From positions 1-64,000 of the forward strand of contig JAPLOA010000086.1 of assembly GCA_026400835.1 (NCBI GenBank): a DNA stretch of 64,000 nt, given 5' to 3'. Under the pieces are notes generated by a model. That model saw nothing but the letters and a program-made list of their open reading frames with translations, was not told where the DNA came from and searched no databases. The DNA comes from Planctomycetales bacterium. GTDB taxonomy: Bacteria > Planctomycetota > Planctomycetia > Planctomycetales > Planctomycetaceae. Positions 1 through 64,000 of the stretch are shown here, piece after piece. Positions within the stretch are counted from its first letter, which is position 1; every line of letters starts with the position of its first letter. Position numbers and translations under genes: made by a program.

Positions 1-357
1 AAACCTTGAATCATTCTGTTCAATCCAACAAAGCTACAGCTCGATTCGTCTGATTCCCCCCGTCTTGAAATTCTTGACCGCTGAAACTCATTCAGATTGC
101 CCCAGACGGTATTTCTTCACGGCCTCGGAGGGCCGACACAAGGGCGGATGTGTCAGCCCTTCAGGCCTGAATCACAGTGTCTTTTCCAGTCCGGTGGCTC
201 ACACCACCGGCAGAGGATGTGCCGGGCTTCCAGCCCTGACAACAATGCGCAATTTCAAAACTGACGTTTCGGGCCAGGATTAAGTCAACGGTCTGTTACG
301 GCCTTGTCCCGCATAGCGAAAGTGTTTCGCCGATCTGCTCTGGAAGGATTGCGATCA
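1..357. other. Gene-free left edge with repeat fragments
   Basis: I see no convincing gene here. A short frame at 65-283 is built on repeat-like sequence: an imperfect palindromic stretch around 120-240, and at about 244-279 a fragment of the dispersed repeat found at 13.3, 39.0 and 55.6 kb (the cgcaatttcaaaactgacg core). Probably upstream intergenic sequence of the following secreted protein. Confidence 0.5.
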
Positions 358-1956
358 ATGAAGAGAACTCTGGCCGCGCGTCAGTTGTTAATAATTCTTG
401 GCGTGGAGTTGATAACCCTGACGATAACCCCGCCTCCCGCACAGGCCGGAGATCGAATGGAGCTTCGGGTGGTCGACCGGGAAACTCGTCGAGGCATCCC
501 GATGGCCGAACTCACGACGGTCGATGAGGTTGTTTACATCACCGATAGTGCCGGGCGTGTGGCCTTTGATGAGCCGGAACTCAACGGAGCCCTTGTGTTC
601 TTCAAGGTGACTTCACCGGGATACCATGTGGCGAAAGATGGCTTTGGAATCGAAGGGGTCAGGCTGACGATTAAACCTGGCAGCAGTCATACCATCGAGA
701 TGTCTCGTTCGAATCTTGCGGAGCGGCTCTATCGCATTACCGGGCGCGATGTTTATCGAGATTCCGTGCGACTGGGGCATCCTGTACCGCTGGGAAGTTC
801 ACCCCCGCCGGAACATTCGAATCACAACGGCAAGGTTGTGGGGCAGGATTCCGTTCAGCCTGCGGTCTACCAAAACAAGCTTTATTGGTTCTGGGGCGAC
901 ACGAATCAGCTTCAGTATCCGCTGGGACTTTATCGAACGGCCGGGGCGGTTTCTAAGTTACCTTCACGAGGCGGATTGGATCCATCCGACGGTGTTGATC
1001 TGCAATACTTCACCAAAGAAGACGGGTTTGCTCGAGCTATGGTGGAAGTACAAAACCCGGAAGGTGTCGTCTGGATCCACGGAGTGTGTGTGGTGCCGGA
1101 TGACTCCGGGCAGGACACGATCGTCGCTCAGTATTCACGCCGTAAAGGACTTACTGACGCGCTGGAGCAGGGTCATGTTCGATGGAATGACAGTCGACAG
1201 ATTTTTGAAGTGATTCAGTCGATCGACCTGAATAAATCGTGGCGAATGCTGCGTGATCATCCGATTCGCCATAAGGACGGATCGACGGACTATCTGCTGT
1301 TCGGAAATCCGTTTCCGGTCACGCGAGTCCCCGCGACACTGAGAGCAATTCAGGATCCGGATGCTTACGAATCTTACACCTGTCGTGAAGACGTTTCGGG
1401 GCCGACTGTGCTCGATGAGCAGCTTGCAGACAGTCGTCCGGTTCGAGATGCCGACGGGCAGCTTGTCTGGGCCTGGAAGAAGGCTCCGCCCGTGACTCAG
1501 CAGGATGAGCGACGTTGGGTGAAAAATGGCTTGATGACGATCAGGGAGGCTCACTATCTGCCTCGAGATGCAGACATGGAAGACCGCATTGTGCAGATGC
1601 ATTCCGGTACCGTGCAATGGAATGCGTTTCGTAAACGCTGGGTCATGATCGCGATTGAGCACGCGTGGGATAAAAGCAGTCCGTCGTTTCTCGGGGAAGT
1701 GTTTTATTCTGAAGCCGAGTCAGCTCAGGGGCCTTACCTGAAGGCTGTTAAAGTGGCGACGCATCCCGGACAAAGCTTTTACAATCCCTGCCATCATATC
1801 TTCTTCGATCAGAATGATGGGCGGACGATCTTTTTTGAAGGCACATACTGCAATACGTTTACAACATCACCAGCCACACCGCGTTACAATTACAATCAGT
1901 TGATGTACCGCCTGGATCTGGGCCAGCAGCGACTGGCTGAAATCTTTCAGCCGTGA
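358..1956 (+). CDS. Secreted protein of unknown function, probable beta-propeller
   Basis: The frame is open from a TTG at 304, but the ATG at 358 is preferred: it has a GGAAGG about ten bases upstream and begins a normal signal peptide (MKRTLAARQLLIILG..., cleavage after AQA). The mature part starts with about 80 residues resembling a carboxypeptidase-regulatory-like beta sandwich (VVDRETRRGIPMAEL), followed by a long region rich in aromatic strand motifs such as KLYWFWGDTNQ and EHAWDKSSPSFLGEVFYSEA. That pattern recalls five-bladed propeller carbohydrate-active proteins, but I do not recognise a named family and see no certain catalytic set. Expected to be exported. The function is unknown and the gene stands alone on its strand. 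Confidence 0.8.
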   Translation: MKRTLAARQLLIILGVELITLTITPPPAQAGDRMELRVVDRETRRGIPMAELTTVDEVVYITDSAGRVAFDEPELNGALVFFKVTSPGYHVAKDGFGIEGVRLTIKPGSSHTIEMSRSNLAERLYRITGRDVYRDSVRLGHPVPLGSSPPPEHSNHNGKVVGQDSVQPAVYQNKLYWFWGDTNQLQYPLGLYRTAGAVSKLPSRGGLDPSDGVDLQYFTKEDGFARAMVEVQNPEGVVWIHGVCVVPDDSGQDTIVAQYSRRKGLTDALEQGHVRWNDSRQIFEVIQSIDLNKSWRMLRDHPIRHKDGSTDYLLFGNPFPVTRVPATLRAIQDPDAYESYTCREDVSGPTVLDEQLADSRPVRDADGQLVWAWKKAPPVTQQDERRWVKNGLMTIREAHYLPRDADMEDRIVQMHSGTVQWNAFRKRWVMIAIEHAWDKSSPSFLGEVFYSEAESAQGPYLKAVKVATHPGQSFYNPCHHIFFDQNDGRTIFFEGTYCNTFTTSPATPRYNYNQLMYRLDLGQQRLAEIFQP

Positions 1957-1977
1957 GTGTTTGTTATCTTAAGTTCG

Positions 1978-2161
1978 CTGCCACGAGTGTTTCGTGAGAG
2001 AGAATTTCGCAGGCCGGACCGAGCGCCAGCGAGCTCCGGTAATTCGGAAGCAACCTGTAACAAGCTGGAACTCGCTCCGCTCGGTCCGGCCTGCATTCAT
2101 CACAGCATTGTTGACCGAGCACTAGTTTGAGTTACCTGCCACGAGTGTTTCGTGAGAGAGA
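1978..2161. repeat. Palindromic insertion flanked by a 26-bp direct repeat
   Basis: The 26 bases at 1978-2003 recur without change at 2136-2161. Between them lies an inverted repeat whose arms are about 2009-2037 and 2067-2094 (gcaggccggaccgagcg and its near complement). The right copy lies inside the 3' end of the minus-strand lipoprotein gene. The left copy, read in the same frame, encodes nearly the same terminal residues (LSHETLVA) followed by its own stop. This is the pattern expected of a small palindromic element that duplicated its target. Confidence 0.7.
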
Positions 2162-3078
2162 CCCGTTCGTGAAACACTGTTGTGTTCGGGTGAGTCTTTC
2201 TTCAGGTCTACAGTGTCTATGTCGTCCGGGTTGACCTGAGCAGCCTTGTGCCAGCCCGAGACGTGACCCACAATGGCACCACCGATCTCGAAGACGCCCG
2301 TGAATCCGAACAGACTTCCAAAGGCTCCGCCGACTGATGCACCGTAGTTTGGATACAGAATGGCCAGGCCTTCAAGTTGCTCTTCGTGGGTACCGTGAGT
2401 CTGCAGGTAATCCAGAGTCTCCTGAGTATTGATGGTTTCATGCCAGACCGAAACCACCGGCAAAGTATTGACGGTCGCATAGGTTCCCGGCAACTCGCGC
2501 TGCTTGATGTCTTTCGCATAAGCCGCCGCCTCCATGGCCAGAGCTGGAACGTCGGAGTAAACATAGACGCTGTTCGTGTAGGGGTTGTAGTTATCGATGC
2601 CGATGATTCGGCCGGGCAGCAACGTGTAACCAATAAGGCTCGCAGCACCGACGGTGTATCGCCAGCCTGGACTGATCCGATCGTTCTTTGTCAATCGCTT
2701 CCATTCATCGGCGGGTGCGTATTGATTAACTCGAACGCAAATTCCGTCCAGTTCATTCACCTTGGCGTACGTAGCGACTTCCGCCATCGTTTCTGGCTGA
2801 ACCTGGTGACTGTCGACGCGTCGATCCCACAGGACGATTCGACGAGGAATCCCGACAATCCAGCCGATACTGTCGACAACCTTATTGGGATTTCCCTGCA
2901 CGACTTCGATGCTTTGGGCAGAACGTTGATCGCCTGCGGTTGCCGTCGTAAGGACCGAACGGTCAACATCGCGAATACTCGCATGAAACGTCCGCGGACC
3001 GTTGATACATCCGCATCCAGTACACGACAGAATCATGGTGACAGCAAAGAAGGCAACCACGGCTGGTTGAGTTTTCAT
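2122..3078 (-). CDS. Predicted lipoprotein of unknown function
   Basis: The frame is open from 3192, but the start at 3078 (MKTQPAVVAFFAVT) gives a proper lipoprotein signal peptide ending in a cysteine cluster (SCTGCGC, residues 18-24), so membrane anchoring is likely. The mature protein of about 300 residues has a hydrophobic centre (GAASLIGYTLLPGRIIGIDNY), a conserved-looking block NPYTNSVYVYSDVPALA, and a glycine-rich C-terminus (YGASVGGAFGSLFGFTG) that may be membrane-associated. From memory, related planctomycete proteins carry an HExxH-like sequence after SDVPALA; here that spot reads MEAAAYAKD, so no metal site is visible. That comparison is unverified. The last residues derive from a duplicated target site (see the repeat at 1978-2161). 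Confidence 0.75.
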   Translation of the reverse strand: MKTQPAVVAFFAVTMILSCTGCGCINGPRTFHASIRDVDRSVLTTATAGDQRSAQSIEVVQGNPNKVVDSIGWIVGIPRRIVLWDRRVDSHQVQPETMAEVATYAKVNELDGICVRVNQYAPADEWKRLTKNDRISPGWRYTVGAASLIGYTLLPGRIIGIDNYNPYTNSVYVYSDVPALAMEAAAYAKDIKQRELPGTYATVNTLPVVSVWHETINTQETLDYLQTHGTHEEQLEGLAILYPNYGASVGGAFGSLFGFTGVFEIGGAIVGHVSGWHKAAQVNPDDIDTVDLKKDSPEHNSVSRTGLSHETLVAGNSN

Positions 3079-3550
3079 CGTAGAGGCTCCGAAGGGCGGA
3101 GGAGGCAGGTGGACTGAAGGTCCATTGTTCAGGAAGGTGCTGTGTATATCGAAACGCCCGGAACCAGGCTGCATGAATTCCACAACTGGCAATCCTCGCT
3201 TTCGCTCACTGGTTTGCGTGAATACCCCTGATCACCAGACCTGGCACCCACGCTTATTCTGAAACGGCGATTTCTGCCTGACACGGAGTTGATCCGGCAG
3301 CAACGTCCACAAGACAACTGACCTCCTGCGACAATCTCTCACGGCGAGCGGCAGGGCGTCAGCCCTCCGTGTCGATTGCATCGGCCAGTTGCACGATCCT
3401 CAGTTCGATATGGCCGGTCCCGTTTTATCGATCGAGCATGTCTCATGCACGGCAGCACAGAGGCCGTATTCTGTAACTCATTCTGCTGAGACAAGGTGGA
3501 TCATAGCCAAGCCCATTTGATCCAATCAGGACGCTTGTTGCAGCAGATTA
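3079..3550. other. Intergenic region between two minus-strand genes
   Basis: No gene with credible protein features. It holds the upstream region of the lipoprotein gene and the downstream region of the GlmU-like gene. I see small palindromic pieces (around 3340-3385 and 3435-3455) but no clear terminator with a T-run. Confidence 0.4.
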
Positions 3551-4495
3551 TCAAGCGACGCGAGTTCCGCTGGCGATTGTCCGGGGACCTTTGACATGCA
3601 CGAAAGGTCCGATGGTGCAGTCGTCACCGATCGTGACATTACTGTCAATGACTGTGAATGGACGGATGACAGTATCGCGGCCGATAGAGACACCAAAATC
3701 CACATGAGTCTGCGCGGGGTCTTCGAGAGTGACTCCGGACAACATCAACTGCATCTGGATCTGTTTCTGGATACTGGCGGAAACTTCCGACAACTGTAGT
3801 CGAGTATTAACGCCCAGAGCTTCCTCAATCGTCAGACTGCAGGTGGCGGCTACCTTGTGGCCCTGATCCATCAGTATTCGCGGGCAATCTGTCAGATAGT
3901 ATTCGGACTGACTGTTATTCGGCTTAACGCTCTTCAGTGCTGACAACAGCAGAGGCGTATTGAACGCATAACAGCCGGTATTGATCTCTGTGATTTTTCG
4001 CTGTTCCGGCGATGCGTCTTTCTGTTCGACGATACGCTCGAATGCACCGGAGCTATCCCGGACAACTCGGCCCAGGCCATCGTTGTTGCGAGTATCCGCG
4101 GTGCCGATCACGCAAGCCGCGTTCTGCGAGGCCTGGCTGTCCAGCAGTGCCCTCAGAGAACCTCCCTGCAGCAGCGGAGTATCACCTGCCAGAATCAGCA
4201 CGGAACCAGAATGTTCTGCCAGGTGCTTCTCGCACATCATGACGGCGTGGCCCGTTCCTTTTTGCTCCGTCTGCTCCGCGAACACAACATCGGGATGATG
4301 GGCGAGTGAAGATCGGACCAGATCAGCCTTGTGGCCTACGACAACAATCAGTCGCTCCGCACCCGCCGCACGAGCAGCATCGAGAACGTATTCGATCATC
4401 AGACGTCCGCAAACCGGATGCAGAACTTTCGGCACTTCGGACTTCATACGAGTGCTCTTGCCGGCGGCAAGAATCACAGCAACGGGAGCAGACAT
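3551..4495 (-). CDS. GlmU-like UDP-sugar pyrophosphorylase domain, short C-terminus
   Basis: Nucleotidyltransferase of the GlmU/Rossmann sugar-nucleotide type. The N-terminus has the signature LAAGKSTRMKSEVPKVLHPV (residues 10-29), which binds the nucleotide, and later EQKGTGHAVMMCE and LAGDTPLL, typical of N-acetylglucosamine-1-phosphate uridyltransferase. After about residue 250 only two or three hexapeptide repeats follow (IRPFTVIDSNVTIGDDCTIG) and the protein stops at 314 residues. Full GlmU is about 450 residues and has a complete left-handed beta-helix acetyltransferase domain. So it probably makes UDP-GlcNAc from GlcNAc-1-phosphate and UTP but lacks the acetyltransferase half, which must be supplied elsewhere. 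It lies 75 bases downstream of the barrel protein gene on the same strand. I leave the symbol empty because of the missing domain. Confidence 0.88.
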   Translation of the reverse strand: MSAPVAVILAAGKSTRMKSEVPKVLHPVCGRLMIEYVLDAARAAGAERLIVVVGHKADLVRSSLAHHPDVVFAEQTEQKGTGHAVMMCEKHLAEHSGSVLILAGDTPLLQGGSLRALLDSQASQNAACVIGTADTRNNDGLGRVVRDSSGAFERIVEQKDASPEQRKITEINTGCYAFNTPLLLSALKSVKPNNSQSEYYLTDCPRILMDQGHKVAATCSLTIEEALGVNTRLQLSEVSASIQKQIQMQLMLSGVTLEDPAQTHVDFGVSIGRDTVIRPFTVIDSNVTIGDDCTIGPFVHVKGPRTIASGTRVA

Positions 4496-4570
4496 GAAGT
4501 GAACTCAAGAAGGGGAGAAGGGGAGAAGGGGAGCCTTTCCGCGGCTGACAGCCCCAACGCTGAAGGGAGA

Positions 4571-5899
4571 TCAGAAGCGAAGTCCGATTTGGCCGATGAA
4601 ACCGCTGCCGATTTCGTAGCCTGGTGTCGCGTTAGCAAACTTGACTTCGCGATTGAAGACCCAGCCACCTTCGATAAACCAGTTGTAGCTTCCGGCGTCC
4701 ATCTTGAAGCCGCCGAGAACTCGGTAATCTTCGACTTCAAACTGAGTTTCTGACACAGCCCCACCGTTGAAGGAACTTTCGATTCCGTAGGCTTCGACGT
4801 GATATTCAGCTCGCACATACGCCCATTTAGCCCAGTACGCTTCGTTGCCAAGGAACACGCTGATACGTGCTTCGGGATACATGAGCTGCCATTCCCAGAA
4901 GTCATCACGATAAATCAAACCGGCCCAGGGAATGATGCGGTTGTCGACGCGATCCCAATACTGAGCACCCAGTCCCAGGGTCCAGTATTGATCCAGCTGG
5001 AAGAACATGATGCCGCGTCCATCAATCTGGAGGCCTTCCTTCCACGGATCTGCATTCAGGTCAGTGTTGATCGATGGAGTCACGCCCAGGCTGATACTGA
5101 ACGGGCCGGCCTGAGGAGTTTCCAATTCGAAGTCGATACCGAACCGATAGAGATCGCGAGGCTGAACAACCTGTCCGCCTGGACCATCCCAGTTTCGGTA
5201 CCCGAACTGATTCGTCCAGTTGAGCACCCAGCCAGGAAGAAACGGAGTTCCATAAGCCAGTTCGTAATCAACACCAAAGATTCCGACATCGCCAGAAGCC
5301 CCGGGGGCAGGACCGGTCACCGTTTGGCCAGGCATCCACGAAACATCCAGTCGATTCTGCCAGCCGAAGCGATAAGGCTGAGCTCCGTTTGCTCCGTAAG
5401 TTGTCATGCCCTGTGGCGGCACACCCTGAGTATAGCCTCCATACGGAGACTGCTGCATTCCATAGCCCGGTTGTCCGTAGGGCTGACCGTAACCTTGCTG
5501 CCCATAGCCCGGCTGAAGAAATGGATCGCTGATAACGGGCGGCGAAAACGCATTCCAGGTGGTGTCGTTTTGATAGATTGGCAGTGAAGGGTCCGGTGAG
5601 GCAATCACTGAACCATTGTTCGGCGGAATCGTACCGAGCGGAGTGGTTGTGGAATTGATCGAAGGGGCACCAGGTGAAGGAGCAGGTGCAGCACCCGGAT
5701 CCTGCGGAATCGGCACGGCGGAATCACCGGCCTGAAATACCGTCATCGCAGTCATTGTCGGCTGATAAATACTGGCGCCGGCAAATTGCCCGCCCGCATA
5801 TTGCCGTTGCTGTCCATAGAAGCCGCTCTGGCCGAGCGCCGCTGGCGAGCAGGCCAGCAACATCACCGCTACGACGATCGAAGTCAGTGTCTTATTCAC
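4571..5899 (-). CDS. Outer-membrane beta-barrel protein with Gly/Gln/Tyr-rich linker
   Basis: Signal peptide MNKTLTSIVVAVMLLACSPAALGQ. Residues roughly 25-165 are low complexity: proline, serine and threonine, then tandem GYGQQ/PYGQP/GYGMQ units. From about residue 170 to the end there are alternating aromatic/glycine strands (FGVDYELAYGTPF, LNWTNQFGYRNW, WLWQLMYPEAR-like), as in a transmembrane beta barrel. The last residues, IGQIGLRF, end in phenylalanine, the classical terminal signal read by the BAM insertase. The role is unknown: possibly a porin-like or surface-exposed barrel with a flexible periplasmic or extracellular arm. The start is well supported because the signal peptide begins at the first ATG. 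Confidence 0.85.
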   Translation of the reverse strand: MNKTLTSIVVAVMLLACSPAALGQSGFYGQQRQYAGGQFAGASIYQPTMTAMTVFQAGDSAVPIPQDPGAAPAPSPGAPSINSTTTPLGTIPPNNGSVIASPDPSLPIYQNDTTWNAFSPPVISDPFLQPGYGQQGYGQPYGQPGYGMQQSPYGGYTQGVPPQGMTTYGANGAQPYRFGWQNRLDVSWMPGQTVTGPAPGASGDVGIFGVDYELAYGTPFLPGWVLNWTNQFGYRNWDGPGGQVVQPRDLYRFGIDFELETPQAGPFSISLGVTPSINTDLNADPWKEGLQIDGRGIMFFQLDQYWTLGLGAQYWDRVDNRIIPWAGLIYRDDFWEWQLMYPEARISVFLGNEAYWAKWAYVRAEYHVEAYGIESSFNGGAVSETQFEVEDYRVLGGFKMDAGSYNWFIEGGWVFNREVKFANATPGYEIGSGFIGQIGLRF

Positions 5900-6206
5900 A
5901 GAATCACCTGCCGAGAGAAAGGAGAGGCAAATCTCAGGTGGGTGGCCATGACGGCCGATTGATCAGGTCGCGAGCCCCGAGGACCGGGGTTTGAGAGAGG
6001 AGAGTAGTCGCGACTTGAGAGAGATTTCCGGATTCTGTGGATTCGGCAGATTACGTCAACACCAACTCTTCGTCTCCAGGCAGTTCTTACCGATCAGATC
6101 GCCCAATTGCATAGAATTGCAGCGAGCTTCGGCGTTTTCTGCCGCTTCCATTCATGTTACCCTGTCGCGACGTAAATCTGGTCTTCTGTTGGTCTTGAGA
6201 TCTGTT

Positions 6207-6485
6207 ATGCAGCCGGACGACAAGCTCTGCTATTGCTTCCATGTGACTCAGCGGAAGATTGTGAATTTTATCAGGCTGCATCAGCCACGAGTGCCCAGTG
6301 AAGTCAGCGAGTGCGGCGGGGCCGGTACTGGTTGCGGCTGGTGTGTTCCATTCCTGAAGAAGCTATTTGATGCCGGGAAAGCTCAGCGCGAAGCTGCGAT
6401 TGAGATCAGTGCTGAAGAGTATGCTCGTGAACGAGCCGATTACGTCCGGGCGGGAAAAGGAAAACCTCCCGGTGCTCCCGCGTAG
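6207..6485 (+). CDS. BFD-like [2Fe-2S]-binding protein
   Basis: Small protein of 92 residues with the bacterioferritin-associated-ferredoxin arrangement of cysteines: C8 and C10 (LCYCFHVT), then C43 and C46 (GTGCGWCVPFL), which are the expected four ligands of one [2Fe-2S] cluster. An additional C36 is present. The open frame extends back to 5991, but the upstream part has no family resemblance, while the ATG at 6207 starts directly before the conserved domain. BFD domains commonly act in iron release, nitrite reductase or small electron-transfer modules; here no partner enzyme is adjacent, so the specific role is open. The charged tail (residues 60-92) is outside the domain. Confidence 0.85.
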   Translation: MQPDDKLCYCFHVTQRKIVNFIRLHQPRVPSEVSECGGAGTGCGWCVPFLKKLFDAGKAQREAAIEISAEEYARERADYVRAGKGKPPGAPA

Positions 6486-6747
6486 CCACTTCCAGTCTCG
6501 GAGCCTCGATTAGTCTCGCAGCCTCGATACGGGGGAAAACACCTCTGGAGTCGATTTTCGAAAACCGCTATAAGCCGGTCCTCTGGTACTCTGCCGGGCG
6601 GTATGCCTGCGGTGTGTTCAGGAGGGAGTAGTCTGAAAAGGGGTCTTCAGCAGGCATGGATGCCAGGCGAAAAACAACTTCGAAACTGCTCAATAGCGTC
6701 GAATTCCCTGCGATTTCGCAGATTGTCGTTTCATCGGAAGGAGTCCG

Positions 6748-8136
6748 ATGGTGAGAATCGTCATCGCCATAATTGCTGTCACAGTTGTGTTCCCGTCAAC
6801 AGTCGCAACGGCCCAGACCAAATCATCGGGGGCTCGCCCTCCGCAGGTTTCTCGAGGTCAGGCCCCGGCCAAAGCGCAATCAAAAACACCGGCGACCACT
6901 GCGCGACCGGTTAGTCGCACTCAGGACGCTGCCGAACCCAAACCTTCAAGTGACGGTCCACAAACCGTCGATGCTGGCGCGACCGTCGATACTGGCGCGG
7001 CTGTGATCCAGTTGAAGAATGATGTGCTCAATCAGCAAACGCCGGAAATGTCACCAGCATTGGTGAAGGAGCTGGATCGGATCCTTGAGTTCTGGTCTGC
7101 TTCCAGCGAAGACATTACTCGTTTGCAAGGCAAGCATTTTCGAATCGTTTATGACACGGCCTTCGAAGTGGAGAAACAGTCCGAAGGTGAGTTTGCCTAT
7201 GAGAAGGCTGATAAAGGTCGACTGGATATCACGCCAGTCGACGTAACGCCGGAACTGGTGGCTGCTCGCGACCAGGAAGTGGCAAAAGCAAAAGCAGAAG
7301 GCCGTAAACCTTCAGTACGCGTCGGCAAGAATGGCAAGCAGTTTACTCTTGTGATGGAGCAACAGGAACGCTGGAGCTGTGACGGTCAACGCGTTTACAG
7401 CATGGACATTGAAAAGAAGGAAGCGATTGTCGCTCAGTTGCCCGCCGATATGCAGGGCAAGAATATCATGGACAGTCCGCTGCCGTTCCTGTTTGGAATG
7501 CCTCCGGAAAAGGCGAAGCATCGCTTTACGATCTTCTTTACGAATGGACAGTTCGACCCGAAGTCGGGGCGAGCAAAGTTGACGATCTATCCGCGACTGC
7601 CACAGGATGCGACAAACTGGCGGCAGGCCGATGTGATTCTGGACCTGAAAGAGTTTCTGCCGACGGCTGTGCAGTTGCTGGATCCCGCGGGAACGAAGAT
7701 TACCGTCTACCGATTTAAGGACTTTAAGAAGAACGAGAAGGACTGGATTGGCAACTGGATCAACGCCGATGCAAAGACGCGATTTACTCCCGACCTTCGT
7801 GATTTTCAGGTGCAGGTCGTGGGAGAAGAACGGCCTGGTGAAATGGCTGAGAATGCCGCCAAGCCTCCGATCGGCGATGGTCCCGCAGCTCTGGTCAACG
7901 TCAGCGGCCTGAACCACAACGATGCGGTCAAACAGCTGCAACGCCAGGGGCTGCAACGAGTGAAGGGGAATCCCGCTGCGAACCAGATTGTGCTGGAACA
8001 GGGCCCTCCAGCAAAGAACCCGGATGAAGTTTTCACGGTGAAGTCACAGGATCCAGCTCCTGGAACCCCAGTGAAACCGGGAATGAAGGTCAAACTGACG
8101 ATCTATACAGACCCGAATGCTGCCCAAAAGCAGTAA
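6748..8136 (+). CDS. TIGR03009 planctomycete protein with C-terminal PASTA domain
   Basis: Starts at an ATG with GGAAGGAG seven bases upstream. Signal peptide MVRIVIAIIAVTVVFPSTVATAQ, then a Pro/Ala/Thr-rich linker to about residue 90. Residues about 95-370 match the TIGR03009 pattern (LDRILEFWSASSEDITRLQG, FVYDTAFEVEK-type strands, PLPFLFGMPPEKAKHRF, WRQADVILDLKEFLPTAVQL), a planctomycete family of secreted proteins resembling lipoprotein-carrier folds. Residues about 380-460 form one PASTA domain (VSGLNHNDAVKQLQRQGL ... SQDPAPGTPVKPGMKVKLTIY), a module that binds muropeptide or beta-lactam-like ligands in other bacteria. That combination suggests an envelope role close to peptidoglycan. It is followed by a hairpin terminator. 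Confidence 0.88.
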   Translation: MVRIVIAIIAVTVVFPSTVATAQTKSSGARPPQVSRGQAPAKAQSKTPATTARPVSRTQDAAEPKPSSDGPQTVDAGATVDTGAAVIQLKNDVLNQQTPEMSPALVKELDRILEFWSASSEDITRLQGKHFRIVYDTAFEVEKQSEGEFAYEKADKGRLDITPVDVTPELVAARDQEVAKAKAEGRKPSVRVGKNGKQFTLVMEQQERWSCDGQRVYSMDIEKKEAIVAQLPADMQGKNIMDSPLPFLFGMPPEKAKHRFTIFFTNGQFDPKSGRAKLTIYPRLPQDATNWRQADVILDLKEFLPTAVQLLDPAGTKITVYRFKDFKKNEKDWIGNWINADAKTRFTPDLRDFQVQVVGEERPGEMAENAAKPPIGDGPAALVNVSGLNHNDAVKQLQRQGLQRVKGNPAANQIVLEQGPPAKNPDEVFTVKSQDPAPGTPVKPGMKVKLTIYTDPNAAQKQ

Positions 8137-8166
8137 CTTAACAGAGTCGATGAGCCAAAAAACGAA

Positions 8167-8199
8167 AACGCGGCAGAATGCGAAATGCACTGCCGCGTT
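8167..8199. terminator. Bidirectional hairpin terminator between convergent genes
   Basis: Perfect 10-bp stem aacgcggcag / ctgccgcgtt with a 13-base loop. On the minus strand the stem is followed by a T-rich tract (ttttcgtttttt); on the plus strand by cttctgttt. It separates the TIGR03009 gene from the convergent glycosyltransferase gene and probably ends both transcripts. Confidence 0.8.
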
Positions 8200-8229
8200 C
8201 TTCTGTTTGAACTCATCACGGAAATTCTC

Positions 8230-9237
8230 TCAGCCCTGACGCTTCAACATACGCTTGATTCGACGGCGGCTGATTCCGCAGAGGTGCAGGCAGCAGCGAG
8301 TCACCTCTTTCCAGCCTCGAATGCTGTAGGGGAGATGCACGACGGAACGCAGGTACCAGTTTAGTGCCTTCCGGTTATCTTTCTCCGCGACAAACCAGGC
8401 CGATGTTTGCCAGACTCGAGCAATCGCTGTTTGTCGAACCAGCATTGATGTGTGGCGGGCACGCGGGGAGCAGAGAGCATTCTTCAGAACGCTTAATCGG
8501 TCGCGGCAGGTACGATCGTGGTTGCGAGAATTCGAGGTCGCTCGCCAGCGATAATGAGTCAGCGGAGCAGGCGTTCCGTGGAAACGGCATCCGGAGGCTG
8601 ACATTCTGAGCCACAGATCCCAGTCGCAGGTTGTCCTCAGCGATTCGTCATAGCCGCCTGCCTGCAGAAACGCATCGCGTTTCATCAGGATGCTGGAATG
8701 AGTAATAAAGTTGTCGAGCAGGAGATGATCGAACACATCGCCGTTGTGACAGTTACCATCCGCGAATGTCGTGTGATCGACGCGGGATGAGTCTTCGAAA
8801 TTCAGGGCTGCGGTATAGATCAGGTCGGCATCGCCGGAAACAGCCAGTTGGTGAGCCAGCTTTTCGGGGTGCCACAGATCATCCGCATCGATCATAGCGA
8901 TCCAATGACCGCGAGAGATCTTTGCGGCCGCGTTACGAGCAGCAGCGTGACCGCAATTCTGCTGACGAAGAACCGTCAGGCGATCGCCATAGGTTTCCAG
9001 AATTGCCAGAGTCGCATCCGTTGAACCATCGTCAACGATAATGAGTTCAAAATCATTTTCGGTCTGGGAGAATACGGAATCGATGGCTTCCTGAATGAAC
9101 TGCTCACCGTTGTAGACCGGCATAATGATGCTGATCAACGGCCGTTCTGTCTGCGCAGGCACGGGTAGCGTGTCATTCATCGACAACGACATGCCGGTCG
9201 AGCGTTCTTCAAGTTGTAGTAAACCTGGGTGATTCAT
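8230..9237 (-). CDS. Family 2 glycosyltransferase
   Basis: GT-A fold glycosyltransferase. Residues 35-57 read ISIIMPVYNGEQFIQEAIDSVF, split here as ISIIMPVYNG and EQFIQEAIDSVF. The nucleotide-binding DDGS is at 69-72 and the metal-binding DADD at 117-120 (AMIDADDLWHPEK). A later CDWDLWLRM segment matches the catalytic region of this class. No membrane segment is seen, so it acts at the cytoplasmic face, transferring a sugar from a nucleotide donor to an unknown acceptor. Alternative starts (residues 16 or 20) would remove a poorly conserved leader. It lies 86 bases downstream of the asparagine-synthase-like gene on the same strand; the pair probably serves exopolysaccharide or cell-surface glycan synthesis. 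Confidence 0.92.
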   Translation of the reverse strand: MNHPGLLQLEERSTGMSLSMNDTLPVPAQTERPLISIIMPVYNGEQFIQEAIDSVFSQTENDFELIIVDDGSTDATLAILETYGDRLTVLRQQNCGHAAARNAAAKISRGHWIAMIDADDLWHPEKLAHQLAVSGDADLIYTAALNFEDSSRVDHTTFADGNCHNGDVFDHLLLDNFITHSSILMKRDAFLQAGGYDESLRTTCDWDLWLRMSASGCRFHGTPAPLTHYRWRATSNSRNHDRTCRDRLSVLKNALCSPRARHTSMLVRQTAIARVWQTSAWFVAEKDNRKALNWYLRSVVHLPYSIRGWKEVTRCCLHLCGISRRRIKRMLKRQG

Positions 9238-9323
9238 TCTTGTGGCCCGAGCAAAAAATGCTGAATTGCATCTGGCTTAATCGCGATCGCTGAGGTCTCA
9301 GCATTCCGCATCGTTTTGACCTT

Positions 9324-10904
9324 TCAGATTCCTGAGGAGAGGGCCAGGGATTCTTCGAGGTGCATCATGACCAGAATTCGCGAAAACAGTAAGGGGACCT
9401 CTGTTCCGAATTCACGATTGACCATCGCTTTTGCGAGACGCGGCAAAAGGAAACCTCGTCTAATGCAGGACTGCGAAGCGTTCCCCTGAATTGCCATCAA
9501 ACTCATGCTTTTTGCGAACTTCCAGATCTTTGTTCGTTTCTCGGCCACAAAGCCGGTTGACGTAGACACATACTCGACCTGAGGCAGCTCGGGATAGAAC
9601 TGATCGATCGCTTCACTGTGGAACAGTCGTCCCCGAAAGTAATCGAACGGCAGATTGATCAGCAGATCGAAGATCGCATGGCTCAGGTAAGGAGCCAGAA
9701 TCTGAGTTTGTTGATTGAGCATTCCATAAGGACACAGGGCGAGTTCTCGACGAACACGGTTGTAAAAGAAGAACGGAGCTGCAGGATTCGGCAGGTCCGC
9801 ATATTGATCCAGCTCACTCGAAAGGCGAGTCACCGCGAGATCTCGATTCCAACGTTCACGATAAGTCGGCGTGAGACTCTTTGTCAGATAGCCGTCGTCC
9901 GCCAGCAGCCAGCCGGACAATTCTGCCAGCTCGCGTTTACGAAACTGATCCAGCATCCGGTTGTCGTTGTAAACGCCGCAGGAAAAGATATCGCCGGCAA
10001 TACCGTCCCACGATGCCGCAAACTTCTGTTCATCCAGCCATCGCGCGACGGGAACCATCTGAGCATGCTCATCCGCGCAGAAGCTGGTGAGCAGATCTTT
10101 CTGCATCTCGTCGGCGAATCGATCTTCCGATTGCTCAATAATCATGTGCGGCAGTTGCAACGCAGCCGTGATGCGTGATGCAATCTCTGCGTCGGCGCCT
10201 GGCCGGGGCGGTGCGGAACGAGCCGTCACGACCATGGACGGATTCCGCCCGGCTCGCACGAGCGCGTAAAGAATGTGGCGGGAGTCGCGTCCGGCTGAAA
10301 GAGGCACGCACATCCGTTCGGAGGCCGCCGGAACCATCGCTTCGACGACTTCCTGAAATCGAACGCCGTATTCATGTACGGCTTGTTCTCGGCTGAGCGT
10401 TGATACCGCCTCGGAGATCGGTGGTGCCAATGTTCGAATCGAGGGAGTTCCCTCCGACCATGTCAGTTCGCTTCCGGCAGGGAGCAGACGAACTGCCTTG
10501 AAAGGAGTGTCGTTGCCAATGTAGTAGCCCAGACGAATGAAGACCGCAACCGCTGCATCATCCAGGTCCGTCGCCGCGCCCGCTCGAATCAGTTCGAGAG
10601 CCGAAGTACTGACACCAAAACCGGATGGGAGTTGAGCGTAGTAGACTGGCAGAAAGCCAAACCGGTCGTTGCGGACAGTCAACTGGCGACCATCCCAATT
10701 CCATTCGGCCCAGACGCCTTCGCCTTCGCTGACTCCGGATCCGGAATAGCGATAACCCAATGAAGCCAACGATTTTCCGGTAACGGTGAATGAACCGGAG
10801 GGCTGCCGAGAAAGAATCAGAGTCGCCTGGCGGTCTGGATTGGGGTGCAGCATGGGTGGTCTCAGTTCCGGGGGGCGTTGACGCAGAACGTCTCTGGGGG
10901 ACAT
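9324..10904 (-). CDS. Asparagine-synthase-like ATP-pyrophosphatase protein
   Basis: Resembles the asparagine synthetase B family without its N-terminal Cys nucleophile. The first 170 residues look like a degenerate glutaminase-type beta sandwich (WNWDGRQLTVRNDRFGFLPVYYA, then LLPAGSELTWSEG). Residues 200-210 carry the PP-loop PLSAGRDSRH, where the usual SGGxDS is SAGRDS, so ATP binding and adenylylation are plausible. It therefore likely forms amides or related bonds with an amine donor other than glutamine. Such proteins occur in surface-polysaccharide and lasso-peptide loci; the adjacent GT2 favours the first. The ATG at 10904 is chosen; the frame begins five codons earlier with TTG directly after a stop. 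Confidence 0.82.
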   Translation of the reverse strand: MSPRDVLRQRPPELRPPMLHPNPDRQATLILSRQPSGSFTVTGKSLASLGYRYSGSGVSEGEGVWAEWNWDGRQLTVRNDRFGFLPVYYAQLPSGFGVSTSALELIRAGAATDLDDAAVAVFIRLGYYIGNDTPFKAVRLLPAGSELTWSEGTPSIRTLAPPISEAVSTLSREQAVHEYGVRFQEVVEAMVPAASERMCVPLSAGRDSRHILYALVRAGRNPSMVVTARSAPPRPGADAEIASRITAALQLPHMIIEQSEDRFADEMQKDLLTSFCADEHAQMVPVARWLDEQKFAASWDGIAGDIFSCGVYNDNRMLDQFRKRELAELSGWLLADDGYLTKSLTPTYRERWNRDLAVTRLSSELDQYADLPNPAAPFFFYNRVRRELALCPYGMLNQQTQILAPYLSHAIFDLLINLPFDYFRGRLFHSEAIDQFYPELPQVEYVSTSTGFVAEKRTKIWKFAKSMSLMAIQGNASQSCIRRGFLLPRLAKAMVNREFGTEVPLLFSRILVMMHLEESLALSSGI

Positions 10905-11767
10905 GACAAGGTGTCCCAACTACATAGATAGGACCTGAACTGCGGTGCCTTGACTCTTTCTGCTGGTAGTTGCGGAATCGGAGGTTGCCAAAGATCATCA
11001 CTCCGTCACAGACCGGAGTCAGGGATAAAAAACGCGAACGTGACGAGTCAAATCCCCCTGTCGATCTGATGGACACCGACTGCATGCTGAAACCGTGAGA
11101 CGGTTCTCCGGCTGAAGGCGGGGTTTTGACCGAAACATAGAACGACCGAACGATTGAAGCCCGGCCATGTGACAGGGCTCATCGCGATTGATTTTTCGGT
11201 CCTTAAATTTTTCGGTCCAAACAACATCATCAAGTGCATGCTGGAACCGTGAGACGGTTTTCGGGCTGACGGTGGTTAGTTGACCGAAAGATTCGATGAC
11301 CGAAAGATTGAAGCCCGGCCATGTGACAGGGCTTTCTGCGATTGGGGGGATTGCAGAAAACCTTCACACTGTGAATCATTCGATTTGCACCAAGTGTAGT
11401 CGCCAGACAACGACTGTTGAGCAAAGACAGCACTCCCGCACCTGAGCCAGAGATCAAGCAGGACAAAAGTAGGATTCTGGAGGACTTGTCGATTTTTGGC
11501 ATCTCGAAAAACATCCTAAATGTCGCATATTGCCAGCGCGTCGTATTCGCCCGAGCATATTCTTCTTCACCAGCCGGACATCTGGTTCCTTTCGGGAAAG
11601 AAAACGACATTGGGAAGGGTTTGCCTTTGAGTCGTGGAATCCGGTATGGGTAACCTGTTTCTGTGGTGGCATGAGCCCGAGCGAATTGTCGAATCGGGTG
11701 GAGTCAAACAACTGAGAAGTCTGCGAACGGACGCGCGGCTCTCCGGATATTTCGGAGTTCTATCGTC
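10905..11767. other. Long intergenic region with two tandem repeat copies
   Basis: No credible coding frame. It contains the 110-bp tandem repeat described separately (11081-11345). The remainder (11346-11767) is the presumptive promoter region of the YTV-repeat protein gene; small open frames there overlap each other and have no protein features. Confidence 0.5.
11081..11345. repeat. Two tandem copies of a ~110-bp unit
   Basis: Copy A covers about 11081-11190 and copy B about 11235-11345. Shared blocks in order are: tgcatgctg, the palindrome accgtgagacggtt, a gaccgaaa motif occurring twice per copy, and gattgaagcccggccatgtg followed by acagggct, then gcgattg. The middle diverges slightly. 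Each copy has two potential hairpins (accgt-gag-acggt and agccc...gggct). Confidence 0.75.
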
Positions 11768-13075
11768 ATGCGTTTCAAAAGCGTTCTTGCAGCCATCGCT
11801 GCCGTCGTTTCATTCCCGAGCTTTGGGTTTGCGGGATTGTGTGGCGTTCCTTCTTACAATTGTTGTCCGACCGTCGCTTGTGCTCCGGCTTCGTGTTATA
11901 CGACATGCCGCGTCGCGACTGAGACCTGTTACCGCACGGTCTGCGAAACAGTCTATGAGCCTCAGGAATACACCTCGACTCGCACTGTTTGCGAAAACGT
12001 TTTCGAAGATGTGCAGCAGACCTGCTATCGCACTGTGACTGAAACAGCTTACCGCGAAGAAGCGTATACAGTTTGTCGACCGGTCACCGAAACTGCTGTC
12101 CGTCAGGAAACATATTGCGTTCAGCGACCTGTTGTGGAAACGCTGTATCGCACCTGCAACTACACTGTTCAGCGTCCTGTCTGGGAAGAACAGGTTCGTG
12201 AGTGCCGCTACACAATTCAGCAGCCAGTCTGTGAAACTATTCAGCAGGAATGTCGCCAGACTGTCATGAAGTGCGTGACGGATACAATTCAGCAGGAACG
12301 CTGTTACACGGTGATGCGTCCTGAAACCCGCACTCGCTGCGTTCAGCGTAACGTTGGTCAGTGGGTGACACAGACTCAGTGCATTCCCGGCCCAAGGATT
12401 CCCCGAGTTGTCTGCGGCCCCTGTGGTCCTCAGGTCTGCATGACTCAGTGCCCGCCTCGCCAGGTCTGTCGACGCGTTTGGTGCCCTCAGGTTGTTCAGG
12501 AACAGGTTCCTTACACCGTGATGGTTCCTCAGGTTGTACGTCAGCAGTGCCCGGTTCAGGTCACTCGCTATGTTCCTGAAGTTGTCGTAAAGACGGTTCC
12601 GGTTCAGGTCACTCGTATGGTTGCGAAGGAAGTGGTTCAGAAGATTCCATACCGAGTATGCCGGATGGAGTGTGAGACGAAGACTCAGCAGATTCCTTAT
12701 CAGGTCTGTAAGATGGTTTCAGAACAGAAAACTCGCGACATTCAGTATTCGGTTTGCAAGATGGTCAGCGAAACCTGTACTCGCAAAGTTCCTTACTGTG
12801 TGAATCGTCAGGTTCCTTACACGACGACTCGCCGAGTTTGCCGCCAGGTCACCAAAGAAGTTCCGGTCACATGTACTCGCATGGTGGCTCGTCAGGTGAT
12901 GCGACAAGTTCCTTACACTCGATGCGTGCTGATTCCAGAAACGGTCTGCTGCACCTCAACCTGTGCTCCAGGGGCAGCAGGCGTTATGGGCAACTGCGGA
13001 ACCGGCGACTGTGCCGGGACTCCGGTTGAAGCCGGCAAGCCAATCGCCCCTGTTGCTGATCCTGCTGCCAACTAG
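11768..13075 (+). CDS. Cysteine-rich YTV-repeat cell-wall protein
   Basis: After a signal peptide (MRFKSVLAAIAAVVSFPSFGFAG) the whole protein is built from degenerate repeats in which aromatic-Thr/Cys-Val is followed by Arg/Lys, Pro/Met and Val (YTVCRPV, YTVQRPV, YTVMRPE, YRVCRME, YQVCKMV, YSVCKMV, YTRCVLI). This is the YTV repeat described for Rhodopirellula cell-wall proteins. There are about forty cysteines in 435 residues, fitting an extensively disulphide-linked wall, an alternative to peptidoglycan strength in planctomycetes. The N-terminal half has period-12 to -18 repeats with Thr/Glu/Gln, the C-terminal half more regular 12-residue units. The last 40 residues are glycine/alanine/proline-rich and uncharged. 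Followed by a strong terminator; monocistronic. Confidence 0.92.
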   Translation: MRFKSVLAAIAAVVSFPSFGFAGLCGVPSYNCCPTVACAPASCYTTCRVATETCYRTVCETVYEPQEYTSTRTVCENVFEDVQQTCYRTVTETAYREEAYTVCRPVTETAVRQETYCVQRPVVETLYRTCNYTVQRPVWEEQVRECRYTIQQPVCETIQQECRQTVMKCVTDTIQQERCYTVMRPETRTRCVQRNVGQWVTQTQCIPGPRIPRVVCGPCGPQVCMTQCPPRQVCRRVWCPQVVQEQVPYTVMVPQVVRQQCPVQVTRYVPEVVVKTVPVQVTRMVAKEVVQKIPYRVCRMECETKTQQIPYQVCKMVSEQKTRDIQYSVCKMVSETCTRKVPYCVNRQVPYTTTRRVCRQVTKEVPVTCTRMVARQVMRQVPYTRCVLIPETVCCTSTCAPGAAGVMGNCGTGDCAGTPVEAGKPIAPVADPAAN

Positions 13076-13100
13076 CTTTGGTAAAAACTCAATCATCTCC

Positions 13101-13136
13101 AAAGCCCGACTGCTTCCGCAGTGCGGGCTTTTTTTA
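13101..13136 (+). terminator. Rho-independent terminator of the YTV gene
   Basis: Stem aaagcccg-actgc pairs with gcagtgcgggcttt (one bulged base) around a four-base loop, then a run of seven or more T. It sits 25 bases after the YTV stop codon. Confidence 0.88.
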
Positions 13137-13261
13137 TTTCTACATGACCGATGTCCCTGGACAGTGGCTTAATCAGCCCTGAGTCTGCCACCGGGGCTGG
13201 TTTTGAGTTGCGCATTTGGCGACACTATCCGATCGAAACATGAAAAAATACAGAATTTCAT

Positions 13262-13650
13262 CACAACCCAAAGCGTGAGTTTTGAAGTTGCGCGTTTCGG
13301 CGCTGAGGTTGTTCACTTGCGGAGAAACACTGGGATTTATCACAACCCGAAGCGTCAGCGAGGGATTCCCGGCAACCCTGCGTAAACCGCGAAACGCAAT
13401 CCCTCGCTTACGCAGCGGGTTGGGATAGACACAAATGCGCAACTTCAAAACTCGTCAGCGAGGGATCTGCTGAGAAATTGGTAAAGCGTAAAACGCAGTC
13501 CCTCGCTAACGCGCCGGGTTAGGGTCGGCACAAACTCGCTACTTCAAAAAGCGTGAGCAAGGGATCTTTTTGGGTGGAACTGTTCGAGCGAAGAAATCGC
13601 AATCCCTCACTGAAATTTCGGGTTGGGATAGTAGCGAACTCGCAGCGTCA
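13262..13650. repeat. Dispersed palindromic repeat block (copy 1)
   Basis: Mosaic of short units: acaacccgaagcgtcagcga, its complement aatccctcgcttacgcagcg, and gcgcaacttcaaaa, repeated several times. Arms at 13344-13367 and 13398-13421 can form a hairpin of about 24 bp. Bases 13271-13367 match 55551-55647 with two mismatches. Open frames through this block encode the peptide NPKRQRGI or its reverse-frame partner NPSLTLRV; these are repeat translations, not proteins. Confidence 0.85.
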
Positions 13651-13668
13651 AAAAGGGGCTTTGCGGGC

Positions 13669-14586
13669 CTAATTGATCCTGACATAAGCGTCTGGTCGAG
13701 TTGGTGGTAACCTTCCATAGTCAATCATGTTGAAAGTCAGCAGGCAATTCACAGGTTGTTTCTTTGACGACAACAAGCCCGGAACCCATGCTCCGGGAGT
13801 CAGCACAAGTCGACGCTCCGGGCAGCATGCGCACACGCTCGCTGGATCACGGCCGACCTTTAGTCTCCGCCATTCCCATGCCAGCTTTTCGCTGAAGCAT
13901 TGCCCGATGACAGCCCCCAGTTCAGTTGCCAACTGCACATTCGCCCCCTGCGTTGCCCCCTTCACCCTGCGGTGCTTTTCGATTTCCATCTCAACAACTT
14001 CAAGACGTTTTGTATGACTTGTCTTCGATGTGATTCCCAATCGCTTCGCGGCGGTTCTCGTAATTTGCTTTAGTTCGTCCATCTCGTCCATCGGCAGTGG
14101 ACTGTCTTCAATCTTGTTTCGCTTACGCTTCTCAGTGACCGTGGGTGCTGTTTTCTCCCGGCATTTTGGGTCAAATGAAATATCCTTCACCAGACGTTTG
14201 AAAACTGGATGGTCGAGAAGAGTGCCAGACCGGGCGAGAAATCGAAAAATAATCGCAAACTGCCGGTTACGATAGATACGAATAATCTCTCCTTTTGACA
14301 GGGCAAATGAATCAGCCTCCCAATCATCCCCGAAGGCCCTGGGGTGCAACATACTGACATCGAAGAGAGGCCCGTCACGGATCTTGATTCGGCGACTCCT
14401 GCGATATCTTGTGTACCACTGGAGTCGTTCAGAAAAATCGTTGAGGCCTTTCGGAAGCCGATAGACTCGACTCGAAAGAGGTTGCGATCATTCCATGGTA
14501 CATTCAGATCGCACACAAACGTCGCCCCACGAAACAAGGTGTACCTTTCCAAACGATATACGATAGCCGTCATAGATGACCGTCAT
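13669..14586 (-). pseudogene. Unknown gene interrupted by an in-frame TGA
   Basis: Reading from an ATG at 14586, the frame gives MTVIYDGYRISFGKVHLVSW..., meets a TGA at 14488-14490, then continues open to the stop at 13669. The part after the TGA is protein-like well before the first internal ATG (14352): FSERLQWYTRYRRSRRIKIR, then DGPLFDVSMLHPRAFGDDWE. So either the gene carries a nonsense mutation, or a frameshift near 14460 joins it to the overlapping frame beginning at 14573, or translation starts at 14352 and gives 227 residues. The C-terminal part (LATELGAVIGQCFSEKLAWE, SSKKQPVNCLLTFNMI) looks folded and cytoplasmic. I do not recognise the family. The dispersed repeat block lies immediately downstream. 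Confidence 0.5.
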
Positions 14587-15067
14587 CGAAGGTGAGACAG
14601 CCAGGGCTGAACCGCTTCGGCAATACTGCTCCGGTCAGATCAAAACTTTCCTGCATGAGATCTCCTCGAAAGTGCATCCTGTTCTCCATAACCGATCCAA
14701 AACAGCGTAATTCACCTCCACATAACCCTGCAAACATATGCGCTGCTATTCACTCTGGAAGCTACGACCATTGAGGCGGCTCAGCTTTTTTCGTTTGCCG
14801 TTCATGGGCGATAAATCGCCGAAACTCGCTGTCTCTCGGTCCGACATACGACGGACAACCCTTCAGCGAATGACTCGCGGAGGACTAGCCGGAGACCACA
14901 GATCAGGCAAGCGTACCGATCGCGTCTGCGACACGTTATACTGAGCTTGCGCTTTGATCAGTGACCGTTGCCTGGGCTCCCGTCGTCGCGCGCGATAGTG
15001 ATGTCAACAGAACGAGAGCGCATGAACATAGGAACCCTCGCTTAACGGTGTCTGGAGCATCCGAACA
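14587..15067. other. Intergenic, nothing recognised
   Basis: Small open frames on both strands overlap without signal peptides, motifs or ribosome sites. The stretch is upstream of the damaged gene and downstream of the DUF1501 gene. No terminator with a T-run is seen. Confidence 0.4.
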
Positions 15068-16525
15068 TCACGTTAAAACATCCTGCACAACATGACTCGG
15101 CTCAACGCCTGTCAGACGAAAATCAAGACCCTGAGCACGATAGGTGAATCGTTCGTGATCGATGCCCAGCAAGTGAAGGACGGTGGCATGGAGATCGTGC
15201 ACATGCACAGGATTCTCAGCCGTGTTGAAACTGAAGTCGTCGGTCGTTCCATAACTGATGCCTGACTTAATGCCACCGCCGGCCATCCACATCGTGAAGC
15301 AGCGAGGATGATGATCTCGTCCAGCCTCGGGACTGTCCCACTGGCCCTGACCTGCGACTCCGCGTCCGAATTCACCACCCCAGATGACGAGCGTCTCATC
15401 GAGCATGCCGCGTCGCTTGAGATCCGTGATCAACGCGGCACTGGGCTGGTCGGTATCGCGACACCGCGCGGTACACCATGAGGTCAACCGGCTGTGATGA
15501 TCCCAGTCCGGATGGAACAACTGGATAAAACGTACACCTCGCTCTGCCAGTCGTCGAGCAAGAATACAATTGGCGGCGTAACTGCCGGGGCGGCGCGAGT
15601 CGGGACCGTACAGTTCAAAGACTTCCTCCGGCTCATCGCTAAGGTCGGTCAATTCCGGCACGCTGGTTTGCATGCGATAAGCCATTTCGTACTGCTGGAT
15701 TCGCGTGGTAATCTCCGGATCACCTGTTTCGGCCGACCGTTGTTGATTCAGTTGGCTCAACCCGTCCAGCATGCCACGGCGAAGATGCTTTGGTAAGCCA
15801 TCCGGATCTCGTAGATAAAGAACAGGATCCTTCGAATTGCGAAGCTTCACGCCCTGATAGCTGGAAGGCAGAAATCCGCTGCCCCAATAATGGTCATACA
15901 AAGGCTGATCGCTGGGACGCTGCATCCTTGAGATCATCACCAGGTAATCAGGCAAGTCCTGATTCTCGCTGCCAAGTCCATAACTGACCCAGGCACCCAT
16001 ACTGGGACGACCAGGCAGATGATGGCCGGTCAGGAACTTTGTCATCGCTGGCGCATGATTGATTTGGTCAGAGTGCATCGACTTGATAAAGCATAAATCA
16101 TCCGCGACGCGCTGCAGATGCGGTAACCATTCTCCGATCGTCGCACCGCTGGAACCACAGCGTGTGAACCTGACGCGTGTCGGCATGATCAGTTGCTTTT
16201 GATTGGCCGTCATTGTTGTGAAGCGCTGGCCTTGCCGCACCGAGTCGGGCAACTCCACTCCAGCCCATTTAATGAGATCAGGTTTTTGATCGAACAGTTC
16301 TAGTTGCGATGGCCCACCTGACTGAGTCAGAAAAATCACACGTTTGGCCTTCGGAGCCATGTGCGGCAGACTTGCCAGCCCACCAATCCCGCTGCCTGTC
16401 GACACATTATCGTTCGCCGACGTTCGCTCAGCCATTTGAGAAAGCGCGATGGCTCCAACAGACAGGCCGGTGCATTGTCCGAGGAAATAACGACGAGTCG
16501 AATCCAGTGCTGCGGCATCACTCAT
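15068..16525 (-). CDS. DUF1501 family protein (Tat-exported)
   Basis: Sulfatase/phosphatase-superfamily-like protein of the DUF1501 family, abundant in planctomycetes and of uncertain activity. The N-terminus has a twin-arginine motif TRRYFLGQCTGLSVGAIAL. Family landmarks are present: FLTQSGGPSQLELFDQKPDL, then HAPAMTKFLTGHHLPGRPSM, LVIWGGEFGRG, DHHPRCFTMWMAGGGIKSG and VHDLHATVLHLLGIDH. The last two resemble metal-site segments of alkaline-phosphatase-type enzymes. Its start overlaps the stop of the PSD1 cytochrome gene by eight bases (ATGAGTGA), so the two are translationally coupled and likely act together outside the cytoplasmic membrane, as these families do in most planctomycete genomes. 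Confidence 0.93.
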   Translation of the reverse strand: MSDAAALDSTRRYFLGQCTGLSVGAIALSQMAERTSANDNVSTGSGIGGLASLPHMAPKAKRVIFLTQSGGPSQLELFDQKPDLIKWAGVELPDSVRQGQRFTTMTANQKQLIMPTRVRFTRCGSSGATIGEWLPHLQRVADDLCFIKSMHSDQINHAPAMTKFLTGHHLPGRPSMGAWVSYGLGSENQDLPDYLVMISRMQRPSDQPLYDHYWGSGFLPSSYQGVKLRNSKDPVLYLRDPDGLPKHLRRGMLDGLSQLNQQRSAETGDPEITTRIQQYEMAYRMQTSVPELTDLSDEPEEVFELYGPDSRRPGSYAANCILARRLAERGVRFIQLFHPDWDHHSRLTSWCTARCRDTDQPSAALITDLKRRGMLDETLVIWGGEFGRGVAGQGQWDSPEAGRDHHPRCFTMWMAGGGIKSGISYGTTDDFSFNTAENPVHVHDLHATVLHLLGIDHERFTYRAQGLDFRLTGVEPSHVVQDVLT

Positions 16526-19500
16526 GTGTTATGGCCTCGTCAAGATTAAAGAGCAGACTGGCGACAATCGTATGCGCCGCCAGCTCCGGAGTGGGCAGCG
16601 AAGGATCAGGCTCGAACTGGCCTCGAGCAAGAAAGGTGACCGCGTCGTCAGGATGATTGCGATAATAATCCAGAGCCCGATCGCGTTCGCGAGTCAGGAC
16701 GGTCAATTCTGCTTCGCGAAGTTCTCGAGACAGAACACGCAGCGACATTTCCTGCATCGGCTGAGGTTTTCCGAGCACCAGCGCTGCCAGTGCGCGGGAT
16801 GCTTCGAGATAGTTTTCATCATTCAGCAACGTCAGCGCCTGTAGCGGCGTATTGGTGCGCGACGTGCGGACTTCACACGAACGACGTTGGGCCGAGTCGA
16901 AAAGAAAGGTCGGTGCGATGCTGCGTCGCCAGAAGGCATATAGAGTTCTTCGGTACTGCGATGATCCTTCGCTGGGTTCGTATGTAAAGCGGCCCATGAA
17001 GTTTTCTTCCCAGACACCGGTTGGCTGATAGGGTCTAACCAGTGGGCCTCCAATCGCTGGATGGAAAAGTTCAGACGCCCGCAACGCATTGTCCCGAAGC
17101 ATCCATGCCGGCAGTCGGAAGCGAGCCCCACGGGCCAGAAGTCGATTCTCCGGATCTCTTGCCAGTAACAATTCCTCGACTTTTGAACTCTGGCGATAGG
17201 TCGAACTCATCACGATCAGCTTGAGCACGTGTTTCACATCCCAGCCGCTTTCGATGCACTCCACAGCGAGCCAGTCGATCAATTCCGGATGGGACGGTTG
17301 CTCACCCTGCAAGCCAAAGTCTTCGGTCGTCTTTACCAATCCTGTGCCGAAGCAGAGCTGCCACAAGTGGTTGACCAGCACGCGAGCCGTCAGTGGATTC
17401 TCAGAAGATGTGAGCCATCGCGCGAGATCTGCACGAGTTGGATTCTCCGTCGCCAGCGGAGCGATCGACGTCAAACCGCCTCGCAGCACCTTGTCTCCAT
17501 GCTTATCCCAGACACCACGGACAAGGATGTGAGTATCACGTGGCTCCGGCTTTTCCGCGAGCACCATGACTTCGGTCTTCTTCGCAGCTTTCGCCTCGTT
17601 CAACTGTGCCACTGCGCGGTCAAGTGCACGTTTGCAGATTTGATACGCCTCATGATCCGTGAGGAACTGTTCAAACAATCTGGCTCTGAGTTTTTCATCA
17701 ATCACTGAAGACTGAGAAAGTTGCTCCAAAGGTGCCGGCCCAATTTCGGTCACGGCTGGTCCACGCTGATCCGTGGCTGAAATGCGAAAGCGGCCCAGAT
17801 TTGCATCGCCCAGTGTCGAACGCTGACGCAATTCGATAGTGAGTTCTTCATCGCTTGCCAGCACAAGCGGTTCTGCCAAAGCAAAGACTGCGTAATGCGG
17901 CCCAATCTCGGGCGCGCCCTTCGTTGTCCATCCGTTGCGAGGATCGTCGTCCAACAAGCCCTTTACATCCCCATAACCTCCATTGCCTGTTGGAATGAAG
18001 TCGGCCACAACACTCTTTACGAGGATGTCGCGGATCTGACTACTGCCTGTCTTCCGCACCTGCACTTTGACATCGGTCAGGATGAACTCTCCCGAACGCC
18101 CGCGTGAAAAAGCCGATCGAGTGTGCGAGTCATGTGGCATGACTTCAAGTCGCAAACCTGTGACTCGCGAAAGTTTGACCGGAGCAATCAGGCGATAGTC
18201 GTCCTGATTTGGATTGGGGCCGTCGGCCTGAATAATGGCGTCTTCTGACTGCGTCAGCAGAGTGCCTTCGCTGCTCTCCAGAGCTCCGAGCAGTGGAGTC
18301 CAGGCATTATAGCCCTGCTGAACGTCCTGCTTTCGCGCGGCAAGCCACTCTTCGAATGGCCCTGCGGCAGCAGTTCGCGCGGCGACTTCCGGCCCCTGAC
18401 GACTGTCGACAAGTTGTTGTGCTTCCTGAATAGCTCGTTCCACATGTTTCGATTCGTATGTCAGGTAGGGCTTGGCACCTTTGCCGGCCTTGCCATCTTC
18501 GTCGATACTGTTAAAGAATGCCGTAAGCCCGTAATAGTCTGCCTGAGTGATCGGGTCGAACTTATGAGAATGGCACTGCGTGCAGCCCAGCGTCAATCCA
18601 AGCCAGACGCTGCCGGTCGTGTTGACTCGATCAAGCACATAGTCGACACGTGACTCTTCGGGATCTCGTCCACCTTCACCATTGGTCATGTGGTTTCGGT
18701 GGAAAGCGGTCGCCAGTTTTTGCTCGGCGGTCGCATTGGGTATCAGGTCACCGGCAAATTGTTCCAACGTAAACTGATCAAACTTCATGTTGGAATTGAA
18801 CGCTTCAACAACCCAGTCGCGCCACGGCCAGTTCTCACGATTTGCGTCGGATTGAAAACCATCGGTGTCGGCGTAACGAGCCGCATCAAGCCACCACATG
18901 GCCATCCGCTCGCCAAAATGCGTGGACGCAAGCAGTCGGTCTACGGCCGCTTCGTAACTTGAGTCCGATCCATCGAAGGCATTCAGCTCTTCGATCGTGG
19001 GAGGAAGTCCTGTCAGATCAAACGACACTCGACGCAGGAGCGTATGACGTGCGGCTTGCGGTGCTGGTGTGAGCGATTCTTTTCGCAGTCGAGCCCAGAC
19101 AAACTGGTCGATGGGTGATCGAAAAGGAAAATGAGCAGGACAATCGGTCTGAAGCTGCTTGTCGATTGTCACTGGTTCAGCACTGCGTTGCGGTTTCTCG
19201 TAAGCCCAGTGTTTGCCCCAGGCCGCCCCGGATTTGATCCAGGTCCTGAGAGTCTCAACCTGCGCGGGTTTCAGTCGCGGCTTGTGAGAAGACGGCGGAG
19301 GCATGAGCGTTTCGCTATCGTCGCTGACGACCCGTGCGATCAGTTCGCTGGAATCCGGCTCGCCCTCCGTAATCGCCTGAAGCGCTCCGTCGCGCAGGTC
19401 GAGCCGCAGTTCTGCTTTGCGATTACTTTCATCCGGTCCATGACAGGAGAAACAATTCTCCGAAAGTATTGGCAGCACTTCTCGACCAAAGAAAGCGGCA

Positions 19501-19574
19501 TCCTCCGCGCGAAGGTCAGCAGCAACCGCGAAGACGATGATGAGTGTGGCGCTGTAAAATGCTCTGGCTCTCAT
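16518..19574 (-). CDS. PSD1 / planctomycete cytochrome C protein (PSCyt1-DUF1549-DUF1553)
   Basis: Large secreted protein of about 1018 residues. ATG at 19574 (MRARAFYSATLIIVFAVAAD) gives a signal peptide; a GTG four codons earlier is less likely. Domains in order: PSCyt1 haem-binding region with CFSCH at residues 41-45 and a distal methionine-bearing MPPPSSHKP segment; DUF1549 (about 150-350, with ERMAMWWLDAARYADTDG and CTQCHSHKFDP, a second CxxCH); a central beta-rich carbohydrate-binding-like region (about 430-640); DUF1553 (about 690-960, with LTARVLVNHLWQLCFGTGLV and TPLQALTLLNDENY). The family is presumed to be periplasmic, tied to degradation of complex polysaccharides, but no substrate is proven. 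First gene of a two-gene operon with DUF1501. Confidence 0.94.
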   Translation of the reverse strand: MRARAFYSATLIIVFAVAADLRAEDAAFFGREVLPILSENCFSCHGPDESNRKAELRLDLRDGALQAITEGEPDSSELIARVVSDDSETLMPPPSSHKPRLKPAQVETLRTWIKSGAAWGKHWAYEKPQRSAEPVTIDKQLQTDCPAHFPFRSPIDQFVWARLRKESLTPAPQAARHTLLRRVSFDLTGLPPTIEELNAFDGSDSSYEAAVDRLLASTHFGERMAMWWLDAARYADTDGFQSDANRENWPWRDWVVEAFNSNMKFDQFTLEQFAGDLIPNATAEQKLATAFHRNHMTNGEGGRDPEESRVDYVLDRVNTTGSVWLGLTLGCTQCHSHKFDPITQADYYGLTAFFNSIDEDGKAGKGAKPYLTYESKHVERAIQEAQQLVDSRQGPEVAARTAAAGPFEEWLAARKQDVQQGYNAWTPLLGALESSEGTLLTQSEDAIIQADGPNPNQDDYRLIAPVKLSRVTGLRLEVMPHDSHTRSAFSRGRSGEFILTDVKVQVRKTGSSQIRDILVKSVVADFIPTGNGGYGDVKGLLDDDPRNGWTTKGAPEIGPHYAVFALAEPLVLASDEELTIELRQRSTLGDANLGRFRISATDQRGPAVTEIGPAPLEQLSQSSVIDEKLRARLFEQFLTDHEAYQICKRALDRAVAQLNEAKAAKKTEVMVLAEKPEPRDTHILVRGVWDKHGDKVLRGGLTSIAPLATENPTRADLARWLTSSENPLTARVLVNHLWQLCFGTGLVKTTEDFGLQGEQPSHPELIDWLAVECIESGWDVKHVLKLIVMSSTYRQSSKVEELLLARDPENRLLARGARFRLPAWMLRDNALRASELFHPAIGGPLVRPYQPTGVWEENFMGRFTYEPSEGSSQYRRTLYAFWRRSIAPTFLFDSAQRRSCEVRTSRTNTPLQALTLLNDENYLEASRALAALVLGKPQPMQEMSLRVLSRELREAELTVLTRERDRALDYYRNHPDDAVTFLARGQFEPDPSLPTPELAAHTIVASLLFNLDEAITHE

Positions 19575-19827
19575 CAGGTAACCCACGCTCCCCTGCTCGG
19601 AAGAAAATCTCCGGAAAAAATCGGCGATGTTTTCGGGAGCGGCCTGAGATGAAACGTCGTGACGACCTGTCTTCTTCGCGGCCTCATCAGCTTGGATTGT
19701 ATGCGGTGTGTTCTTTGTCGAACAACGATCTCGACCAAAGTTTCAAGACGGGAACTGGTGTTGGCGATGATCATGGGCCGCCTGCTCAAACCGATGTGCG
19801 GTCAATCGCAACCAAACTTCACGATGT

Positions 19828-20796
19828 CTACTCCGGGAGCAATGACCGTTGAGGCGAATTAGTCTTTCTTTTGTTTGCAGAAAGAGGTTTCCCTTCGGCT
19901 GTTGACGGAGCACTGACTTTGGGTTCCGGAGCACCATCCAGTTTGTCGCCGATGGAGATGTTAGCCAGTCGCTGAGTTCCCATCGCGACGTATTCTTTGG
20001 ATAACTCGCAGGCCAGAAACCGACGGTTCAGTTTCTTAGCGACAGCTATTGTTGTCGCACTCCCTGAGAATGGGTCGAGCACCACTTCGCCTTCATTCGA
20101 ACAGACGCGAATAATGCGTCCCAGGAGTTGCTCGGGCATCTGACAGCCATGAAACCCGGCGCGCTCTTTGAAGGTTCCTGCCACGCGAGGAAAATACCAC
20201 GTGTCCTCATCGGCGTTGAATCCTTCGGGGCAATCCTGTGGACGAAGAATCCACGTGTCGTCGGGAAGGCGACCCTTGCTCTCGGCTCGCTTATCGTTGT
20301 AAACCAACTGCCGCGCGGAGGGAACTCGGATATCATCGCCGTTGAAGGTGAAACAATCCGGGTGGCGAACAAAATGAAAGATGTGAGCATGCGATCGCGT
20401 GAACTTCATCTTGCAGTTTACTCCGAACGTGTAATACCACACCACCCAGCTGCGGCAGACGAAACCCAGTTTCTGAGCTTCAATCTTCAGTTCCGCTGCA
20501 TACTCATCGCCAATCGCCAGCCAGAACGCCCCAACTGGACTTAGCACTCGATGAATCTGAGCCATCCATGCTCGGGACCATTCGATGTACTTTTCGCTGT
20601 CGAGTCGATCGTCATATTCGTCGTATTCGTAACCGATGTTGAATGGCGGATCCGCGAAAGCCAGATGCACACATCCATCCGGGATCTGAGACAGCGTCTG
20701 AACGCAGTCGCCCTGATGGATTTTTCCCAGCCACTCTTCCGGAATCGGAACGGTTGCTTCGGGAGTGGGAACGGATTTTTTCCGCGGGGCAGCCAT
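19828..20796 (-). CDS. DNA methyltransferase (beta-class amino-methylase), orphan
   Basis: S-adenosylmethionine-dependent N6-adenine or N4-cytosine DNA methyltransferase. The catalytic motif IV, DPPF, is at residues 49-52 ([19 protein letters not shown]) and the AdoMet-binding motif I, FSGSATT, at 243-249 ([12 protein letters not shown]); this order, catalytic motif first, is the beta class. The target-recognition region lies between them (about 110-215). DPPF rather than TSPP favours adenine over cytosine, though not decisively. The last 45 residues are a basic, proline/serine-rich tail. No restriction endonuclease gene is adjacent on either side, so it is an orphan modification enzyme, possibly regulatory. 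Divergent from the UbiD gene. Confidence 0.92.
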
Positions 20797-21005
20797 GTAA
20801 CAGTCATTCTAATTTCGGATAAGATCGGAAAAACACTCTCGTATTCGCGAGAAGCAGCGGTCGCGTTGCCCGGTCTTCTGGTGGTCAATCGCTCCGGATG
20901 GCATATCATGCAGCGAGAGCGGTCGATTGCGATGCATCCGGTCAGGATTTGCATGATATCTCGCTTTTGCCTCAATCCAAGTCAGTGTCGTCGGAGTCGA
21001 TTTTC

Positions 21006-22853
21006 ATGGGTTACCGCAACCTTCAGGAATGTGTTCGTGATCTGGAACGTCACGGGCATCTCATTCGTCTGAAGTGCGAAGTGAGTGCGAATCTGGAAGC
21101 GGCGGAGATTCATCGCCGAGTCTGTGAACGAGGTGGCCCGGCGATTCTGTTTGAGAACGTCGCGGGCTGTCGCTTTCCGATGGTCAGCAATCTGTTCGGA
21201 ACCATTGAACGCGCGCGGTTTATTTTTCGCGATGCCATGAAAGGCGTGGAGACGCTTGTTCAACTCAAAAAGGATCCTGCGTGGTTGCTGAAACACCCGG
21301 GGCACATTCCCGCAGCCCTGCGAACTCTGATTTCCATGCGCTGTGCGACTCGCAGCAGTGGTCCGGTGATGGAATGCCGGACGACGCTGCAGGAGTTGCC
21401 TCAACTGAAGTGCTGGCCGAAAGATGGCGGAGCATTTGTCACTTTACCGGAAGTGTATTCTGAGCATCCGGATCGACCGGGCTACATTCATTCCAACCTT
21501 GGAATGTATCGAGTTCAGATCAGTGGCAATGAATATCAACCCAACAAGGAAGTCGGGCTGCATTATCAGATTCATCGCAGCATCGGGTTTCATCATGCGG
21601 CGGCTATTGCCAAAGGAAAGCCTCTGCGAGTCAACATCTTTGTCGGTGGCCCGCCATCAATGGCGGTGGCCGCCGTAATGCCACTGCCCGATGGCATCCC
21701 TGAAGTCGCCTTTGCCGGCGCACTGTCTCGTCATGCCGTGCGCATGGTACGACAGGGTGCCAACCCCATGATCTGTGCCGAAGCGGACTTCTGCATCAGC
21801 GGTACGATTGATCCTGACCGGCGATTGCCCGAGGGACCTTTTGGCGATCATCTGGGTTATTACAGCCTGACGCACGATTTCCCCGTGGTGAATGTGGATG
21901 CGGTTTATCATCGCCGTGATGCCATTTGGCCATTTACGGTGGTTGGTCGTCCGCCTCAGGAAGACACGATCTTTGGCGCATTGATTCATGATCTCACGGG
22001 GCCCGCGATTCCCGCAGTGCTTCCTGGAGTTCATGCGGTGCATGCCGTCGACGCCGCCGGAGTTCACCCTTTGCTGCTGGCGATCGGCAGCGAACGATAC
22101 GTGCCGTATGCTTCAGAAAGACAACCTCAGGAGTTGCTGACTAATGCCAACGCAATTCTTGGGCAGGGACAATTGTCGCTCGCCAAGTATCTGCTGATCG
22201 TTGCGAAAGAAGATAATCCAAAGCTGGATATTCATGACATCGGAGATTTTCTGCAGCATCTTCTGCAGCGAGTCGACTGGACTCGCGACCTGCATTTTCA
22301 GACTCGCACTACGATCGATACGCTGGACTATACCGGCAGCGGATTTAATGCGGGTTCAAAACTGGTCATCGCGGCTGCGGGCAATGCGAAACGAACACTG
22401 GCGACAAATATTTCTTCAGATCTGAAATTGCCGGATGGGTTTTCGAAGCCTCATCTCTGCCTGCCGGGGATCATGGCCATTCAGGGACCAAAACATAACG
22501 GGAAGCCGTACGAGGATGATTGCCACGTCGAGCGGTTCTGTAAGGAACTCTCCGAGGCCAATACTTCGACTCTTGACGGCTGGCCATTAATCGTCGTTGT
22601 GGACGACAGCGAGTTCTGTGCGAGCACGCTGAATAATTTTCTGTGGATGACGTTTACGCGAAGCAATCCTGCGTCAGACGTTTACGGAATCCACTCATTC
22701 ACGGAAGCGAAACATTGGGGCTGTCGCAGCTCGCTGGTCATCGATGCTCGAGTTAAACCGCATATGGCTCCGCCGTTGGAAACCGATCCTGAGATTACTC
22801 AGCGAGTCGACAAGTTGGCGGCTCCGGGCGGACCTTTGCACGGACTGATTTAG
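21006..22853 (+). CDS. UbiD family decarboxylase
   Basis: Prenylated-FMN-dependent (de)carboxylase of the UbiD family, 615 residues from the ATG at 21006, which has GGAG ten bases upstream; the frame stays open back to 20898 but the extra 36 residues lack family features. Recognisable segments: RDLERHGHLIRLKCEV and ERGGPAILFENV near the N-terminus, GVHYQIHRSIG-type text at LHYQIHRSIGFHHAAA, and the hallmark GPFGDHLGYYS (residues about 279-289) carrying acidic catalytic residues, followed by FTVVGRPPQEDT. Length is above the roughly 490 residues of E. coli UbiD; a subset of the family is of this size. A UbiX prenyltransferase is needed for the cofactor but is not in the window. Confidence 0.92.
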   Translation: MGYRNLQECVRDLERHGHLIRLKCEVSANLEAAEIHRRVCERGGPAILFENVAGCRFPMVSNLFGTIERARFIFRDAMKGVETLVQLKKDPAWLLKHPGHIPAALRTLISMRCATRSSGPVMECRTTLQELPQLKCWPKDGGAFVTLPEVYSEHPDRPGYIHSNLGMYRVQISGNEYQPNKEVGLHYQIHRSIGFHHAAAIAKGKPLRVNIFVGGPPSMAVAAVMPLPDGIPEVAFAGALSRHAVRMVRQGANPMICAEADFCISGTIDPDRRLPEGPFGDHLGYYSLTHDFPVVNVDAVYHRRDAIWPFTVVGRPPQEDTIFGALIHDLTGPAIPAVLPGVHAVHAVDAAGVHPLLLAIGSERYVPYASERQPQELLTNANAILGQGQLSLAKYLLIVAKEDNPKLDIHDIGDFLQHLLQRVDWTRDLHFQTRTTIDTLDYTGSGFNAGSKLVIAAAGNAKRTLATNISSDLKLPDGFSKPHLCLPGIMAIQGPKHNGKPYEDDCHVERFCKELSEANTSTLDGWPLIVVVDDSEFCASTLNNFLWMTFTRSNPASDVYGIHSFTEAKHWGCRSSLVIDARVKPHMAPPLETDPEITQRVDKLAAPGGPLHGLI

Positions 22854-23231
22854 TGCTGTCGGAAATCACCGTGGGTTTGATTTTCCAGTGTGAGCCGCGG
22901 GGGGAGGTGGAGGAGAAACACGGCAGTAAGCTGCAAATTTAGCCGGATTCGTGAGAATTCGGAGGGGCCTGAACTCTCACGAGTTCAGCTATGGGTTGGT
23001 CTATGAACGTCCGCTGGAAGCTGCGAGCCTTGAGAAATGAATGCTGTTCAATGCCTCCGCCATGGGAACCGATCAAGCACTGAAACCGGGTTCTACCTGG
23101 ATTGATTTCTACCCGGATTGATATCGACAGCCTGAAGAAACTTTGCAGGAGCTAAGCAGTCTGCTGTTGTTGGCGGTGCCGGTGAACAGCCTGCGAGTCA
23201 GCATTGTCACGCTTTGATTTTCAGCAGGCTG
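22854..23231. other. Intergenic, small palindromes only
   Basis: No gene. A short palindrome gaactctcacgagttc at about 22970-22985 and a related attcgtgagaat at about 22949 are the only structures noted. Probably promoter region of the former sigma-factor gene. Confidence 0.4.
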
Positions 23232-23757
23232 ATGAATCTCCAGGGCTGGTGAAGACGAGAATCTGATTCGCAGGATTCGGACAGGTGATCAGAATGCTCT
23301 GGCAGAACTGATGGAGCGATATCGCGGACAGTTGCTGGCCACCGCTTCTCGCAAGATGATTGATCTGCTGAAACGCAGCGTCGAACCCGACGATGTGGTG
23401 CAGGAAGCGATTAGCTATTGCCTGAAAACATTTAGTGAGATCGACAGCAAAGCGCTGGATCCGATGCCGTGGGTACATCAGGTGCTCGAACGCAGGATCG
23501 TGGATGTTCATTGCCCGTATTCCCTCCGCCAGCCAGACATTTGCTCGCAATCCTCGCGAAGAACGATTGATGATCGTGATGTCGCAACTGACACAGGGCC
23601 AGCAGGACACCCTCCGCATGCGCTATGTGGAAAATCTGCCGTCCAAAGAAATCGCCGACAAGCTCGGTAAATCCGAGCGCAGTGATCCCGTCACCAGAGA
23701 GCTGAACATCCTCTCCAACATCGCGTTTTTCAACCAGATCAAAAGCCCGCCCGATCA
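23232..23757 (+). pseudogene. Degraded ECF sigma factor
   Basis: Pieces of a sigma-70 ECF factor are spread over different frames. From about 23247 one frame gives EDENLIRRIRTGDQNALAEL and MERYRGQLLATASRKM, then SVEPDDVVQEAI (region 2) and PWVHQVLERRIVDVH, ending near 23510. The next frame then gives PREERLMIVMSQLTQGQQ, LRMRYVENLPSKEIADKLGK (region 4, helix-turn-helix). The joint lacks the usual linker of about 30 residues, the ATG at 23232 is out of frame with region 2 by one base, and the end after KLGKSE does not continue the recognition helix. At least two indels plus truncation: non-functional unless sequencing errors are to blame. Family ECF members of this type are numerous in planctomycetes. 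Confidence 0.82.
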
Positions 23758-25230
23758 CCGAGGTTTTCGCTGCCAGAACTCAGTGATCGTTTCTGGAGAC
23801 TCTTCGAGTTGTGATGGAAGATGGCCAAAGATCTCGGGGCCGATGGTTCCAATCACATCCAGTCGTACATGGGACGGGATTTCGGACGGGGTGAGAACCA
23901 CAAGATCTTCAAATGTGGAGCGGCAATGGGTCCGGATTCGTTCGCGTTTTGAGTGTGGGACCACCAGGATCGGTGGCCGAGTCAAATTCAACGGCTTTTT
24001 CAGCTTGCGGATCTCGTCGAAAAATATCGTCAGGAGGCTTGAGTCGGATGTCTGGAGTTCTGGCTGATCAGGAAACACCTCCTGAGCCACTTCCTTTTCA
24101 ACGACAAACACCGGCAGGCGTCCGCTATCGTCAAGATGCGGACCACAAATGATCAGCGGGATATCACTGCGTACACGTGAGATTAGCAGCGGCATTGATT
24201 CGCAGTGTTCAACATGTCGGCCGACAGATTCAAGGATCGGGAGAATATGTCTGATCACAACACCTTCCCCGACAAGTCCTCGCAGGACTTCGAACAAACT
24301 CCGCAGCGAAACCGGGTGAGGAATCAGATTCGCTAAGGTGATCGGATGGGATTCTCGCAATTCATCCACAGCCGCCGAAACGGCTTCGTAGGTCAGCAGT
24401 TCTTTGGCATGGCGTTTGACGTGATACTCCAGCATTGTTGCGATGACGCTCATCGCATCAACGACAGTGGAACCCATGTCGACAGCCTGCTGATGTTGAT
24501 CGGGCTCAATCCAGGCCGCAGGCAGTCCATAGACGGGCTCGATGGTTTCAATGCCTCCCGGCGGCATGGTGGTTTTCTCCTGAACAATCGCCAGAATTTT
24601 TCCGGGGATGATGGTCCCCCGACCAACCTCAATACCGTGAATCAGGACGCGAAACTGATCCGAAGGGACACTTGAACTGGACTGAATGCGGAATGGCTGG
24701 AGTTGGAAGCCGAGCGTCTTCTCAAGATCGACTCGCGTCGCGGTGATGCGATCCTTGATTCGAAATTTCAGAAGTCGCTCGTTCGCCATCTGGAGCGCGT
24801 TGAGAACGGCTGAGCCGATTTCCAGACGGACAGTCTCAGAGTGGTCGGAGGCATGCTGAACGATAGTATCCAGCTCATGACCCTGCGCTGCCGTGGAGTT
24901 CTCGAGTCCATCCGATGAATCCTCACGACCGAGTGGTGCCACTGGATCTGGACGCATGATATCGCTGACCATAGTCACGGTGCTGATCAGATTTCGTTGA
25001 ATAATGATTTCGGGCCATTGATTGCCGCGATCCTCCAGCAAGTCTTCAATCAACAGCCGGTCCGACCAGCCGCCGGCTTCGTGAGAATCCTGCAAAACGA
25101 CACCCGTCATGCGAATACAGTCATCCGCGACTGCAGCCAGCGTTCCCAGGAGTCGTGCGTGATCCCAGGTCACGACGGAAACGGCACATCCCTGCATCTG
25201 CTGCAGAAAACCTCGGAAGTTCTGGCTCAT
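23755..25230 (-). CDS. Soluble FlhA/SctV-type (FHIPEP) cytoplasmic domain fused to an N-terminal LSm-like domain
   Basis: Residues about 8-90 form an Sm/LSm-like small barrel: QGCAVSVVTWDHARLLGTLA, ADDCIRMTGVV, then EIIIQRNLISTVTMV. Residues about 135-491 match the whole C-terminal cytoplasmic domain of type III export-gate proteins (FlhA, SctV): RITATRVDLEKTLGFQL, FRVLIHGIEVGRGTIIPG, VYGLPAAWI, TVVDAMSVIATMLEYHVKRH (with AKELLTYEAV), LVGEGVVIRHILPILES, and the final subdomain ILVVPHSKRERIR ... TPSEIPSHVRLDVIG. The family's N-terminal eight-helix membrane domain (over 300 residues) is absent; no hydrophobic helix exists. The protein is thus soluble and cytoplasmic. No flagellar or injectisome genes are nearby. 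Known FlhA_C forms nonameric rings and binds export chaperones; whether this one does is inference. Divergent from the GAF-HlyD operon. Confidence 0.85.
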   Translation of the reverse strand: MSQNFRGFLQQMQGCAVSVVTWDHARLLGTLAAVADDCIRMTGVVLQDSHEAGGWSDRLLIEDLLEDRGNQWPEIIIQRNLISTVTMVSDIMRPDPVAPLGREDSSDGLENSTAAQGHELDTIVQHASDHSETVRLEIGSAVLNALQMANERLLKFRIKDRITATRVDLEKTLGFQLQPFRIQSSSSVPSDQFRVLIHGIEVGRGTIIPGKILAIVQEKTTMPPGGIETIEPVYGLPAAWIEPDQHQQAVDMGSTVVDAMSVIATMLEYHVKRHAKELLTYEAVSAAVDELRESHPITLANLIPHPVSLRSLFEVLRGLVGEGVVIRHILPILESVGRHVEHCESMPLLISRVRSDIPLIICGPHLDDSGRLPVFVVEKEVAQEVFPDQPELQTSDSSLLTIFFDEIRKLKKPLNLTRPPILVVPHSKRERIRTHCRSTFEDLVVLTPSEIPSHVRLDVIGTIGPEIFGHLPSQLEESPETITEFWQRKPR

Positions 25231-25724
25231 GATCGGGCTCCATAAGTAACAAATGCTGCCGCGAGATGACTCGGGCCGCCCCTGTGAAACCTCGTATTTT
25301 ATTCGCAGTTGACCGATTCAAAGCACAGGCGGGAAACGAAATCGATGACTGTTAATGAACGCCTCGCAGTCATTTTGAGACTTCAATGATAGCGGCCCGA
25401 TTCAATGCTCAAGTCCAGATAGGCAGAATGGCCGGAAATTTGCCTATCTCACGCATGTTTCCCTAGGAGAATTTGCCTCCGCCAAGTTTACGGAGGAATC
25501 GAGGCCGGTCTTGACCGCCTTTCCGGATACGTAAACAATTCCGCGGTTTCGGCGATTCGGGCAAAGCGTGTTGGAGTAACCATGTTTTTGCGTCACCACA
25601 GCACTGAAATGTCCCTGGATTGACGTACATTGTTCACTCTGCGCGGGCAGGCGACGTGATCTAATACCCACGCCCGAATCAGAATCCTGACGAATTTGGC
25701 ACCCCTGAGTGCATCGGAAATCTT
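25231..25724. promoter_or_regulatory. Divergent promoter region
   Basis: About 490 bases between the LSm-FlhA_C gene (minus) and the GAF-HlyD gene (plus). No gene recognised. A repeat-like pair of aatttgcct motifs lies at about 25436-25490 around a cctaggagaatt segment. Expected to hold both promoters; I cannot assign boxes with confidence. Confidence 0.4.
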
Positions 25725-27812
25725 ATGACTGAGCCCGTTCCTTCCGACGAAAATCTGAAAAAAGTCCGTGAGCGGGTGATGCAGCTTGCTCGCGAGATTG
25801 AGCAGATGTCCGGTCAGGATCTTGCTCCTCCGTTGTTCTTTCAGGAGTTTCTTGTCCGCGTTGTGACCGCAATCGGTGCTCGCGCGGGAGCTGTTTGGCT
25901 GGTCGATGAATCGAATCGTCTGGGATTGACGGCGCAGGTGAATTTGGAACAAACCGGACTTCGCGAACGCCCCGGCGCGCTGGCGCTCAACGAAAAGCTG
26001 ATCGTCGATGTTCTGCAGACGGGTGAAGCTCGCACGTTGACTCACGGTGGCGAAGCGCAGCTTCCGACCGAGCATGTTCTGGTGCTGTCGGCTCTGCACA
26101 AAGAGAAAAAGTGTGTCGGAGTTGTCGAGCTGTTTCAGCGGCCAGATGTTCCGATCAAGGCGCAATCCGGCTACATGCAGTTTCTGGAACAGATGTGTGG
26201 CTATGGGTCGAGATTTATCGAAGGCAAGCGTCGCAATCCTGGTGATCAGGCCGATCTGAAGAATCAGTTCTGGACCGACTTTGAGCAATTCTCACTACGA
26301 ATTCAGCGATCGCTGGTGGAGCAGGAAGTCGCTGATGCAGCCGCCAGTGATGCTCGATCGCTGCTGGGGGCTGACCGCGTCAGCGTTGTGACTCGGAAAG
26401 GTCGCAGTGTGCGAGTTCGCGCGGTCAGTGGTCAGAGCAGCGTGAATCCTCGCGCGAATCTGATTGCAGCCATGAACAAATTGGCGTCGCGCGTCATCGA
26501 TATGGGCGAAACGCTTACTTACACCGGCAAGGTGGACGGTCTCGCACCTCAGATTGAAGAACCGTTAGCTGCTTTTGTGCAGGAGAGCGGCTCGCGCATG
26601 GTCATGATGGTGCCGACTTTCGAAACCGAAGACATGGTTCGAAAGCAGGGCGAGGAAGCTGACCGCGATCGAAAGACGAAGCGCATCAAGGCCACGGGCT
26701 GTATCGTGATCGAACAGATTGCGGAATCGGAGCCGCTGCCGCAACTGGAACAGCGTGCAGAACTGATCGCCGATCACGTTGGTGCCGCCCTGTGGAATGC
26801 TCGCCAGCACGGGCGAATTTTCGGCCTTAGCATCTGGAAACAGATGGGTACCGCGCTGGAGTGGTTTAAAGGGCGAAAGCTCATGATCACCACGGCCGTG
26901 CTGGCCGCGATCGCGGTTGTGGCTGCGGCACTCTCACTGATCAAGCTGGATTATCCGGTGACCGCTGAAGGCAAGCTGATGCCGATTGAGCAGCACGCGG
27001 TCTTTGCCACATGGGATGGCGTGATTACCCATGATGGACTGAAGGTCAACGGCGACGAAGAAGTCAAAAAGGGCCAGATTCTGGTTGTGTTGGAGAATGA
27101 CGAACTTGAAGGGCAGATCGAAGAAGCTAAGGCCTCCGTTCGAAAGTATGAACAGTTGGTAATTGGCAAGCGTGCCGAGATCGTGCAGTCGGAGCTGAAT
27201 ATCCCCAGGATGTCGGACGAAGAAAAACCTCAGAGCCTGGCGAACATTGAACGCATGCGAGTCGAACAGCGAGGGATTGAAGGAGATCTGGAGATCGCCA
27301 GACAGCAGGTACTGAATCTGGAGAATCGAAAGAAGGAGAAGCTGACGATTTACGCTCAGGCTGATGGTCGCATTCCAAACTTCCAACTGCGACAGCTATT
27401 GGAAGATCGCCCGGTGCGACAGGGAGATCATCTGTTTGACATCATGAATGACAACGGAGCCTGGCAGATGGAACTTCTGTTGCAGGAGAAACGCATGGGC
27501 CACATTCTGCGTGCTCAGCGAGAAGCGACGGCGACGAATAAATCGATCGAACTTCCCGGACGATTCACGATGGCCACTCAGCCGGACGCGAAGTTTGAAT
27601 GTCATCTGACAAAAGTGGCGACGCGGTCCACGACGGATACTGAACTTGGGACTGTGTTCGAACTGAATGCCGTCGCAAACGAAGGCCAGACACTTCCTGA
27701 AAAGCGTATCGGAGCGGAAGTGACCGTAAAGATTTATTGTGGTCAGAGCACTCTGTTCTATTGGTGCTTCGGAGATGTTGTCGACACCGCCCAGAAATGG
27801 CTCTGGCTTTGA
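25725..27812 (+). CDS. GAF-GAF-TM-HlyD adaptor protein
   Basis: 695 residues joining a cytoplasmic sensory part to a periplasmic adaptor. Two GAF-like domains are at about 25-165 (FLVRVVTAIGARAGAVWLVD, LVLSALHKEKKCVGVVELF) and 185-360 (DAASDARSLLGADRVSVV, with a charged insert and GCIVIEQI). A single transmembrane helix follows at about 386-405 (MITTAVLAAIAVVAAALSLI). The rest is a HlyD/RND membrane-fusion protein: barrel-sandwich segment PIEQHAVFATWDGVITHDGL, a coiled coil at about 450-545 (EEAKASVRKYEQL ... LEIARQQVLNLENRKK), then YAQADGRIPNFQLRQLLEDR. Type: periplasmic adaptor subunit of an efflux or secretion pump whose N-terminus may sense a cytoplasmic small molecule. No transporter subunit is adjacent. 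Twelve bases upstream of the next gene. Confidence 0.9.
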   Translation: MTEPVPSDENLKKVRERVMQLAREIEQMSGQDLAPPLFFQEFLVRVVTAIGARAGAVWLVDESNRLGLTAQVNLEQTGLRERPGALALNEKLIVDVLQTGEARTLTHGGEAQLPTEHVLVLSALHKEKKCVGVVELFQRPDVPIKAQSGYMQFLEQMCGYGSRFIEGKRRNPGDQADLKNQFWTDFEQFSLRIQRSLVEQEVADAAASDARSLLGADRVSVVTRKGRSVRVRAVSGQSSVNPRANLIAAMNKLASRVIDMGETLTYTGKVDGLAPQIEEPLAAFVQESGSRMVMMVPTFETEDMVRKQGEEADRDRKTKRIKATGCIVIEQIAESEPLPQLEQRAELIADHVGAALWNARQHGRIFGLSIWKQMGTALEWFKGRKLMITTAVLAAIAVVAAALSLIKLDYPVTAEGKLMPIEQHAVFATWDGVITHDGLKVNGDEEVKKGQILVVLENDELEGQIEEAKASVRKYEQLVIGKRAEIVQSELNIPRMSDEEKPQSLANIERMRVEQRGIEGDLEIARQQVLNLENRKKEKLTIYAQADGRIPNFQLRQLLEDRPVRQGDHLFDIMNDNGAWQMELLLQEKRMGHILRAQREATATNKSIELPGRFTMATQPDAKFECHLTKVATRSTTDTELGTVFELNAVANEGQTLPEKRIGAEVTVKIYCGQSTLFYWCFGDVVDTAQKWLWL

Positions 27813-27824
27813 TCTGAGAAGCTC

Positions 27825-28568
27825 ATGCTTGCCCGACGTCTTACCGCAGAAGGAATCGCTCAATTCGAGTCCTTCCTGAGCAGCCTGAAGGCGGAACCGT
27901 CGCTGGATGCTCCGATGGAACTGCTGACCGGCTCATCGACGTCGTCACCAATTGACGCCGAGGTGGATGCTGAGCCACGTGAGTTTCATTCGCGTCTGGA
28001 AGTGGCCGAGCATTTGCATCGCATCCTGCGAATGGATGCGACCAATCTGCGAACAGACGTCGGGTTCTGGGCATGGTTGTCGCTGTGCTGGTTCGAAACG
28101 CTGTGTCCGTCGAACCGTGGACGCTGGCAGCCCGGTGATCGCAGCCGCTGGATTGCAGACCTTGAGGATCCTCGAAAGTCCTGTCGCCATCTGCTGGCTG
28201 GCCCGTACCAGGTCTTTCGTGCCCATCGCGACGATCCGACTCGAGCGATGTCGTTATTGTGCGGATCCGTGCAGCAACAGGGACTGCTGGTCACGCTGAT
28301 TGCTTCACGTCCATCGCTTGTGACATGCCAGGCCGTTGTTGGTGCAGCGACTCGGCTGTATTACGATTCCGGCAAAGGACGAAACCGAACGGGGCTTTCC
28401 GGAAAGGGTCCGGGCAGCCCGCGTCGTTTTGCAGATATTCTGAGCCAGTTGGATCTCACCTGGGATCTGCATTCGCTCAGCACAGAAGAGCTGCTGAGCT
28501 TGTTGCCTGCAGAGTTCGGCGAATTCCATCGCAAGTCATCGCCTCGCCAGAGACCACTGATCGAGTGA
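27825..28568 (+). CDS. Unknown cytoplasmic protein, operon partner of the GAF-HlyD gene
   Basis: 247 residues, no signal peptide or membrane helix. Follows the GAF-HlyD gene by 12 bases, so probably co-transcribed and perhaps co-regulated. Visible features: an N-terminal leucine/phenylalanine-rich helix (LTAEGIAQFESFLSSL), a low-complexity acidic/serine segment, and a tryptophan-rich core (VGFWAWLSLCWFETLCP, GRWQPGDRSRWIADLE, KSCRHLLAGPYQVFRAH) followed by a small helical part ending in a basic tail. I do not recognise the family with confidence; it loosely recalls uncharacterised proteins found beside DNA-modification genes, but that is weak. Function unknown. Confidence 0.75.
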   Translation: MLARRLTAEGIAQFESFLSSLKAEPSLDAPMELLTGSSTSSPIDAEVDAEPREFHSRLEVAEHLHRILRMDATNLRTDVGFWAWLSLCWFETLCPSNRGRWQPGDRSRWIADLEDPRKSCRHLLAGPYQVFRAHRDDPTRAMSLLCGSVQQQGLLVTLIASRPSLVTCQAVVGAATRLYYDSGKGRNRTGLSGKGPGSPRRFADILSQLDLTWDLHSLSTEELLSLLPAEFGEFHRKSSPRQRPLIE

Positions 28569-29059
28569 CTGGTTAAGGATCAGTCCCAAATATACTTCCG
28601 GATGTTTCCATGCCTTGAAATCCGGCTTTGCGCGAACTGAATTGCGCGATCTCGCATAGCACTGTGGCCCTGCGGTTTTCGAACTCCGATGAAGCTTGCT
28701 GCGACTCAACGCAAAGCGGTTCAGGAAGGTAGCCGGTTGGTCAGCGGAGGGCAACCACCGGTTTCTGTCCTGCATTTGCGCTTGCACCCTGAAACGGGTG
28801 CCAGAACCGCGGTTTCTCTCAGCCCTTCAGGATGAATGTTCTTCCTGTTCAGTCACAGGCGGTACGCCGGTCGGCGACTGCCGGCTACTCTCTGACATCC
28901 TCTCAGGATTAATCGCATTGAGTTCTGTCCGGGACACTCGCGCACGTGATTTCGCGTTGAAAAAAATGCCCGGCTGCTTTCGCAACCGGGCATTCGTGGA
29001 CATCGAATTTTGGCCGTTTGGACTGATTTATGTTAGTCCTTCAGCATTCTGCCTGTCCA
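28569..29059. other. Intergenic region between convergent genes
   Basis: No gene. At 28571 lies ggttaaggatcagtcccaaa, resembling the terminal repeat of the element at 51901-52050, so this may be a remnant. The right part holds the terminator of the sugar dehydrogenase gene. Confidence 0.45.
28960..28994 (-). terminator. Rho-independent terminator of the sugar dehydrogenase gene
   Basis: Stem aatgcccgg (28965-28973) pairs with ccgggcatt (28986-28994), loop 12 bases; on the minus strand it is followed by seven T. It lies 65 bases beyond the stop of the minus-strand dehydrogenase gene. Confidence 0.85.
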
Positions 29060-30307
29060 CTACTTTGACACAAAGCGGTACAAGCTACCGAATGGCGTCG
29101 TGAAGTAGACGTCGCCTTGTTCATCGGTACCGAAACTCATGACCGGCAGAACTTCTGCTTTGCCGTCGTCATCGCCGTCGAAGCCAGCGATAGAATAGTT
29201 CGCCTTGACCTTGCCGGCGGCTTCGTCATAGTCCAGAGCCCACAACAGGCCGCTCACGTAGTCGGCGTAGATGTACTTTCCGGCCAATTCAGGGACTCGA
29301 GTTCCTCGGTAAACATTACCACCGGTGATCGATTTTCCGACGGAGTGATGATACTCGTGGATCGGGTCGATCAGGTCTGTTCGATCGCCATCTTTTCCAT
29401 CCGGACGGAACCAGTGCTTTCCTTCGCGCACGTTCCAGCCATAGTTGCCGCCGGCTTTCACGATGTTGATTTCTTCCCAGAGATTCTGACCGACGTCCGC
29501 GGCCCACAAGGATCCGGTTTTGCTGTCGAAAGACATGCGCCAGATATTGCGAACTCCGTAGGCGTAGATTTCTTCGCGAGCCGGAACCATGGCACCGCGA
29601 GGTCCCGCGGGAACCTGCTTGCCCACAAACGGATTATCTTTGGGGATCGAATACTTCGCGTCTTTGCCCGGATGATCGACATCGATTCGCAGGATGGATC
29701 CCAGCAGTGTCGTCAAATTCTGACCATTCCCATTCGGATCATTGCCGCTTCCACCGTCGCCCAGCGCGATGTAAAGGAATCCGTCAGGCCCAAACTCAAT
29801 CGTTCCGCCGTTGTGATTCCAGAACGGCTGAGGAATCCGCATGATCTCCACTTCCGTGGCGGCGTCACAGACGTTCGGATTGTCTTTGGAGACCGTGAAT
29901 CGAGAAACTTTAGACAGATGAGCTTCTTCGGCGGATGTGTAGTAAACAAAAAGCTGCCCATTCTCTTTGAACTTTGGATGGAAACAGAACCCGAGAAGGC
30001 CTTCTTCGTTCTGATTGTCCGCGTACGTGCAGCGCTCGTCGATATCCAGAAACACGGTGGCTTCTTCTGCGTCCTGATCGTTCTTCAGAACCTTAATGAT
30101 GCCGTCCTGCTCGGCCACAAACAGGCGATTGGTGCCGTCGCCCGCGTGAGTGACCACGATTGGTCGTTCGAAGTCCAGATTCGGAAAGGCTCGCTCCGTG
30201 CCAACCGCAATCGGAGTATCCTTCATTTCTTCTGCGCTGACCGTCGCTGAGTTTACGGCCTTCAATACGCAGAAAATCAATAACCCGCCTGCCAGAACTT
30301 TCTTCAT
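29060..30307 (-). CDS. PQQ-dependent glucose/sorbosone dehydrogenase-type propeller
   Basis: Soluble aldose sugar dehydrogenase family (GSDH), a six-bladed propeller that binds PQQ. ATG at 30307 (MKKVLAGGLLIFCVLKAVNS) has GGAG six bases upstream and gives a signal peptide; another ATG four codons upstream is disfavoured. Landmarks: AGDGTNRLFVAEQDGIIKVL, EEGLLGFCFHPKF, the catalytic-base region PFWNHNGGTIEFGPDGFLYI, GDGGSGNDPNGNGQN, GVRNIWRMSFD, and GNYGWNVREGKHWF. Length (415) fits the family. The enzyme would oxidise a sugar or similar alcohol/aldehyde in the periplasm, passing electrons to a quinone or cytochrome, but many planctomycete members are unassigned. Single gene. Confidence 0.93.
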   Translation of the reverse strand: MKKVLAGGLLIFCVLKAVNSATVSAEEMKDTPIAVGTERAFPNLDFERPIVVTHAGDGTNRLFVAEQDGIIKVLKNDQDAEEATVFLDIDERCTYADNQNEEGLLGFCFHPKFKENGQLFVYYTSAEEAHLSKVSRFTVSKDNPNVCDAATEVEIMRIPQPFWNHNGGTIEFGPDGFLYIALGDGGSGNDPNGNGQNLTTLLGSILRIDVDHPGKDAKYSIPKDNPFVGKQVPAGPRGAMVPAREEIYAYGVRNIWRMSFDSKTGSLWAADVGQNLWEEINIVKAGGNYGWNVREGKHWFRPDGKDGDRTDLIDPIHEYHHSVGKSITGGNVYRGTRVPELAGKYIYADYVSGLLWALDYDEAAGKVKANYSIAGFDGDDDGKAEVLPVMSFGTDEQGDVYFTTPFGSLYRFVSK

Positions 30308-30673
30308 GGCGTTCTCCATTCTCGTGTTCCAAATGCAGCCTTACGACATTGCTGAAGCTGCTCGCACCATCCATTGTAGAGAACTCCGGATGATGTAAAA
30401 CCGAACGGAGGTTTCACGGAATGTTCATTTATCCCCGGAAACCCCGTGAATTCTGATCTTTCCCGAAATCCGAACTTCGGATTATGCTCCGTCCGTCGAT
30501 TGCGGCAGGATCTGCCGGATGCGAATTAGAACTGACAAAACCTGCTGGTTGAGCCAGCGGAGTAAGTCAGCCCGAATCAGCTCAGGAGAAACGGAATTCT
30601 CACGTGCTGATTCACCGTGTCCTGTCAGCCCCTGGATGTCTGTCCGATTGTTCTTCAGGCACGGAAGCCAAAT
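30308..30673. promoter_or_regulatory. Divergent intergenic region
   Basis: About 365 bases between the sugar dehydrogenase gene (minus) and the thioredoxin-trypsin gene (plus). No gene found. A loose inverted pair ggtttcacggaatg...atccccggaaaccccgtg lies at about 30411-30450. Should hold both promoters. Confidence 0.4.
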
Positions 30674-32398
30674 ATGAAGATGCTCATGCTGTTGGTGGCG
30701 ATGTTCGATGCCGAAACCGGTGCGACCAGTCCTCCTGAGATTGAGCTGCTGGATTTCACCGCCAGCTATTGTCAGCCGTGTCAGCAGATGGTGCCTATCC
30801 TTCAGCAGATGCAAAAGGATAAGTTTCCTGTCCGCCAGATTGATATCAGCGAAGAGCCGGAACTGGCTCGCCGTTTTAATGTTGATCGAGTGCCCACGCT
30901 GGTGCTGATGGTTCAGGGCAAAGAAGCCAAGCGATTTATTGGCCTCACTGATGAAGCCGAACTCCGCGACCAGATGAATCGCGCGGCTCGTCGACTCTCA
31001 GAAACTCGCGAGCGCACCGATGTTGCTGCTGCAGAACTGCCGGCTGGTCTGGCTTCCACGTCAAATGCCCCGGAGATTTCAGCGGGGCCCGATGCGGCTC
31101 CTGACGAAACTCCCGCAGAATCCAGGTCATCCATTAAAGATGTTTTCCGTGGTTTGCTTGGTGGTGTCACAAAGCCAACAGCCATGCAATTCCCCACGCT
31201 GAGAGCTCAAAGTCCTGAAGCTGCAGGAGCAGAAATGGACGGCCTGCTGATTGCCGAAGCGGCGACTGTGCGAGTCAAAGTTGCTGGCGTTTCATCGAAG
31301 GACGGCAAGAAGATTCAGGACGTCGGCACCGGCACGATCGTCTACAGCGCTGCGGGACAGGCGATCATTCTGACGTGTGCTCATGTCTTTCTGGATATGG
31401 CGACGAAGGATGCAAAGATCGAAATCGAAGTTTTCGAGAACGGCAAACCACTCAGCTATCCCGCATCACTGATCGGTGGAGATCACAATTCCGATCTGGC
31501 GTTTCTGAAGATTCAGTCCACGAAGGTTATGCCCGCTGTCCGCCTGACAGCCGCTGCTCCGGGCGTGACTAAGGATCAGAGCCTTTTCAGTTTTGGTTGC
31601 AACGGCGGAGCTGATCCGACTCTGTTAAAGACAAGGGTCGTCGACATCAATCGCTACAACGGACCAGCCAACCTTGTCTGTTCTGTGGATCCTCAGAGTG
31701 GTCGTTCCGGTGGCGGACTGTTCGATGCAAATGGTTCTTTGGTTGGTGTCTGCAGTTGTGCGGATCGCAAACTGAAAGAAGGGCTCTACATGGCCCATTC
31801 TCCGATCCTCGAACTGGTCAAAGGCCTGAAGCTGACGTCGATTCTGGCCACTCCTGCTTCAGGCGGTGGTGAAGACGCGGCCTCATCATTTGCCGAGATG
31901 CTTGATGGTGGGGATGGGATGGATGAGAAAGAACCCGCTCCCGTCAAGACGCCGAGCGAAGCGATCGCAGAGATTGAAGAGCCTGCCTTTGATGAGACAG
32001 AAGTCGGCAGCGAAGTGGAAGCAGCAGAGCCTGAAGTGGCTGCAGCGGAAGTTGTGGCTGAGGAAGAAGTGGGCGAACTGACGGACGCTCCGCTGTTCAA
32101 TCTAGCCGCCGGTAAGAAGACCAGCCGGACTGCAGAAGTTGTCTCCACGACCACCGAGTCCGGTCCCGAGATCACGATTGTGATCGATGACAAGAAGCCT
32201 GGTTCACAAAAGCGTGTGATCGTGATTCCTCGAGCCAGTGCGTATATGCTGGAACTGCTGACTGGTGAGTCTGACGATTCAACGTCACGAGCAGCAACCG
32301 CGGCAGCTCGCCCATCGACAGAGGCCACTTCGAAGCGTACAGCGGGGAAGTCCGGCAAATCAAGAACCTCAGCTCGGTCGCTATCGCAGGCACCGTAG
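30674..32398 (+). CDS. Thioredoxin domain fused to trypsin-like serine protease
   Basis: 574 residues from the ATG at 30674 (GGAAG just upstream); the frame extends 19 codons further with no support. Residues about 15-115 are a thioredoxin fold with YCQPC, so the active-site pair is C33 and C36, and VPTLVLMVQGKE carries the cis-proline. After an Ala/Pro linker, residues about 200-390 are a chymotrypsin-type protease: LTCAHVF (H237), NSDLAFLKI (D274) and GRSGGGLFD (S345) form the triad. The C-terminal 180 residues are acidic, Glu/Ala-rich and then basic, probably disordered, with no PDZ domain. Only a short hydrophobic N-terminus is seen, so location is uncertain. A disulphide-linked quality-control protease is a reasonable guess. 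Unusual fusion. Confidence 0.88.
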   Translation: MKMLMLLVAMFDAETGATSPPEIELLDFTASYCQPCQQMVPILQQMQKDKFPVRQIDISEEPELARRFNVDRVPTLVLMVQGKEAKRFIGLTDEAELRDQMNRAARRLSETRERTDVAAAELPAGLASTSNAPEISAGPDAAPDETPAESRSSIKDVFRGLLGGVTKPTAMQFPTLRAQSPEAAGAEMDGLLIAEAATVRVKVAGVSSKDGKKIQDVGTGTIVYSAAGQAIILTCAHVFLDMATKDAKIEIEVFENGKPLSYPASLIGGDHNSDLAFLKIQSTKVMPAVRLTAAAPGVTKDQSLFSFGCNGGADPTLLKTRVVDINRYNGPANLVCSVDPQSGRSGGGLFDANGSLVGVCSCADRKLKEGLYMAHSPILELVKGLKLTSILATPASGGGEDAASSFAEMLDGGDGMDEKEPAPVKTPSEAIAEIEEPAFDETEVGSEVEAAEPEVAAAEVVAEEEVGELTDAPLFNLAAGKKTSRTAEVVSTTTESGPEITIVIDDKKPGSQKRVIVIPRASAYMLELLTGESDDSTSRAATAAARPSTEATSKRTAGKSGKSRTSARSLSQAP

Positions 32399-32411
32399 CG
32401 TTGTGAGTTTG

Positions 32412-32440
32412 CACGCGGAGGTTGGACATTCTTGTCCGAA
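32412..32440. repeat. Short palindromic repeat (ggacattcttgtcc family)
   Basis: aggttggacattcttgtccg, whose core ggaca-ttct-tgtcc is a hairpin. A second copy with one changed base lies at 40502-40522 between the two M16 protease genes. Both are just downstream of a gene. Confidence 0.6.
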
Positions 32441-32611
32441 CTTTCATTGTGGTTAAGGTCGCAACGGGCATGAATGTCCTTCGTACCTGATGTCGGTCAG
32501 TCAGGCATTTGCACAAAATCGCCACGTGGACCTTTCAGACCGATTGAGCGAACCGGTGCACGGACGGTAATCTTATCGAGCCCACACGTCTCTTTTTGTG
32601 AGCTCCCGCCG

Positions 32612-34039
32612 ATGGATCCTCTGCACTTCGACCTGCCGTCCCCGACTGAAGCCACTCGCCGCATGTTCCTGAGCACTCACGCCGGGCATGTCGGACTTCT
32701 GGCTCTCGCTTCGATGCTGGCCCAGCAGCAATCAGGGAAAGCGAGTGAATCGACGTCGGTCGCGCCCGATGTGGCTCCAAAAGCGAAGTCGGTGATCTGC
32801 CTGTTTCAAAACGGCGGCCCGAGCCAGATGGATCTGTTCGACCCCAAACCTGAGCTACAAAAGTGGCACGGTCAGCCCTATCCGGCTGGCGATCTGGAAA
32901 CTCACTTCGATAAGCAAAAGGGCAACGTTCTGGGTTCACCGTACAAGTTTCGGAAGTACGGCGAATCGGGTATGGAACTGTGCGAATTGTTGCCTCATAC
33001 TGGATCGATCGCCGACGAGATCACTCTGATCCGCTCGATGAAGACGGGTTCTGTCGATCATGAAGCCGCCCTGAGAATGATTCATTCGGGTCGACTATTT
33101 GCCGGAATGCCGTCGTTTGGTTCGTGGATTTCTTATGCCTTAGGGACAGAGAATCGCGATCTCCCGTCGTTCGTGGTGTTATCGGATCCCGGCGGGCTGC
33201 CTATCGATGGTGAGAAGAACTGGAGTTCCGGATGGTTGCCAGCGGTTTATCAGGGCACCGTCTTCCGCTCAGGTTCATCACCCGTGCTGAATCTGCAAAG
33301 TCCGGAAGGCGTGACTGCGGCTGTGCGTCGCAATCAGCTGGATTATCTGGGGAAGCTGAATCGCCGACACGCCTTGCGATATCCGGAGAACTCAGAACTC
33401 ACCGCTCGCATCGCAAACTTCGAAACCGCCGCGCGGATGCAGACATCGGTTCCCGAGCTGCTGGATTTGTCAGGTGAGACGAAGGAAACGCGAGAACTTT
33501 ACGGGCTTGATAATCCAGCCATCGAAGAATACGGAGCCCGCTGCCTGACCGCTCGCAAGCTTATCGAGCAAGGCGTGCGATTTGTCGGGGTCTACATGAG
33601 CGGTCAACCGTGGGATACTCATAGCCGCAATGCCGAAAGTCTTAAAGGCTTGTGTGCCCGCACCGATCAGCCCTCGGCCGCATTGGTGAAAGATTTGAAG
33701 CAGCGAGGACTTCTGGATTCCACCATCGTGATCTGGACTGGTGAATTCGGACGCCTGCCGATTTCTCAAGGCCCCGATGGACGCGACCATAACCGTCATG
33801 CCTTTTCATCGTGGATTGCCGGCGGTGGTTTCAAGCAAGGCTGCGTTTACGGTGCAACGGATCCGTTTGGGTATGCGTCCGTTGAAGATATCGTCAACGT
33901 CCACGATCTGCACGCGACCATGCTGGCGTCATTGGGACTTGATCATACTCGCTTAGCCGTGCCTTACGATGGCCGCGATACCAGTCTGACTGATGCTGAA
34001 GTGACGCATGCCCGGGTGGTCCAGGATCTGCTGGCGTAG
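32612..34039 (+). CDS. DUF1501 family protein (second copy)
   Basis: 475 residues from the ATG at 32612; 46 extra upstream codons in frame look non-coding and cross the short repeat zone. Tat-like leader with TRRMFLSTHAGHVGLLALAS. Family landmarks are as in the other DUF1501 protein: FQNGGPSQMDLFDPKPEL, MIHSGRLFAGMPSFGSWISY, IVIWTGEFGRLP, DGRDHNRHAFSSWIAGGGFK, and VHDLHATMLASLGLDH, split here to stay short. Unlike the copy at 15-16.5 kb it has no PSCyt1/DUF1553 gene beside it. Assumed exported; substrate unknown. Confidence 0.92.
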   Translation: MDPLHFDLPSPTEATRRMFLSTHAGHVGLLALASMLAQQQSGKASESTSVAPDVAPKAKSVICLFQNGGPSQMDLFDPKPELQKWHGQPYPAGDLETHFDKQKGNVLGSPYKFRKYGESGMELCELLPHTGSIADEITLIRSMKTGSVDHEAALRMIHSGRLFAGMPSFGSWISYALGTENRDLPSFVVLSDPGGLPIDGEKNWSSGWLPAVYQGTVFRSGSSPVLNLQSPEGVTAAVRRNQLDYLGKLNRRHALRYPENSELTARIANFETAARMQTSVPELLDLSGETKETRELYGLDNPAIEEYGARCLTARKLIEQGVRFVGVYMSGQPWDTHSRNAESLKGLCARTDQPSAALVKDLKQRGLLDSTIVIWTGEFGRLPISQGPDGRDHNRHAFSSWIAGGGFKQGCVYGATDPFGYASVEDIVNVHDLHATMLASLGLDHTRLAVPYDGRDTSLTDAEVTHARVVQDLLA

Positions 34040-34080
34040 AGAAATCTCGAATCGAACGCTTGAGACGTGTTGGCTTAGTC

Positions 34081-34144
34081 GTTCAACGGCAAGCCGCAGG
34101 CGTTGCTGCTGAAGTTCGCCTACGCCTACGGCTCGCCGTTAAAC
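34081..34144. repeat. REP-like stem-loop, ttaacggcaagccg family
   Basis: gttcaacggcaagccgcagg at the left and ctacggctcgccgttaaac at the right are imperfect inverted arms around a short centre. It lies between convergent DUF1501 and gatB genes and may act as a terminator. Related copies: 35907-35969, 41861-41925, and a half copy at 35824-35852. Confidence 0.7.
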
Positions 34145-34180
34145 GAAAACGATCCATACACCCTGGAATCAACACGCCCA

Positions 34181-35689
34181 TTACGCACCGGCCATGATTG
34201 TCGCGATCAGGCGTTCGCGAACCTGTTTTGGATCCGCTCCGCCGACTTGTTTCATGATCATGCCGATCAATGGACCAATCGCGTTCTGCTTGCCAGCTCG
34301 GAAATCGCTGGCCGCTTCGGGCTTTGATGCGAGGGCCGCCGCAATTGCGGTGTCCATGGCCCCGGTGTCGCGAACAATCTCCAGTTTGCGTTCTGTAATC
34401 AGGCGATCCACATCGGCTGGTGCGATGGCCTTTTCTTCGGCTGCATCAGATCTCAATGCTGCGTAAACTTCGCGAGCACTCTTCGTGGTGATGCGTTCGG
34501 TCTGAATGCACTTCAGCAGCGTGCCCAGAATCTCGGCCGTAACCGCGAATTCCTCGATCGTTACCCCGTCGGCGTTCAGATCTCGCAGGATGTCCTGAGT
34601 CACCCAGTTGGCGGCTAGTTTTCCGTCGCCGCACAGTTGACTGACCTTTTCAAACCATGCTGTCAGTGCCGGGCCTTGTGACAGGAGAACATTGGTGTCG
34701 TAATCCGTAAGTCCCAACACAGAACGAAAGCGTTCGCGACGAACTGCCGGTGTCTCTGGTAATGATCGACGAATCTCTTCGATCTGCTCAACAGTGGTCG
34801 TTACCGGCAAAAGGTCCGGATCAGGGAAGTAGCGATAGTCCGAAGATTCTTCTTTCTCACGCTGACCAAATGTTTCATTGCGGTCAGCATCCCAGCCGCG
34901 AGTCTGCTTCGGGACTTCGCCAATCTTCTGTCCGGTCTTCAGCCATTGTTTCCACTGACGGCGAGTTTCATACTCGACGGCCAGTTCCACATTGCGGAAG
35001 CTGTTCATGTTCTTGAGCTCAACGATCGGAGTCGCCGTACGAGTGCCATCCGCATTGTGCACATGGAGATTTACATTCGCATCGCAACGCAGGCTGCCTT
35101 CCTGCATGTTGCAGTCGGAGACGCCAATAAACAGCAACAGTGATCGCAGATCTTCAAGATATCGCCTGGCCTCCGAAGCTGTACGTAAGTCCGGTTCGCT
35201 GACGATTTCCAGCAATGGCGTGCCGGTACGATTCAGGTCAACTCGACTATCCGCCCCGCGACCGGATTCGTCATGAACATTCTTGCCGGCATCTTCTTCC
35301 AGATGCGCACGAGTGATCCGAATGCGGCGAGGCGGCTCGGCCGGATCGTCAGCCGCGATCTCCAGCCAGCCTTTGGAACTGAACGGCAGATCGTACTGAC
35401 TGATCTGATACGCTTTGGGCAGGTCGGGATAATAGTATTGTTTGCGATCCCAGCGGGTGTACCGAGCGATCTCGCAATTCAGCGCGAGAGCTGTCTGGAC
35501 AGACAAATCAAAAGCCTTGCGATTCATCACAGGCAATGACCCCGGCAGTCCCAGACAGACCGGACATGTCTGAGTATTGGGGTCATCGGGCCGGAACGCC
35601 GTGGAGCATCCGCAGAACAGCTTGGATTCGGTACGAAGCTGGACGTGAACCTCAAGTCCAATAACAACGGTGTATTCAGGGGTGGCCAT
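34181..35689 (-). CDS. gatB: Aspartyl/glutamyl-tRNA amidotransferase subunit B
   Basis: GatB transfers ammonia to misacylated Glu-tRNA(Gln) or Asp-tRNA(Asn) in the GatCAB complex, needed when GlnRS or AsnRS is missing. The N-terminus has [20 protein letters not shown], followed by zinc-type CGCS and CPVCLG cysteines and [19 protein letters not shown], all diagnostic. The kinase-like catalytic core runs to about residue 290. A middle helical domain follows, then the C-terminal YqeY/tail domain, ending [19 protein letters not shown]. Length 502 is close to the usual 475-500. gatA and gatC are not in the window. It is monocistronic and convergent with DUF1501. Confidence 0.97.
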
Positions 35690-35823
35690 AGTGACAGATC
35701 AGATTGCCTGGGCTGGTAAAGTTTCGTTTACGGGAAGTGTAATGCTGGCCGGACTTTTGTCACAATCTTATGACACCCGCAAACCGAGTGTTTTCGTCTA
35801 CTTCCCTTTGTTGAAGCCTATTT

Positions 35824-35852
35824 CGTTTAACGGGAAGCCGCAGGCGTCGGTG
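35824..35852. repeat. Half copy of the ttaacggcaagccg repeat
   Basis: cgtttaacgggaagccgcag matches the left arm of the family at 34081; no right arm is seen close by. Confidence 0.5.
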
Positions 35853-35906
35853 TCGCGTCTCACCTCTGACACTGGCTTGCTGCTGAATTAAGTGTTGAGC
35901 GGCCTC

Positions 35907-35969
35907 GGTTAACGGCGAGCCGCATGCGTAGGCGAATTCGGGCACCGAAGCCTCCGGCTTGCCGTTAAA
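35907..35969. repeat. REP-like stem-loop, ttaacggcaagccg family
   Basis: ggttaacggcgagccgcatg on the left and ctccggcttgccgttaaaa on the right form an imperfect hairpin. It overlaps the 5' end of the open frame preceding the amidohydrolase and argues against the most upstream start (TTG at 35959). Confidence 0.7.
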
Positions 35970-36039
35970 AGATCACACCAAAATCCAGCTTGCGACCTTC
36001 GTTCAAGACAAATGCTTTCTGCCTTCCGGAGATCTGTCG

Positions 36040-37803
36040 ATGAGTTTCAAAACGAGAATTCGATCAGGCAACATGGCTATCTGGAATGTCTGTGGATTAA
36101 TGGTGCTGGCTTTGTCCGGCGGAGCCAGTTTTGCAAACGATTTCCCCGATGTGATTCTGCACGACGCAAAAATTGTGACGGTCAACTCAGGCTTTGAGAT
36201 TGCTCAGGCGATTGCTCTGAAAGGTGAGCGAATTCAGGCCGTTGGCAGCAAAGATGACATTCTGAAACTTGCGGGCCCGGATACAAAACAGATTTCGCTG
36301 GGCGGAAAGACAGTGCTGCCCGGGCTGATCGATTCGCATGTTCACGCGACCGGTGCAGCCGTCTATGAATTTGACCATGAGATCCCGCCGCTGGAAACAA
36401 TTGATGACGTGCTGAAGTATGTTCAGAAGCGAGCAGAGATTCTGGAAGACGGCCAATGGATCATCATGAACCAGGTCTTTATCACTCGACTTCGAGACCA
36501 GCGGTTTCCTAATCGCCACGAACTGGATTCCGTCGCACCGAACAATCCGGTTTACTTTCGAACCGGGCCTGACGCGGCTTTGAATTCCATGGCTCTGACG
36601 CTGAACGGCATCGATAAGGATTTCAAGATCACGGACGGCTTGCCGGGAAAGATCGAGATAGATCCTGCCACAGGCGAGCCAACCGGAGTCATAAGAGCGG
36701 CCGGTCGATTCATCAAAACGGAGTCCTCAGAGAAATCGCCGAGCCAGGAAGAACGGATGGCTCAACTGGAGAAACTTCTTCAGGACTATAACTCCGTCGG
36801 CATCACCAGCATTGTCCAACGGAGTGCGGGTGAGTCGGATGTGACGATGTTTCAGACTTTGAAGGATCAGGGCAAATTGACCTGCCGCACATTTCTTTGC
36901 TGGGGTGTGAGTCCGGACGGGGAATGGTCGAAAGTCGCGGAGCAAATCCAAAAGGCCGCTGACCATCCGGCTCATGCTTATGACAATCTACTATGGCTGC
37001 GAGGCGTCAAGGTGTTCCTGGACGGCGGCATGTTGACTGGCAGTGCGTGGATGCAAAAGCCATGGGGTGTCAGCACGATTTATTCGATCACGGATCCGGA
37101 GTATCGCGGCGTGCTGAATATTCAGCCGGATCGCATGTATGAAATCGCTAAGCACTGTCTGGAGCGAGATCTGCAAATTACCGCTCATTCCGTCGGTGAC
37201 GGTGCGGTGAAGGCGTTGGTGGAGACATATGAACGAGTCAACAACGATTTCCCGGTGCGCGACAAACGCCCGTGCATTACTCATTGTAATTTCATGAGCG
37301 AGGAATCCATCCTGAAGATGAAAGCACTGGGAATCGTCGCCGATATTCAGCCGATCTGGCTGCATCTGGATGGAAGGACACTGCTGAAACAATTCGGCGA
37401 AGAACGAACCAGTTTCTTCCAGCCGTACAAGACACTCTTTGAACAGGGCGTTGTTGTCGGAGGCGGCTCAGATCACATGCAGCGTATCGGCAGTCTGCGT
37501 TCGGTGAATCCTTACAATCCGTTTCTCGGACTCTGGACCACGCTGACTCGGCAGCCGCGCTGGAGCGATTCGCCTCTGCATCCCGAACAGATTATTACTC
37601 GCGAACAAGCCCTCAGATTTTACACAATCAATAATGCGTGGCTGACGTTTGAGGAGAAAGAAAAAGGATCGCTCGAAGCTGGCAAGCTGGCCGACCTCGT
37701 TGTCATTGATCGAGACATTCTGACATGTGCCGTGGAGGAAGTCAGAGCAATCACGGTCGAACAAACATGGCTCGGCGGCAAAGTGGTGTATGAGAAAAAG
37801 TAG
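36040..37803 (+). CDS. Secreted amidohydrolase family 3 (YtcJ-like)
   Basis: Metal-dependent hydrolase, 587 residues from the ATG at 36040, which has GGAG nine bases upstream; more upstream TTG/ATG choices run into a repeat. A signal peptide (MSFKTRIRSGNMAIWNVCGL... to ASFA) places it outside the cytoplasm. The composite beta-sandwich begins at DVILHDAKIVTVN and the metal motif is LPGLIDSHVHATG (HxH). Further metal-ligand regions appear as ITAHSVGDGAV, PCITHCNFM and VVGGGSDHMQRIG. YtcJ/NfdA-type enzymes cleave N-substituted formamides or related amides; the substrate here is unknown. Its stop codon TAG is the first part of an inverted-repeat element (37797-37947). Confidence 0.92.
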   Translation: MSFKTRIRSGNMAIWNVCGLMVLALSGGASFANDFPDVILHDAKIVTVNSGFEIAQAIALKGERIQAVGSKDDILKLAGPDTKQISLGGKTVLPGLIDSHVHATGAAVYEFDHEIPPLETIDDVLKYVQKRAEILEDGQWIIMNQVFITRLRDQRFPNRHELDSVAPNNPVYFRTGPDAALNSMALTLNGIDKDFKITDGLPGKIEIDPATGEPTGVIRAAGRFIKTESSEKSPSQEERMAQLEKLLQDYNSVGITSIVQRSAGESDVTMFQTLKDQGKLTCRTFLCWGVSPDGEWSKVAEQIQKAADHPAHAYDNLLWLRGVKVFLDGGMLTGSAWMQKPWGVSTIYSITDPEYRGVLNIQPDRMYEIAKHCLERDLQITAHSVGDGAVKALVETYERVNNDFPVRDKRPCITHCNFMSEESILKMKALGIVADIQPIWLHLDGRTLLKQFGEERTSFFQPYKTLFEQGVVVGGGSDHMQRIGSLRSVNPYNPFLGLWTTLTRQPRWSDSPLHPEQIITREQALRFYTINNAWLTFEEKEKGSLEAGKLADLVVIDRDILTCAVEEVRAITVEQTWLGGKVVYEKK

Positions 37804-37947
37804 CCGTCTCGCTCCGCCGAGACGAGCCTTGAAAGTCGCCGACGACGTTGCAGGATAAGGCATAAGGTAATCTCGCTTTGCAGCGCGGCCAACAGAATCA
37901 TGTGGACATAATAAGGCCTCGTCTCGACGGAGCGAAGCGGCTACTTT
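37797..37947. repeat. Inverted-repeat element (~151 bp) between convergent genes
   Basis: Left arm aaagtagccgtctcgctccg and continuing to 37830 pairs imperfectly with the right arm 37913-37947 (complement of cggagcgaagcggctacttt), about 31-35 bp each; the centre is about 80 bp. MITE-like in size. It supplies the stop codon of the amidohydrolase gene and lies just before the stop of the universal stress protein gene, so it may act as a two-way terminator. Confidence 0.7.
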
Positions 37948-37965
37948 GTTCGTATGTGCAGTTTG

Positions 37966-38892
37966 TCAGTGTGTCCAGAAGTCGGCGGGCAACATGGATC
38001 GAAAGCCCTCGGGCTTGATCGCCATCACGGAACAGGACAATTCCGGCAGCAGACGCTCGACGGTGCTGCCGGGCAATAGTCCGGAGACCCCTGTCTTTGA
38101 AGACGTTCCCAGCACGACGAGATCAGCGTTAACTTCCTTAACCGCATCAAGAATGCACTGGTCGGGGCTTCCGGATTTGATCAGCACTTTGACGCCAAAC
38201 GGAAGTGTTCGATAATCAGTGTTCGCCAACTGTTGCTGGACGACCGCTTCGGCCTGCAGCAGAGCCTCTGGTGTCACGGGGCCGTTGTCAACAGCGTGAA
38301 CAATATGCAGGCGAGCGTTCAAGGATTTTGCGAGTGGCACAGCTGTGACAATTACATCGGCACCAACGCTGCCACCGTCAGTGGCGGCAATGATGTCCGT
38401 GGAGTCATTGTCATCTTCACGAGGTTTCACAAGCCAGACAGTGCCTGGAGCAAGTCGCAGCAGTTTCAGCCCAGTGCTTCCAAACACAACACGGCGAACA
38501 GTGCCTTCGTCACGAGTGCCGCAGATCAACATACTATCGGGACGATTGCCGACACTGCGAATCAGTTCTTCCCACGCGCTGCCGCGCATGATCCTGATTT
38601 CAGTGCTCGAGGCAGAGGCTTCGGAAGCATACTTTCGGCACAATTCTTTCAGGACTGATTCCGCTTCGGCTCGATCGGAGGCTGCGACTCGTTCAAGTTC
38701 TTCTGGCGTCTTCAGCCAACTACCTGCCGAAGCTGGTAGCACGGTCACGAGCGTCAGTGGTAACCGTGATGAACCCGCCGCCTGAAAGGCATGCAGCACA
38801 GCCATCCGACTGGGGCCGCAGAGATTCTCCGCTTTCCACGGCCGACTCTTCGGCATCTCAACGCCCACAACGATCCGGCGAGAAAATGACAT
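37966..38892 (-). CDS. Tandem universal stress protein (two USP domains)
   Basis: 308 residues with two USP (PF00582-type) repeats. Domain one: MSFSRRIVVGVEMPKSRPW ... GTRDEGTVRRVVFGSTGLKLLR; domain two: IIAATDGGSVGADVIVTAV ... VVLGTSSKTGVSGLLPGSTVER, the latter with the ATP-binding GxxG(9)GS-like loop. Probably an adenine-nucleotide-binding stress-response protein, cytoplasmic. The open frame extends 68 codons upstream to 39096, but that extension is the reverse-frame translation of a dispersed repeat (peptide NPSLTLRV), so the ATG at 38892 is the true start. The repeat therefore occupies its promoter region. Confidence 0.9.
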   Translation of the reverse strand: MSFSRRIVVGVEMPKSRPWKAENLCGPSRMAVLHAFQAAGSSRLPLTLVTVLPASAGSWLKTPEELERVAASDRAEAESVLKELCRKYASEASASSTEIRIMRGSAWEELIRSVGNRPDSMLICGTRDEGTVRRVVFGSTGLKLLRLAPGTVWLVKPREDDNDSTDIIAATDGGSVGADVIVTAVPLAKSLNARLHIVHAVDNGPVTPEALLQAEAVVQQQLANTDYRTLPFGVKVLIKSGSPDQCILDAVKEVNADLVVLGTSSKTGVSGLLPGSTVERLLPELSCSVMAIKPEGFRSMLPADFWTH

Positions 38893-38904
38893 CTGCGTTT
38901 CCTG

Positions 38905-39190
38905 CTGAGGAACAGTCCCGAAATCCTGACCTGATGCGTAAGTTTTGAAGTTGCGAGTTTCGACGCTTTGGTTTGTGCAGCCTGCAAAAGCATTGGGAAT
39001 TATCACAACCCGAAGCGTCAGCGAGGGATTTACAGAAACACTGCGTAAAACGCAAAAACACAATCCCTCGCTCACGCAGCGGGTTGGGATGGGCACAAAT
39101 GCGCAACTTCAAAATGCGTAAGCGAGGGATCAGAGTCCTGTTGAAAAATCCCTGACTGACGTTTCGGGTTGTGAACTCCAGCCTCAGTAA
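38905..39190. repeat. Dispersed palindromic repeat block (copy 2)
   Basis: Contains aacccgaagcgtcagcgagg, aatccctcgctcacgcagcg, gcgcaacttcaaaatgcg and a final ctgactgacgtttcgggtt, in the same order as copies at 13.3 and 55.6 kb. Its left side carries gaggaacagtcccgaaat, like the terminal repeat of the 51901-52050 element. Lies upstream of the universal stress gene. Confidence 0.75.
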
Positions 39191-39228
39191 AAACCGGATA
39201 TCATTTCCCGACTATTCCCTGGCAGAAT

Positions 39229-40461
39229 CTACAACTCCGCCAGCGGTCCAACTCCGACGGTTGTCGACATCGCCAGTGGATATTGATCCAACACTTTCCT
39301 GATCTCATCGAGAGTCACAGAGCGCACGGACTTCAGGTCATCGGAGATGGATCGATAATCCTGCCGATACATCCAGTTACCACCAAGAGACGAAAGCCTC
39401 CCCATCGGTCGCTCGCCTCGCAGCACGACTCGCGAAGCCACTTTATTGCGAGCCTGCTCCAGTTCATCGGCTGTGATGCCGTTGGCATTCACGTCTGCAA
39501 AGACCTTGTGGAAGCGTTCGAGATTCTCGGCAACCTGTTCGGGCGAACAACTCAGATAGCTCATCCACGACCCTGCTCCGTCGTATTCGCTGTAGCTCAG
39601 GTCGGCCGCTTCGGCATGACCGGGATCGACCAGTTCCCAGAACAGGCGGCTTCCGGAATCATCGCCGATGACCACGGACAGCAGTTCGGCTGCGAACCGC
39701 AGTTCGTCGCGCGAATCCGGGCCAACTCCCATCTCCATGATATGCTGCTGCAAACTGCTCTCGCGGACGATCAGACGACTATTCCTTTGAGCCTTCACGG
39801 GCGGCAGCAGTCTCGAAGGCTGTCCCTGCGGAATTCGGCTGCAATACTTTTCAGCCAGAGCCACAGCATCCTCGAAGCGACAATTGCCCGCGATCGCCAG
39901 CGTGATATTGCCGGTGTGATAGCGACTGCGATGATAAGCCTGCATCTGATCGGCCGTCAGTGCAGTGATACTGGCTTGACTGCCCAGAATGCTCTGGCCC
40001 AGTGGATGCCCGGCGAAGTGAGTCGCCATGATGTGATCATAACATGTGAACGAAGGTTGATCTTCGTACATGCTGATCTCTTCCAGAATGACGTTCTTCT
40101 CCATGTCAAAGTCTTCACGACGCAAAGATGGCTGCATCAGCGAAGACAGCAGGTCCAAAGCACGCTCCAGATACTCCGGTAGCACTGCCGCGTAGTACAT
40201 CGTGACTTCTTCACTGGTCGATGCGTTGTACTTGGCACCGATTTCGTCAAACACGCGATTGATGTCGTCGGCCGAGAACTTGTCGTCGCCCTTGAATGCC
40301 ATATGCTCCAGAAAATGGCTGACTCCGGAAACCTCACTGGTTTCGTCTCGCGATCCAGTGCGAACGAAGAATCCTGCCGCCACACTGTATACGGCCGAGT
40401 TGGTTTCCGCGATCAATGTCAGACCGTTGGACAATGTGCACTGCTGAAACTTCATATTCAA
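39229..40461 (-). CDS. M16 zinc protease, catalytic subunit
   Basis: Pitrilysin/insulinase-family (M16) peptidase of the processing-peptidase size class, 410 residues. The inverted zinc motif HFLEH is at residues 49-53 (SGVSHFLEHMAFKG) with the distal glutamate near E128 (EKNVILEEI). The C-terminal half is the usual inactive M16 repeat (IVRESSLQQHIMEMG, DDSGSRLFWELVD). No signal peptide. It is 72 bases downstream of a second M16 gene that lacks the zinc motif; the pair probably makes an active/inactive heterodimer, as in mitochondrial MPP and some bacterial pairs. Substrate unknown. Confidence 0.94.
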   Translation of the reverse strand: MNMKFQQCTLSNGLTLIAETNSAVYSVAAGFFVRTGSRDETSEVSGVSHFLEHMAFKGDDKFSADDINRVFDEIGAKYNASTSEEVTMYYAAVLPEYLERALDLLSSLMQPSLRREDFDMEKNVILEEISMYEDQPSFTCYDHIMATHFAGHPLGQSILGSQASITALTADQMQAYHRSRYHTGNITLAIAGNCRFEDAVALAEKYCSRIPQGQPSRLLPPVKAQRNSRLIVRESSLQQHIMEMGVGPDSRDELRFAAELLSVVIGDDSGSRLFWELVDPGHAEAADLSYSEYDGAGSWMSYLSCSPEQVAENLERFHKVFADVNANGITADELEQARNKVASRVVLRGERPMGRLSSLGGNWMYRQDYRSISDDLKSVRSVTLDEIRKVLDQYPLAMSTTVGVGPLAEL

Positions 40462-40501
40462 TTGCGGCTTCTGTTGAATCGATCAAAGAGCTTTTAAAAA
40501 T

Positions 40502-40522
40502 TGCAGGTTGGACATTCCTGTC
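40502..40522. repeat. Short palindromic repeat (ggacattcctgtcc family)
   Basis: ggttggacattcctgtccga, second copy of the hairpin at 32412-32440. It sits in the 72-base gap between the two M16 genes and may stabilise or attenuate their shared transcript. Confidence 0.55.
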
Positions 40523-40533
40523 CGATTTGAGTT

Positions 40534-41781
40534 CTACAGTGACGTCACACAAGCGGGATCAAGACCCTGTGGCCCCAGCGTCACCAGAACCATTGATTTT
40601 GGAGTATATTCCACAGCAAACTCCCGAACCTGCTCCGTCGTCAGAGCATTAATTCGAGCATTAATTTCATCCAGCGTGACGACTCGATTCAAATGATAAA
40701 TATCTCTGGCCAATGAGGAAGCTCGCGACGTCGTGGATTCCTGCTGCATAATGAGAGAACTCTTGGCTCGTGCCTTACATCGCTGCAGCTCATCGTCCGT
40801 GATTCCTTCGTGCAGACGCAGGATTTCGGCTACTGTCACGTCCAGCGTTTCCTGAGCACGTTCCGGGGTTGTACCAGCATACGCGAAGACGCGTCCTTCA
40901 TCCCGCAGAGTGCTGAGCGACGCAGAGATCGCGTAACACAACCCTCGTTTTTCACGCACTTCCGTGAACAGGCGAGAACTCATACCGCCACTGAGAAGGC
41001 TGATGGCCGCCCAGGCTTCATAATAGCGTTCGTGACAATAAGGGATCGTCTCCCACGCGAGACCAATATGCGTTTGAGCAGAGTCGTGTTCGATATGGAA
41101 CGGCGACTGCGGAAGTTTACCTCGCTCGGGTTCCGAAGACGGGCACGATTTCCATGATCCAAACACGGCTTCCACTGCGTCCCGAATCTGGCCAGGATCG
41201 ATGTTGCCGGCGATCCCCAGAATGGCTTCATCCGGAGCCATGTTCCGGGCATAGTGATTGCGGATATCTTCGATGGAGATATTCTCCAGATGATCCAGTT
41301 CGCCCTCCGCCGCACTGCCCCATGGAGCCGCATAGCTGTATTCTCGCAGCATTTTCCCAAGGCGTTGTCGAGGCTCATCTTCCATCGACATCAAACTTTG
41401 TTCCACCAGATCCCGAGCTGGTTCAAAGTCGTCCTCAGCCAGATGCGGCTGAGTCACCATGCGACCAATATACGGCAGTGCATCGCATAGTCGATCAGCC
41501 GTTGTGGCTCCGGTAAAATTGATGTGAGCACTTCCCACATGCACCCCGCGCTGGAGACCCAGATTGTCCATCGAAGCGCAAAGTTCGCGCGCCGACAGGC
41601 CGCCGGCCCCGCGAGCAAACATTTCCGTCAGGATCGCGGCGGTTCCGCACTTTTTCTCCGGGTCACGCACTCCACCCGATGGGACAAGCAAAGTCATGGC
41701 TGCGGACTGCACGTCCTGCATCTGTTCGACGATTACCAGCAGGCCATTCGCCAGACGAAAACTGTTAATAGGTTGCGACAT
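40534..41781 (-). CDS. M16 peptidase-like protein without the zinc motif
   Basis: 415 residues of the M16 fold. Where catalytic members have HxxEH, this protein reads GTAAILTEMFARGAGG, with no histidine, so it is presumed non-catalytic. The rest is well conserved: RLANGLLVIVEQMQDVQS, LLVPSGGVRDP, and in the second half HIGLAWETIPYCHERYY, LLSGGMSSRLFTEVREKRGL (shown here at 20), CYAISASLSTLRDEGRVFAY. Likely forms the substrate-binding partner of the catalytic subunit encoded directly downstream on the same strand. It is the first gene of the pair, ATG at 41781. Confidence 0.93.
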   Translation of the reverse strand: MSQPINSFRLANGLLVIVEQMQDVQSAAMTLLVPSGGVRDPEKKCGTAAILTEMFARGAGGLSARELCASMDNLGLQRGVHVGSAHINFTGATTADRLCDALPYIGRMVTQPHLAEDDFEPARDLVEQSLMSMEDEPRQRLGKMLREYSYAAPWGSAAEGELDHLENISIEDIRNHYARNMAPDEAILGIAGNIDPGQIRDAVEAVFGSWKSCPSSEPERGKLPQSPFHIEHDSAQTHIGLAWETIPYCHERYYEAWAAISLLSGGMSSRLFTEVREKRGLCYAISASLSTLRDEGRVFAYAGTTPERAQETLDVTVAEILRLHEGITDDELQRCKARAKSSLIMQQESTTSRASSLARDIYHLNRVVTLDEINARINALTTEQVREFAVEYTPKSMVLVTLGPQGLDPACVTSL

Positions 41782-41860
41782 CGAGTGCGTAAAACTTGAA
41801 AGAGTTAATCAGGGACCAGAAGAACACGAGACGACCGAGGCACAATCATGATGCCTGTTC

Positions 41861-41925
41861 GCTTAACGGCAACCCGCAGGCGACTGCTGCGATTCTCACC
41901 GACGCCTTCGGCTTGCCGTTAAACG
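41861..41925. repeat. REP-like stem-loop, ttaacggcaagccg family
   Basis: gcttaacggcaacccgcagg on the left and cttcggcttgccgttaaacg on the right, inverted. Lies between two minus-strand genes (DUF3500 gene ahead of M16), just beyond the stop of the former. Confidence 0.7.
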
Positions 41926-41954
41926 TTTGATCCAACTGGCCCCACCTGTGCCAA

Positions 41955-42986
41955 TCACTTAGCCACTGGCAGATTGAAGTCTCCACCAACGTTTCGCCAT
42001 ATCGCGTGAACATGGTTGGCTTCGTTCTGAGTATTGTTGTACTCAACGATAAACGTCGCCCCCTGAATCACATAGTGGTGTCGCTTATTGACTTCTGATT
42101 CTCCCCACCAGGCCATACGGATGTTGTCCATGCCGGATTTGTCAATCGCCTTCATGCGGTCGCGAACAACCTGAACAGGCATGGCTGAGAGATATTCGCC
42201 CAACAGATCCCGCAGCATCTTCTGCTGGTCAGGAGACATCTCACCGTAACTCAGCCCGACAGCTGCTTCGACAACGGCCTGAGGAGCCCCGGCGCCGCGA
42301 ATATCGTCCGGAGCTGTTTCGGAGATCCACATTTTCTTCTTTTGCTCGTCGTTACATGACTTCAAAATTTGTCGTGCGATATCTTCGCGACCAGACAGAA
42401 TTCGCAGCTGTCGGCCTGGACCTGCGTCAATCAAAGCAGGATTCGCACCGAACATCTCCGGCGTGCTGCTGACAACGACACCATCCTGAATACTGAAGTT
42501 CAAAGACAAATGGTGACCTTCAAATCGCCATCCCCACAGCCCTGTCGGCCCAGGAGTCCCGAAGATCGTAATGTGGTACTTGTGAGGATGTCGGCGATTG
42601 CGGCGGTAGTCTTCCTCACCGGCTTCGAACAGATAAAGCACTTCCTCGAGACTGCGAACCTGCAGAACCCTGGCATGTCCCGCGGCAGACAGTCCGACTT
42701 TGACAAGATCTTCGGCCACCTTCTTTGGTTCGCCGTTCAGGTCCCACAACACGATGCCGTTACGGTCCTTTGGAATGAAGTGCCAGTTGACTCGTTCGGG
42801 GTCGTCATACTTGTACATCAGCTTTTGCTTCTGATCGGCTGGCAGGACATCGATCAGCTTCTGAGCCGCCAACGCCATACTCAAGCCGGGCTTGTCGCTG
42901 CCATCGTCTGCGATGACCAGCGAAGAGTCCAATAAGACTCCCAGAGACAAAACGCTTAAGGCACAACAAAGAAACCGAGCTAACAT
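41955..42986 (-). CDS. DUF3500 family secreted protein
   Basis: 343 residues from the ATG at 42986 (MLARFLCCALSVLSLGVLLD), which begins a signal peptide; the frame runs 48 codons further upstream without support. Recognised by the DUF3500 core: GWRFEGHHLSLNFSI, the segment SSTPEMFGANPAL, and the end YVIQGATFIVEYNNTQNEAN, followed by HVHAIWRN. The function of the family is not established. Expected in periplasm or outside. Stands between the HIT gene and the M16 pair, all on the minus strand, spaced by more than 100 bases, so probably separate units. Confidence 0.9.
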   Translation of the reverse strand: MLARFLCCALSVLSLGVLLDSSLVIADDGSDKPGLSMALAAQKLIDVLPADQKQKLMYKYDDPERVNWHFIPKDRNGIVLWDLNGEPKKVAEDLVKVGLSAAGHARVLQVRSLEEVLYLFEAGEEDYRRNRRHPHKYHITIFGTPGPTGLWGWRFEGHHLSLNFSIQDGVVVSSTPEMFGANPALIDAGPGRQLRILSGREDIARQILKSCNDEQKKKMWISETAPDDIRGAGAPQAVVEAAVGLSYGEMSPDQQKMLRDLLGEYLSAMPVQVVRDRMKAIDKSGMDNIRMAWWGESEVNKRHHYVIQGATFIVEYNNTQNEANHVHAIWRNVGGDFNLPVAK

Positions 42987-43130
42987 GGGCAGGATTCCGT
43001 GGGGGGAAGGTTGAAGAGGGAGATGAGGATTAAGAACTGAGTCGGACTGGCCGTCAAACACAGTGTGGAAATTCAATAGTCCGGGGATTCCGTCGTTTTT
43101 TGATCTGTTTCGCGCAGGGGATGGTGTCAA

Positions 43131-43466
43131 TTAACCGGGTGGCCACGCGAGACCTCGCCCGCCCATAATGTGGATGTGCAGATGGAAGACCGTTTGACCG
43201 CCATGAGGTCCCGTGTTGACGACCGTTCGATAACCACCTTCCAGACCCAGCAATGCGGCAATTTTTGGGACGGTCATCAACAGGTGACCGCACAGCTCCG
43301 CATCGTCCTCGGTCAGCTCGTTCAAAGACGCGACAGGTTTCTTCGGAATCAGCAGAACGTGCACGGGAGCCTGAGGATTCACGTCGCGAAAAGCGAGGCA
43401 ATGACTGTCTTCGTAGACAATATCAGCCGGGATCTCGCGCTGAATAATTTTCAGGAAAATCGTCAC
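43131..43466 (-). CDS. HIT family (HinT-like) nucleotide-binding protein
   Basis: 111 residues of the histidine-triad superfamily. The N-terminal IFLKIIQREIPADIVYEDSH and FRDVNPQAPVHVLLIPKKPV are typical; the triad HLHIH is at residues 95-99 (TVFHLHIHIMGG). HinT-type enzymes hydrolyse AMP-lysine or other purine phosphoramidates; the length and end (MGGRGLAWPPG) fit this branch. Start is GTG at 43466 (MTIFLK), consistent with family N-termini. Cytoplasmic, no operon partner within 70 bases upstream other than the C-terminal end of the long protein at 43644. Confidence 0.95.
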   Translation of the reverse strand: MTIFLKIIQREIPADIVYEDSHCLAFRDVNPQAPVHVLLIPKKPVASLNELTEDDAELCGHLLMTVPKIAALLGLEGGYRTVVNTGPHGGQTVFHLHIHIMGGRGLAWPPG

Positions 43467-43643
43467 TCAATTCCTCACTGCTGTCCGCGAATCTGCCATC
43501 TAAAACTCGAATTCAGCAGCACAATTTCGCTGCCGATCCCGGTCGCCCCTGATTTCCACACAAGAAGGTATCAGGAATTGCCGGAAACACCAGCGATCCG
43601 GATCGCCCCGCACGCTGCAACGCGCGCGGTTCCAGCAGCGATT

Positions 43644-45872
43644 CTACGGGATCAGCTTGCCCGAATTCTGGTCGATCGCACGTTGCCAGCGGCGGATTGC
43701 ATCACGGCGACGTGACGAATCGGCGTCCGGATGAAATCCCTTGCGGTCCTTTGTGATTTGCTCCATGCGATAGATGGCCAAAGTCCTGGCCACAGGTCGT
43801 TCGCTTTCCAGCATAGCGATCAGGTCTGCAACGACGTTCGGATCAGCGGCCTGAGAGTTTGTCAGTCCTTTCAGCAACTGCATGATAGGCTCCGCATCGG
43901 CTTTAGGAATACGAGTCTCCAAGCCCAGTCGCACGGCTTTTCGTCCGGCTGAGGAACTATTCATGATCGCAGTCAAGCCATCAATAGCCGCACGATGAAT
44001 CGATTCATCCCTCACGCCAAACAATACGGATAAGAGTCGATCTGTATCATGCGTCAGCGACAATACCTGGACGGCAAGGACTCCATACTGCGGATTCCGT
44101 TCGTCCAGCAGTGTCAGAACACTGTCGCCCGGTTCAGAGTTGTTGGACAACAATTCCAGCAAACGAAGATTCTGCTTGCTGATTTCCGGCAAAGTCTCCG
44201 ATGACGAATCAAAGTACCATCCTGGCAGCGCAGAAACGGCTTCACCGTTGTCGATCATCACGGTCGATGAATCCTTGAGCCCTGCCACTGACCAGATCGC
44301 ACGCTGATTCTGTTTCAGCTGAGCGGCTTCAGTTTGCTCCGGACTTTGCATCAACACAAAGCCTTCCAGCACTGTCATTTCTACCTGCAGGTCAGAATCA
44401 ATCTGCAGAAAAGTGCCTGCTGTCTCGCTCGCCGTGTCATCGGTGGTCGGCAATAAATCCTGCAGGACTGGCATGACGGGCGTCACCTGCAAAGCGACTC
44501 GAGTTTCCGCAGAACCCAGAGTCAGGCGAGTCATCGTCTGGCCAACTCCGAGATTAAACTCCGGGCGAACTTCGTCATTCCATGCGACGGCCGCATTGGC
44601 CGACAGCTTTAATCGCCCGGACAAAAGATCTAACCCTCCCGATGCACCGCGCTGCATTCGCACGAGGCAGGGGCCATACAATTCCGCAACATAGCCTTTG
44701 GCTCCGGTCGTCACGACCAACGGAAATCGCTCAGTAACACCAAACCAGCCTGGTCCGATGATCGGAGCGCAATTCACATTGTTCGGAGCATTCTCCACTG
44801 CATCTCCACCGGGGATTCTAATGAACGACTGCCAGCGCCCCATCAGCTCTTCTCGCACTAACAGGCTGCGACTGTCAACCTGCAGGTAGTATGAAACAGG
44901 AACCTCGGGCTCGGTCTCGATCGGCACCTCAATTGGATTCGAATTCGCAGGAGGAATACTCGTCGATGTCGACGACGCATCGGCTGGCGTCGTTTCAGCC
45001 ATCGGTTTTTCTGTCGACGGAGGATTGGCTGAGCCCGCAGGATTGTCGGTGGCCGCCACAACCGCGTCGGGCTTTTTCGAGCCGACATCTCCCGAGTTCG
45101 CAGCCCCGTTCACCTTCGCAGCATCGTTTACCGCAGGCTGATTATCGTTCTTTGCAATGTCCACAGTGCCAGCTTTATCATCCGCCACCACAACCTGATC
45201 AGGTTTCGCAGGCTCTTTCGCATCTGCAGCATCTGCGATTCTTCCGTCTGCCGCTTTTGCATCCGCAGCAGCGACCTCCTGCTGAGCCACTGGTTGAGAC
45301 TTCTTCGGTCCAAACAATGTCGAATCGGAGATCAGAACAGCCACCCAGATTAATCCCAATACCCCCGCTACAATAACCGGAATTCGTTTGGACGAAGTCT
45401 TCTGCACCGTCAACGGCTTCCATGCACTCGCGGGTCCGGCCGCGGCAGTCCCAGGTGCGGATTCCGCATTCAAGGTACGCACGAGCGACGTTTTCCCGGA
45501 CGGATCAAGACCATAGAGCCGATCACGAAGACGAGGCTCCACGGTGACGGGATCTCGCAATAATCCCAGGATTTCATGAGTCGCTGCGACTTCGGCCAGC
45601 ATTGCATCCGACGACAGAATCTCGCGTTCAATACGAGCCACCAGGTCAGGAGTTAGCTGGTCATCCAGATACTCCGCGATCAGATTCGGCTCAATCATCG
45701 GCTGCGCTTTGCCGGGATCGGCCAGTCGACGTCGACGCTTCACATCTCGGATGCGTTCGACAAGATCGGTGGTAAACGGACTGTTCGCGATCTTCTGCCC
45801 AATCTCCCGCGCATTGGCAGGCGGCAATCGGTCGTCCAGATACGCCAGCAGAGTTCTTAAAGTCAGTCGCAT
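43644..45872 (-). CDS. Membrane-anchored protein with anti-sigma-like head and HEAT-like tail
   Basis: 742 residues from the ATG at 45872, which follows AAGGTG at five bases; a GTG two codons earlier is possible. N-terminus: two copies of a small helical unit (LLAYLDDRLPPANAREIGQK, LIAEYLDDQLTPDLVARIER), resembling zinc-less anti-sigma N-domains. One membrane helix near residue 175 (IPVIVAGVLGLIWVAVLI). Then a 140-residue low-complexity linker rich in Ala, Asp, Lys and Pro, a beta-rich middle (SYYLQVDSRSLLVREELMGR ... GPCLVRMQRGASGGLDLLSG), and a C-terminal array of HEAT-like helical repeats (AVQVLSLTHDTDRLLSVLFG). An envelope-spanning regulator or scaffold is a fair guess; no named family. 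Confidence 0.82.
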   Translation of the reverse strand: MRLTLRTLLAYLDDRLPPANAREIGQKIANSPFTTDLVERIRDVKRRRRLADPGKAQPMIEPNLIAEYLDDQLTPDLVARIEREILSSDAMLAEVAATHEILGLLRDPVTVEPRLRDRLYGLDPSGKTSLVRTLNAESAPGTAAAGPASAWKPLTVQKTSSKRIPVIVAGVLGLIWVAVLISDSTLFGPKKSQPVAQQEVAAADAKAADGRIADAADAKEPAKPDQVVVADDKAGTVDIAKNDNQPAVNDAAKVNGAANSGDVGSKKPDAVVAATDNPAGSANPPSTEKPMAETTPADASSTSTSIPPANSNPIEVPIETEPEVPVSYYLQVDSRSLLVREELMGRWQSFIRIPGGDAVENAPNNVNCAPIIGPGWFGVTERFPLVVTTGAKGYVAELYGPCLVRMQRGASGGLDLLSGRLKLSANAAVAWNDEVRPEFNLGVGQTMTRLTLGSAETRVALQVTPVMPVLQDLLPTTDDTASETAGTFLQIDSDLQVEMTVLEGFVLMQSPEQTEAAQLKQNQRAIWSVAGLKDSSTVMIDNGEAVSALPGWYFDSSSETLPEISKQNLRLLELLSNNSEPGDSVLTLLDERNPQYGVLAVQVLSLTHDTDRLLSVLFGVRDESIHRAAIDGLTAIMNSSSAGRKAVRLGLETRIPKADAEPIMQLLKGLTNSQAADPNVVADLIAMLESERPVARTLAIYRMEQITKDRKGFHPDADSSRRRDAIRRWQRAIDQNSGKLIP

Positions 45873-46291
45873 CGTCACACCTTTTCCAGTTTACCGTGCA
45901 GAGAATCTTACGGGGATTCCGTCGTTGACTGAATAGTGCTGATCCGGGGAATGTTTCGTTCAGATATTCTCAGAATTCTCTCACTTGCAATGAATTCCGC
46001 TGCCCGCAACCCGGGGAAAACGGGCTCCTCCGACCCTGATTCTTGCCATGCAAAGGCAGAAATCACTGATCACCCGGGAGACGTTCTCGAAACAAACTCG
46101 GCTGCGTTCTTTTTATTCCCACCCAAACACCGCTGGCAGGAATCGAAAAAAACCGGCAAGATGCGGCTCAGGAAAACGAAGGAGCCAGCGAGGAGCTGGC
46201 ACGACCTAGCTCCAAAACTACGGTCGCTGAATCATCAGCACACTTTGCCAATCGAAAAATCAGTGGAACTGACGGAGTCCTGTGGGGAACC
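45873..46291. promoter_or_regulatory. Divergent intergenic region
   Basis: About 420 bases between the HEAT-like gene (minus) and the TraB/GumN gene (plus). A small frame here has no protein features. A palindrome ccagcgaggagctggcac is at about 46185-46205. Probably both promoters. Confidence 0.4.
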
Positions 46292-47395
46292 ATGCCTGAT
46301 TCACAAATAACGTCTGTCAATGCGACAGCTCAATCATGTCGTCCAATTCGCTTCCGTCAGGCATTACTGCTGGCGACAGCAATCGCCGTCGTGAACGTGA
46401 CGGCGATCTGTCTCCTGAATAAGTTAGTTTCCGCCGACGAGAAGTCCGCGTCCGCAGAATCAAAACAGAAAGACTCAAAAGCCGCGAAAGACGCCGCGAA
46501 AGACAAGGAGAAGCCGGAACAGGAGTACGTGCGTATTCGTACGACAGAAAAAGGTCTCGCCCTCGCTCTGGAGACATCCATCATCACGTTTTCCGACGCG
46601 GAGAAGTATCCGAATGCCACCGTCGACTTGATCGGCGCGATTCACCTCGGTGAGCCCGAATACTATTCACAACTGAATGAGGTCTTTAAAAAATACGACG
46701 TTCTGCTTTACGAAGCCGTCATGCCCGAAGAAGCTCTGGAGCAAGGCCTGCGTCCGGGCGGCGGCACCGGGTCTCGTCGAAAAGATCTGACTGATGAGCA
46801 GGAATGGACGGATGCCAAAGTCGGACTGACGGCAATCTCGGTGCTGCAGCTGGGGATGAAGGATGCTCTGGGGATGGAGTTTCAGTTGACCGGAGTGGAC
46901 TACACGGCAGAAAACTTCGTTCATGCGGACATGACGGCCGAAGAGTTTGAATCATCCATGTCGCGCCGCGGCGAAACTTTCTCGGGGATGTTTCTGAAAG
47001 AAATGGGCAAGACGATGTCGGCTCAGCAGGAACAGAATCCGATCGCGATGAATCTGGATTTGATGCTGTCAGCTCTGTCGTCTGATCGAGCTTATCGCAT
47101 TCGCCGCATCGCCGCAGTGCAACTGGCCAAAGGCGCGGAGGGTGATGCTTTTGCGGGGTTCGACGGGACCTCCACAATTATTACCGAACGTAACAAGACG
47201 TGTCTTGATGTGATGAATCGAGAACTCAAAAAGAGCCATAAGAAAGTTGGGATCTTCTACGGAGCTGGCCACTTTGCCGACATGGAAGAACGCATGGTCA
47301 AAGAGTACGGCTTTAAACGAAAGTCTGAAGAATGGCTTGTAGCGTGGCACCTTCGAGACCCAAAGAAATATAATGAAAAGGACGCGGGCAAGTGA
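46292..47395 (+). CDS. TraB/GumN family protein
   Basis: 367 residues with ribosome-binding GGGGA close to the ATG. After a hydrophobic N-terminal segment (LLLATAIAVVNVTAICLL) and a Lys/Glu-rich linker the TraB/GumN core appears: VDLIGAIHLGEPEYYSQLNE and KKYDVLLYEAVMPEE, the first carrying the family's GxxH, and near the end KVGIFYGAGHFADMEERM, a second conserved GxGH. The family (also called TIKI-like) is thought to include metal-dependent proteases; whether this one is active is inference. Anchored, probably facing the periplasm. The next gene starts (GTG) inside its stop codon, so the two are translationally coupled. Confidence 0.88.
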   Translation: MPDSQITSVNATAQSCRPIRFRQALLLATAIAVVNVTAICLLNKLVSADEKSASAESKQKDSKAAKDAAKDKEKPEQEYVRIRTTEKGLALALETSIITFSDAEKYPNATVDLIGAIHLGEPEYYSQLNEVFKKYDVLLYEAVMPEEALEQGLRPGGGTGSRRKDLTDEQEWTDAKVGLTAISVLQLGMKDALGMEFQLTGVDYTAENFVHADMTAEEFESSMSRRGETFSGMFLKEMGKTMSAQQEQNPIAMNLDLMLSALSSDRAYRIRRIAAVQLAKGAEGDAFAGFDGTSTIITERNKTCLDVMNRELKKSHKKVGIFYGAGHFADMEERMVKEYGFKRKSEEWLVAWHLRDPKKYNEKDAGK

Positions 47396-48876
47396 GTGGT
47401 CCCCTGTTTGCCGCCCTGACGATCTCTTCGATTGATGCCGCAATTGTTGTCGCCTATTTAGTGGCGGTGACGCTGATGGGAATCTGGATCGGCCGCGACA
47501 ATAAAGACGTGTCCGATTATCTTCTGGGAGATCGCAGTCTGCCGTGGTGGGCGGTTCTGGGGTCAATCGTCGCCACGGAAACCAGCACCGCGACTTTTCT
47601 CAGCGTGCCCGGGATCGCGTTCGCAAAAGACGGCAACTTCAGTTTCCTGCAACTCGCGTTTGGGTATGTGATCGGGAGAATTCTCGTCTCGATCTGGTTG
47701 CTGCCTTTGTATTTCAAAGGTCAACTCTTTACCGCGTACGAAGTACTTCACAAACGCTTCGGCGGACTGACTCAGAAGACCGCTTCTTTGATCTTTCTCG
47801 TCACCAGAAATCTGGGTGACAGCCTTCGCCTGTTTCTAACGGCCATCGTTGTTAAACAGGTCACAGGGCTGTCGCTGACGGCCAGCATCATTGTTGTTGG
47901 TGCGTCCACTGTGGCTTACACGTTTGTGGGAGGTATGAAAGCGGTTGTCTGGAGCGACTGCCTGCAATTCGTGATCTATGTCGGTGGCGGCATCGCATCT
48001 CTGTTTTTGATTATTCATATGTTACCTGGCGGATGGACACAGTTTACAGAGTTTGCAGCGTCGCAGCAGAAGTTTCGTTTGCTGGATTATTCTCTGGATC
48101 CATCGAAAGCCTACACCATCTGGGCCGGAGTCATCGGCGGTGCAATGCTGACCATGGGGACTCATGGAACTGACCAGATGATGGTGCAACGGTATCTGTG
48201 CATCGGTTCTCAAAAAGGTGCGTCGAAAGCTTTGATATCGAGCGGCTTTGTCGTGCTGGCTCAGTTCGCCTTGTTCCTGATGGTCGGGGTGGCTCTGGCG
48301 GCGTTCTACGATTTTCGCGGGACCGCTTCGGAACTGAAAAAGAACGAAGAGTTCATTACCTTCATCGTGAATGAGATGCCGCCAGGAATGGTAGGCTTTA
48401 CAATTGCGGCTGTGTTCTCGGCCGCAATGTCGACACTCAGCAGCTCCTTGAACTCTTCTGCCGGGGCCGTTGTCAGCGATTTCCTGCATAACGCCGGAAC
48501 TCCCGAGCATCAGATTCGGATGACTCGCTGGATGACTTTGTTCTTCGGCATCCTCCAGATCGTGCTCGCCATTATCTTTGTTTCTATCAGCCTTGATCGG
48601 CTTATCGTTGATCAGGTGCTGGCGGTGGCGGGATTCTCCAGCGGTATTCTGGTGGGGGTCTTTACGCTTGGCGTGACAACTCGTCGCGTCGGCCAGATCA
48701 GCGCGATGTGTGGTATGATGGCCGGCACAGCGGTCCTGTGTTACGTGAAGTTCTTTACGGCGATTGCCTGGCCGTGGTACACGCTGATTGGTGCTGTCAT
48801 CACAATCGTCTGCGGCCTGCTGGTGTCGTTGATGCTCGACAAGCCCGCGACGGATGCTCAAACTGAAGCGACTTGA
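47392..48876 (+). CDS. Sodium:solute symporter (SSS family)
   Basis: 494 residues, about 13 transmembrane helices, of the SSS family that couples Na+ influx to uptake of sugars, amino acids or organic acids. The start is GTG at 47392, overlapping the preceding stop by four bases. Landmarks: YLLGDRSLPWWAVLGSIVAT, ETSTATFLSVPGIAF, VGGMKAVVWSDCLQFVIYV, TMGTHGTDQMMVQRYLC and AAVFSAAMSTLSSSLNSSAG (a sodium-site serine-rich segment). The substrate cannot be told from sequence. Second gene of the TraB-symporter-propeller run. Confidence 0.95.
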   Translation: MSGPLFAALTISSIDAAIVVAYLVAVTLMGIWIGRDNKDVSDYLLGDRSLPWWAVLGSIVATETSTATFLSVPGIAFAKDGNFSFLQLAFGYVIGRILVSIWLLPLYFKGQLFTAYEVLHKRFGGLTQKTASLIFLVTRNLGDSLRLFLTAIVVKQVTGLSLTASIIVVGASTVAYTFVGGMKAVVWSDCLQFVIYVGGGIASLFLIIHMLPGGWTQFTEFAASQQKFRLLDYSLDPSKAYTIWAGVIGGAMLTMGTHGTDQMMVQRYLCIGSQKGASKALISSGFVVLAQFALFLMVGVALAAFYDFRGTASELKKNEEFITFIVNEMPPGMVGFTIAAVFSAAMSTLSSSLNSSAGAVVSDFLHNAGTPEHQIRMTRWMTLFFGILQIVLAIIFVSISLDRLIVDQVLAVAGFSSGILVGVFTLGVTTRRVGQISAMCGMMAGTAVLCYVKFFTAIAWPWYTLIGAVITIVCGLLVSLMLDKPATDAQTEAT

Positions 48877-48962
48877 GCCCGGGCATACCGATCAGTTTGT
48901 TACTCCTGGTTGCGCCTGGCACTTGCAGTCTTCATTTCCCATCTGACCAGGAATCACTGACC

Positions 48963-49898
48963 GTGCCTAACCGCTATTTGTTTCACCGCGCCGCGCTATT
49001 ACTGGCTGTTTGTTTCCATTGGGTCAGCAGTCCCGCGGCACACTGCGATGAGCCGATTCGACATTCGTTCTTTATCGCTGGTCCCACGTTCACGGGCATC
49101 ATTGATGAGGACGACAAGGAAATCTGGAACGCAGGCCGTCCGGCCGCTCGAGATGGCTTTGTGCTGGCCAATGGTAACGTGCTGATCGCATGGGGCGATG
49201 AAGTTCGTGAGCTGACTCGGGAAAACAAAACCGTGTTTCACTACGTCAAATCCGTCGAGAATAGCGAGATTGGTACTGTCGAACGTCTCGACAACGGTCA
49301 CACGCTGATTACAGAACTGGGCAGGAAACCAAGACTGCTGGAGGTCGCCTCTGACGGGAAAATTGCTGTCGAAGTTCCACTGCAACCGGAGACCGACAAC
49401 GCACACATGCAGACGCGTATGGCACGAAAGCTTGCCAATGGCAACTACATTGTGCCACATCTGCTGGCCTTCAAAGTGAAGGAGTATTCACCGGAGGGAA
49501 CCATCTTAAAGGAGTTCCCTACCGACGCCGCAGAACTCGGCGGCCGTGCGGCAGAGAACTGGCCGTTCACGGCAATACGACTGGAGAACGGCCATACGGT
49601 GATCAACTTGACTCACGGCAACAGGACGATTGAAGTGGACGCCGACGGTAAGGTGGTCTGGATGATCGGCAATTCAGACTTTCCCGACGTAAAGCCGTTC
49701 GCGGATCCCTGCGGTGGTCAACGTCTGCCGAACGGAAACACCGTGATCGCCAGTTATGCGTCACAGCAGGCAATCAAAGTCTTTGAAGTCACTCCGGAAA
49801 AGAAGATGGTCTGGAAATACACGGGCCCGCATCGAGCACACGAGATTCAAATTCTGACGACGAATGGGAAGCCGATCGCAGGCAAACCTTTGAAGTAA
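48963..49898 (+). CDS. Secreted propeller protein with NG[NH] repeats (arylsulfotransferase/PQQ-like)
   Basis: About 311 residues from GTG at 48963 (AGGAA upstream; MPNRYLFHRAALLLAVCF makes a signal peptide). An earlier TTG at 48873 would overlap the symporter stop but has no such leader. The fold is a beta propeller with five or six repeated blade motifs: LANGNVLIAWG, LDNGHTLITELG, LANGNYIVPHL, LENGHTVINLTHG, LPNGNTVIASY, each followed by a strand such as VWMIGN or WKYTGPH. Such propellers occur in arylsulfotransferases and PQQ-like sugar-binding proteins; catalytic residues are not evident. Third in the packed run, so perhaps it binds or processes the symporter's substrate outside. Confidence 0.82.
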   Translation: MPNRYLFHRAALLLAVCFHWVSSPAAHCDEPIRHSFFIAGPTFTGIIDEDDKEIWNAGRPAARDGFVLANGNVLIAWGDEVRELTRENKTVFHYVKSVENSEIGTVERLDNGHTLITELGRKPRLLEVASDGKIAVEVPLQPETDNAHMQTRMARKLANGNYIVPHLLAFKVKEYSPEGTILKEFPTDAAELGGRAAENWPFTAIRLENGHTVINLTHGNRTIEVDADGKVVWMIGNSDFPDVKPFADPCGGQRLPNGNTVIASYASQQAIKVFEVTPEKKMVWKYTGPHRAHEIQILTTNGKPIAGKPLK

Positions 49899-49943
49899 GC
49901 AGTCCAAAGCGGCGAGGACTCTTTTCTGCCAGCGAAAAGAAGA

Positions 49944-49978
49944 AGGCCCGGCAAATGCTGAAAGCAATTGCCGGGCCT
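49944..49978 (-). terminator. Rho-independent terminator (DUF1559 gene)
   Basis: Perfect 11-bp stem aggcccggcaa / ttgccgggcct with a 13-base loop. The minus-strand side is followed by a T-rich tract (cttcttcttttc), so it ends the DUF1559 transcript; the convergent propeller transcript may also stop there. Confidence 0.78.
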
Positions 49979-50049
49979 CGCGAAAAGATGAATCAAATCG
50001 ACAGAGTTAACGGTGCACAACGTCTCTTTGTCGACCTCATTCTGCCAGA

Positions 50050-51060
50050 TCAGAACTCGCCAAGCACTTCGCCACCCTGGAGTGTAATCAGGCCGACGAG
50101 TGTCGCGCCGGACATGTTCTCGCTCAGGAAACGGACGGAGCCGTCAGCCAGAAGAGCTTGTACGCCGCCAGTGTGGAAGGAGTACATTTCGCTGTCGTTT
50201 GTGCAGTTCATGTTGCAGGTTCCCACGATGGTTGTGGTGCCGCTGTTGCTGGTGTTGTTTTGCAGACCTGCTGTGTTAGCACCGTCAACGCTGAATCCTC
50301 CGTTGATGTCAGCCCAGCCCCAGCCATCAGCAGTGAACGGAGTCCCAACGGCAATATTGCCAGCTCGAGGATTTATTCCGGGAATTCGCCCGATGTACTG
50401 TCGTGGTCGTCCAGCATCTTCCGCGATCAGCATTGTGTTGGAGGTTCCGTCGGTAATGTCACGGAGTCTGGTGCCACCCGGTCCACGTCCTAGTCCGCCC
50501 ATCGCATCTCTAGTATTAATCGAAGGAAGCCCAGCCGCAACGATAAATGCGTTACGCACAGCGTTGACTGAACCGTAGTCGCTGTATCCCCAAATAGGCT
50601 GGCCAGTCCGTGAAGCGTTGGTGATACCATCATACAGAGCCTGAGTCGGCAGGGTACGACCACTTGGTGTCGAAGGGCAAACGAACGCAGCCAATTGTGT
50701 CGTTGTGATTGGGTCGTTGCCCGGTGCAAACCAGTTGATGTTGAAATTGTACTGAGAATACATCGCAGACTGTTCGAGGAATGGCAGAATCATCACGTTC
50801 CATGACTGCTGGAAAACTGGGGTTGAGATATTGATGCGGCTCGGTGGAAACATGTTGTAGCTTCCTTCGTAGTTGTGCAGAGCCAATCCGAGTTGCTTCA
50901 GATTGTTCTTGCACTGTGTTCGGCGAGCAGCTTCTCGGGCCTGCTGAACAGCAGGAAGCAGAAGTGCAATCAGAATCGCGATGATCGCAATAACCACCAG
51001 CAGTTCGATCAGCGTAAAGCCACGTGAGGCTGATCTGAGTTTGGATTTCAACATGAACAA
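50050..51060 (-). CDS. DUF1559 pseudopilin-like protein
   Basis: 336 residues. The N-terminus is a type IV pilin/pseudopilin leader, cleaved before the conserved Phe and N-methylated: [20 protein letters not shown], followed by the fixed text [20 protein letters not shown] and [15 protein letters not shown]. The C-terminal part has the H-x-[19 protein letters not shown] signature and ends in LGEF, both hallmarks of DUF1559. These are numerous in planctomycetes; they are assumed to be secretion or surface filament components, unproven. It follows a small lipoprotein gene by 166 bases on the same strand. Terminator downstream. Confidence 0.95.
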
Positions 51061-51226
51061 ATTCCTTCCGATTAAGTGTTTCAGGCAGCGAGAACAATTC
51101 CGGCTGCAAAAAAAAATTCACAACCAATGACAATAGTGGATAGCTGTTGACGATCTCGCGGCATGAACTGTGAGACTGTTTGTGACGCACACAAGCACGC
51201 AGTTCAGCGAGTCCGTCTCAGGTGGT

Positions 51227-51664
51227 TTATCGAGTCTTCAGATCCATCACGATGGCTTCGCTGAGTCCTGGTTTGACTTCCAGTTCAAGACCTGACGTCG
51301 CAGGATCCTGGTATCGCCGAGGAAGTTTCTCCGGACCGTATTCGGCATCGCTGGAAGACTGGGAAAGCTTGTCAGCCCAGGAGACCGTGACCTGATACTT
51401 GCCTTCAGGAGCTCCGTCGTCAGGCTGGTAGGTTGTCAGCGAAAACTTGCCAGTTTCGTCAGTAACTCCATGAGGAGTCACGACTCCGAGTTCCGGCTTT
51501 CCGGCGGCATGCAGTGACACCATCGCGCCGCCGGCTGGCTTGCCGTTCACATTCACAATTCCGGTAAATGGATGCAGGGCCACTTGAGGCACATCTTTGG
51601 GAGGTTCACCGCATCCGGCAAACGCGATCGCCGCCAGGAGGGCAGTGATTCGTAGCTTCTTCAT
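51227..51664 (-). CDS. Small lipoprotein with carboxypeptidase-regulatory-like fold
   Basis: 145 residues: lipoprotein signal with the lipobox AFAGC (Cys18), then a single beta-sandwich (FTGIVNVNGKPAGGAMVSLH, VTDETGKFSLTTYQPDDGAP, EGKYQVTVSW), i.e. a transthyretin/carboxypeptidase-regulatory-like domain. Upstream partner of DUF1559 on the same strand, a pairing repeated at 61.6-63.2 kb in the opposite order. Likely anchored at the outer or cytoplasmic membrane and helping the pseudopilin's surface system; inference only. Confidence 0.88.
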   Translation of the reverse strand: MKKLRITALLAAIAFAGCGEPPKDVPQVALHPFTGIVNVNGKPAGGAMVSLHAAGKPELGVVTPHGVTDETGKFSLTTYQPDDGAPEGKYQVTVSWADKLSQSSSDAEYGPEKLPRRYQDPATSGLELEVKPGLSEAIVMDLKTR

Positions 51665-52288
51665 GAAGAAAAGTTCCCCGCGGAGAAATTGTTAAAACGA
51701 GCACAAAGGCAGGACTACCCGTATGCTTCGTTTTCCTGATTATGAAGGTCAATTGTTAAGGGATTGTTAATCCTGCGGAGGATCCCATTCCTGAAGATGC
51801 ATGGCGTAGGTTCTTCGGCGACTCAGTCAACGCGACCCGAACGCTTTATCAGGACGAGAGGTGAACGTTTTGCGGAGTTCGGGAAACGTCGCATTATCTG
51901 TTAAGGAACAGTCCCGAGATAACATCCCGTTTTCACTGCGGCGAGAAATCACAACCCGAAACGTCAGTGAGGGATTTCTCTGCCGGGCATCGATCCCTTG
52001 CTAACGCGTCGGGTCGTGATTTCGGGAACTTGTTTCGGGACTGGTCCTAAGATTGCGGTGTTAACTGAGTTGAGCAGGATCCTGCTTGCACAGGGGATTC
52101 CTGGTTAATCCAAAGAGCTACATCGATGATGAAACCAAAAGCCCACGGGCGGGACGAGGTCGAAAACGATTTCCGACGGATGTGCTGAACAATCCTGATC
52201 GTTACTCTGTGCCGTTATGGTTTTAATGCTCCTCACATTTCCGTCCGTGTCAGCTCGACTGTGCTGAGATTATTGTTTTTGGAACAAC
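51665..52288. other. Intergenic region with a MITE-like element
   Basis: Between the lipoprotein gene (minus) and the MMPL gene (plus). Contains the 150-bp inverted-repeat element described separately. Both promoters should lie here; no other gene seen. Confidence 0.5.
51901..52050. repeat. MITE-like element with terminal inverted repeats
   Basis: Left end ttaaggaacagtcccga and right end tcgggactggtcctaa are inverted copies (16 of 17 bases, one gap). Inside are acaacccgaaacgtcagtga and cccttgctaacgcgtcggg, the same building blocks as in the repeat blocks at 13.3, 39.0 and 55.6 kb. A partial left end is seen at 28571 and another at about 38907. No coding capacity. Confidence 0.75.
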
Positions 52289-54580
52289 ATGCTGAAATCT
52301 GTTTTTGACCAGGCGATGGTTTGGACCGTGGACCACCGCAGGGCGACCGCTTTGGCGGTGCTGATCATTACACTTTTTGCGATCCTCGGATACGTACGCC
52401 CGCAGTCCGTGCGAGAACTCTTCGTTTCGCCAGGCAAAGAGAAAGCTGCCGCAAAGCAGTCAAACGAAGAAGCTTTCCGCGCTGTGCCGGACGTTGATCC
52501 AGTGAGTCTTTCCGAGTCGGACGCCGTGATGGTCGTCAAGTCGACATCGTTTTTTACTCCGCAAGGGGCGAAGGCGATGAGACATGTCGTGAGCACGCTG
52601 GAGGAGCTGGACTACGTCGACCGCATCCTGTGGATGGATCGAGTTCCCATGCTGAATATTTTCGGTCTTTCGGAGCCCCTGTTTCCTCGCTCAGAGGCCT
52701 CTGCCGAAAGATTCGAAGCTGCCAAAGTCAAGGCCATGCAACATCCGCTGGTGGGCGGACATCTGGTTTCTGAAGACGGCCAGACCATGTTGCTGCTGAT
52801 CACCTTCGACTGGGACTTTGTGAGAAGTGACGAACAATGCACGACGGAATTGCGAGCTGTGGCCGAAAAGGCGGCCGCTGAATTCCCGGACGTGAATGTC
52901 AGCTTCATGGTGACCGGAGATACTCCTGCCCGCATTACTTACATGAAAGCTCATGAAGCCAATCAGGTGAAGTATCAGCTCATTGGGTACGGTGTCATCG
53001 CTGTGATGGCCGTTGTGCTGTTTCGAGGATTCCGCGCGGTGCTGATCGTGTCGCTGGCCCCCGCGATTGGTGTCTTCTGGACAATGGGGTTTCTGAGCTT
53101 CTTTCAATTGGAAGACAATCCGTTCAATGATGTCATTCTGCCTGTTTTGATCAGTCTCGTGGGCTTAACCGACGGAGTGCATCTGACTGTTCAAATTCGC
53201 AAAATGCGAGCGGCTGGATTGACCGAACGGCTGGCCGCCCGAACCGCTTTGCATGAAGTCGGCTACGCCTGCATGTTGACGTCGTTAACGACTGCGATTG
53301 GATTTGGATCGTTGTCGCTGGCGGATAATGTCTGGGTGAAAGACTTCGGCTGGTGCAGCGTCATCGGCGTAACACTGACATTCATTGCCGTTGTGGCCAT
53401 CGTGCCGCTGGTCTGTTCAACTCGCCTGGGCCGCAATATTCATCTGGGACATGAAAAGAGCCTGATCGATCGCAATCTGACTCGAATTGGAGCCCTGGTT
53501 GAGCTGGTCCTGCGAGCTCCAAAGCTGATTACCACTTTCAGCATCGCAGCGACAGTAATCCTTTTAGGGATATCACTGACTCTTCGTCCCGATCAACGCC
53601 GAGCCAATGCTTTGCCGGAGAAAAGCGAAGCCTATCTGGCGATGATGGAGATGGATAAAGCTTTGGGAGGACTGGAGTTCTCGGAAGTCGAGATCGAGTG
53701 GTCCGCGAAAGTTGTGGATGATTCTCCTGAAATTCTGAAGACCATTTCCGAAGTCGATGATCTGCTGAAATCAGAGCCGATGATTGGCTATCCATTGTCC
53801 ATTCGAAATCTCGTTGATTCTTTACCAGGCGAAGGGCCGGCTGAAGAACGCATGTCGATGATTGAATTGTTGCCGCCTCCTTTGAAGCGAGCGTTCTATA
53901 CTCCCGAGCGTCGTCGAGGCGTTGTGACGTTTCGAGTGCAGGACCTGGGGATCGCAAAGTTTGATCCGGTCTTCGAGCGAATTACGGAGGGACTCAAGAA
54001 GATCGAGTCGCGACATCCCGGGTTCACAATGAAGCTGAATGGAAGTGCCATCTGGCGTTGGAAAAATTTATACCAGATCGTGATTGACCTGACAGCGAGC
54101 CTCGGGTCGGCCGCCTTCATCATTTTTGGATCGCTCGCGTTAGCCTATAAATCTCTGCGAATTGGCTTGATCTCTATCGTGCCGAATATTTTTCCGCTGG
54201 CAGTGACCGGGACATGGCTGGTCTGGAGAAACGAGTCTCTGGAACTGACCAGTGTCTGCGCATTCACTGTCTGCATGGGAATTGTCGTTGACGACACAAT
54301 TCACTTTCTGAGTCGATTCGACGAAGAACGTCGCACGGCGAAGAATCGTCACGAAGCAATCCGTAAAGCCTTTGGCAACGTGGGTGTCGCCATGGTGATG
54401 ACGACAGCGGTGTTGGTAGCGGGCTTTGGAACAGTGGCTTTCAGTGACTCACGTGATCACCATATCTTCGCGTCCATGGGAGCCATCACGATCGCGGCAG
54501 CTTTGTTCGGTGATTTGGTTATGCTTCCCGCAATGCTCGCCTGCTTTGCTGATAAAACTGACGAAGAGAAACTGCAGTGA
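52289..54580 (+). CDS. MMPL/RND family exporter
   Basis: 763 residues, about 12 transmembrane helices in two blocks of six, the RND/MMPL arrangement. First block after a large periplasmic loop (about 40-210): YQLIGYGVIAVMAVVLFRGF, ILPVLISLVGLTDGVHLTVQ. Second block after another loop (about 420-590): VIDLTASLGSAAFIIFGSLA, CMGIVVDDTIHFLSRFDEER, with the acidic pair DD in the helix where proton-relay residues lie. Expected to export lipids, hopanoids or drugs using the proton gradient; substrate unknown. The downstream esterase starts (GTG) within its stop, suggesting a coupled lipid-processing step. Confidence 0.93.
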   Translation: MLKSVFDQAMVWTVDHRRATALAVLIITLFAILGYVRPQSVRELFVSPGKEKAAAKQSNEEAFRAVPDVDPVSLSESDAVMVVKSTSFFTPQGAKAMRHVVSTLEELDYVDRILWMDRVPMLNIFGLSEPLFPRSEASAERFEAAKVKAMQHPLVGGHLVSEDGQTMLLLITFDWDFVRSDEQCTTELRAVAEKAAAEFPDVNVSFMVTGDTPARITYMKAHEANQVKYQLIGYGVIAVMAVVLFRGFRAVLIVSLAPAIGVFWTMGFLSFFQLEDNPFNDVILPVLISLVGLTDGVHLTVQIRKMRAAGLTERLAARTALHEVGYACMLTSLTTAIGFGSLSLADNVWVKDFGWCSVIGVTLTFIAVVAIVPLVCSTRLGRNIHLGHEKSLIDRNLTRIGALVELVLRAPKLITTFSIAATVILLGISLTLRPDQRRANALPEKSEAYLAMMEMDKALGGLEFSEVEIEWSAKVVDDSPEILKTISEVDDLLKSEPMIGYPLSIRNLVDSLPGEGPAEERMSMIELLPPPLKRAFYTPERRRGVVTFRVQDLGIAKFDPVFERITEGLKKIESRHPGFTMKLNGSAIWRWKNLYQIVIDLTASLGSAAFIIFGSLALAYKSLRIGLISIVPNIFPLAVTGTWLVWRNESLELTSVCAFTVCMGIVVDDTIHFLSRFDEERRTAKNRHEAIRKAFGNVGVAMVMTTAVLVAGFGTVAFSDSRDHHIFASMGAITIAAALFGDLVMLPAMLACFADKTDEEKLQ

Positions 54581-55494
54581 CACGCTGGAAGATTCGTATG
54601 AGACGTCTGCTGTTCTGGGTTGGCTTGCTGTTGACGATTGTCGGTGGCGTAATAGGCTCGACCTATTGGTGGTGGTTTCACGCGCCGTATTCGCTGACTC
54701 CCGGTATTGTCTACGGCCAACGCGATGACAAGCCGCTGGTGATGGATGTGTTCCAGCCGCCGAATCACAACGGCGCGGGTGTCATCCTGATGGTGAGTGG
54801 TGGCTGGAAGTCCGGGCCGGGGTCCATCAGACCTTTCCTGTTTGCTCCGTTCCTGCGACGAGGATACACGGTCTTTGCCGTGCAGCACATTTCTCAACCG
54901 GAATGCCTGATTGGTGAGATCGTTGACGATGTGCTGCGATCCATGCGATTCATCCGGCATCATGCGGCCGATTACAAGGTCAACCCGGATCAACTGGGAG
55001 TCATCGGCGGCAGTTCCGGCGGACATCTTTCACTGATGCTGGGAACTCGCGGAGGTGCCGGCGATCCTCTCGCCGCTGATGAGATCGATCGTGAATCCAG
55101 TGCCGTGCAGTGCGTGGCTTGTTTTTATCCTCCGACAGATTTGCTGAATCTCGGAACATCGACAGAGAATCCCGGCGATGGCGGGCCACCAAAGAGTTTT
55201 CGCAAAGGGTTCGGTCCAAAAGCAGAAGCGATGGACACCTGGAAAGAACTGGGACGTGATCTGTCACCGATCTATCACATCACTCCGCAAATGCCGCCCA
55301 CGATGATTGTGCATGGCGATGCCGACACACTGGTCACAATAGATCAGTCCGAGCGTTTTATTGCAAAAGCCGAAGAACTGGGTTGCAAAGTCCGCTTCGA
55401 AGTTCGCCCCGGGAAAAGTCACGGCTGGCCGACGATGTTTCTCGATATCGTGCGTTTCGCAGATTGGTTCGATGAACATCTGAAGCCGCAATAA
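54577..55494 (+). CDS. Alpha/beta hydrolase (esterase type)
   Basis: 305 residues. Start is GTG at 54577, overlapping the exporter's stop by four bases; ATG at 54598 is an alternative. An N-terminal membrane anchor (LLFWVGLLLTIVGGVIG) is followed by an alpha/beta hydrolase core with the nucleophile elbow GGSSGGH (Ser147), the acid in VHGDADTLV and the histidine in KSHGWPTMF. Oxyanion text ILMVSGGWKSG. Probably acts at the periplasmic face on an ester, perhaps one moved by the coupled exporter; substrate unknown. Confidence 0.92.
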   Translation: MTRWKIRMRRLLFWVGLLLTIVGGVIGSTYWWWFHAPYSLTPGIVYGQRDDKPLVMDVFQPPNHNGAGVILMVSGGWKSGPGSIRPFLFAPFLRRGYTVFAVQHISQPECLIGEIVDDVLRSMRFIRHHAADYKVNPDQLGVIGGSSGGHLSLMLGTRGGAGDPLAADEIDRESSAVQCVACFYPPTDLLNLGTSTENPGDGGPPKSFRKGFGPKAEAMDTWKELGRDLSPIYHITPQMPPTMIVHGDADTLVTIDQSERFIAKAEELGCKVRFEVRPGKSHGWPTMFLDIVRFADWFDEHLKPQ

Positions 55495-55890
55495 GAAAGC
55501 GATGCTCGTCCCACTCGCCAGATTTAGACTGTTGATTTAATCCTAACCCGAAGCGTCAGTTTTGAAGTTGCGCGTTTCGGCGCTGAGGTTGTTCACTTGC
55601 TGAGAAACACTGGGATTTATCACAACCCGAAGCGTCAGCGAGGGATTTACGGCAACCCTGCGCAAAACGCAAAAGCACAATCCCTCACTTACGTTTCGGG
55701 TTGGGATGACCACAAACGCGCAACTTCAAAACTGACGCGTCGGGTTGGGATAGTCACAAATGCGCAACTTCAAAAAGCGTCAGCGGGGGATTTTGCACGC
55801 AAAACACCGGTAAATTGATGCCTCACTGACGTTTCGGATTGTGAAAGCCCCATTCACTCGGCCAGCAAACCGATCGTCACCCGGCGACGG
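55495..55890. repeat. Dispersed palindromic repeat block (copy 3)
   Basis: From about 55545 to 55850. Bases 55551-55647 match 13271-13367 with two mismatches. It contains several copies of cgcaacttcaaaa with tgacgcgtcgggttgggat, and hairpin arms aacccgaagcgtcagcgagg / ccctcacttacgtttcgggtt. The open frame at 55597-55818 translates to the NPKRQRGI peptide and is not a gene. Lies between the convergent esterase and UbiB genes. Confidence 0.85.
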
Positions 55891-57582
55891 CTATTTCCGT
55901 CGTCGGATCCACCGAATGGGCAACGTCACGGCCAGCACAGTGGCAATGATGATTCCGGCAATGCCAAAACCGCGAAGGATGGAGTAGCCTTCAGTATTTC
56001 GCTCTGCAAGAATCAGCACTGACGATCCCACCATCAGCCCGGTGATCACGAGCCCGATTGCGATGGTGCCGCTGGCATGTTCCAGAGTATCGTCGTTCAG
56101 GCGATCGATACCGTGATGCCGCAGATTCACGCTGAACTCCCGACGCCGAAGCTGATCCAGCACATCGCGTACTTCGTCCGGCATATCTTCCAGAAGGGAA
56201 AGATATCGCTGCGCAGTGGTGAGTATCCGATCCTGAGCCGCCTTGAAACCGTAGCGGTCGCGGATCAGCTTTTCCAGTTGAGGCCTTCCATGGGAAATCA
56301 GATCGAACTGCGGATCAATTTCCTTTGCAACTCCCTGAATTGTCGACAACGCCTTGATCAGAAACACAAGATCGGCCGGACATTGAATCCGATAGCGACG
56401 CAGCAGAGCGAAGAATTCCTCCAGCAGTCCGGCCATATCGAGCGAATCAATTGTGCCCCGTTCGAAGCGAGCCATGAAGCTCCAGGCATCCCGCCGAAAC
56501 GCCCGATCGAACTTCAGCGACGTTTCCGCACTGCATAAGGCCATTGTCGCTTCAATGACGCTGTCGAGATCCGAATTGATGACCGACATCACCAGCGTGG
56601 CAAGATCCTGCATGGTCTGGCGATCAATTCGCCCGGTCATGCCGCAGTCGATGAAACAGATGCTGCCATCAGGCATCGCAAAGATGTTGCCCGGATGAGG
56701 ATCGGCGTGAAAAAAACCGAACTCCAGGCACTGCCGAAAAACAGCCTCCGCACCTTTGGCAACAATGTTCCTGCGCTGCTCGGGCGTCATTGCCGCAAAG
56801 TTCGTCTCGGACAGCGCTGTCCCCGGCACATGTTCCAGCGTCAGAATCCTGCGGGTACTCGACTGCCAGTACACATCTGGAAAGTGAATCTTCGGATCAT
56901 CGGAAAAATTCCTGCGGAACCGATCCGTCGACCGACCTTCATGCAGCAGGTCCACTTCCCGCGTTAGCTCCTGCTGAAACTCACGCACTGTTTCCACTGG
57001 GCTGTAACCCAGTTCGCGAAATCGATTCTCCGTCAGGCGAGCCAGCTCCATCAGGATGTCCATGTCGGACTCGATGGTCTCTTCGATACCCGGCCGCAAA
57101 ATCTTCAGCACGACGCTGGTACCATCAGCCAGTACGGCAGAATGCACTTGCGCAATCGACGCGGCGGCCAGCGGTGTTTCTTCGATGGACCGGAACAGGG
57201 TCGTCAGACGATCGCCGTACTCTTCGTCCAGCCGCTTCTTAATGTCCGGATAGGGGACCAGCGGACAATTCGAACGCAGGCGACGCAGCTCGTCGGCCAG
57301 TTCGGGCGGAACAAGGTCCGGACGAGTACTCAGGACCTGGCCCAGTTTGATAAACGTGCCACCCAATTCTTCAAGTGCGTCACGCACGCGTACTTCAACC
57401 GGAGTAGAAGCAGACGCATCGAATTTGGAACGCAGCAGGATTTCCTGTCCACGTTCGATCATACGCTCGATACCGGTGTCAGACAGGATCTGTCGAAATC
57501 CATGCTTCGCCAGGACCGCAATCACCTCGGCCGCGCGACGAGTATTCCGGATGCCGCGACGAATCCCAATGGGATCACTCAC
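55891..57582 (-). CDS. UbiB/AarF/ABC1-type atypical kinase
   Basis: 563 residues, GTG start at 57582 overlapping the upstream stop. UbiB-family landmarks: the KxGQ motif at residues 79-82 (TFIKLGQVLSTRPDLVPPEL), the A-rich nucleotide loop AAASIAQVHSAVLADG, the catalytic text FGFFHADPHPGNIFAMPDG and FIDCGMTGRI. Two C-terminal membrane helices (TIAIGLVITGLMVGSSVLIL, GIAGIIIATVLAVTLPI). Members support ubiquinone or other isoprenoid-lipid synthesis as ATPases; which quinone pathway is served here is not shown. Tightly coupled to the helical protein upstream. Confidence 0.95.
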   Translation of the reverse strand: MSDPIGIRRGIRNTRRAAEVIAVLAKHGFRQILSDTGIERMIERGQEILLRSKFDASASTPVEVRVRDALEELGGTFIKLGQVLSTRPDLVPPELADELRRLRSNCPLVPYPDIKKRLDEEYGDRLTTLFRSIEETPLAAASIAQVHSAVLADGTSVVLKILRPGIEETIESDMDILMELARLTENRFRELGYSPVETVREFQQELTREVDLLHEGRSTDRFRRNFSDDPKIHFPDVYWQSSTRRILTLEHVPGTALSETNFAAMTPEQRRNIVAKGAEAVFRQCLEFGFFHADPHPGNIFAMPDGSICFIDCGMTGRIDRQTMQDLATLVMSVINSDLDSVIEATMALCSAETSLKFDRAFRRDAWSFMARFERGTIDSLDMAGLLEEFFALLRRYRIQCPADLVFLIKALSTIQGVAKEIDPQFDLISHGRPQLEKLIRDRYGFKAAQDRILTTAQRYLSLLEDMPDEVRDVLDQLRRREFSVNLRHHGIDRLNDDTLEHASGTIAIGLVITGLMVGSSVLILAERNTEGYSILRGFGIAGIIIATVLAVTLPIRWIRRRK

Positions 57583-58316
57583 GACGCCTGTTCCTTGTTC
57601 TCCGCTGCAGCTACTGTTGCTTCTGAAGATGAAGCCGTGGACTTTTGTCGCGATGGATCCAGTGCATCGGCCGCTCCGGCCAGAAGACCACTCATCGCTC
57701 CCAGCAGAGCTCCTGCCGTCAGTTGAGCGGTACGCAGAACAGTCTCCGCCGCCTCTCCGGCCGTCTGAACAGGATGCCCGGTGACAGCATCAACGGAAGA
57801 TTTCAGAACCGGAGTCACCGCCGCGGCTGATCGCTCCGCATGAGTTCTCAGTTCCTTTGCAGCCGTCCCGGCTTCCTCGGTCACGCGATTCGTAAAATAC
57901 TTGACAGTATCCATCAGGATATCGCTGATCCCGCTCAAATCCTTCTTTGCGCGATCCAGATCCTGACTGGCGAAACGCTGGCCGCGAGCTGTCGCTTCCT
58001 GAACTGCGTATTGCGTGGACTGAGCCACTATGGAAAGTCCTGACGTGACGCCATCAATCACATTGCGGAGCACACTCTCGGGATTGTCCGGAGCCGACCG
58101 CTTCACAATCTCCGTTGCGCTTTGCACAATTCCGCTGACGGCGGCGCGAGCAGAAGCGGTGGTTGCTTCGCTGCTGCGAAACAGACTGACAACCACATCA
58201 CGAACTCGATCGCGCACATCTTTGCCTGATTCAACGGCTTCCCGAATCGCTTCGGAAAGGGGCACGGAAGAATCCGGATTTGTTTCGTTCGGTACAGTGC
58301 CAGAAGATTCTGTCAT
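57579..58316 (-). CDS. Helical protein resembling DUF6781, coupled to UbiB
   Basis: 245 residues, almost all helical and Ala/Ser/Thr/Val-rich with repeated 'VRDRVRDVVVSLFRSSEA', 'AVSGIVQSATEIVKR', 'NVIDGVTSGLSIVAQSTQ' type amphipathic helices; a glycine/alanine stretch near 210 (GALLGAMSGLLAGAADAL) could be membrane-inserted. The pattern resembles DUF6781 (family memory, unverified). The stop overlaps the UbiB start by four bases. No catalytic motif. A membrane-associated scaffold or phasin-like protein for the kinase is conceivable. Confidence 0.78.
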   Translation of the reverse strand: MTESSGTVPNETNPDSSVPLSEAIREAVESGKDVRDRVRDVVVSLFRSSEATTASARAAVSGIVQSATEIVKRSAPDNPESVLRNVIDGVTSGLSIVAQSTQYAVQEATARGQRFASQDLDRAKKDLSGISDILMDTVKYFTNRVTEEAGTAAKELRTHAERSAAAVTPVLKSSVDAVTGHPVQTAGEAAETVLRTAQLTAGALLGAMSGLLAGAADALDPSRQKSTASSSEATVAAAENKEQAS

Positions 58317-58453
58317 GAGTCACTCTCTCACTGATTGTGTACTGAATGGAGCCAGGGAGTCCAGCGCCACTCCGATGAGATTCTACCCGTGGCCATCGCA
58401 ACAGGCAAATTAGAGTGTCCGGCTGGAAGACCAGACATCTGACATCTATGCCG

Positions 58454-60727
58454 TTACTTGATTGGCACCAGTTGCACTGCGTCGGCGTGAACATTCCCCT
58501 GAGCACCTTTCGTGAACAATTCCACGGTGCCTTTTGTTCCCGCACTGACGTCGATGAGGCCGATGGAATGGAAGCCGTTGTCTAATCCGGCAGGCTCGGT
58601 CATGTTGACCGTAGTCTCCTGTGACTTGCCGTTCACGGTCAGCTTGACACGCGCCGTTTTCGCGCGATTTTCATGGGGCAGCCACGCAATGCGAACATCG
58701 TAACGCCCGCTTTCGGACACTTCGAACGGAAACCTGATCGTGGCCACATCGCCGGATGCATAAACGTAACCGTATCCAACATAGCCCTTCAGTCCGGTGC
58801 CTTCAGTCCACGTTCCGACTTTTTCGGCGGCGCGGTCGTCGATAACGATTCCACCCAGCTTGGCGGCATTCAGGCCAGTTGGCGGTCCCATGGATCCAGC
58901 CAGTTCCATCGCGTCATCCGGAATCTGCACTTTGTCATAAACTGTCTCCCGGCGAGCTTTCCCGGGCAGCTTCAACAGATCCAGCAGTTCTGCCAGATAG
59001 CGATCATGGACTTCGCGAGGAGTACACTCGTTAAACACGCAAACGCTGGCAGCTCGTCCTACGACTTCACCCATCATGCCGCAGGTCTTCATCACGCGAG
59101 TCGTCCCGAGAGCTTCATGAGTGACGCTGATGTTGCGTCCGGCCATAAACAGGTTGTCGATATTGCGTGAGTAGAAGCAACGGTACGGAACCGGATACCC
59201 ATAATTGCGATCGATACGCTGGTCATGCACCGCAATGCTGATGAACGGATTGTCCGGAAACTTTTTGGCGTACTGATCCTTCGGATAGTGAAGATCGATC
59301 GACCAGGTGCTCGGCACGCATCCGTCGGCGAATTCCTTTTTCGAAACAACGTCATCCTGAGTCAGCACAAGATCGCCCATCAGCCGCCGTGATTCTCGCG
59401 GACCGCCGATGTAAGCCACCCAGGTGAGGATCGCCGTCTTGTGTTTATCGGCTCCGTCGCGATTCTTCATGGCATTGAACGCACCGAAGACCGCTCGCAG
59501 ATTCCAATCCCGGATGCCTTCTGAATCGCCGATGGCGTCTTTATCAAAGCCGCTCTCCCAGAACCATTGACCGTGGTGGTCGCGAGGGTACGGAAAGTCG
59601 TCCATCGTCAGATCTAATGCCCACGGAGTTTCCGGAAATGTTGCGGGCTCCTTGAGTTCATCCCAGGCCCACATGTTGCTCATTCCCATGCGGCCTTTTT
59701 CTTCCATCTCCCAGTCCGCATTGGCCAGATAACCAATTGTGCCGTGGCCCGTGCAATCGCTGAACAGTCGACCAAAGAATTCCGAATGCTCACTCGTGCG
59801 AGTGTTGAAAGCGGTAACTGACACGATATGGTTGTTCTCAGTCTTCACGGCGTAAGCGTGATGATTCAAAAACAGATCGATGTTCTTTTCAGCGCGAACG
59901 ACCTTCTCTTTCAGGTCGTCGCCAAACTCTTCGGCTCGACCTGGAGACTTTGTCGCTTTATCCGCGAACTCCTCGATGATCTCGCCGATGCGAGGAAACT
60001 TGCCGCGACGAATATTGCCCATCGCCCAGACTCGAACTTCACTGCTGCCGTTGCCGCCGAGCACCGGGCGATCCTGAATCAATGCGACCTTGCAGCCCAT
60101 ACGAGCTGCTGAGATCGCTGCTCCCATACCGGCGTAACCACCACCGACAACAACCAGATCGTAGCCCTCGCGTTTTGTTGGATCGGCATTCAGTCCAAGT
60201 TGTTCACGACGCCAGCCGGACAGCGGTTCTCTGTCGTTCGGCGGACCGTTCTTTGCAATTTCAGAGTCGGCCTTTGTAAAGAAGATCGCATCGCAACGAC
60301 CGTTGAAGCCTGTCAGGTCATGCAGAGCAATTGCGACGGTCTTCTGAGTAATCTCGACTGTGCCGCCATTCTGCCAGCCCCATTCCACGCCGGTTGTTCC
60401 CAATGTTTCGCTGAGCGGCTTGCCGTTGACCAGAACCTGAAATCGTCCCGGCTGCCCCTGGGCCTTCCAGCGAGCAACCCAGTCTCTGGTCCTGACGAAA
60501 ACTTTATAGGTGCCGGTTTCTGCGAACTCCACAGCGGTTGAAGCATCAAGCACCGGTTTGCCCAGCCCATGAGCCAGCATATACGGCGAACCCATCTCAC
60601 GGATGAACTGAGTATCCAGACTCCAGCCGCCGGGATTGTTGAAGCTCTCGGCTTCGACCAGAACATCGCCGGCGAATCCGGAGACTGTAGTGAGAACGAT
60701 GAACATTAATGTCATCAAAGAACGCAT
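58454..60727 (-). CDS. FAD-dependent oxidoreductase with N- and C-terminal carbohydrate-binding-like domains
   Basis: 757 residues. A signal peptide (MRSLMTLMFIVLTTVSGFAG) is followed by a beta-sandwich region (VLVEAESFNNPGGWSLDTQF ... KPVLDASTAVEFAETGTYKV), then the FAD-binding Rossmann motif at about 195 (LVVVGGGYAGMGAAISAARM) and the FAD-dependent text NLFMAGRNISVTHEALGTTR near 520. The C-terminal 130 residues form another beta domain (TEGTGLKGYVGYGYVYASGD). Family 'FAD-dependent oxidoreductase' of planctomycetes and Bacteroidetes, near sugar- or xanthan-degrading loci; substrate unknown. No partner gene nearby. Confidence 0.93.
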   Translation of the reverse strand: MRSLMTLMFIVLTTVSGFAGDVLVEAESFNNPGGWSLDTQFIREMGSPYMLAHGLGKPVLDASTAVEFAETGTYKVFVRTRDWVARWKAQGQPGRFQVLVNGKPLSETLGTTGVEWGWQNGGTVEITQKTVAIALHDLTGFNGRCDAIFFTKADSEIAKNGPPNDREPLSGWRREQLGLNADPTKREGYDLVVVGGGYAGMGAAISAARMGCKVALIQDRPVLGGNGSSEVRVWAMGNIRRGKFPRIGEIIEEFADKATKSPGRAEEFGDDLKEKVVRAEKNIDLFLNHHAYAVKTENNHIVSVTAFNTRTSEHSEFFGRLFSDCTGHGTIGYLANADWEMEEKGRMGMSNMWAWDELKEPATFPETPWALDLTMDDFPYPRDHHGQWFWESGFDKDAIGDSEGIRDWNLRAVFGAFNAMKNRDGADKHKTAILTWVAYIGGPRESRRLMGDLVLTQDDVVSKKEFADGCVPSTWSIDLHYPKDQYAKKFPDNPFISIAVHDQRIDRNYGYPVPYRCFYSRNIDNLFMAGRNISVTHEALGTTRVMKTCGMMGEVVGRAASVCVFNECTPREVHDRYLAELLDLLKLPGKARRETVYDKVQIPDDAMELAGSMGPPTGLNAAKLGGIVIDDRAAEKVGTWTEGTGLKGYVGYGYVYASGDVATIRFPFEVSESGRYDVRIAWLPHENRAKTARVKLTVNGKSQETTVNMTEPAGLDNGFHSIGLIDVSAGTKGTVELFTKGAQGNVHADAVQLVPIK

Positions 60728-61502
60728 ACAAAATTCCCCTGGGTGTAACCCGATTCAATGTGTAGTCACAACTTAGGCAGCGGCTGGCAAACAACCTACC
60801 AGTCAAGCGAGAGGCCGGTGTGAGCCGGTCAGTACTTTCGACTCAAGTTCATGTCAAAAGCTAAGGTATTTCTTTTCGACGCTCCTGCCTCAGTGTCGTC
60901 ACAACTCGACGTACCTTGAAGTCTGAGTCGTTGATTCGGTGCGATGGGCCGCATGAACTCGCCGGCCGTTAACGCATGATACCGAGCATCTCGAAAGATG
61001 CTCTAACGCGCAAAGCTCAGTTCAGCCTGTTGGCACAGAATTTTCAAGTTGAATAAATCGGTTGAGTATTTTCCGGCTGGAGACTCGGAGTGGTCATGGA
61101 TGGTTGGCTGGCAGGGGAATCGGCGGAAGTCATCCGAGTTGAGACGGTGAGCTCGCGCTTTGTGAACGTGTTGGGTCTCAGAGTGATCCTTGGCGTGTGG
61201 GCGACCCGACGAAAGGTCTGCTAATCGAACCCTGATGTCGCGGATGTGACCGACTACTGCCTGATGGCACCGACGACTGCGTTGATCGTTCCGAGACATT
61301 GCCGTGGCCCACGGCAAGAGAGATTCTGTGTGGTGGCGGTAGCAGCATCGGGCTGATCAAGCCCCGGCGGATGCCTTGCTCGGCGGTTGTCCCCTGTCAG
61401 ATAAGCGTCAGGCCCTCAATTTTCGAATTCTTCTCTGTTTGAGCCGGAACATCCGTTTTCTAAACGTAAGAACATGATATTTTTATGAAATAGCCATTGT
61501 TT
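60728..61502. other. Long gene-free region (upstream of DUF1559)
   Basis: About 780 bases with no credible coding frame. It ends in a terminator-like hairpin at 61503-61524. The last 150 bases before the DUF1559 gene are A/T-rich. An untranslated RNA or an upstream promoter is possible. Confidence 0.4.
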
Positions 61503-61524
61503 ACGGCATATCCGCCGTTTTTTT
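61503..61524 (+). terminator. Hairpin with T-run upstream of the DUF1559 gene
   Basis: acggc / gccgt stem with a six-base loop, followed by seven T. It lies 87 bases ahead of the DUF1559 start. Either it ends an unseen upstream transcript or acts as an attenuator for this gene. Short stem, so moderate confidence. Confidence 0.5.
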
Positions 61525-61610
61525 GTGTTCATGTTAAGTGCTTTGTTCACATTCAGGGAAAGTGTATTGGACGCCCTGAGTGCCTGTCTTTTTCTTTAGG
61601 GGGCTGAATT

Positions 61611-62579
61611 ATGAACCGACTTCGCCATCGTGGTTTCACGTTGATCGAATTGCTTGTGGTCATTGCGATCATTGCAATCCTGATCGCATTACTGCTTCCT
61701 GCGGTGCAACAGGCTCGCGAATCTGCCAGAAGGACACAGTGCAAGAACAACCTTAAGCAACTTGGGCTTGCGTTTCACAATTATCACGACACGTTCAAGA
61801 TGTTTCCCCCGGCGGCAACGATTGCTCGAAACAGTACTCCAGCGACCAATCGGATTATGGATCAGCCAGACGCCTGGGGATGGCCGCTCCGCCTGCTGCC
61901 CGGCATCGAGCAGGCCAATCTCTATAATCAGATCGGGGTGGGTACGACTGTTCGAACACCGCACACGGCCATGACGAATCTGATTGACTATTCGACGTCA
62001 AATCCAGGCAGTGTTGAAAAGCTGCTGACAACCACGATTCCAACATTCTTGTGCCCATCGGCATCAGGCCCGGTGCTCAATAAATATCAACAGAATCTTG
62101 GGACTTTGATGTATGCGTTAAATAGCCGTGTCGCAACGTATCCGGATGGTTCTGTGCCCTACTGCATGACTCTCAGCGACTTCGTGGATGGCACCACGAA
62201 TACAATCCTCGCTGGTGAAAAAGCGCTGATGGACAAACCGTTTCTGGCTATTGGAACTAACTGGGGGAACTACCGTCCCGCTGCTGCGGCCCGAATTCAG
62301 ATTATTCACCATGCTCGGCCGATGAATACGCCGTTCGATGGGACTCATGATCCTGCGACCAACACGTACATAGAGAACACTCCAAACCTGGTGACACGCT
62401 GCGTGATGGCTAGTGCTCATGTCGGAGGTGCTCAGGTTGTGCTTGCTGACGGGTCGGTCAAGTTCATCAGTGAGAACATTCAAAGTGACCCACAGGCGAA
62501 CAATGGAGTGCTGAGCGGCAATTTTATCTATCAGAACCTGTTCAATCTCAATGACCGAAACACCATTGGTGAATTCTGA
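61611..62579 (+). CDS. DUF1559 pseudopilin-like protein (copy 2)
   Basis: 322 residues: pilin leader [20 protein letters not shown], then [20 protein letters not shown] and [15 protein letters not shown], nearly the same as the other DUF1559 N-termini. C-terminal signature [20 protein letters not shown] and end IGEF. Good ribosome site (AGGGGG) and ATG at 61611. The next gene (a lipoprotein) begins 60 bases downstream, so an operon is likely. Confidence 0.95.
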
Positions 62580-62639
62580 TGTTTGCGATCAGGGTGTGTT
62601 TGATAAAGCTGGTTAGGCCCATTTGCTGAGGACTTTTTT

Positions 62640-63140
62640 GTGCAATTGATTCAGAGATGTTTTGCCGGGGGTTCGTTAGGAATTCTGCTGCTGGCGGGTT
62701 GCGGAGATGGGCGACCGTCTCTGGTGCCGATCAACGGAACTGTCACGCTCAACGGCACACCGGTCGAGGGTGCTCAGTTGGGTTTCGAGCCCCAGGAAAT
62801 TGAGGGCTACAGTCGTCCATCAATGGCAATCACTGATGCTCAGGGGAAATTCACCATTGGGACTTATGACAAGGCCGACGGTATTCCCGCAGGGTCTTAC
62901 AAGGTGTCCGTCTTCAAGCGTGACGTGGTGAGTAAACTGCCAGAGAATTTCAACAGTGAAGACACCGCCAGTAGTGTCGTGCCAGTCACTTACAAGTGGG
63001 CTGTCCCCCAAAAGTATTCAACGACGCTGGACTCTGGCATTACCGTTGAAATCAGTTCCAGCGGTATGAAGCCTGATACCATCGCTCTCACCGGTGAAGC
63101 GGAGGTTCAGACGTCTGGACCAGCGGCGAATGCTCCTTAG
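62640..63140 (+). CDS. Small lipoprotein with carboxypeptidase-regulatory-like fold (copy 2)
   Basis: 166 residues from GTG at 62640, GAGGA nearby. Lipobox LLLAGC with Cys21 after a hydrophobic signal. One beta-sandwich domain (INGTVTLNGTPVEGAQLGFE, TDAQGKFTIGTYDKADGIPA, GSYKVSVFKRD), like the lipoprotein at 51.2-51.7 kb. Between two DUF1559 genes on the same strand. Confidence 0.87.
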   Translation: MQLIQRCFAGGSLGILLLAGCGDGRPSLVPINGTVTLNGTPVEGAQLGFEPQEIEGYSRPSMAITDAQGKFTIGTYDKADGIPAGSYKVSVFKRDVVSKLPENFNSEDTASSVVPVTYKWAVPQKYSTTLDSGITVEISSSGMKPDTIALTGEAEVQTSGPAANAP

Positions 63141-63306
63141 ACCGCCGAACATAACAGAGGCCCCACCGGGACTAACTCCCGAACGTCTCAAGAATGTCTG
63201 ATGAAAAACCAACGACAGGGAAACTGTCCGGGTGTCGTCAGAGCCCGTTTATGAATTCGTTATTTTCCCTTAAATCTTAACTCTTCGTTTTGCTGGAGTC
63301 TTTCCT

Positions 63307-64000
63307 ATGAAGAAGCGCGTGCGTGGATTCACGCTGATAGAGTTGTTGGTTGTGATTGCCATTATTGCAATCCTGATCGCTTTGCTTTTGCCAGCCGTAC
63401 AGCAGGCTCGTGAAGCAGCCCGAAGAACTCAGTGCAAAAACAATCTCAAACAGTGGGGTTTGGCTCTCCACAATTATCACGACACCTTCCTCGTGTTCCC
63501 GATTGGTGCGATGGGGCTGGATGCTCTGGCCAATGTACGTCCTCAGGGGAACAACCTGGGCTGGCATGTCCGGGTATTGCCATATCTGGAGCAAACCGCT
63601 CTTTACGCGCGTTTCGATTTCAGCAGCCATTACAATGCCACGACACCGATCAACAACCAGGTGTTGAGAGAACAGCAGTTTGACGCATTGTTCTGCCCAA
63701 GTGCCCGCACGATTAATCGTCAGCCCTCCAGTGTTGCTGAAGGCTGGACGGTTCACTACTACGGCGTGGCTGGTGCGAAAGATGCCGTCGAGACGACTCG
63801 CAAGTTCGCGATGCAGAACAACACCTTTCCGCGTCCAAACTTTGATTCGGATCATGGGCAAGTGGCGATAACCGGGATTCTGTTCCGCAACAGCAAGGTT
63901 GGTATCCGCGACATTACTGATGGCACAACAAACACGCTGATGGTTGGCGAAATTTCCGGTACTCCGCTGAACGATACTGGCAATAATCCAGCACGAGCAT
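63307..64000 (+). CDS. DUF1559 pseudopilin-like protein, partial (runs off window)
   Basis: Incomplete open frame from the ATG at 63307, open to the end. N-terminus [40 protein letters not shown], then [20 protein letters not shown]. Central features [13 protein letters not shown] near the window's edge are DUF1559-like. The 3' end is outside. Third gene of the DUF1559/lipoprotein/DUF1559 cluster; closely related to copy 2 in its first 60 residues. Confidence 0.9.

Follow-up and report, generated by a model that had tools for sequence, protein, structure and literature searches.

A conserved soluble protein of planctomycetes combines a predicted Sm/LSm-type barrel with the cytoplasmic domain of the export gate protein FlhA

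Results

The window, i.e. the whole stretch of 64,000 nucleotides that was analyzed, contains on its (-) strand an open reading frame (23755–25230) that starts with ATG and encodes a protein of 491 amino acids. Four parts can be distinguished, all on the same strand: a predicted Sm/LSm-like barrel (residues 1–88, 24967–25230), a linker that was modeled with low confidence and is the least conserved part (residues 89–133, 24832–24966), an FlhA_C-type domain (residues 134–463, 23842–24831) and a C-terminal tail with the last letters QRKPR (residues 464–491, 23758–23841). The 491 residues contain no membrane helix, the best Kyte-Doolittle mean over 19 residues being 1.42. Upstream of the ATG, no frame that would supply a membrane half is present, and a stop closes the frame within approximately 30 codons. 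The next gene beyond the 5' end (25725–27809, + strand) is divergent. It encodes two GAF domains and, judged from its sequence, an HlyD-like adaptor half, and it is present in almost every genome of the genus.

PF00771 (FHIPEP) was the sole Pfam match of the protein and aligned residues 119–455 with positions 321–656 of the 657 profile positions (E=5.8e-55). The FlhA profile of NCBIfam matched residues 125–463 on positions 338–678 of 678, reaching the last position of the profile (E=1.6e-58), with a score under the full-length equivalog cut-off, as is expected for half a protein. The E-value obtained with the SctV profile was 1.6e-24, and by sequence the FlhA_C-type domain is nearer to flagellar FlhA than to SctV. 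PDB chains of FlhA_C matched residues 157–464 with E-values down to 1.8e-27. An AlphaFold2 model of the fusion protein, which was of modest confidence (mean pLDDT 65), retrieved only FlhA and SctV structures among the best 50 Foldseek matches (E=9.2e-22). Together with the Pfam match, this shows that the four-subdomain cytoplasmic domain of FlhA is present. The original prediction, which had assigned residues 135–491 to the export gate domain, was right about its presence but placed its end too far downstream: its boundary lies near residue 463, and the remaining 28 residues or so form a separate tail. The claims that the membrane half is missing and that the reading frame encodes a soluble fusion of LSm and FlhA_C are borne out by the start of the PF00771 match at profile position 321, the predicted fold and the lack of both a hydrophobic segment and an upstream frame. 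With the upstream frame closed by a stop and the next gene divergent, neither of the results that would contradict these claims, a missing FHIPEP match or an upstream frame for the membrane domain, was found.

For the N-terminus, AlphaFold2 predicted a helix and five strands, and the best 50 folds found by Foldseek in the PDB all belonged to Sm/LSm proteins, including Edc3 and LSm14. Residues 1–88 are therefore assigned to an Sm/LSm-type barrel by structure prediction, which agrees with the fold originally proposed, and the monomer model contains both this barrel and the FlhA_C fold. The barrel is retained in all 22 fusion proteins identified below. Sequence profiles by themselves gave no proof of the fold. 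Pfam had no match in the N-terminal domain of the window protein up to E=10, so that LSm was not detectable there. Searching the PDB with an N-terminal profile of 17 relatives returned weak matches only, including entry 5lop (Dcp1-Dcp2-Edc3) and the small protein 1ycy. Free-standing LSm-like proteins of approximately 98 amino acids from other planctomycetes (L074:3181–3477 and L076:8247–8546) matched the N-terminal profile of the fusions with E-values of 4.9e-8 and 2.6e-5; the L074 protein also matched PF01423 with an E-value of 5.7e-4, below the cut-off. The canonical RNA-contact motifs of Sm proteins are D..xN in Sm1 and R/K-G in Sm2. At the corresponding positions of the 22 fusion proteins, neither the Sm1 motif nor R/K-G at the turn between strands 4 and 5 was present. 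Among the 17 members measured, the barrel was acidic, with a pI of 4.5–5.6 and 0–4 lysines.

In Salmonella FlhA, a dimple around D456, F459 and T490 docks the chaperones FlgN, FliS and FliT with their cargo, and the ring is stabilized by linker residues E351, W354 and D356 (PMC8166844, PMC10965912). The alignment places E231, Y234 and T265 of the window protein at the positions of D456, F459 and T490 of the Salmonella and E. coli proteins. Among the 22 fusions, D or E occupies position 456 in 20, F or Y position 459 in 20 and T position 490 in 18. In the window protein, the dimple was more strongly retained than randomly chosen positions (p=0.005), and also when general conservation was corrected for (p=0.04). 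In the main clade of fusions, conservation of the dimple was no better than that of other positions, and much of the dimple is lost in three members that retain the architecture (G049, G275 and G343). Tryptophan is found at the W354 position of the linker that stabilizes the nonameric FlhA ring in 15 of 22 fusions; the window protein does not have it. The tail ends with [PQ]R-x-P-R in 16 of the 20 complete fusions, encoded at 23758–23772 in the window and found also in L034–L038, L091, L092 and L096. This ending was absent from 24 full-length planctomycete FlhA proteins and from E. coli FlhA. RxPR ends 9 of 172 background reading frames; by our reading, these nine are the fusion genes contained in the set, and no other reading frame has the motif.

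A scan of the twenty window genes around the fusion detected no flagellar or secretion gene. The proposed absence of a secretion apparatus nearby was thereby confirmed, and membership of the fusion gene in an unseen secretion locus is ruled out for the window. The full-length FlhA of the same genome is encoded on another contig together with FliL, FliM/N, FliO and FliP, and the fusion is 29% identical to it over the aligned part. A separate FlhA is present in all 22 genomes with a fusion (the copy in G920 is cut by the contig end). Since an FlhA_C profile match was obtained in 315 of 398 genomes of the class (79%), ten independent genera would all contain FlhA by chance with a probability of approximately 10%, and the co-occurrence is only suggestive. 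In the loci of relatives that were read, the fusion gene was never located among flagellar genes; PIN-PhoH is a neighbor in three related genera, and the other neighbors are unrelated genes. In several planctomycete genomes, a second FlhA/SctV-type protein with a full-length frame of 704–846 amino acids was noticed (G034:C6, G045:C12, G053:C567 and G781:C20). Scanning the regions upstream of the fusions for a sigma-54-like GG-N10-GC element gave matches and no convincing site. By eye, a sigma-70-like pair (TTGCCG, 18 bases, TACAAT or TAGAAT) is seen there, conserved in two genera (L034, L035, L036 and L096; L037, L038, L058 and L059). Adjoining the fusion gene in the window, a degraded ECF sigma-factor gene (23221–23700, + strand) lacks approximately 92 bases near 23516 and its 3' end; the close relative G004 has an intact ECF sigma-factor gene at the same place (L086:2543–3223).

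The N-terminal profile detected the fusion in 17 of the 398 genomes of the class, and with a whole-protein profile these 17 proteins (E up to 4e-156) were separated from all full-length FlhA proteins (E from 7e-105). Five more came from a survey of one family, so that the survey of planctomycete genomes suggested with the original prediction recovered the same architecture in 22 genomes from 10 genera and three families. Fusions from different genera are 20–27% identical, and distant members share invariant positions in both domains. The protein of G015, a second genome of the genus, is 93% identical to the window protein; the linker is 83% identical, compared with 94–95% for the two domains. 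The dN/dS of this pair is 0.24, and judged by this ratio the gene is under purifying selection. G015 has the fusion at the same place, which rules out an assembly chimera. A truncated or frameshifted FlhA is ruled out by the recurrence of start and N-terminal barrel in 22 genomes and by the lack of an upstream membrane frame. In G004, the flanks are retained with 95–97% protein identity and only 64 bp of the fusion gene are left (L086:1584–1647, 95% identical to window positions 24255–24318). The remnant shows that loss accounts for at least some of the patchiness in distribution, and it rules out that the gene is absent from G004 because it was recently inserted in the lineage of the window. 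In a tree of FlhA_C, a single clade of all 21 rows in the test was rejected by the AU test (p=0.005), but not after removal of the long-branched G049 and G343 (p=0.30). With very long branches and an outcome that depends on these two members, the tree does not settle a single origin of the fusion, for which the shared barrel argues.

Discussion

The soluble fusion of LSm and FlhA_C is a real and conserved domain architecture, of which we found no description in the literature searched. FlhA and SctV, regarded as obligate membrane proteins, belong to the best-conserved components of flagella and injectisomes. To our knowledge, FlhA_C has until now been regarded as the half of type III export gates that lies in the cytoplasm. 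With the architecture conserved across 22 genomes and away from secretion loci, a new use of the export gate docking domain, as proposed originally, is a fair claim. A conserved, soluble and separately encoded version means that the docking half of FlhA can serve on its own, and the fusion offers a natural experiment to tell the surfaces of FlhA_C needed for cargo docking from those needed for ring formation or coupling to the membrane.

As the best, though tentative, explanation, the fusion might be a soluble paralog of the docking platform of FlhA by which flagellar chaperones and their cargo are bound or sequestered. The cytoplasmic protein would use its dimple between D1 and D2 to bind flagellar export chaperones loaded with late cargo such as flagellin and hook-associated proteins, and could either buffer these complexes or compete with the membrane-bound FlhA ring, thus tuning export. 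The barrel would replace the membrane anchor as a module for protein binding or oligomerization, and the arginine- and proline-containing C-terminus may be a further docking peptide. Support comes from the flagellar type of the FlhA_C, the separate FlhA in every carrier, the tryptophan at position 354 in most members, purifying selection and the kept dimple, which also strengthens the chaperone-linked role considered in the original prediction. This explanation is weakened by the limited weight of the co-occurrence with FlhA, by the unexceptional dimple conservation in the main clade and its loss in G049, G275 and G343, by the location away from flagellar genes in all loci read and by the missing tryptophan in the window protein. 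If sequestration of chaperone-cargo complexes took place, it would be a novel level at which flagellar export is controlled; otherwise, the fusion would represent a non-secretory use of the FlhA_C domain.

The same loss of the dimple in three members with unchanged architecture, the distance from flagellar genes, the long branches and a tail motif seen in no FlhA that was examined lend some weight to the main rival, in which the FlhA_C scaffold was repurposed outside the flagellum as a cytoplasmic ring or platform for other proteins, newly equipped for binding at its ends by the barrel and the RxPR tail and no longer involved in flagellar export. We consider this rather doubtful in view of the FlhA found in all carriers and the dimple triad kept in most members. 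It is likewise unlikely that FlhA_C, freed from the membrane, forms a free cytoplasmic assembly in which the barrel provides a second oligomerizing or binding face and RxPR binds a dedicated partner in a process other than type III export. A decaying or near-neutral relic of FlhA that has no present function might be suspected from the occurrence in 17 of 398 genomes, the remnant in G004 and the fast divergence between genera, but it is very improbable given the dN/dS ratio, the open frames in 22 genomes and the invariant positions and tail motif shared by distant members.

The Sm/LSm fold, typical of proteins with hexa- or heptameric rings, would also suit an RNA-linked regulator, in which an Hfq-like ring of barrels binds RNA, for example flagellar mRNAs, and FlhA_C senses chaperone occupancy. 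RNA-related folds adjoin the fusion gene in some genomes (PIN-PhoH in three related genera, an SpoU-type RNA methylase in G275), but these neighbors are not conserved outside those genera. The missing Sm1 and Sm2 motifs and the acidic, nearly lysine-free barrel weaken the idea of RNA binding, and with Edc3 and LSm14 among the top structural matches, the RNA-linked role proposed originally has lost support and appears improbable. The LSm domains of Edc3 and LSm14 bind protein partners (PMC8984151). By this precedent and the properties of the barrel, we rank protein binding above RNA binding.

Compared with Sm/LSm proteins (PF01423), among them Edc3 and LSm14, the fusion has the same predicted helix and five-stranded barrel, and differs by the attached FlhA_C, the missing RNA-contact motifs and the absence of significant Pfam hits from the N-terminal domain of the window protein. 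The free-standing LSm-like proteins of L074 and L076 are without FlhA_C, and no flagellar genes lie close to them in the short contigs examined. With SctV (InvA, YscV, EscV), the export gate of injectisomes, the fusion shares the cytoplasmic fold, but its sequence match is weaker than for FlhA, and the window has no injectisome genes. FlhA itself (PF00771, TIGR01398) resembles the fusion in FlhA_C over residues 119–463 approximately, and the GYXLI glycine, the invariant R391 position and the dimple residues are mostly kept in the fusions. In contrast to FlhA, whose N-terminal membrane half comprises about eight helices and includes the FHIPEP loop, the fusion carries the Sm-like barrel, ends with the RxPR tail and is encoded away from flagellar genes. 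Since the membrane half is missing, the fusion is not an export gate by membership; it may nonetheless work with the partners of the export gate.
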